Shown: in pieces, positions 1-21,763 of the stretch
Numbering within the stretch: the stretch's first letter is position 1
Layout of the letters: every line of letters begins with the position of its first letter
DNA from: a virus
Virus record (IMG/VR): IMGVR_UViG_3300007522_000076
Coordinates: 1-21,763 of that record
DNA: 21,763 bases
Reading direction: 5' to 3' (one strand)
The notes under the pieces: model-generated
Told to the model about the DNA's origin: nothing
The model's input: only the letters and a program-made list of their open reading frames with translations
Databases searched by the model: none
Position numbers and translations under genes: made by a program

Positions 1-110
1 AAGACTTTCATCCAGTCTGAGAATTGCATCTCAGGATGATGGTGAGCAAAGGACACCCATGAATCTGTGAACAACTCCATGCTTGGCGTAGCCCACCGTT
101 TGTTACTCAT
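1..110 (-). CDS. Unknown phage protein, 5' part only (runs off the window)
   Basis: An open frame on the minus strand starts at 110 and is still open at base 1, so only the first 36 residues are visible (beginning MSNKRWATPSME). Three ATG codons in a row end at 114, 111 and 108. The upstream AAGGAG at 118-123 is 1, 4 and 7 bases from them, so the third (110) is the best start. It overlaps the stop of the helix-turn-helix gene by 8 bases, as expected for translational coupling in the left operon. The visible part is rich in aromatic residues and histidine and I recognise no family. Confidence 0.6.
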   Translation of the reverse strand, partial: MSNKRWATPSMELFTDSWVSFAHHHPEMQFSDWMKV

Positions 111-291
111 CATCATTCTCCTTGTATTGCTTACGGATGTACGCATCCAAGTCATCTTGCTTGAAGCGGTAAGACCGACCTATCTTTGCTGCAGGCAATG
201 CACCAATACGCGCAAGCCTACGCACCGTGTAGATAGACAGGCCGACATACTCAGCGACCTGCTCGACACTTAATAAATTAACAAAACTCAT
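103..291 (-). CDS. Excisionase-family helix-turn-helix DNA-binding protein
   Basis: A 62-residue protein that is almost entirely one winged helix-turn-helix of the MerR/excisionase type (HTH_17). It has the usual order: a helix LSVEQVAEYVG, a recognition helix containing YTVRRLARIG, the turn LPAAKIGRSYRF and a last helix LDAYIRKQY. Such proteins in phages are recombination directionality factors (Xis) or small transcription regulators. I cannot choose between them, because no integrase is in the window. The start at 291 is chosen over one five codons upstream because AAGGAGG ends a few bases before it; it also overlaps the preceding gene's stop as ATGA. It is the next-to-last visible gene of the left operon. 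Confidence 0.8.
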   Translation of the reverse strand: MSFVNLLSVEQVAEYVGLSIYTVRRLARIGALPAAKIGRSYRFKQDDLDAYIRKQYKENDDE

Positions 292-455
292 AAAACCTCC
301 TTGCAATGCTTGATTAAAAAGTCATGGCACAAATGAATGTGAGTCAACTCATCTAGTTGCGCCTTGTTCATAGTCACATACCGTGGAATGTCACTGATAG
401 GCTTCTTGCATAAATAACTATTGTCAATCGGGTTGTACTCATACACCTGAATCAT
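288..455 (-). CDS. Small hypothetical protein in the recombination operon
   Basis: A 55-residue reading frame beginning MIQVYEYNPID. Its start lies inside the last 17 bases of the exonuclease gene, and its TGA overlaps the ATG of the excisionase-like gene. The frame stays open upstream to 629, but that part lies inside the exonuclease gene and is likely shadow. No strong SD precedes 455, so translation would depend on coupling to the exonuclease. The sequence has two cysteines and a histidine-rich stretch but no family that I recognise. The tight ATGA junction downstream is the main reason to believe it. Confidence 0.5.
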   Translation of the reverse strand: MIQVYEYNPIDNSYLCKKPISDIPRYVTMNKAQLDELTHIHLCHDFLIKHCKEVL

Positions 456-1308
456 CGAGCCCAACGGCGTCCTGAACTTGAGCCCCGTCAAGTTGGTACT
501 GTTTGCAGAATGGAGCCGCTTCGCAGTACTCTGCACATCTTCGGTAAGTACCCTTTCTCTCTTCAATAAAGAGGCCGTCAGCGATTGGTTGTTGAATATC
601 ATCTTTATCCTCATACACTCTAATGGCACGCTTGCCGCCCACCTTCATTAACGCCCACTTGGTTCCTTCGTACCAACGCTCTTCGTCAGTACAAAGAACT
701 TCTTCACCTGCGTCAGCCTTCTGGTGCAAGGCAATGCGTTCTTTAATGTACGCAAGCACACGCTCGTCAGACCACACAGGTATCTCAACCGTAGCGATTG
801 GCACCTCCGGGTAGCCTTCCTTTCTCTTAGACTCTGACTGTTTCCAATCTCTAAGTATTGCTATGATGCGAAGCTTGTCTACAGGGTAGCCATTTTGTAC
901 GGCTAGATAGCGCAAGACATTCAGTTGACGTTCCCAATCCGTATAGTCTGAGCGCATAACCTTGTATACGCCAGTCACCTTATAGTCATCTAGGTATTCT
1001 CCACTGCAATCCATACGATCAAACTGACCCGACAAACTCCAGCCATCGATGTCTACATACAACCTGTCCTCAACAACATCAGATCGATTGGCGCGCTCTA
1101 AGATAGTGTGCACCGCTTGGCCTAAGAGAGACCAGACCCGATCACTGACATCCTCAACGATAGCGCTGCCGTATTGCTTAAGCAGTGCCCGCTTTTGTGG
1201 GGCATCGATTAACTTCGTCACAGAAATATCACCGCCCCCTTTGTAAGGGTCGTTCTTTACTGCTTGATAGATAGCATCAGGCAGGTTGTAAAGGTTTGTT
1301 AGGTTCAT
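439..1308 (-). CDS. RecB/Cas4-like PD-(D/E)XK exonuclease
   Basis: A 289-residue nuclease of the PD-(D/E)XK superfamily, likely the phage 5'-3' exonuclease that makes single strands for the annealing protein two genes upstream. The RecB-type motifs are in order: an upstream His in LLGQAVHTILE (H67), the first acidic residue in GQFDRMD (D97), the core LDDYKVT (D108-x-K110) and the QxxxY-like motif RQLNVLRYLA (Q128). Near the C-terminus Cys258, Cys262 and Cys268, with Cys206 upstream, could bind an Fe-S cluster as in Cas4 and AddB. That cluster is an inference. The start at 1308 overlaps the previous gene's stop as ATGA. Pairing with Erf fits known phage exonuclease/recombinase modules. Confidence 0.82.
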   Translation of the reverse strand: MNLTNLYNLPDAIYQAVKNDPYKGGGDISVTKLIDAPQKRALLKQYGSAIVEDVSDRVWSLLGQAVHTILERANRSDVVEDRLYVDIDGWSLSGQFDRMDCSGEYLDDYKVTGVYKVMRSDYTDWERQLNVLRYLAVQNGYPVDKLRIIAILRDWKQSESKRKEGYPEVPIATVEIPVWSDERVLAYIKERIALHQKADAGEEVLCTDEERWYEGTKWALMKVGGKRAIRVYEDKDDIQQPIADGLFIEERKGTYRRCAEYCEAAPFCKQYQLDGAQVQDAVGLDDSGV

Positions 1309-1484
1309 ACATCACCTTCATCTTGGTCGTTTGGCGGTACAGATTCCGGCATGGCCTCGCCAAGTTGTGCAGTCGCATGCTCTTTAATTGCGTCAATGAC
1401 AGAAGCGGAATATTTATATGGCATATCCGACAGGACTGCTAGCAATTGGTTGAGCTCTTGAATCGTATAAGTAATCTGTTGCAT
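1305..1484 (-). CDS. Small hypothetical protein
   Basis: A 59-residue acidic protein (beginning MQQITYTIQELN, ending in an acidic PNDQDEGDV tail) between the DUF736-like gene and the exonuclease. The open frame extends further upstream, but the ATG at 1484 has AAGGAA at the right distance, while the upstream part overlaps the preceding gene and reads like shadow. The stop overlaps the exonuclease start by ATGA. The body is predicted helical. I recognise no family. Its position suggests a role in recombination or simple co-expression. Confidence 0.6.
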   Translation of the reverse strand: MQQITYTIQELNQLLAVLSDMPYKYSASVIDAIKEHATAQLGEAMPESVPPNDQDEGDV

Positions 1485-1548
1485 GTTCTTTCCTTGGGTT
1501 GTGTGTGGTTCCACCCCTGATAAATCAAACAGTGGTGGTGTTAAATAT

Positions 1549-1791
1549 TTACCAGTCGATGTCTGCTTCATTAGACTGCTGCTGCTTAGGTTGCGTAGGC
1601 TTCTTAAAATCGCCCGTGTCGACATCAAGGCTACCTCTAAGGTACTTGGTACCTGCTTTGCTTACAGCCTCCCAGAGACCGCCTCTGAACTTGGAGCCAT
1701 CAGCCATCTCTATTACAACGTTAAACGCAGGGGACTTAGGATTGTCTGATGCCTTTGCTTTGAAGACAGAGATATTGTTGTATTGGGTCAT
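1549..1791 (-). CDS. Small DUF736-like protein
   Basis: An 80-residue protein with a probable beta-sheet core, FNVVIEMADGSKFRGGLWE followed by KAGTKYLRGSLD. This resembles the small DUF736-type proteins often found next to phage recombination or replication genes; the family has no settled function. The C-terminal tail is rich in Gln and Lys and ends in acidic EADIDW, which recalls the acidic tips of single-strand-binding proteins; that is only a resemblance. The start at 1791 is preceded by AAAGGAAT and overlaps the Erf gene stop as ATGA, so it is the second gene of the operon. Confidence 0.65.
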   Translation of the reverse strand: MTQYNNISVFKAKASDNPKSPAFNVVIEMADGSKFRGGLWEAVSKAGTKYLRGSLDVDTGDFKKPTQPKQQQSNEADIDW

Positions 1792-2447
1792 GCTGATTCC
1801 TTTGGGTTATCTAAAATTTTCTTCTGTAGTCTGGCGATAATATCTTTGCAACGTGCGCGTGGCAGTTGGCCAATCTCAGATACTGTGTATGCCTGTAATA
1901 AAACAACAGGGTCTAACTCTGCTTGAGCAATCAGTCCACTAATGATCTGAATCTCATCGACAGTTACAAACTCTACTTCTTTTGCCACAGCCTTTTCTTT
2001 TGGTGCCAAGGTGTGTGTCGTTGCATCGGGGTCTTCATTGGTAGGGATAGCAAACAACTGGAACGCCATGTACTTGTATGCGATAGACAGCGCTTTGTTG
2101 GTAGCCTTATCGCCTGAGTCCATAGCCTCGCCGGGCACTACACATGTAATGAATGAACCATCAATGGTTGAATACACCTTGTACTCTACCTCGATGCTGA
2201 CATAGAACAGGGGGTTGCCACGGCTAGTCGCACGTTCTGTTACTTCTCTACTCTTGATGTTTGGAATGATGACAAGGTTAGCTGCGACTAAGCTTTCTGC
2301 CATGCGATTCATAACATCATCGATACCTCGGAACGCAAATCCTTGCTGCTCGTTCCTACGGTTCTTGCCGATACCGTGTTGGGCAAAGTACCCAATGACC
2401 TGATGTATACCGCGCAGAACTTCTGGCGGGGCGTTGTTGGTAATCAT
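1788..2447 (-). CDS. erf: Erf-family single-strand annealing recombinase
   Basis: A 219-residue protein of the ERF superfamily, the single-strand DNA annealing proteins first known from phage P22. The core motif is seen at residues 106-127 (GEAMDSGDKATNKA then a helix with IAYKYM) and is followed by LFAIPTNEDPD, the typical end of the ERF core. The N-terminal helix-rich part (PEVLRGIHQVIGYFA, FRGIDDVMNRM) also fits. A variable C-terminal segment after residue 150 has a small helical domain. It should form rings that anneal strands made by the exonuclease encoded downstream. The start has a strong SD (AAGGAGAG) and lies about 50 bases after the leftward promoter, making it the first gene of the left operon. 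Confidence 0.88.
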   Translation of the reverse strand: MITNNAPPEVLRGIHQVIGYFAQHGIGKNRRNEQQGFAFRGIDDVMNRMAESLVAANLVIIPNIKSREVTERATSRGNPLFYVSIEVEYKVYSTIDGSFITCVVPGEAMDSGDKATNKALSIAYKYMAFQLFAIPTNEDPDATTHTLAPKEKAVAKEVEFVTVDEIQIISGLIAQAELDPVVLLQAYTVSEIGQLPRARCKDIIARLQKKILDNPKESA

Positions 2448-2501
2448 AATCTCTCCTTGTTGTTAGCGCTATTAAAAGCATTTGATGTAGCACTAGTACA
2501 T

Positions 2502-2531
2502 ATATTAGAACAGTAGTGAAGCGCATGTCAA
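2502..2531 (-). promoter_or_regulatory. Leftward sigma70-type promoter for the recombination operon
   Basis: Reading the minus strand, TTGACA occupies 2531-2526 and TAATAT occupies 2507-2502, with an 18-base spacer. The -35 is a perfect match and the -10 a close match to the sigma70 consensus. The expected start is near 2495, leaving a leader of about 50 bases with AAGGAGAG before the erf ATG. It plays the part of a lambdoid pL. A weaker leftward candidate (TTGTCA at 2610-2605) lies further upstream. Confidence 0.78.
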
Positions 2532-2631
2532 CGGTTTATTGTAAAAAATATATGTGTTGTTATTTAAATACATCAACCAATAATATGGTGGCAAAACATA
2601 CAGATGACAATCAATTTATTTTATTTACCTA

Positions 2632-2661
2632 TTGCATTTATTAAGATGCCATGCTTATAAT
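2632..2661 (+). promoter_or_regulatory. Rightward sigma70-type promoter reading into the GC-rich leader
   Basis: TTGCAT at 2632-2637 and a perfect TATAAT at 2656-2661 are separated by 18 bases. Transcription would start near 2668, some 340 bases before the primase gene and just before the GC-rich stretch described next. It is separate from the promoter at 2937-2965. Confidence 0.55.
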
Positions 2662-2667
2662 GGTCTG

Positions 2668-2880
2668 GTCACTAAGGTGAATGCGTAATTGTGGTCGGGG
2701 ACAAGCAACGGCAGCGCAATTATTAAGAGATCCAACTGTGGGATAGAGCGAGAAAAGGATCGGGGGCGGCGAAGATAGCACCCCTTGCTCGAAAGGCTGT
2801 CGGGTGCATGTCTGGCTCCAAGGAGAAAGATGCAGAAGGCGTAACCGGGTTGGGCTAGGTACGTCTTCACCAAGGAGAAA
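2668..2880 (+). ncRNA. Candidate structured RNA or long leader (function unknown)
   Basis: About 210 bases that are much richer in G and C than the AT-rich sequence on either side, with no credible gene, following the promoter at 2632-2661. Simple stems are visible by eye: GATCC at 2729-2733 with GGATC at 2757-2761, and GCACCC at 2778-2783 with GGGTGC at 2802-2807. The 12-base string CCAAGGAGAAAG occurs twice (2818-2829 and 2870-2881). Each copy is a ribosome-binding-like site before a tiny frame: ATG CAG AAG GCG TAA at 2830-2844, and a 22-codon frame from GTG 2881. No terminator follows, so it may be a leader of the primase mRNA, not a free RNA. I recognise no RNA family. Confidence 0.35.
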
Positions 2881-2886
2881 GTGTTA

Positions 2887-2968
2887 TTAACTATAGTTAA
2901 AGAGTTAAGTATAGTTATAAAAGAAAAAGAAATTGATTGTAAGAAGTAGTTGTTCTAAGTATAATTAG
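2887..2968. promoter_or_regulatory. Three related palindromes: candidate repressor operators
   Basis: TTAACTATAGTTAA at 2887-2900 is a perfect 14-base palindrome. TTAAGTATAGTTAT at 2905-2918 and CTAAGTATAATTAG at 2955-2968 are imperfect copies of the same design (TAA, S, TATA, R, TTA). The third copy contains the TATAAT -10 box of the early promoter, so a protein bound there would block it. Spacing between the first two is 18 bases start to start. No repressor gene adjoins them; the regulator may be encoded outside the window. Confidence 0.5.
2937..2965 (+). promoter_or_regulatory. Rightward early promoter for the replication operon
   Basis: TTGTAA at 2937-2942 and a perfect TATAAT at 2960-2965 with a 17-base spacer. 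Transcription would begin about 2972, giving a short leader with AAGGAA just before the primase ATG at 3007. The -10 lies inside the third operator-like palindrome. Confidence 0.65.
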
Positions 2969-3006
2969 AGAGTAATAAAAACAAATAGATAGATAAGGAA
3001 GAGTGT

Positions 3007-4695
3007 ATGAAATCATGGGCAGACTTAGGGATAGATCTTAAGGGGCACACAAGTGGTCAGATTAAAACCACATGTCCTAATTGCTCCGAGTCCCGCAAGA
3101 AGAAGTCATACCCCTGCTTGAATGTAAACGTAGATCAGGGTGTATATAACTGCTGGCATTGTGGCTGGGCGGGTGGGGTTGGAAAAGGATTGTTTATGCA
3201 AACAAATAAAAAGCAGTATCGTATTCCAGAATTCAAACCAAAGATGTTGACTGATTCAGCGCTGACATTTCTACAAGAGCGTGGCATAACTCCAGAGGTT
3301 GTAGCTCGCAATCAAGTTTCTATAGACAAGAAGTACTTCCCTCAGACAGAGAAAGAATATCCTTGCTTGGCATTCCCTTTCATCAAAGCCGGGCAGATTG
3401 TCAACGTTAAGTATCGCACAAGGGACAAGTACTTTACCCAAGAAAGCGGTGCTGAAAAAACTTGGTACAAGTACGATGACATTGACCCTAAGTGCACGAT
3501 CATTACTGAGGGTGAGTTCGATGCACTATCCTTTGAGGTTGCAGGTTATCGCAGCGCTATCTCTGTGCCTGACGGAGCGCCCGCTATTGAGGCTAAATCA
3601 TTTGACCGTAAGTTCACCTACATCGACGTCGAAGATCCTGCTATAGAGGCTGTAGAGAAGTTTATATTGGCCGTTGACAATGATGCTCCGGGCCGCAGGC
3701 TTGAAGAAGAGTTGGCGCGTAGGCTTGGCAAAGACAGGTGCTATAGAGTCAAGTGGCCTGAAGGTTGCAAGGATGCCAATGAGTTGCTGCTTATGGCTGG
3801 GCCGGGGGCGCTTGCTAACCTAGTCAAGTTCTCAGAACCCTACCCAGTTGACGGCATCTTTGAGCTTGAATCTTTTGCTGCTGACCTAGATGCTATCTAT
3901 CAGAACGGTTTACCCGCTGGGCTCGAGACTGGGTGGGACAACTTAGATTCTTTCTACAGACCTATGGATGGGCAGTGGACATTGGTGACAGGTGTGCCGG
4001 GCATGGGTAAGTCAGAGTGGTTAGATGCTCTGGCTATGAATCTTACATCCAAGCATGGCTGGATATTCGGAGTCTGCTCACCAGAGAATCAACCTGTTAC
4101 CTATCATGCAGCTAAGCTCATGGAAAAGTATGCCGGGAAACGTCTACACAAGATGACGCCACAAGAGTATGCCGATTCTAAAGAGTGGGTCAATCAATTC
4201 TTTAAATTTATTTTGCCAGAAGATAGAACCCTCGAAGGTGTACTTGAGAAGGCCAAGCTATTAGTGCGCCGCTATGGCATGAAGGGCTTGATCCTTGACC
4301 CATACAACGAGATTACACACACCAATAGACGTGATGGCATTAGTGAGACTGAGTACATCTCTGATTTCTTGGCACAGATTAGGGGCTTCGCTCGCATGAT
4401 GGGCATCCACATTTGGTTAGTGGCACACCCTACTAAGCTACAGAAACGAGACGATGGTACATACCCCGTGCCTACAGGCTACGATGTTGCAGGGTCAGCG
4501 CACTTCTTTAACAAGGCAGACAACATCATTGCTGTACATAGGGATAAGAGCAACCCAACCTCATTCTCTGAGGTGCATATACAAAAGATTAGGTCGCGTT
4601 GGCTAGGTCAAATTGGCACAGTCTATCTTGATTGGGATAAAAACTGCGGTAGATACACCGTACCGCCGGGACATGGGGAGTCATTCATAAGATGA
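3007..4695 (+). CDS. T7 gp4/Twinkle-like DNA primase-helicase
   Basis: A 562-residue two-domain replication protein. The N-terminus has a zinc-binding primase domain with Cys23, Cys26, Cys49 and Cys52. A TOPRIM primase core follows, with TEGEFDAL (E168, D172) and the acidic pair in AVDNDAPG (D224, D226). The C-terminal half is a DnaB/RecA-fold helicase with Walker A GVPGMGKS (residues 329-336, K335), Walker B LILDPYNE (D431), the H4-like WLVAHPTK and the basic loop RSRWLGQ. It should unwind DNA 5'-3' at the fork and prime lagging-strand synthesis. Length and order match T7 gp4. It is the first gene of the right early operon, with AAGGAA before the ATG. Its TGA overlaps the next start as ATGA. 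Confidence 0.93.
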   Translation: MKSWADLGIDLKGHTSGQIKTTCPNCSESRKKKSYPCLNVNVDQGVYNCWHCGWAGGVGKGLFMQTNKKQYRIPEFKPKMLTDSALTFLQERGITPEVVARNQVSIDKKYFPQTEKEYPCLAFPFIKAGQIVNVKYRTRDKYFTQESGAEKTWYKYDDIDPKCTIITEGEFDALSFEVAGYRSAISVPDGAPAIEAKSFDRKFTYIDVEDPAIEAVEKFILAVDNDAPGRRLEEELARRLGKDRCYRVKWPEGCKDANELLLMAGPGALANLVKFSEPYPVDGIFELESFAADLDAIYQNGLPAGLETGWDNLDSFYRPMDGQWTLVTGVPGMGKSEWLDALAMNLTSKHGWIFGVCSPENQPVTYHAAKLMEKYAGKRLHKMTPQEYADSKEWVNQFFKFILPEDRTLEGVLEKAKLLVRRYGMKGLILDPYNEITHTNRRDGISETEYISDFLAQIRGFARMMGIHIWLVAHPTKLQKRDDGTYPVPTGYDVAGSAHFFNKADNIIAVHRDKSNPTSFSEVHIQKIRSRWLGQIGTVYLDWDKNCGRYTVPPGHGESFIR

Positions 4696-5000
4696 AGCAT
4701 AAAACTTTTCGTAGCGCGCAGCTCCTGTCATTAGCAAGAGGTCAGGAGTGTGTGATGTGCGGGGCGAACGATGACACCATTGTCTCAGCCCATTCAAACC
4801 TGATGGAGCACGGCAAAGGTATGGGCATGAAGGCTCATGATGGCATGGTGTCTTGGCTGTGTCACCACTGTCACAGCAACCTAGACCAAGGGCGTGGGTC
4901 TTCTAAAGAAGATAAGCGTACCTACATCCTGACTGCTATCTGTAGAACGTATATGAAAATGTGGGACTTAAATTTACTTAAGGTGAGGAAACCAAAATGA
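4692..5000 (+). CDS. YbcO/DUF1364-type HNH-like nuclease
   Basis: A 102-residue protein with the pattern of the DUF1364/YbcO family, a small treble-clef (HNH-like) nuclease group of lambdoid phages and prophages. Visible are a zinc-binding pair CVMC (C20, C23), the AHSN motif (H34), the glycine-rich GKGMGMKAHD (H49, D50) and the second zinc pair with catalytic histidine in CHHCHSNLDQG (C57, C60, H61). The family is structurally a metal-dependent nuclease, and its phage role is unsettled; processing of recombination or replication intermediates is likely. It overlaps both neighbours by ATGA, so it is part of the replication operon. The basic C-terminus (LLKVRKPK) may contact DNA. Confidence 0.8.
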   Translation: MKHKTFRSAQLLSLARGQECVMCGANDDTIVSAHSNLMEHGKGMGMKAHDGMVSWLCHHCHSNLDQGRGSSKEDKRTYILTAICRTYMKMWDLNLLKVRKPK

Positions 5001-5332
5001 TTGACATCGAACGCATACTAGATGAGTACAGGAACCTAGCTGCTGAATACTCTAAGGCCAGAGCCACACGTACTTACATAGAGGAGTTTAAGAAGTCTCG
5101 CTTTGCCATACTTATGAAGGAGGCTGAGAAGCAGGGCTTTAAGACCGCCGCTGCACAAGAACGTGAGGCGTATGCTAGTCAGGATTACATTGAGTTCTTG
5201 GACAACCTACGCACAGCGGTTGAAAGCGAAGAGCGTTTGCGTTATCAGATGAAGTCTATCGAGATGCAAGCCGAGGTATGGCGCACGTCACGCGCTGATG
5301 AAAGGTTTGAAAGGAAGCAATACAATGCGTAA
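4997..5332 (+). CDS. Hypothetical coiled-coil-like protein
   Basis: A 111-residue, highly charged protein, helical through most of its length (residues 1-105), with no cysteine. Heptad-like spacing of hydrophobic residues (IERILDEYRNLAAEY, FLDNLRTAVE) suggests a coiled coil. I recognise no family. It overlaps the YbcO-like gene by ATGA and runs 8 bases into the following gene, so translation is coupled. The position among DNA-processing genes hints at a replication accessory role, but nothing in the sequence proves it. Confidence 0.7.
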   Translation: MIDIERILDEYRNLAAEYSKARATRTYIEEFKKSRFAILMKEAEKQGFKTAAAQEREAYASQDYIEFLDNLRTAVESEERLRYQMKSIEMQAEVWRTSRADERFERKQYNA

Positions 5333-5648
5333 GCACATTCGTATCCGAGATATATTAAATGACAATGTTTCTCATGCACACCCCGCTTGCTTTGATAGCT
5401 ATGAGCAATTCCACAGGTGGAAAGAGATGCTGCACATCAGCAAAGAGAGTGCCTTTATTGGGTACTGTGTTGACTGCACGCCAGAGTACAAGAGTAAAAT
5501 GATGGGCGAGAATAGATGTGACCACCCTGAGACGAAGTTTGTTAAACGCACGACAGCAAGAGGTGGGTCTGAAGTGATAGGTGCTTCAATCAATTCATTC
5601 TTTTGGCACAGAGACGGAGCCGACACAGGGACAGCAGATGAAGATTAA
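5325..5648 (+). CDS. Hypothetical Cys/His-containing protein
   Basis: A 107-residue protein from ATG 5325, chosen over an in-frame ATG at 5298 because GGAAG lies at the right distance before it and the upstream codons sit inside the previous gene. It has a cluster that could bind zinc: Cys in GYCVDCTPEYK, then Cys-Asp-His in NRCDHPETKF, preceded by HAHPAC. The basic stretch FVKRTTARGG and this Cys/His pattern resemble small phage zinc-binding DNA proteins, but I recognise no specific family. It overlaps the resolvase-like gene by 11 bases. Confidence 0.7.
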   Translation: MRKHIRIRDILNDNVSHAHPACFDSYEQFHRWKEMLHISKESAFIGYCVDCTPEYKSKMMGENRCDHPETKFVKRTTARGGSEVIGASINSFFWHRDGADTGTADED

Positions 5649-6072
5649 CAGTAGACGCAAAGGCAGCACAGGCGAGACGGAACTAATCCACAGCCTTGAG
5701 GCATTTATCCCAGAGCTGCTAGGCAAGTTGGCACGCAACCTAGAGCAGACAAGGTGGGGTGGCTACGACATTACAGGGCTGGATGGCTGGGCTCCAGAGG
5801 TTAAGAGGTGCGCCAAGTTCTTGCCATCAGGTATGGTTAGGCATTGGAAGCAAGCAGTAGATCAGTCACGGAAAGAACGTCTGCGCCCTGTCTTGTTTTA
5901 CCGAGCTGACCGATCTGAATGGAGGGTAGTCATGAGATTGATTGATGTAGTGGGCACGGAAAGATTGCCTGCCATGGATTTTTTTAATGATGAACTCAAC
6001 AACTTTGATTTCACATTGGATATGTCATTGAAGTCTGCATCGCATTTGATTAGGAAGAGCCTCGATGTTTAA
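5638..6072 (+). CDS. Holliday-junction-resolvase-like PD-(D/E)XK endonuclease
   Basis: A 144-residue nuclease with the layout of small phage and archaeal Hjc-type resolvases. A basic start RRKGSTGETE supplies the first acidic residue (E13), GGYDI has D44 and APEVKRC has the E54-x-K56 pair of the PD-(D/E)XK core. A following helix contains HWKQAVDQS (Q72), as in nucleases of the same fold, then a strand PVLFYRADRSEW. It should cut branched DNA from recombination or replication before packaging. The frame extends upstream to 5581, but the ATG at 5638 matches the usual family start and just overlaps the previous stop. In lambdoid phages a resolvase gene sits at this place before Q. Confidence 0.75.
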   Translation: MKINSRRKGSTGETELIHSLEAFIPELLGKLARNLEQTRWGGYDITGLDGWAPEVKRCAKFLPSGMVRHWKQAVDQSRKERLRPVLFYRADRSEWRVVMRLIDVVGTERLPAMDFFNDELNNFDFTLDMSLKSASHLIRKSLDV

Positions 6073-6550
6073 CTCACCTGAACAGGCGCTATCGTTTGCG
6101 TTTCGTGTGCGTCAGTACGATGTGTTAAGCGTACCTAGTGCTATGTATAACTCCAAGCAAGCGCACTCTACTAACAGAGAAGAGAGGTTAAGTCAGTATG
6201 ATTTACATGCACAGTCAGGTTTAATTTTTTCTTGGTTGTCACGTAGACCTTTCGATGAGCAGATCTATGCGTTCTTAATCCACGGAAATAACGTAGAGCG
6301 AAGAACTGCGGCGTTGTTGTTTGCTCGGCAGAGCAAAGCGATGCTAAAGAAGTTCGGGTTAAGTAACTATGCATTGCGTCAAGCTATTTTGGGAGGCACA
6401 GTGAGGGAGGTGTCCGCCGATTCGGGACTGTCTCACTATAGGGCATGGAAGTTTAGACGTGAGTTGGCAGGTTTCTTGCTACCAATACAGGACAGGCTTA
6501 TGAGTGCAATGTACGATGAGCTTATTGACCTATCGCACACTGCATCATAA
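6065..6550 (+). CDS. Putative late regulator with helix-turn-helix (Q-like position)
   Basis: A 161-residue protein, last gene of the right early operon, overlapping the resolvase-like gene by 8 bases. Residues 103-134 read as a helix-turn-helix (ALRQAILGG, VREVSADSG, LSHYRAWKFRREL), which suggests DNA binding. The N-terminal half is helical without a known motif. Seven bases after its stop comes a perfect promoter followed at once by a terminator. In lambdoid phages this is the place of the antiterminator gene Q, acting on pR' and tR'. I did not recognise a Q family by sequence, so the assignment rests on HTH-like residues and position. A plain transcription activator is the other possibility. 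Confidence 0.5.
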   Translation: MFNSPEQALSFAFRVRQYDVLSVPSAMYNSKQAHSTNREERLSQYDLHAQSGLIFSWLSRRPFDEQIYAFLIHGNNVERRTAALLFARQSKAMLKKFGLSNYALRQAILGGTVREVSADSGLSHYRAWKFRRELAGFLLPIQDRLMSAMYDELIDLSHTAS

Positions 6551-6556
6551 TCAGAT

Positions 6557-6585
6557 TTGACATATAGATATTGTATGAATATAAT
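6557..6585 (+). promoter_or_regulatory. Perfect-consensus sigma70 promoter
   Basis: TTGACA at 6557-6562, a 17-base spacer and TATAAT at 6580-6585: a full match to the sigma70 consensus at both boxes and in spacing. It points right, away from the HTH gene and towards the terminator at 6624-6653. Transcription should start at about 6592. Confidence 0.88.
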
Positions 6586-6591
6586 TATTGC

Positions 6592-6653
6592 ACTCTCCTT
6601 ACTTGGTCCCCTCAACCAAGTTCACCCCGGCTTATCACCGGGGTTTTTTTTTT
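6592..6653 (+). ncRNA. Predicted short phage RNA with anti-Shine-Dalgarno 5' end
   Basis: The perfect promoter would begin an RNA near 6592 that ends in the T-run at 6644-6653, about 60 nt long. The 5' end is unstructured and reads CUCUCCUUA (6593-6601), whose last seven bases equal the anti-SD end of 16S rRNA. Next is a hairpin with arms ACTTGGT (6601-6607) and ACCAAGT (6615-6621), then the terminator hairpin. No open frame fits. It may be a regulatory RNA that pairs with SD sequences such as AAGGAGAG before erf and at 10632-10637, or a lambda 6S-like RNA left by a promoter waiting for antitermination. Promoter and terminator are clear; the function is inferred. Confidence 0.6.
6624..6653 (+). 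terminator. Rho-independent terminator
   Basis: ACCCCGG at 6624-6630 pairs perfectly with CCGGGGT at 6638-6644 around a 7-base loop, followed by an uninterrupted run of 10 T at 6644-6653. It ends the right early operon and the short RNA. The TAA of the converging gene at 6652 overlaps the T-run. Confidence 0.92.
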
Positions 6654-7002
6654 ACATTCTGCCAACCTTTTCTCTAAATTCAACAGGGACTTGATGAATG
6701 TTGCAAGGCAGTAAGTTCTGATCTTGTATAGCAAAGTATGTAATCAATTGAGCATTGGTATTGCATGAACCCATGAGTGTTTGTCTTAACTGCAAGTCAG
6801 CTGTCGAGAGCATATAGTACAAAGTTTCTCTTATCTCACCTGCTACTATCTGGCCTAAGATTTTAACAAAGAAAGCAGTGTTGTCATTAACACCTTGAAT
6901 CATCTTATAATCTCTGATGTTTTGTCTGTACAAGCAGAACAGCTCGTTGACTTCATCGTACCGATTGATATAGGTTTGTGCTTGTTTGTGTATGCTAGCC
7001 AT
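6652..7002 (-). CDS. Hypothetical protein downstream of the amidotransferase
   Basis: A 116-residue, mostly helical protein (beginning MASIHKQAQTYINRY), last gene of the minus-strand cassette. Two cysteines (Leu-Phe-Cys-Leu and GSCNTNAQ) are not arranged as a known motif, and I recognise no family. It lies 10 bases after the amidotransferase gene, so they are co-transcribed and may work together. TAAGGAGA stands 6 bases before the ATG; this string is complementary to the 5' end of the short RNA encoded just beyond on the other strand. Its stop codon overlaps the terminator T-run. Confidence 0.72.
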   Translation of the reverse strand: MASIHKQAQTYINRYDEVNELFCLYRQNIRDYKMIQGVNDNTAFFVKILGQIVAGEIRETLYYMLSTADLQLRQTLMGSCNTNAQLITYFAIQDQNLLPCNIHQVPVEFREKVGRM

Positions 7003-7012
7003 GTGTTTCTCC

Positions 7013-8035
7013 TTAGGTTATGTTGGCAATAGACTTGAGTTTCTTCTCGTGCTGAAACCATAAGTCTATAATTTCTGCTGCTGCATCGGCTGGTGTATTG
7101 ATTACATAATCAACCGAATCCAAGTACGAGAAGGTTTGGTCTTTCTGTATCTGAGCTACCTCGTATATGAACCTTGCTGCCATCTTAGGTTCATCTAAAG
7201 CCCAATCGAATGCACCTTCTTCTCCGCGTTCTTCAACGCGCTTGTAACAAGTCTTAATCAAATGCTTAAGCGCGTTCTTGCTGATAGGTCTGATGATACC
7301 AACCTTAACCTTTGCTGGCTCTACTTGATATTCGCTAGCAAGAGGCAGTGACAGATCAGTATCGTTAGTAACATCTAATGCATCCCATGCTTTCCATGTG
7401 GGTGATGTGCCATAGTACTTAGGATTCCAGACACGAGTTGATGTCTGAGGGTATTGGTATGCAGGTTCTTTGCCGTATCCAAACTTCCATGGAGTCCAGG
7501 CGTATGTATTGGAATACCATACATCGTTATGAACAATACCAGCATCTTTGTTAATGATGACAACTGCACCCTGTTCATCCATGAATGCAAACTTATTGGA
7601 TGCACCTATGCTATCTTCTATCAATGCTTGGAAGCCATGGTTGTGAATCATACTAGGGTCACGCGATAAGATAGGACGCAAATGCGTTTGAATAAACTGC
7701 CATGTGTCTGACATCTTTGGATCTATGTTATTACCTTGGCGCAAGATACCATTGTGTGCCATCCACAAGCCGGGTATAACTTCATAAGGGTGACAGTTAG
7801 CTAAGTTAATCTCGCCATGTGTTTTCATACGCAAGTGTATGATTGCTTCTTTGCCTGCTACTTCTTTGTTGTATAGAGCGTTGATTTCTGCAAGCGTGCC
7901 TACTGATTTAATTACTTCTACAGTAGCGCCATCCTTGACGATAGCTCCGAAACCATCTGAGTTGCTGTAATAAAAGTCTGCGATCTGCTCTGAAGAGAAG
8001 ACGGTGTTTTTTGGATGATGAATGAGTATGCACAT
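7013..8035 (-). CDS. Class II glutamine amidotransferase (Ntn hydrolase)
   Basis: A 340-residue protein. The N-terminal 170 or so residues match class II glutamine amidotransferases: Cys2 directly after the initiator Met as nucleophile, SDGFGAI (26-32), the HLRMKTHG strand (67-74), NCHPYEV (80-86) and AHNGIL (94-99, oxyanion Asn95). It should release ammonia from glutamine for a partner synthetase. No synthetase domain is fused; the remaining 170 residues are of unknown type. Its stop is near-adjacent to the next gene, and the amidoligase gene ends 13 bases before its ATG, with AAGGAG in the gap. That pairing is known from phage and bacterial peptide-modification clusters and suggests the two act together. 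Substrate is unknown. Confidence 0.85.
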   Translation of the reverse strand: MCILIHHPKNTVFSSEQIADFYYSNSDGFGAIVKDGATVEVIKSVGTLAEINALYNKEVAGKEAIIHLRMKTHGEINLANCHPYEVIPGLWMAHNGILRQGNNIDPKMSDTWQFIQTHLRPILSRDPSMIHNHGFQALIEDSIGASNKFAFMDEQGAVVIINKDAGIVHNDVWYSNTYAWTPWKFGYGKEPAYQYPQTSTRVWNPKYYGTSPTWKAWDALDVTNDTDLSLPLASEYQVEPAKVKVGIIRPISKNALKHLIKTCYKRVEERGEEGAFDWALDEPKMAARFIYEVAQIQKDQTFSYLDSVDYVINTPADAAAEIIDLWFQHEKKLKSIANIT

Positions 8036-8048
8036 TGATAGCTCCTTA

Positions 8049-9536
8049 TTAAGCTGCTAAGTTTTCTAGGTCTGTTGTGTCAGAATTGACGGCACTGATT
8101 GATAAATATTTTCTTAAGTATTTTGTATCTTCTAAGTTGTCTGGCAAAGCTATGAACGCCTTGAACCCTTCGCTATTAAAGTCTTTGATAGATACATTGC
8201 CCGGCGTACAAAAATCTAACAGTGCGTTTACAAATTGCAACGCAGCCGCTATTGATTCGTACCTAAGAGACCCTCTGAATACTCTGAACTCTATTGTGTT
8301 TCTACTTGTGATGTTGACCACGTCATAACGACTTTCACTTCCTTTGTTATAAGGTGACATCTTGCCCATAGATGGATGTACTTGGCTGTAACCATTGCTA
8401 TATCTACGAGCGATCTTTTTGATAAGCACTTCATTCTCTCGGTTGTGCATAAAAGATTGGATGCGAAAGATTTGAGTTTGACTTAAACATTCTCTGTCTA
8501 CGTGTACATGAAAGCCGCATGACCCACTTTCATGTGAGCGCATACCCTGCTTAGCTGCATCGTTAGTTAAGAAAGCTTTAAACTTTTCAAGGTGAACATC
8601 CAATCCTGCTGGTTGTGTCACAATCTCAAAGCCATTTTGTACTGAGCCATCTCTCTCGAAGTAGCAGTACTCACCAGATTCTAAACTAGGATTTAATATT
8701 TCATGTATCCGACCAGCAGCTTTTGCTTTCTGTGTGTTAGTTGTACTGCCTTTAAGTTCTACCTCTAACTCGCAACCAAACAAACGTTTGTGAGACTTAA
8801 ACCAAGGCGACAGTATCTTGTTGAAGCCGTGGCGCTTACTGCTGTGGTAGTCACCTATCAGTCCTTGATACGGGTTGTAATCAAGAGACTCATACCGTCC
8901 ACGCATATCTGAATAAACCATTGCTGGGTTGCGTACATCAGTAGACATAGGCCCTTGATTTGTATAAATCGTCACGTGATTAGCGAGCGATATAAAGTAA
9001 TCGTTTGATCTTACCCATAGGTCAGACCCATTCATCCTTTCAGCGCAATCGGCACATACATGATGTATGCGATGATAGTTTTCACTATCTCTGTAGTGAC
9101 CACTGTCTACACCCCAATGCCCACAATCCATTTCCATTACGTTGTAAGAACTTAAAGCTGCAGTAATAAAGTTCTTGTCATTTACAAAAGCTTCTGCATG
9201 TTTATTGGCAGTATGAACTGCATGATCGCTAGTGATTGTGCTCCTGTGAGTTGAAACTAAATCGATCATAAACAAAGCTTTCATTGCACCCTTTGGTGAA
9301 TTAGACTGTAATGATTCGACTTCGATTCTCAAACAAGAAATGAATTGATTTAACTTGTTTTGATCTAATGTGTACTTAACTGCAAACAATTCAACCAAGT
9401 ACTGGTTTTTGCTGGCTGTTCTGCCACCAGCTTGAGACATAGCTTTGACAAGTTTCTTGGCACTCTCTTTAATGTATGCCAAGTTGTGAAGGGAAAGATT
9501 GTTTATGTTGCTTCTGAGTTCATCGAATGTATGCAT
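8049..9536 (-). CDS. Amidoligase (carboxylate-amine ligase) with N-terminal zinc-binding region
   Basis: A 495-residue protein. Residues about 250-480 fit the amidoligase family (Pfam Amidoligase_2, glutamine-synthetase-like fold, ATP-dependent amide bond formation): FGCELEVEL (E256, E258) opens the core, ERDGSVQNGFEIVTQP (D296, E304) follows, then GSCGFHVHVD (H343, H345, D347) and NTIEFRVFRGSL (E416, R418), which hold metal- and ATP-binding positions. The first 240 residues carry a zinc-knuckle-like set, DCGH (C138, H140) and CADC (C161, C164), and a helical N-terminus of unknown role. Such enzymes are predicted to attach amino acids or amines to peptides or cell-wall material. The glutamine amidotransferase encoded next probably provides ammonia or trims the product. 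TAGGAGAT precedes the start. Confidence 0.83.
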   Translation of the reverse strand: MHTFDELRSNINNLSLHNLAYIKESAKKLVKAMSQAGGRTASKNQYLVELFAVKYTLDQNKLNQFISCLRIEVESLQSNSPKGAMKALFMIDLVSTHRSTITSDHAVHTANKHAEAFVNDKNFITAALSSYNVMEMDCGHWGVDSGHYRDSENYHRIHHVCADCAERMNGSDLWVRSNDYFISLANHVTIYTNQGPMSTDVRNPAMVYSDMRGRYESLDYNPYQGLIGDYHSSKRHGFNKILSPWFKSHKRLFGCELEVELKGSTTNTQKAKAAGRIHEILNPSLESGEYCYFERDGSVQNGFEIVTQPAGLDVHLEKFKAFLTNDAAKQGMRSHESGSCGFHVHVDRECLSQTQIFRIQSFMHNRENEVLIKKIARRYSNGYSQVHPSMGKMSPYNKGSESRYDVVNITSRNTIEFRVFRGSLRYESIAAALQFVNALLDFCTPGNVSIKDFNSEGFKAFIALPDNLEDTKYLRKYLSISAVNSDTTDLENLAA

Positions 9537-9546
9537 GTTATATCTC

Positions 9547-9867
9547 CTATGGTAGGTTTGGTTTAGCTAAAGAGCCAATGCTTGAACGCTGTATGAAATC
9601 TCTTAATATCTTTTGCTGTCTTGGAGATAAGTTATCCCAAAAGTTGGTGACTGAAATTTCCTGATCCCAAATGATGCTGTCTGTAGAGTCATTACGAATC
9701 CAATCTAAATAACATTCCTCGTTATCGCAATCAGAATCTTCTTCATCTACATTCGTCAGACCAACTGTTAAGCCCATACGATTTAATAAACTTACAAACG
9801 TTGATTGGTACGTCTGCTCTGAATTTATTTGACTCAAGATATAGCTTTCGACTGTGAGTAGTGCCAT
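9547..9867 (-). CDS. Hypothetical acidic protein
   Basis: A 106-residue protein from ATG 9867, preferred over the ATG four codons upstream because GGAG lies 7 bases before it and nothing SD-like precedes the other. The middle is very acidic with paired cysteines (VDEEDSDCDNEECYLDW), then a helical NLSPRQQKILRDFI. I recognise no family. It sits 10 bases upstream of the amidoligase gene in the same direction and is probably co-expressed; whether it is a substrate or helper cannot be told. Confidence 0.68.
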   Translation of the reverse strand: MALLTVESYILSQINSEQTYQSTFVSLLNRMGLTVGLTNVDEEDSDCDNEECYLDWIRNDSTDSIIWDQEISVTNFWDNLSPRQQKILRDFIQRSSIGSLAKPNLP

Positions 9868-9901
9868 GTCAATCTCCATAAAGGTTTAAAAAAGTAAATG
9901 G

Positions 9902-9938
9902 TATCGACCCCCTACGAAGTAGAAGGGGGGGGGCGATA
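9902..9938. repeat. Long GC hairpin with a 9-G tract between genes
   Basis: TATCG at 9902-9906 pairs with CGATA at 9934-9938, CCCCC at 9908-9912 with the G-run, and CTAC (9912-9915) with GTAG (9919-9922) around GAA. The 3' arm is a run of nine G (9925-9933). Read on the minus strand it is followed after a gap by TTTTTT, so it could be a weak terminator or an mRNA stabiliser between the unknown gene ending at 9966 and the next gene. Confidence 0.6.
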
Positions 9939-9965
9939 ACCAAGAGAGGTGTTAGTTGCTGGGGT

Positions 9966-10235
9966 TTAAAAAGAAGAGATGTGTTTAATGACTACACAAC
10001 AGTTGTTATGCAATCCAGAAGCTTCACATTGAGTAAAGAATGTTCCTTCTAATTCTTCAAAGCTAAAGACTGCATCTTTGCTATAGACTTTATCCCACCA
10101 TAGATTTAACTCATGTACTTCCCAACCCTCCAGTCCTGAGAAGTCATTGTTTACAATCGCGGAAAGATACTGCTTGCCTAGAGAATATTTAATAATTGTT
10201 GTGTCAGTGCCAAGACTTGTGTGTAAGCTCATCAT
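9966..10235 (-). CDS. Hypothetical protein
   Basis: An 89-residue protein with a mixed alpha/beta look and a tryptophan-rich middle (EGWEVHELNLWWDKVY). Its C-terminus has three cysteines (QCEASGLHNNCCVVIKH). This pattern suggests a small soluble protein, but I recognise no family. Two ATG codons in tandem (10235 and 10232) overlap the stop of the preceding gene, with GAGG just upstream. The GC hairpin at 9902-9938 follows it. Confidence 0.6.
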   Translation of the reverse strand: MMSLHTSLGTDTTIIKYSLGKQYLSAIVNNDFSGLEGWEVHELNLWWDKVYSKDAVFSFEELEGTFFTQCEASGLHNNCCVVIKHISSF

Positions 10236-10624
10236 GGCTTGACCTCTTCAATCGAGTACTCTTGCAGTTTATACTTAGGAATCTTTTGAGTTGTTGCTAC
10301 AGATTCTTTAGCTGCTGCGTAAGCCTCTTTAACATTGACACCCTTAGCCTTTACCGTTACTACATTGGGTGCGAGGATCGCTAAGGTTACGTTGTAAGTT
10401 TTGATAACCTTCGACTGTGCAAAGCTGGTCTTCAGTCGATCTTTTGTTTCATCTATCAGCATGGCTACAACTTCAATAGGTAGATGCTTGGAATGTTCTT
10501 TCACGGCCACAACATCCAGCACATCTAGCTTCTTCCACATAATGCTTTGTATATCTTGATAGTCCATTGTCCTATCGTATGCATCTAAGAACATATCTAG
10601 TGCAAACTTTTGATACTTATCCAT
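10232..10624 (-). CDS. Hypothetical two-part protein
   Basis: A 130-residue protein. The N-terminal half is helical (KYQKFALDMFLDAYDRT; IEVVAMLIDETKDRL); the C-terminal half looks like a small beta-alpha-beta unit (KTYNVTLAILAPNVVTVKA, then KEAYAAAKESV). No family recognised. AAGGAG at 10632-10637 precedes GTG, ATG and ATG in tandem (10630, 10627, 10624); the last has the best spacing of 7 bases. The same AAGGAGA-R-TGATGATG arrangement occurs at the start of the gene at 110. The stop overlaps the next start. Confidence 0.65.
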   Translation of the reverse strand: MDKYQKFALDMFLDAYDRTMDYQDIQSIMWKKLDVLDVVAVKEHSKHLPIEVVAMLIDETKDRLKTSFAQSKVIKTYNVTLAILAPNVVTVKAKGVNVKEAYAAAKESVATTQKIPKYKLQEYSIEEVKP

Positions 10625-10643
10625 CATCACTCTCCTTGTCTGT

Positions 10644-11108
10644 CTATCCTATTGTTTTTAGGATGCCTCTTGCTCTTTGAACTGCATCTATGTTGTACAT
10701 TTGCATCGCTAAATAATGTTGATGCGCTTCTTGTATTGACAGATGCACTATGTTTAACGCTAAGCTTTCTAAATCAAACTCATTACCCTCCCATATGTAT
10801 TCGTGATCTAATGCCTCGCGTGTGCCAGAAGTATTGATTGTTGTGCTACGATCAGCCAAGTAATATCTAGTGCCAACTGTTAGCGGGTACATTACGGGAT
10901 TTGTAAAGGTGCCGCTACCTATCATGACTCGCTTCTTATGTACTCCTTCTGGCACTTCGCCTACTGCCATGATTGTCACCTCGCTGGAAGCTAAGAGTTG
11001 CCAAGGCTTGCCACGTTCCCATTTGCCTTCTCCATAATTCCAGTACCAGATAGGTAGCGATGTGTCTTCTATGTACTGTTTAATTAGATCTGCGTTGCGA
11101 TGTCTCAT
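10644..11108 (-). CDS. Hypothetical phage protein, paralogue 1 of 3
   Basis: A 154-residue protein from ATG 11108, which has a strong SD (GGAGGAAT); the frame continues 15 codons upstream without a good SD. The first 50 residues (NADLIKQYIEDTS, a Trp-rich WYWNYGEGKWERG, then KPWQLL) share the pattern of the two genes that follow it on the map, a common phage module of the type ELIKxWADGAEIQ...W...P.W...YRIKP. Residues 50-154 are extra and unique to this copy, with beta-rich VGTRYYLADRSTT and helical ends. The module's function is unknown. Confidence 0.7.
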   Translation of the reverse strand: MRHRNADLIKQYIEDTSLPIWYWNYGEGKWERGKPWQLLASSEVTIMAVGEVPEGVHKKRVMIGSGTFTNPVMYPLTVGTRYYLADRSTTINTSGTREALDHEYIWEGNEFDLESLALNIVHLSIQEAHQHYLAMQMYNIDAVQRARGILKTIG

Positions 11109-11166
11109 GTTATTCCTCCGATAAACCAATGCGTTGATAAAGCTTTCCGGCAAACGCTATCTCTGC

Positions 11167-11382
11167 CTAGTCGTCTGTCATATATAAATCACAAAGGTGC
11201 CATGCTTTTTTCTTTTTGTATACCCAAATATACTTAGACCCGTTTGGTGTTTGCCGATACTCTTCATCGGGATACCAGCATGGGTACTCAATATCTAACC
11301 ATGCTTCATCAGGTTGAGATCGTACCTGTATGTCTGCACCGTTAAGCCATGCTTGCATTAAGAATATGTTCTTGCGTCTCAT
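11167..11382 (-). CDS. Hypothetical phage protein, paralogue 2 of 3
   Basis: A 71-residue protein of the same module: FLMQAWLNGADIQVRS, a Trp (DEAWLDIE), PCWYPDEEYRQTP and a C-terminal KYIWVYKKKKAWH strand followed by an acidic end. It overlaps the preceding gene's stop as ATGA, with AAGGAG upstream. Such small proteins recur in multiple copies in many tailed phages without known function; the aromatic, strand-rich layout suggests a compact beta domain. Confidence 0.7.
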   Translation of the reverse strand: MRRKNIFLMQAWLNGADIQVRSQPDEAWLDIEYPCWYPDEEYRQTPNGSKYIWVYKKKKAWHLCDLYMTDD

Positions 11383-11675
11383 AATAAAAACTCCTTGGTT
11401 GAACTGAGGATTGCTTCCCAGTTATGCTCGTTAGTAAATAATTTTTTTGCTTCTTCAATCGAGTAGTACTGTACAGTTGTGCGCCAAGCATCCTGATCTT
11501 GGTATGCGAAGATGTATTTATGAACAGTTCGCAATGGCTTGATCCGATACTTTGTGCCTTTGTGCCATTGGGGAGACTCAACGTAACGCCAAACTTCTTC
11601 GTTTTCAAAATAAAACTGAATTTCAGCACCGTCTGCCCATTCCTTAATCAATTCTGCGTGTTTGTGCGGTGTCAT
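11379..11675 (-). CDS. Hypothetical phage protein, paralogue 3 of 3
   Basis: A 98-residue protein and the clearest copy of the module: HAELIKEWADGAEIQFYF, EEVWRYVESPQWHKG, TKYRIKP, then HKYIFAYQDQDAWR and a C-terminal helix SIEEAKKLFTNEHNWE. The ATG at 11675 has GGAG 8 bases upstream. Its start lies directly against the TAA of the interrupted gene described next. Function unknown; tandem duplication with its two neighbours is likely. Confidence 0.72.
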   Translation of the reverse strand: MTPHKHAELIKEWADGAEIQFYFENEEVWRYVESPQWHKGTKYRIKPLRTVHKYIFAYQDQDAWRTTVQYYSIEEAKKLFTNEHNWEAILSSTKEFLL

Positions 11676-11864
11676 TTAGTTCTCCGTGTAGTCGATGGAT
11701 GTGTTGATTCTTTTCATAACTTCTTGAGTGATTTGGATGATCCTTCTTGGTGTCTTAGCAAGGCTAAGTATGTGTTTTATCTGGGATTCACTAAGGTATA
11801 CAAATGCTTTCTCTTTGCACTCAACTGTTGCTTGTGCTTTGTCAATGCTTTCTTACTGGTACAT
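11676..11864 (-). pseudogene. Small gene interrupted by a stop at codon 4 (nonsense, recoded or minigene)
   Basis: A strong SD (AAGGAGA) precedes ATG 11864, which reads Met-Tyr-Gln and then TAA (11855-11853). After the TAA the same frame is open for 58 codons to a TAA at 11678-11676, touching the ATG of the next gene. The downstream part reads like real protein (ECKEKAFVYLSESQIKHIL, then TPRRIIQITQEVMKR), with no in-frame ATG, GTG or TTG before its last quarter. The gap is otherwise unexplained in a tightly packed operon. One C-to-T change of CAA to TAA would account for it. Stop readthrough or a three-codon minigene are alternatives. A competing frame from an ATG near 11924 (about 49 codons) lacks an SD. 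Confidence 0.6.
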
Positions 11865-11959
11865 ATAAATCTCCTTGAATGTAAAGCCGAAAACTCTATG
11901 GCACAAACCACGGAAAGATATTCCATGCCTATGAGTCGTTGATGAGAGATGTGTCACGA

Positions 11960-11994
11960 GTGTGGGTTACAGTACATATCTCTGTAACCCACAC
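11960..11994. repeat. Perfect 13-base inverted repeat
   Basis: GTGTGGGTTACAG at 11960-11972 and CTGTAACCCACAC at 11982-11994 form a perfect stem of 13 pairs around a 9-base loop, in the 140-base gap between the interrupted gene and the membrane-protein gene. Neither strand has a T-run after it, so a terminator is unlikely. An RNase III site, mRNA-stability element or protein-binding site would fit. Confidence 0.75.
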
Positions 11995-12004
11995 CCATGT
12001 GTAT

Positions 12005-12187
12005 TTAGAAACCAACTGCTTGACCTATAAACATCATTCCTACCAGAACGCAGATGAAGATAGCTGCACCCAGATATGCAACTGGCGGGATCTTATCCTT
12101 AACAGGTTTGTAATGCTTAAGCTCGCGCTGGGTCTGACTTGACCAGTTAGGTGAGCTGAAGTCGATGTGCTTGAACCAGTTACTCAT
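12005..12187 (-). CDS. Small single-pass membrane protein
   Basis: A 60-residue protein: a polar, Trp- and Lys-containing N-terminus (about 33 residues) followed by one hydrophobic helix from PPVAYLGAAIFICVLVG to MMFIGQAVGF at the very end. It would be tail-anchored in the inner membrane, with the N-terminus probably in the cytoplasm. AGGAGA precedes the ATG. Nothing identifies it as a holin or superinfection-exclusion protein, though size and topology allow either. It lies in the accessory cassette. Confidence 0.68.
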   Translation of the reverse strand: MSNWFKHIDFSSPNWSSQTQRELKHYKPVKDKIPPVAYLGAAIFICVLVGMMFIGQAVGF

Positions 12188-12258
12188 GTGAATCTCCTAG
12201 ATAAAAAACAATTGATTGAAATGTTGAATGCCAAAAACCCTTGGCACCCAACGACGTA

Positions 12259-12615
12259 TTACTTGTTAGTAAAGTATCTACGTATAAGAGAAGAAGCATC
12301 AAGAGCTTCAGAAGTCTTAGATGTACGAAGAGTATCCAAGACTTCTAACATGCGATTGGCAGTCTCTAGTTCGGATACAGTCATACGTGCAACAACACGC
12401 CCACCACGAACACGTAAGAGTTCTTTGTCTTTCTTGGATGCAGGAGCAGTACGGATGATAAAAGACGCTTCCCATGATGTATCAGGCATAGCAGAATTGA
12501 TGATGTTGCGATCAATCATGGTTTGAATACGGTAACGTTGCTTGTCGCTAATTGGCTTGGAGTCATCTGATTTGACTGTGTTTACATTGTCGAAGTTGAT
12601 GTCGAGTGTTGTCAT
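12259..12615 (-). CDS. Hypothetical protein, first gene of the accessory cassette
   Basis: A 118-residue protein from ATG 12615, with AAAGGT 8 bases upstream. The frame is open further upstream to 12825, but that part crosses a hairpin-rich G-tract region and is not convincing. The sequence has a polar start, then KPISDKQRYRIQTMIDR and a basic strand region KELLRVRGGRVVARM, then a helical leucine-rich end. It might bind nucleic acid because of these basic patches, but no family is recognised. Its long leader with strong hairpins (12667-12720) suggests post-transcriptional control. Confidence 0.62.
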   Translation of the reverse strand: MTTLDINFDNVNTVKSDDSKPISDKQRYRIQTMIDRNIINSAMPDTSWEASFIIRTAPASKKDKELLRVRGGRVVARMTVSELETANRMLEVLDTLRTSKTSEALDASSLIRRYFTNK

Positions 12616-12666
12616 GACGTATACCTTTGAGACGTAGTTGGCTGTTAAACAAAATTGATAACAGAA

Positions 12667-12720
12667 GGGGGTAACCCCCCTCAAAGCGAAGCGGGGGGTT
12701 GCACCCGAACCGAAGGTGAA
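12667..12720 (-). promoter_or_regulatory. Competing GC hairpins in the leader of the cassette's first gene
   Basis: AACCCCCC at 12673-12680 pairs perfectly with GGGGGGTT at 12693-12700 (loop of 12). The same C-run can instead pair with GGGGG at 12667-12671 around TAA. A third stem, CACC with GGTG, lies at about 12702-12718. Two mutually exclusive stems 50-100 bases before a start codon look like a switch or attenuator, but no T-run follows, so control of translation or RNA decay is more likely than termination. Confidence 0.45.
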
Positions 12721-13322
12721 GGTAGAAAGAAATAGGGTTAGAAATGGGGGGGAGTTAGCTAGAGAAAAGGTAATGAAATCAAGGTTGACATTGCCATAGC
12801 ACACAGACACCTCAGTTCTGCACACAATCGATTTAAATCATCGCCCCTATACCCAAGTGACACCTTGCATCGTTCGTTCAACTGAGAGGCTGTAATCAAG
12901 TCTATGGATTAGTCATGGTTATGCAGAGAGATAGATGGGATTGAGGATGAAGAGCCAGAAACATGGAGGCAGCACAGGAAACAATGATGTACATACAGGG
13001 AAAGGGTACCCCCATAGGGACCATCGAAGCTGGATAGGGGGGGGGTGGTACTAACAGTATCCCCTACACACACGCACCAATCACTTTTAAAACCCTTTAA
13101 CCCCTAATCCTAAACATCTGCACACCTTTACACTGCTATCTAAGTCATCGAACACTCGGAGCCGGAATTTGTGTGGCAGCGAATAGCTTATCTTGTGTGT
13201 AGCATGTGGTGATACTGGGGCTGCCGTATGTTTTTTGTGTATGGACGTGGTGGGGTATGGACCCATCTGCAATATATGGGGGGGGTCCTGTTTAGTATCT
13301 GTCTAAATTTTTCTAACATGCG
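12721..13322. other. Non-coding stretch rich in G-tracts and hairpins
   Basis: No credible gene. It holds G homopolymers at 12746-12752 (7), 13037-13045 (9) and 13278-13285 (8), and the palindrome GGGTACCC at 13004-13011. Further stems are TAGGGG (13035-13040) with CCCCTA (13061-13066) and GGACCC (13259-13264) with GGGTCC (13283-13288). It separates the minus-strand cassette from the plus-strand head genes, so a promoter for the cassette should be here, but I could not identify one with confidence. Confidence 0.5.
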
Positions 13323-13331
13323 TGATAATAT
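13323..13331 (+). promoter_or_regulatory. Extended -10 promoter candidate for tRNA and head genes
   Basis: TGATAATAT (TGn plus TAATAT) is a good extended -10 element; the -35 region (CTAAAT at 13303-13308) is poor, as is usual with extended -10 promoters. Transcription would start near 13338, about 70 bases before the tRNA. The leader has a hairpin with arms AGCTAG (13363-13368) and CTAGCT (13380-13385). Confidence 0.4.
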
Positions 13332-13407
13332 GTGTGTAATCTCGCCGTTAATGCCCGTATTTAGCTAGAGGATGGGCGCCTAGCTGCGGTGAGAGATACT
13401 TAAACAT

Positions 13408-13482
13408 GGCGGGGTGGCGCAGTAGTAGCGCATCGGACTCATAATCCGGGGGTCGGGGGTGCAATTCCTTCTCCCGCAACCA
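13408..13482 (+). tRNA. tRNA-Met(CAT), initiator (fMet)-like, CCA encoded
   Basis: A complete cloverleaf can be drawn by hand over 75 bases. Acceptor GGCGGGG pairs with TCCCGCA except at the first pair (G1 against A72). D-stem GCGC/GCGC has a short 7-base loop. Anticodon stem TCGGA/TCCGG has loop CTCATAA with anticodon CAT at 13440-13442. T-stem GGGGG/CCTTC has loop TGCAATT, then A and CCA at 13480-13482. The unpaired 1-72 position, the anticodon loop and the 3' end CCCGCAACCA match bacterial initiator tRNA. Differences: G1 instead of C1, A31:T39 in place of the third G:C pair, a short D-loop and G instead of T at position 55. It may be functional or a divergent decoy. Confidence 0.88.
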
Positions 13483-13501
13483 CAAAACCTTGGCACAAAA
13501 T

Positions 13502-13765
13502 ATGTTAAGCAAAGAAACTCTGCAGGAATACCTCAATCAATTTGAAGTGTTGCGAGGAATCACAGTGCAACATGAGAGCGAACTCAAACGTTCCTTGGCA
13601 CCGCAAGTGGTTATGCTTAGTGGCATGGTCAATATCGAGGGTACCCCTCATTTGTTTGAAGCCGAGCTCAACCTTTTTGAGTTCCATGGGCGAGATGATC
13701 TGGTAAGACTCGCAGCATCTATGCTAAAGGCATTCGATAGGGCAGGCGTTGAAACTATAAGGTAA
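13502..13765 (+). CDS. Hypothetical protein before the terminase genes
   Basis: An 87-residue protein beginning MLSKETLQEYLNQF, with a helical start, a beta-rich middle (VVMLSGMVNIEGTPHLFEAEL) and a helical end. No family recognised. It is the first gene after the tRNA: the CCA end is at 13482 and ATG at 13502, with no SD between; an in-frame TTG at 13490 would be even closer. Translation may therefore depend on the 5' end made by tRNA 3' processing. The next gene starts 5 bases after its stop. Confidence 0.62.
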   Translation: MLSKETLQEYLNQFEVLRGITVQHESELKRSLAPQVVMLSGMVNIEGTPHLFEAELNLFEFHGRDDLVRLAASMLKAFDRAGVETIR

Positions 13766-13770
13766 AGAAA

Positions 13771-14007
13771 ATGGCAGCACGAAGAGTGAAGATTAAGCAC
13801 GATGACAACACACGCTTGAAGATACAAGCCAGCCAGCTGATTAACCGTCTGACCGGGCATGCTCAAGGCACAGTAGACTTGTCGACCACACAGGTAAGAG
13901 CGATTGAAATCTTGCTACGGAAGATTCTCCCTGATTTGTCTGATGTAAAGATGGATGTCGACACCCAGCCTATTACGTTTAACTTATCCATGGGTAGCAA
14001 GAAGTAG
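13771..14007 (+). CDS. Terminase small subunit (putative)
   Basis: A 78-residue basic protein. The pattern RLKIQASQLINRLTGHAQG, then VDLSTTQVRAIEILLRK and ILPDLSDVKMD, is common to short phage proteins annotated as terminase small subunits. It has a helix pair that could bind DNA and a segment ending in LPDLS. It would recognise the packaging site and recruit the large subunit. The size is smaller than most TerS proteins, so the call leans on pattern and on its place directly before the large-subunit gene, with which it shares one base (TAG/GTG). An SD-like AAGG precedes the ATG. Confidence 0.72.
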   Translation: MAARRVKIKHDDNTRLKIQASQLINRLTGHAQGTVDLSTTQVRAIEILLRKILPDLSDVKMDVDTQPITFNLSMGSKK

Positions 14008-15434
14008 TGGAAACCATTTCGTATGTACCTCCCGGCCCAGTGGCTGCAGCTTTCCATGCTGATGATTCTTTTGTTAGGGGGTTGATGGGTCCGGTTGGTA
14101 GTGGCAAATCAAGTAGCTGTTGTGTAGAGATCATGAGGCGTGCGATTGAGCAACGACCATCCCCCGATGGCATCAGACGCTCTCGCTGGCTCGTGATTCG
14201 CAACACCTACCCTGAGCTTAAGTCCACAACAATCAGGACGTGGGAGAAATGGTTCAGTTCTGCTGTAGCACCTATCCGATGGGACACACCGATTACCTCT
14301 GTCATGAAGATTGGCGACATAGGTGACGGCACAGCCATGGAGCTTGAGGTTATGTTTATGGCGTTAGACCGCCCGACAGAAACTGGCAAGCTACGCTCTT
14401 TAGAATTAACGGGTGCATGGATTAACGAAGCCTCAGAGATACCTAAAGAAATCTTTGATATGACAACCCAGCGTGTTGGTCGATACCCGTCAAGACTTGT
14501 GGGTGGTCCGAGCTGGAGTGGTGTTATCTTAGATACCAACCCATGTGATGACGACCATTGGTATTACAAAGTTGCAGAAGAAGAGAGTCCACCTGAGTGG
14601 GCATTCTTTAGGCAGCCCGGCGGTTTGTTTAAAGAGGGTGAGGTGTATAAGCCTAATCCAGAGGCTGAGAATGTTTACAACCTACCGAATGGTTATGAGT
14701 ATTACTTGCGACAGGTCACTTCAAAGCAGGATGATTGGATTAACGTTTTCCTCTTAGGTAACTATGGCTCCACCAAAGATGGCAAGCCTGTCTACCCAGA
14801 GTACAACGACAAGGTGCACTGCCTAACCAAGAACGTGGAAGCGGCTAGAGGTTTGCCTTTAGTTCTAGGCTGGGACTTTGGATTGACACCCGCATGTGTT
14901 GTGGCACAAGTCACTACCCGTGGCAAGCTAATCATCCTAGATGAATTTGTTTCAGAAGACATGGGCATCCGTCAGTTCGCCAATGACATCGTGAAGCCAG
15001 CCTTGATTAACAAGTACTCCGGTTACACCATCTTCTCTGCAGGCGACCCGGCTGGAAACATTAGGGCACAAACGGATGAGCGCACTTGCTTGCAAGAGTT
15101 GCTAGAAGCTGGTATCACAACAGAGCCAGCCTCAACCAATGATTTTTTACCAAGACGAGAATCAGTTGCGTACTTCTTAACTCGTCTAACAGATGGCGAA
15201 CCAGCGTTTGAATTAAATCCACGCTGCACAATAATCCGTAAAGGCTTGAGTGGTCGCTATAAGTTTGAGCGCATTAGAACTTCAGGCAATGCCAGATACA
15301 AAGATAGACCAGTCAAAGATATTTATTCACACATACAAGACGCCTTGCAGTATTTATGCCTGCGAGTGCGTAGTGGTTTAACCCCATCAAGGGCTAGAAC
15401 CGTCACAGCAAAATCCGCTAAGGGTTGGACATAA
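14007..15434 (+). CDS. terL: Terminase large subunit
   Basis: A 475-residue packaging motor. The N-terminal ATPase has Walker A GPVGSGKS (residues 28-35) near the start, an adenine-type motif RNTYPELKSTT and Walker B-like ELTGAWINEASEIP. The C-terminal RNase-H-like nuclease shows its acidic residues in LGWDFGLTP (D290), SAGDPAG (D347) and HIQDAL (D445). It cuts concatemers and pumps DNA into the prohead through the portal encoded next. The start is GTG 14007, overlapping the previous TAG by one base; length is typical of the family. It ends 3 bases before the portal gene. Confidence 0.92.
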   Translation: METISYVPPGPVAAAFHADDSFVRGLMGPVGSGKSSSCCVEIMRRAIEQRPSPDGIRRSRWLVIRNTYPELKSTTIRTWEKWFSSAVAPIRWDTPITSVMKIGDIGDGTAMELEVMFMALDRPTETGKLRSLELTGAWINEASEIPKEIFDMTTQRVGRYPSRLVGGPSWSGVILDTNPCDDDHWYYKVAEEESPPEWAFFRQPGGLFKEGEVYKPNPEAENVYNLPNGYEYYLRQVTSKQDDWINVFLLGNYGSTKDGKPVYPEYNDKVHCLTKNVEAARGLPLVLGWDFGLTPACVVAQVTTRGKLIILDEFVSEDMGIRQFANDIVKPALINKYSGYTIFSAGDPAGNIRAQTDERTCLQELLEAGITTEPASTNDFLPRRESVAYFLTRLTDGEPAFELNPRCTIIRKGLSGRYKFERIRTSGNARYKDRPVKDIYSHIQDALQYLCLRVRSGLTPSRARTVTAKSAKGWT

Positions 15435-15437
15435 TCA

Positions 15438-17522
15438 ATGAGCTACTCAAACAATCACCCAGAAGTTGAGATCGATGTCGAAGTTAAATACAACATGGTT
15501 GAGAACGACGGCTTTGAAACTAACCTAGCGGCCTATGTTCGCCGCTGCTGGGAGTCGGCCAAGGTAGCACGCGCAGAGATAACCGAACGGTTACTGAAGT
15601 GCGATCGACAGCGACGGGGCACCTACGACCCAGACCGAGCATCAGACATTGCACAGATGGGCGGCTCTGATATTTTTATGATGCTCACTGATGTGAAGTG
15701 TCGCGCTGCAGAGGCTTGGATTAAAGATGTCATGCTCAATCAACAAGAACGCATCTTTGAACTCAAGCCTTCTAATGCGCCAGAGATGCCAGTGGATATG
15801 CAGTCCGCTATTGTGGACTTGGTTCGCACAGAAGCCGAGCAGTTTGTTAATGAAGACGGTGAGCAGCTTCACCCAGAAACATTCCGCGCTCGTATGGAAG
15901 AAGTCTACGAGGCAATCAATGAGCGTTTGCAAAAGGAGTCTGAAGATGCAGCTAGACGAATGGGTGACAAGATTGAAGACCAGCTTAACCAAGGCGGGTT
16001 TAATAATGAGCTACGTAACTTCATCACAGATTTTTCTACTTTCCCTACAGCCATTATCAAAGGTCCTGTAGTCAAGAGACGCAAGGCTATGAAGTGGGGT
16101 CCACAGTTTCAGCCAATCGTATCGACAGAGTTCGTGCGAGAAGTCGAGCGGGTATCTCCCTATGACATCTACCCCGCTCCCTCTTCTACTGGTGTAGATG
16201 ATGGTTATCTCATCCACCGCCAACGATTGTCACGCGCATCTTTGTATGCTCTCAAGGGCACGCAAGGTGTAGACAACGACGCTCTTGAAACGGTAGTGGC
16301 GCAGTATGGTCGCTCAGGCTACATGTCGTTTCAGGCGGGTGACACAGAACGCCGTCAGCTAGAAGGCAAACCTTTTCGCACACCAATCAATGAAGACCAG
16401 ATTGAGACCCTAAACTTCTGGGGTTCAGTCAATGGGCAATGGTTGCTAGAGTGGGGCATCAAGGACAAAACAATCAAGTCGAATGAAGAGTATGAGATTG
16501 AACTCTACTGGACTGGCGGTATTGTTTGGAAGTGCATCATTAACCCAGACCCACTAGGTCAGCGTCCATACGATATTGCATCTTGGGAGGAAGTCCCACA
16601 TAGCTTTTGGGGGATTGCTTTACCAGAGGTGATGCGCGATACGCAGGTGATGTGTAACGCAGCCGCCCGTAGCTTGGCAAACAATATGGGTATTGCATCC
16701 GGGCCGCAGGTAGAAATAACCGTAGACCGCTTACCTGATGGTGAGAACATATCCCAGATCTATCCTTGGAAGATTTGGCAAGTGACCTCAGACCGTACAG
16801 GTGGTGGTGCCAAGGCTGTGCAATTCTTCCAACCCAACATGAATGCTGGTGAGTTGCTACAGGTCTATCAGCATTTCGCCCGTCAATCAGATGAAGTCAC
16901 TGGCATACCAAACTACATTTATGGTTCTAGTAATGTGAGTGGAGCCGGGCGTACAGCCAGTGGTTTATCTATGCTGATGGACAACGCATCCAAAGGAATC
17001 AAACAAGCTGTATCAAACATTGATAAAATAGTTTCAGGAATTGTGAAGAGACTATATCTGCACAACATGATGTACGACGAAGACCCCTATATCAAGGGTG
17101 ATTATAAGATTGTTGCTAAAGGCGCAATTGGGTTGATACACAAAGAAACACTACAGATGCGTCGCAACGAATTCTTGATCGCGACAGCTAATCCGCTAGA
17201 CTCACAGATTGTTGGAACTGAAGGCCGCGCTCATATCTTAAGAGAAGCTGCTAGAGGTCTACAAATGGATGTCAGTAAAATCATCCCTGACTCTAGCTCT
17301 CTTGAGCAGCAACGCATACAGCAAATGGCAATGGCTATGGCACAAGAGATGATGGCCCAAGCACAGCAGCAAGCGGCACCTCCACCACCGCAAGCAGCTG
17401 CACCAGCTCAGCCACCCCAACCAGTCATGGCTATGGCTGATGGCGGCTCTGTTAATGAAGAATTAGAAGAGCAAGAGTTAGATGATGCATTCAACCGATT
17501 GATCCTACAAGATCAAAACTAA
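15438..17522 (+). CDS. Portal protein
   Basis: A 694-residue protein in the portal position right after the large terminase. It begins helical (NLAAYVRRCWESAKVARAE), has SDIFMMLTDVKCRAAEAWI, typical of podovirus-like portals, and later DEVTGIPNYIYGSSN, GAGRTASGLSMLMDNASKG and NIDKIVSGIVKRLY, which are the conserved crown/wing region of this type. The ring of twelve forms the DNA channel and joins head to tail. The C-terminal tail (residues about 640-694) is Gln/Ala/Pro-rich and contains the ADGG motif shared with the next two genes. No strong SD precedes ATG 15438, so coupling to terL is likely. Confidence 0.88.
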   Translation: MSYSNNHPEVEIDVEVKYNMVENDGFETNLAAYVRRCWESAKVARAEITERLLKCDRQRRGTYDPDRASDIAQMGGSDIFMMLTDVKCRAAEAWIKDVMLNQQERIFELKPSNAPEMPVDMQSAIVDLVRTEAEQFVNEDGEQLHPETFRARMEEVYEAINERLQKESEDAARRMGDKIEDQLNQGGFNNELRNFITDFSTFPTAIIKGPVVKRRKAMKWGPQFQPIVSTEFVREVERVSPYDIYPAPSSTGVDDGYLIHRQRLSRASLYALKGTQGVDNDALETVVAQYGRSGYMSFQAGDTERRQLEGKPFRTPINEDQIETLNFWGSVNGQWLLEWGIKDKTIKSNEEYEIELYWTGGIVWKCIINPDPLGQRPYDIASWEEVPHSFWGIALPEVMRDTQVMCNAAARSLANNMGIASGPQVEITVDRLPDGENISQIYPWKIWQVTSDRTGGGAKAVQFFQPNMNAGELLQVYQHFARQSDEVTGIPNYIYGSSNVSGAGRTASGLSMLMDNASKGIKQAVSNIDKIVSGIVKRLYLHNMMYDEDPYIKGDYKIVAKGAIGLIHKETLQMRRNEFLIATANPLDSQIVGTEGRAHILREAARGLQMDVSKIIPDSSSLEQQRIQQMAMAMAQEMMAQAQQQAAPPPPQAAAPAQPPQPVMAMADGGSVNEELEEQELDDAFNRLILQDQN

Positions 17523-17532
17523 AGGAACTGAA

Positions 17533-17754
17533 ATGAAAAAAGCTACAGATGCTAAAGCAGGTAAAGAATCAAAAGCTGAGATGAAGAAAGAAATTGACTT
17601 CATGCAAAAGAAAGGCGCCCCCAAGTCGGTGATTAAGCACGAAAAGGCTGAGATGAAGGGTATGAAGAAGTATGCCGATGGCGGTATGGTTGGCGGTTGT
17701 GTGTCAGGTGTATCAGGCACAGGTCGACGTATGCAAATGGATGCGGGCAAGTAA
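17533..17754 (+). CDS. Small lysine-rich ADGG-motif protein (virion-associated?)
   Basis: A 73-residue very basic protein with repeated Lys/Glu/Met helical segments (KAEMKKEIDFMQKKGAP, then IKHEKAEMKGMKK), then YADGGMVGGC and a glycine-rich, RRMQ-type C-terminus. Proteins of this type are common between portal and scaffold genes of environmental phages and are thought to be small structural or DNA-associated virion proteins; this is not proven. AAAGGAA precedes the ATG. The stop shares a base with the next start (TAATG). Confidence 0.7.
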   Translation: MKKATDAKAGKESKAEMKKEIDFMQKKGAPKSVIKHEKAEMKGMKKYADGGMVGGCVSGVSGTGRRMQMDAGK

Positions 17755-18359
17755 TGGGTTACGCACCAGATTGGATGCGTGGATCCATGAAGAAAGCCAC
17801 GACTGGCAACTCCATGAATTATGGTGTGCAAGCTCGACCGATCTTTCATAGCGCACAAAGCACAGTACAGGCTTTCGCTGATGGTGGCGAAGCTGATTCT
17901 ATGCCAGTCACCATGACTAAGCCTGCTCAACCAGTGGCTTTAGATAGTGACCCAGTAGCTCAATCATTCCCAGTCCGCACTGATGGGGTTGGCACTGTAG
18001 CTAGCACGCCGCTTACTGAAACAAGTGGTAGTAAGTTACCAACCACGCAAGCTAAGACTGACAAGTTCGGTGATGCTTTCGCTGCAGCTCGCAAGGGTGG
18101 CTTAAAAGAATTCACTTGGCAAGGCAAGAGCTACAACACCCAGCTCAAGGGTGAGACAGTTAAGAAGTCAGAAACTAAGAGCGACACCCAGCGTTACACA
18201 AAAGAAGAAGCCGATATGGTTGAGCCGTTAATTCCTAGCCCACCACCCAAGGCTGCATCTGCGCCAGAGAGTAAGGCGTCAGTTTACACGGGCAAGCATT
18301 TAGGCAGCCTCAATTCGACAGTTAAGAAGTCCGGCTCGTCTACTGGCGGCGGCAAATAA
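17754..18359 (+). CDS. Putative internal virion or scaffold-associated protein with ADGG motif
   Basis: A 201-residue protein from ATG 17754 (beginning MGYAPDWMRGSMKK); an upstream ATG in the same frame lies inside the previous gene. It is low-complexity, rich in Ser, Thr, Lys and Pro, with FADGGEADS near residue 40 and a conserved block KFGDAFAAARKGG, then FTWQGKSYNTQLKGE at about 110-140. That block occurs in many phage proteins of unknown function near capsid genes. The end is Gly/Ser/Lys-rich. A disordered virion or assembly protein is most likely. Confidence 0.65.
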   Translation: MGYAPDWMRGSMKKATTGNSMNYGVQARPIFHSAQSTVQAFADGGEADSMPVTMTKPAQPVALDSDPVAQSFPVRTDGVGTVASTPLTETSGSKLPTTQAKTDKFGDAFAAARKGGLKEFTWQGKSYNTQLKGETVKKSETKSDTQRYTKEEADMVEPLIPSPPPKAASAPESKASVYTGKHLGSLNSTVKKSGSSTGGGK

Positions 18360-18360
18360 C

Positions 18361-18591
18361 TTGTTACCCATACCAACCAAGCGAGTGATACAAGCCTTTA
18401 GCTCATTGCAGTCTGACAAAGACTTCCAAGAGATTGTGGCTTATCTTCGCGATGCATCTAATAAGATGGCATCTGACAGTTGCTTTACCCGGGATGAAGT
18501 GCAAACCCGTTGGTATCAAGGCGGTTGTCAGGCCATCCAAGAAGTTCTTGAGCGTTGTAGTTCAGCCCAAGAGCTACGTAAGAAACTATAG
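18361..18591 (+). CDS. Small conserved phage protein between portal and scaffold genes
   Basis: A 76-residue helical protein: RVIQAFSSLQSDKDFQEIV, then a loop with DEVQTRWYQGGCQAIQEVL and a final helix QELRKKL. This layout (SLxxD...W or F..I...L...DE....QG...L.E.L) is frequent in small genes at this place in head modules, with no known function. The start would be TTG 18361, one base after the previous stop, so translation must be coupled. No better start exists in the frame. Confidence 0.62.
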   Translation: MLPIPTKRVIQAFSSLQSDKDFQEIVAYLRDASNKMASDSCFTRDEVQTRWYQGGCQAIQEVLERCSSAQELRKKL

Positions 18592-18633
18592 CGTTAAAGC
18601 TAAGTCCCTACCAATGGGGTTTCATTGGCACGA

Positions 18634-18744
18634 ATGAAGACTACTACTACGGTCTTGGCAATTACCATCTGGCTTGCCTTTACCCGAACATGGCTCATGG
18701 AGAAATATTGTGGCAATTCCACGCAAAGTGCAAGAAGCAGCTGA
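18634..18744 (+). CDS. Possible 36-residue single-pass membrane peptide
   Basis: ATG 18634 opens a 36-codon frame in the 118-base gap before the scaffold gene. The product has a short basic start (MKTTTTVLAITIWLAFTR), then WLMEKYC and a polar tail, so one membrane helix is plausible. It overlaps the scaffold start in another frame. There is no SD, and Thr codons repeat, so this may be chance. It is listed because the gap is otherwise empty in a compact operon. Confidence 0.3.
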   Translation: MKTTTTVLAITIWLAFTRTWLMEKYCGNSTQSARSS

Positions 18745-19645
18745 ACGAGCCGAGGCTCTACATAAAGAGTTTTATGAGAGCCCTGCGGTAGAACCACAGA
18801 CCGACCCCGAAACTCTTACCCCTACTCCAACTGAGAATCTCCAACCGCAAGAGCAAGCGATTGCTCAACCGACTACTGCTGACGCTCCACCCAATGAGCA
18901 GCCAGACGAGCAGAAGAAAGATGACCAATGGGAACACAGGTATAAGGTGCTTGAAGGGAAGTATCGTGCTGAGGTGCCTCGTATAAGCGCGGACAACCGC
19001 GAGCTTCGTCAAAAGCTAGATGCACTTACAGAAGAACTTGAGAAGGTAAAGACCCAAGGCTCAGTCCCTTTATCATCACTCATCAGTCAGGAAGATCGCG
19101 AGAAGTATGGCGATGAACTCTTAGATGTTATGAAGCGTTCAGCTCAGGAACAGGTTTCATCCAAAGACGTAGAGATACAAGCATTGCGAAAACAGTTAGA
19201 GTCGGTAAGTTTAAATACCGCTAAGACTGCAGAGCTAGGCTTCTTTGAACGTTTAGGACAGCTTGTACCAGATTGGAACACTGTCAATAGCGAAGACGAG
19301 TTTCTGAAATGGCTAGATGAATACGATGAGTTCACAGGACGCACGAGACAGGAATTACTCTCAGATGCTGAACAGGCTCGCGATGCAGACCGCACCGCTA
19401 GATTCTTCAATAGCTGGAAGGCTACGCAAAAAAACAACGTAGCAATTAGTCAAAGCAAACTTGAGTCCCAGTTGGCGCCTGACTCTAACCGAGTTAGTAA
19501 GCCACCGACAGGCAAGAGATTTTTCACCCGACCAGAGATCGCAGACTTTTATGCTGCTGCTCGACGCGGGGAAATAAATGCTAAAGACATGATTGCTATG
19601 GAAGCAGAAATCCACGCCGCCACATTAGACAACCGTGTTCGGTAA
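18710..19645 (+). CDS. Scaffolding protein
   Basis: A 311-residue protein just before the major capsid gene. GTG 18710 is chosen because GGAG stands 7 bases before it, giving MAIPRKVQEAAERAEALH; a longer version from TTG 18674 has no SD. An acidic, Pro/Thr/Gln-rich disordered part (residues about 25-75) is followed by a long coiled coil (YKVLEGKYRAEVPRISADN, then RELRQKLDALTEELEKVK), a middle part with RDADRTARFFNSWK and a basic, helical C-terminus that would bind the coat. Composition and location are typical of phage scaffolds, which shape the prohead and then leave. Confidence 0.8.
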   Translation: MAIPRKVQEAAERAEALHKEFYESPAVEPQTDPETLTPTPTENLQPQEQAIAQPTTADAPPNEQPDEQKKDDQWEHRYKVLEGKYRAEVPRISADNRELRQKLDALTEELEKVKTQGSVPLSSLISQEDREKYGDELLDVMKRSAQEQVSSKDVEIQALRKQLESVSLNTAKTAELGFFERLGQLVPDWNTVNSEDEFLKWLDEYDEFTGRTRQELLSDAEQARDADRTARFFNSWKATQKNNVAISQSKLESQLAPDSNRVSKPPTGKRFFTRPEIADFYAAARRGEINAKDMIAMEAEIHAATLDNRVR

Positions 19646-19685
19646 AGTCAATGGTTAGGCAATCATGAAACATTAGGAGTTACAA

Positions 19686-20663
19686 ATGGCCGTAGCAGCA
19701 ACATCGGGTTATCCCCAGTACTCACCCTCGAATTCGAGTGGTGCTAAATTCATCCCAGAGATTTGGTCTGGCAAGCTCCAAGTTAAGTTCTATCGCTCAA
19801 CCGTATTGGCTGAGATTACGAACAACGACTGGGAAGGCGAGATCAAAGGTTCGGGCGATAAGGTCCACATCCGTTCAATCCCTACGATCACTATTCGTAA
19901 CTACACCAAGGGTTTGAACTTAACCAATGAAGTTCCAGAGTCAACCCCAATCGAATTGACGATTGACAAAGGCAAGTACTTCTCAGTCGTGGTTGATGAT
20001 GTAGATGAAGTCCAAGCTGACGTGCGCTTGATGGACATGTTCACTAACGACGCATCAGAGCAAATGAAAATTGCAATTGATAACGACGTCTTGAACGCTG
20101 TCCCAGCTTCAGCCGCTGCAGCCAACAAAGGTGCAACCGCTGGTGCAGTATCTACCAACATCAATCTTGGTGTTGCTGGTGCTCCACGCGCAGTTACTTC
20201 TGGCAACGTGCTTGATGCAATCCTTGACGCAGGTCAGGTGCTTGACGAACAGAACGTACCTGAAGATGGTCGTTGGATGATCGTGTCACCTTGGTTTGCA
20301 GCTCTTATTAAGAAGTCTGAGTTACGTCAGGCTTACTTAACTGGTGACGATATGTCTCCATTGCGTAACGGTAAGATTGGTATGATTGATCGTTTCACGT
20401 TGTACACGTCAAACAACATCACCAAGATTACTGACTTGGGTTCAGATGCGGCAGCGGGCGGTACAGGCGGTGCAGCCGATCAGTCGGCATGGCACTTCTT
20501 GGCTGGTACTCGTGATGCTATCTCCTTTGCAAGTCAGATCACTAACGTTGAAACCTTACGTGCTCAGTCTACGTTTGGCAACATCGTTCGTGGTCTTAAT
20601 GTGTACGGCTACAGTGTTGTGAAGCCAGAAGCATTAGTAGACTTGTACGTCGCTAAGGGTTAA
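19686..20663 (+). CDS. Major capsid protein
   Basis: A 325-residue protein of the HK97-fold capsid type. It begins KFIPEIWSGKLQVKFYRSTV, followed by GDKVHIRSIPTITI and LTIDKGKYFSVVVDDVDEV, a stretch typical of the coat proteins of podovirus-like phages with this gene order (E-loop and spine region), then a helix with QMKIAIDNDVLNAV. The end has FASQITNVETLRAQSTFGN and VYGYSVVKPEALV. A strong SD (TAGGAG) precedes the ATG, fitting high expression. It lies between scaffold and small head genes, followed by a hairpin. Confidence 0.92.
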   Translation: MAVAATSGYPQYSPSNSSGAKFIPEIWSGKLQVKFYRSTVLAEITNNDWEGEIKGSGDKVHIRSIPTITIRNYTKGLNLTNEVPESTPIELTIDKGKYFSVVVDDVDEVQADVRLMDMFTNDASEQMKIAIDNDVLNAVPASAAAANKGATAGAVSTNINLGVAGAPRAVTSGNVLDAILDAGQVLDEQNVPEDGRWMIVSPWFAALIKKSELRQAYLTGDDMSPLRNGKIGMIDRFTLYTSNNITKITDLGSDAAAGGTGGAADQSAWHFLAGTRDAISFASQITNVETLRAQSTFGNIVRGLNVYGYSVVKPEALVDLYVAKG

Positions 20664-20672
20664 CCATAGGAT

Positions 20673-20698
20673 AGGGGTGGGGAGAAATCTTCACCCCT
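20673..20698 (+). terminator. Hairpin after the capsid gene (weak or partial terminator)
   Basis: AGGGGTG at 20673-20679 pairs perfectly with CACCCCT at 20692-20698 around a 12-base loop; only CTT and later AATT follow, so the T-run is poor. It begins 10 bases after the capsid stop. Such hairpins often lower downstream expression or protect the capsid mRNA. Confidence 0.55.
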
Positions 20699-20706
20699 CT
20701 TAAATT

Positions 20707-20964
20707 ATGCAAAAATTATTACTACAGAAAGGCACAGGCTGTGTGTATGCTTGGTCAGAATCTTTGGCGGAGCGCAATGACATGCAACCTTACGAGAAGC
20801 CCGTGGTGAAGCTAGAAGTAAAAGCTGACCCAGAGCCTCAACTAGAGAAACAAATCAAACCTGAGCCCGCTAGTGAAGCCGTAGAGACAGTCGTCGTATC
20901 TAAGATGCAAAGCGCGGATGATATTAAGGCAATGGCTAAACAGGTGTTCGCTAAAAAGAAGTAA
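20707..20964 (+). CDS. Small head-associated protein, unknown function
   Basis: An 85-residue protein. The start MQKLLLQKGTGCVYAWSESLAERNDM resembles the short strand-turn motif at the start of small genes following capsid genes in many phages (GTGxVYxWTxxLAxRxDM). The middle is a Pro/Glu/Lys-rich, probably disordered linker and the end a helix MQSADDIKAMAKQVFAKKK. No SD is seen; the hairpin upstream may influence translation. Possible head-completion or decoration role, not established. Confidence 0.68.
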   Translation: MQKLLLQKGTGCVYAWSESLAERNDMQPYEKPVVKLEVKADPEPQLEKQIKPEPASEAVETVVVSKMQSADDIKAMAKQVFAKKK

Positions 20965-20993
20965 GACAATCTCATACCCATAAAGGATTCATC

Positions 20994-21356
20994 TTGAAAG
21001 CAAGCGACGTCAAGAAAGTTGGAAGCAAGTTGGTTTACCGGGGTCATGAATTTGATGGCTTTAACAAACCAAAGAACGCTCCTGCTGGTGACGTTAAGAA
21101 AAAAGTTGTACTTGCTAAGAAGGGTGATGACGTGAAGCTGGTCAAGTTTGGTCAGCGCGGGTATGAGGACTTCACCCAACATAAAGACCCCAAGCGTCGC
21201 GAGAATTATCTCAGTCGCTCGGCTGGTATTAAAGACAAAGATGGCAACCCAACCAAGAATGACAAGTTCAGCCCTAACTATTGGGCTCGCAAAGAACTTT
21301 GGGTTTTGCCATTGCTAGTTATAATCAATCCACTGTTATTGGTTGCGCTGACCTAA
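20994..21356 (+). CDS. DUF5754-like small phage protein with a hydrophobic tail
   Basis: A 120-residue protein from TTG 20994, with AAAGGA upstream. The core KLVKFGQRGYEDFTQHKDP, then RRENYLSRSAGI and SPNYWARKELW resembles small conserved virus proteins of the DUF5754 type, whose function is unknown. The protein should end near ARKELW; here the frame continues with a strongly hydrophobic VLPLLVIINPLLLVALT tail that would form a membrane helix. That may be a genuine extension or the result of a frameshift. It lies among head genes, 24 bases before the adaptor start. Confidence 0.65.
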   Translation: MKASDVKKVGSKLVYRGHEFDGFNKPKNAPAGDVKKKVVLAKKGDDVKLVKFGQRGYEDFTQHKDPKRRENYLSRSAGIKDKDGNPTKNDKFSPNYWARKELWVLPLLVIINPLLLVALT

Positions 21357-21380
21357 CAGTTCTTGTTACTGGAGTAACAC

Positions 21381-21763
21381 ATGGCAATCACCGCCGCGCA
21401 GGTTCTGTTACGCGCTTCCGATATTATCCAAGACCAAACCAATGTACGCTGGCCAACCGATGAGTTGCTACGCTATTTAAATGATGGTCGCCGAGAAATC
21501 TGTATCGCTAGACCTGACCTGTATGCAACCACTACAGTATTTACTTTGGTTGCTGGCACGCGGCAAGGACTTCCGGCAGACGGGGCAAGGTTTCTTGATG
21601 GTGTACGAAATATCGCGGCAGATAGCTCTCCGGGTCGTGCGGTGCGTGTTGTCGAACGAGAAGTCCTTGATGCTCAACTACCTAATTGGCATACAGAAGC
21701 CTCTGGTGCTACTAAGCACTTTATGTTTGATGAGCGCAGCCCACGAGTATTTTATGTTTATCC
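21381..21763 (+). CDS. Head-tail adaptor protein (DUF6682-like), 5' part
   Basis: An open frame from ATG 21381, preceded by GGAG, to the end of the window (127 codons visible). It begins MAITAAQVLLRASDIIQDQ, then WPTDELLRYLNDGRREI and a strand region TTTVFTLVAGTRQGLPADG, with LDGVRNIA and PGRAVRVVEREVLD. This layout (helical start, helix with LNDGRREI, then beta strands) is that of phage adaptor proteins that dock beneath the portal. The order capsid, small gene, small gene, adaptor agrees. The 3' part lies outside. Confidence 0.82.
   Translation, partial: MAITAAQVLLRASDIIQDQTNVRWPTDELLRYLNDGRREICIARPDLYATTTVFTLVAGTRQGLPADGARFLDGVRNIAADSSPGRAVRVVEREVLDAQLPNWHTEASGATKHFMFDERSPRVFYVY

Follow-up and report, generated by a model that had tools for sequence, protein, structure and literature searches.

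Organization of the locus

The window (the whole analysed stretch of 21,763 nt of viral DNA) contains a rightward block composed of genes for a DNA primase/helicase (3007-4695, + strand; PHROG 239, E 1.2e-86), an HNH protein, two small proteins, a RusA/PDDEXK-like protein and a 161-aa protein (6065-6550, + strand). The primase/helicase gene is the first of this operon and the 161-aa gene, a predicted AlpA/Q-like antiterminator, the last. The primase operon has a candidate promoter (TTGTAA-N17-TATAAT) at 2937-2965 (+ strand). Upstream of the primase gene there is also an above-threshold match to RF02932 (Betaproteobacteria-1 RNA; 2684-2805, + strand), as in relatives L021 (7722-7843), L018 (7720-7841), L023 (7635-7757), L022 (7592-7717) and L038 (7722-7852); the RF02932 element has the appearance of a 5' leader belonging to the replication operon. 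In L042, L045, L054 and L060, a promoter of the type TTGACA-N17/18-TATACT was found 270-330 nt before the primase gene.

Six bases separate the stop codon of the 161-aa gene from the TTGACA of a sigma-70 promoter (6557-6585, + strand; TTGACA at 6557-6562, N17, TATAAT at 6580-6585). As claimed in an earlier note on this DNA, it is a full-consensus promoter (12/12 positions), and the sole 12/12 site among the matches listed. When one mismatch or less was allowed, the promoter pattern had 2 matches in the window vs 0.19 in shuffled sequences, and the 6557 promoter outscored each of the 661 other stretches of 110 nt in its own locus. Judging from the spacing to the -10 element, transcription would start near A6592. 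The promoter, the fold and a covariance model match point to a small RNA of about 60 nt (6592-6653, + strand), whose predicted structure (-20 kcal/mol, z -4.7) comprises an unpaired 5' end, hairpin 1 (6601-6621, + strand) and an intrinsic terminator (6624-6653, + strand) made up of a hairpin (6624-6644) and a T run. The two hairpins and the strong terminator soon after the promoter, also described in the earlier note, were thereby recovered.

This terminator is the only strong + strand one in the first 16 kb of the window. Leftward genes begin directly behind it, and the element thus sits between the rightward and leftward blocks. Adjoining genes for an amidoligase-like and a class-II glutamine amidotransferase-like protein (7013-9536, - strand) are kept in relatives, and this pair possibly serves surface or peptide modification.

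The single-stranded segment at the 5' end of the RNA, hereafter the seed (CACUCUCCUUA; 6591-6601, + strand), is the counterpart of UACCCUUC in relatives, as indicated by the folds, the covariance model and the pairing described below. It carries the CUCCUUA reported previously as an anti-Shine-Dalgarno (anti-SD) sequence, which is identical to the 3' end of E. coli 16S rRNA; the 16S rRNA of betaproteobacteria ends in CCUCCUUUCU. The complementary strings listed together with it are indeed present: AAGGAGAG precedes both erf and the gene whose start is at about 10630, and TAAGGAGA precedes the gene at 7002. A more telling match had been overlooked, namely UAAGGAaGAGUG before the primase gene (2994-3005).

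Conservation of the RNA in related viruses

Scanning for the 161-aa protein and for the primase identified about 40 viral loci that carry this protein. Directly 3' of the same gene, 14 distinct relatives contain an RNA core consisting, in this order, of ACCCUUC (ACCCUAC in one of them), a small hairpin, a U-rich linker and a terminator. A covariance model from which the window sequence had been left out gave the window RNA as its best non-member match (24.2 bits; E 4e-4 for the window and 0.005 for 250 kb). The helix pairs displayed 27 two-sided changes vs 8.4 in shuffles, with such changes in all five pairs of hairpin 1, in an alignment that was adjusted to the structure and in which two weak matches due to chance are included. 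The seed was unpaired in all three core RNAs folded. Because the core occupies the same place in 14 relatives and its helices carry two-sided changes, the element is, on comparative grounds, a conserved RNA and more than a promoter plus terminator. Its site between the rightward and leftward gene blocks would suit a plain terminator for converging operons accompanied by a fortuitous promoter, a reading made most improbable by the covariation, the nearly invariant seed and the rank of the promoter.

At this position, promoters ranking in the top 0-1.2% for their locus were found again in L009/L010, L012/L013, L063-L067 and L073. Locus ranking revealed no evident clear promoter in much of the main group, and for this reason the main-group RNA may be cut from the 3' UTR of the operon. 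The RNA is absent altogether from L022/L061. A search of the phage collection gave no DNA match, and the sole hit in scans of genome contigs was a partial one, in a Nitrosospira MAG, and does not include the RNA. MT837798 was dropped as a relative, its match being antisense to a bacterial gene. The possibility that the RNA encodes a peptide was also rejected, as the ORF that begins with ATGAAGGGG in L045-L047 has no preserved counterpart in L042 or L048. In L009, L012 and L073, a different, longer leader was observed 50-200 nt after the AlpA-like gene; it contains a CACTA..TAGTG hairpin and a second hairpin with a conserved UGUAGCG loop, and in L073 an early terminator.

General anti-SD activity and similarity to RF02278

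The earlier note proposed that the RNA masks SD sites or acts as a decoy of the ribosome. A stable short RNA with an unpaired 5' end able to mask an SD is what the window encodes by prediction, and this part of the proposal stands; general masking does not. Seed energies calculated for all ribosome-binding sites (RBSs) of 18 contigs displayed no own-phage preference: on average, the window seed pairs with RBSs of its own contig no better than with those of other phages. General RBS masking was rejected on these grounds, and the ribosome decoy is not supported. Among the relatives, the hairpins are kept, while the anti-SD letters are replaced by ACCCUUC (13/14) or ACCCUAC (1/14), and a clear promoter is absent in much of the main group. 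With relatives keeping the locus and lacking the anti-SD stretch, the general version of the idea fails by the earlier note's own criterion.

A related reading is that of a general anti-SD RNA which masks many RBSs or titrates ribosomes, as a phage cousin of RF02278 (Betaproteobacteria toxic sRNA), known from Burkholderia as a toxic or double-hairpin sRNA (PMC5688073). It would account for the RF02278 matches found at this very position both in the window (25.7 bits) and in nine relatives (18-28.8 bits), all of which are below the gathering threshold of 50 and do not qualify these RNAs as members, and for the same overall plan (5' CU stretch, hairpin, terminator hairpin; PMC5688073). As the RF02278 search also produces matches in 11/14 control genomes, single matches mean little, and repetition at one locus means more. 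The RF02278 RNAs and Bordetella S17 (PMC5688073, PMC11722255) share with the window RNA its size, two hairpins and a CU-rich unpaired 5' end, but they are chromosomal host RNAs with other targets. Since ACCCUUC of the relatives is a poor general anti-SD, and the own RBSs are not bound preferentially, we consider this reading quite unlikely.

Complementarity to the primase RBS

What the relatives keep is, according to the sequence comparison, complementarity to the RBS of one gene, the primase/helicase. The proposed target in the window is UAAGGAaGAGUG (2994-3005, + strand), with which the seed pairs as CACUC-UCCUUA, leaving one bulged A. The corresponding pairs are UACCCUUCAU with AUGAAGGGUA in L044, CACUACCCUU with AAGGGUAGUG in L054, ACUUACCCUU with AAGGGUAAGU in L060, UAUACCCUU with AAGGGUAUA in L052, and ACCCUUCU with AGAAGGGU in L045-L047; perfect matches of 9-10 nt were found in L044, L052, L054 and L060.

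Because the idea of the primase RBS arose from seeking complements of ACCCUUC in these same data, swap and other-gene tests were run. When the RNAs of seven groups were permuted against the primase RBSs (kinship being ignored), 4 of the 5,040 arrangements did as well as the own RNAs, and 5/5,040 when run length was scored. Robustness was assessed by varying the seed (seven definitions) and the target window (three): most of the compact seeds gave 1-6/5,040, longer or one-sided seeds 11-62/5,040, and the worst result on leaving out one group at a time was 4/720. With 29 other segments taken from the primase gene and its surroundings, p never fell below 0.01. A screen of the RBSs of 16 orthologous genes, based on pairing energies that ignore accessibility, gave p of about 1e-4 for the primase, 0.007 for the next best gene (not significant after correction) and at least 0.096 for the others. 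The seed octamer or nonamer was found a single time in the DNA examined of L044, L045 and L054; so was its complement, which in each case is placed at the primase RBS. In 9/10 phages the primase ranks 1-3 among 22-40 genes.

The window match, taken alone, is only moderately unusual (it is equalled by 11/2,000 shuffled seeds, and an energy of -17 kcal/mol is reached in 1% of 33-nt stretches). Full-length cofolding gave the expected pairing only for an RNA starting at 6591, and a start at 6592 or 6593 led to another complex. The window seed pairs better with AAGGAGAGUG (10 nt; 10628-10637, - strand), the RBS of the gene at 10232-10630, than with the primase RBS; this second possible target precedes a gene that has no orthologues. 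The erf gene, with 8 complementary nt in the window, was rejected as a co-target (own vs swapped, p 0.19). For the distant groups L009-L012, L064 and L066, pairing with the primase RBS was not beyond chance and no co-variation was detected.

Inverted 8-9 bp copies at two transcription-control regions would look alike if they were DNA operators for one regulator, with no RNA-RNA pairing involved. We regard this as very unlikely: one copy always lies on the SD and the other in an unpaired linker, the extent of the match shifts between phages, the window pair is bulged, and there are few or no further copies.

The match to the primase RBS is absent from L051 and from the leaderless-looking groups L056-L058. 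In L057, L058 and probably L056, the distance between a promoter and the primase start is no more than about 36 nt, and the primase mRNA should consequently be leaderless. Primase mRNAs that seem leaderless, with such a close promoter and no SD, were noted in L029, L030 and L026 upstream of 8001, and in L028 upstream of 6121. L051 and L056-L058 keep the RNA and its seed despite the lost primase site, from which it would follow that in these groups the RNA must have another target or that the seed is used otherwise; a search for a target shared by the leaderless groups revealed none that was evident.

The AlpA-like protein and the late-promoter reading

No Pfam or PHROGs family match was obtained for the protein encoded at 6065-6550. 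An AlphaFold model of the 161-aa protein, based on five sequences (pLDDT 82), was compared with known structures. In a Foldseek search of the PDB, the AlpA-loaded and AlpA-loading complexes occupied ranks 1 and 2 (probability 1.00; TM 0.68 and 0.65; E 7.5e-3 and 2.6e-2). VIA gave Z 11.9 for AlpA-loaded and 12.2 for AlpA-loading, with lambda Q in the third row (Z 6.4); as Z near 13 can be background for helical proteins, what counts is the large gap between AlpA and all other rows, together with a match over the whole chain. The model thus assigns an AlpA-type fold to the protein. AlpA itself is said to have no homology to other antiterminators, and it lets RNA polymerase pass terminators that begin 54 and 26 nt downstream of the transcription start at its P. 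aeruginosa target promoters (PMC7969949). In the window the terminator starts about 32 nt after +1, which, by analogy, would be the geometry needed for AlpA action. The likeness to AlpA (PMC7969949, PMC9371919) therefore concerns the fold of the adjacent protein and a promoter with a close terminator; the window protein differs in having only 15-16% identity, and antitermination is a prediction here.

The AlpA fold and the matching geometry were the reasons for a first suggestion, according to which the element would be only a late promoter with a short terminated leader for the AlpA-like protein (cf. lambda pR'-tR' and P. aeruginosa alpB), and the RNA its by-product, with no function in trans. 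The good promoters which recur after the gene in the distant groups named above are in keeping with this. Possible candidates for a protein-binding element between -35 and -10 and for a -10-like pause element are the following: the spacer of the L012/L013 promoter carries GGGACA, resembling the AlpA element GGGACG; the spacer TATTCAAACAC is common to L009 and L073; and CACTCT of the window (6591-6596) shares A(+1) and T(+5) with CACGAT of alpB. Terminase is encoded downstream on the same strand in 11/11 long contigs, 7.5-14 kb away (one distance assumes circularity), and in eight of them, as in the window, this terminator is the sole strong + strand one between the AlpA-like gene and terminase. 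A tRNA-Met gene (CAT; 13408-13482, + strand) is located just before the terminase genes of the window. A second AlpA target before terminase was considered and discarded, there being no strong promoter or terminator nearby and no copy of the spacer; a 9/12 promoter site at 12627, before terminase, is within chance. A mere by-product, however, needs no co-varying hairpin 1, no almost invariant unpaired ACCCUUC and no co-varying complementarity to the primase RBS. Moreover, the promoter is weak in most of the main group, and 6-7 kb of leftward genes separate the element from the late genes. We therefore find it unlikely that the element is a late promoter and nothing else.

Comparison with known small RNAs and proposed mechanism

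Operon self-repression by OppZ and CarZ, the autoregulatory 3'-UTR sRNAs of Vibrio cholerae (PMC7398697), appears to be the nearest known mechanism. As with these, the RNA stems from the 3' end of an operon, lying directly after the last rightward gene in the window and in relatives, and it is predicted to pair with the transcript of its own operon and inhibit translation, the complementarity to the primase RBS being co-varying. The differences are that a phage replication operon is concerned here and that, while RNAs of the OppZ/CarZ type are released by RNase E and bound by Hfq, the window member has its own consensus promoter, which it seems to use instead of processing.

Among phage RNAs, StxS derives from a late-promoter transcript. 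A review of known phage sRNAs, VpdS, PreS, OOP, sar and StxS among them, describes StxS as acting as an sRNA that targets stx1 and rpoS, and lambda 6S as Hfq-dependent (PMC12197685). Both resemble the predicted window RNA in being short phage RNAs from an antiterminator/late-promoter region, but they belong to Q-type phages, and the predicted target here is the primase of the phage itself. The passages of the review considered here name no sRNA targeting the phage's own primase, and the word primase is absent from the whole review (PMC12197685); a non-exhaustive literature search on phage small RNAs and primase found no such case.

We regard it as fairly probable, on the strength of the sequence comparisons, that the element encodes a phage sRNA which represses its own replication operon via the primase RBS. 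The sRNA would come from the 3' end of the operon that runs from the primase to the AlpA-like gene. In the window phage a strong promoter of its own would drive it; in many relatives it may instead be cut from the 3' UTR. Its unpaired 5' seed would pair with the primase/helicase RBS and block translation, resulting in negative feedback on phage DNA replication. The AlpA-like antiterminator might in turn read through the terminator of the RNA and couple its output to the early/late switch. A tentative extension, which we hold to be possible though doubtful, is that the AlpA-like protein chooses the product of the promoter, making the replication feedback and the early/late switch one device. 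Without the protein, the terminated RNA would shut off the replication primase; with it, polymerase would read through, no sRNA would be released, and transcription would continue, antisense to the leftward genes, in the direction of the late genes.

There are few phage sRNAs whose target can be read from sequence, and here the co-variation across uncultured phages names the primase/helicase. The sRNA and its target appear to change together: the seed sequence was switched in the window phage, and the primase site was apparently lost when the primase mRNA became leaderless. The AlpA-like class of antiterminators has so far been known mainly from one Pseudomonas cell-death pathway. If the proposed mechanism is true, these phages would provide a viral example of an operon repressed by an sRNA from its own 3' end, adjoining an AlpA-like antiterminator.
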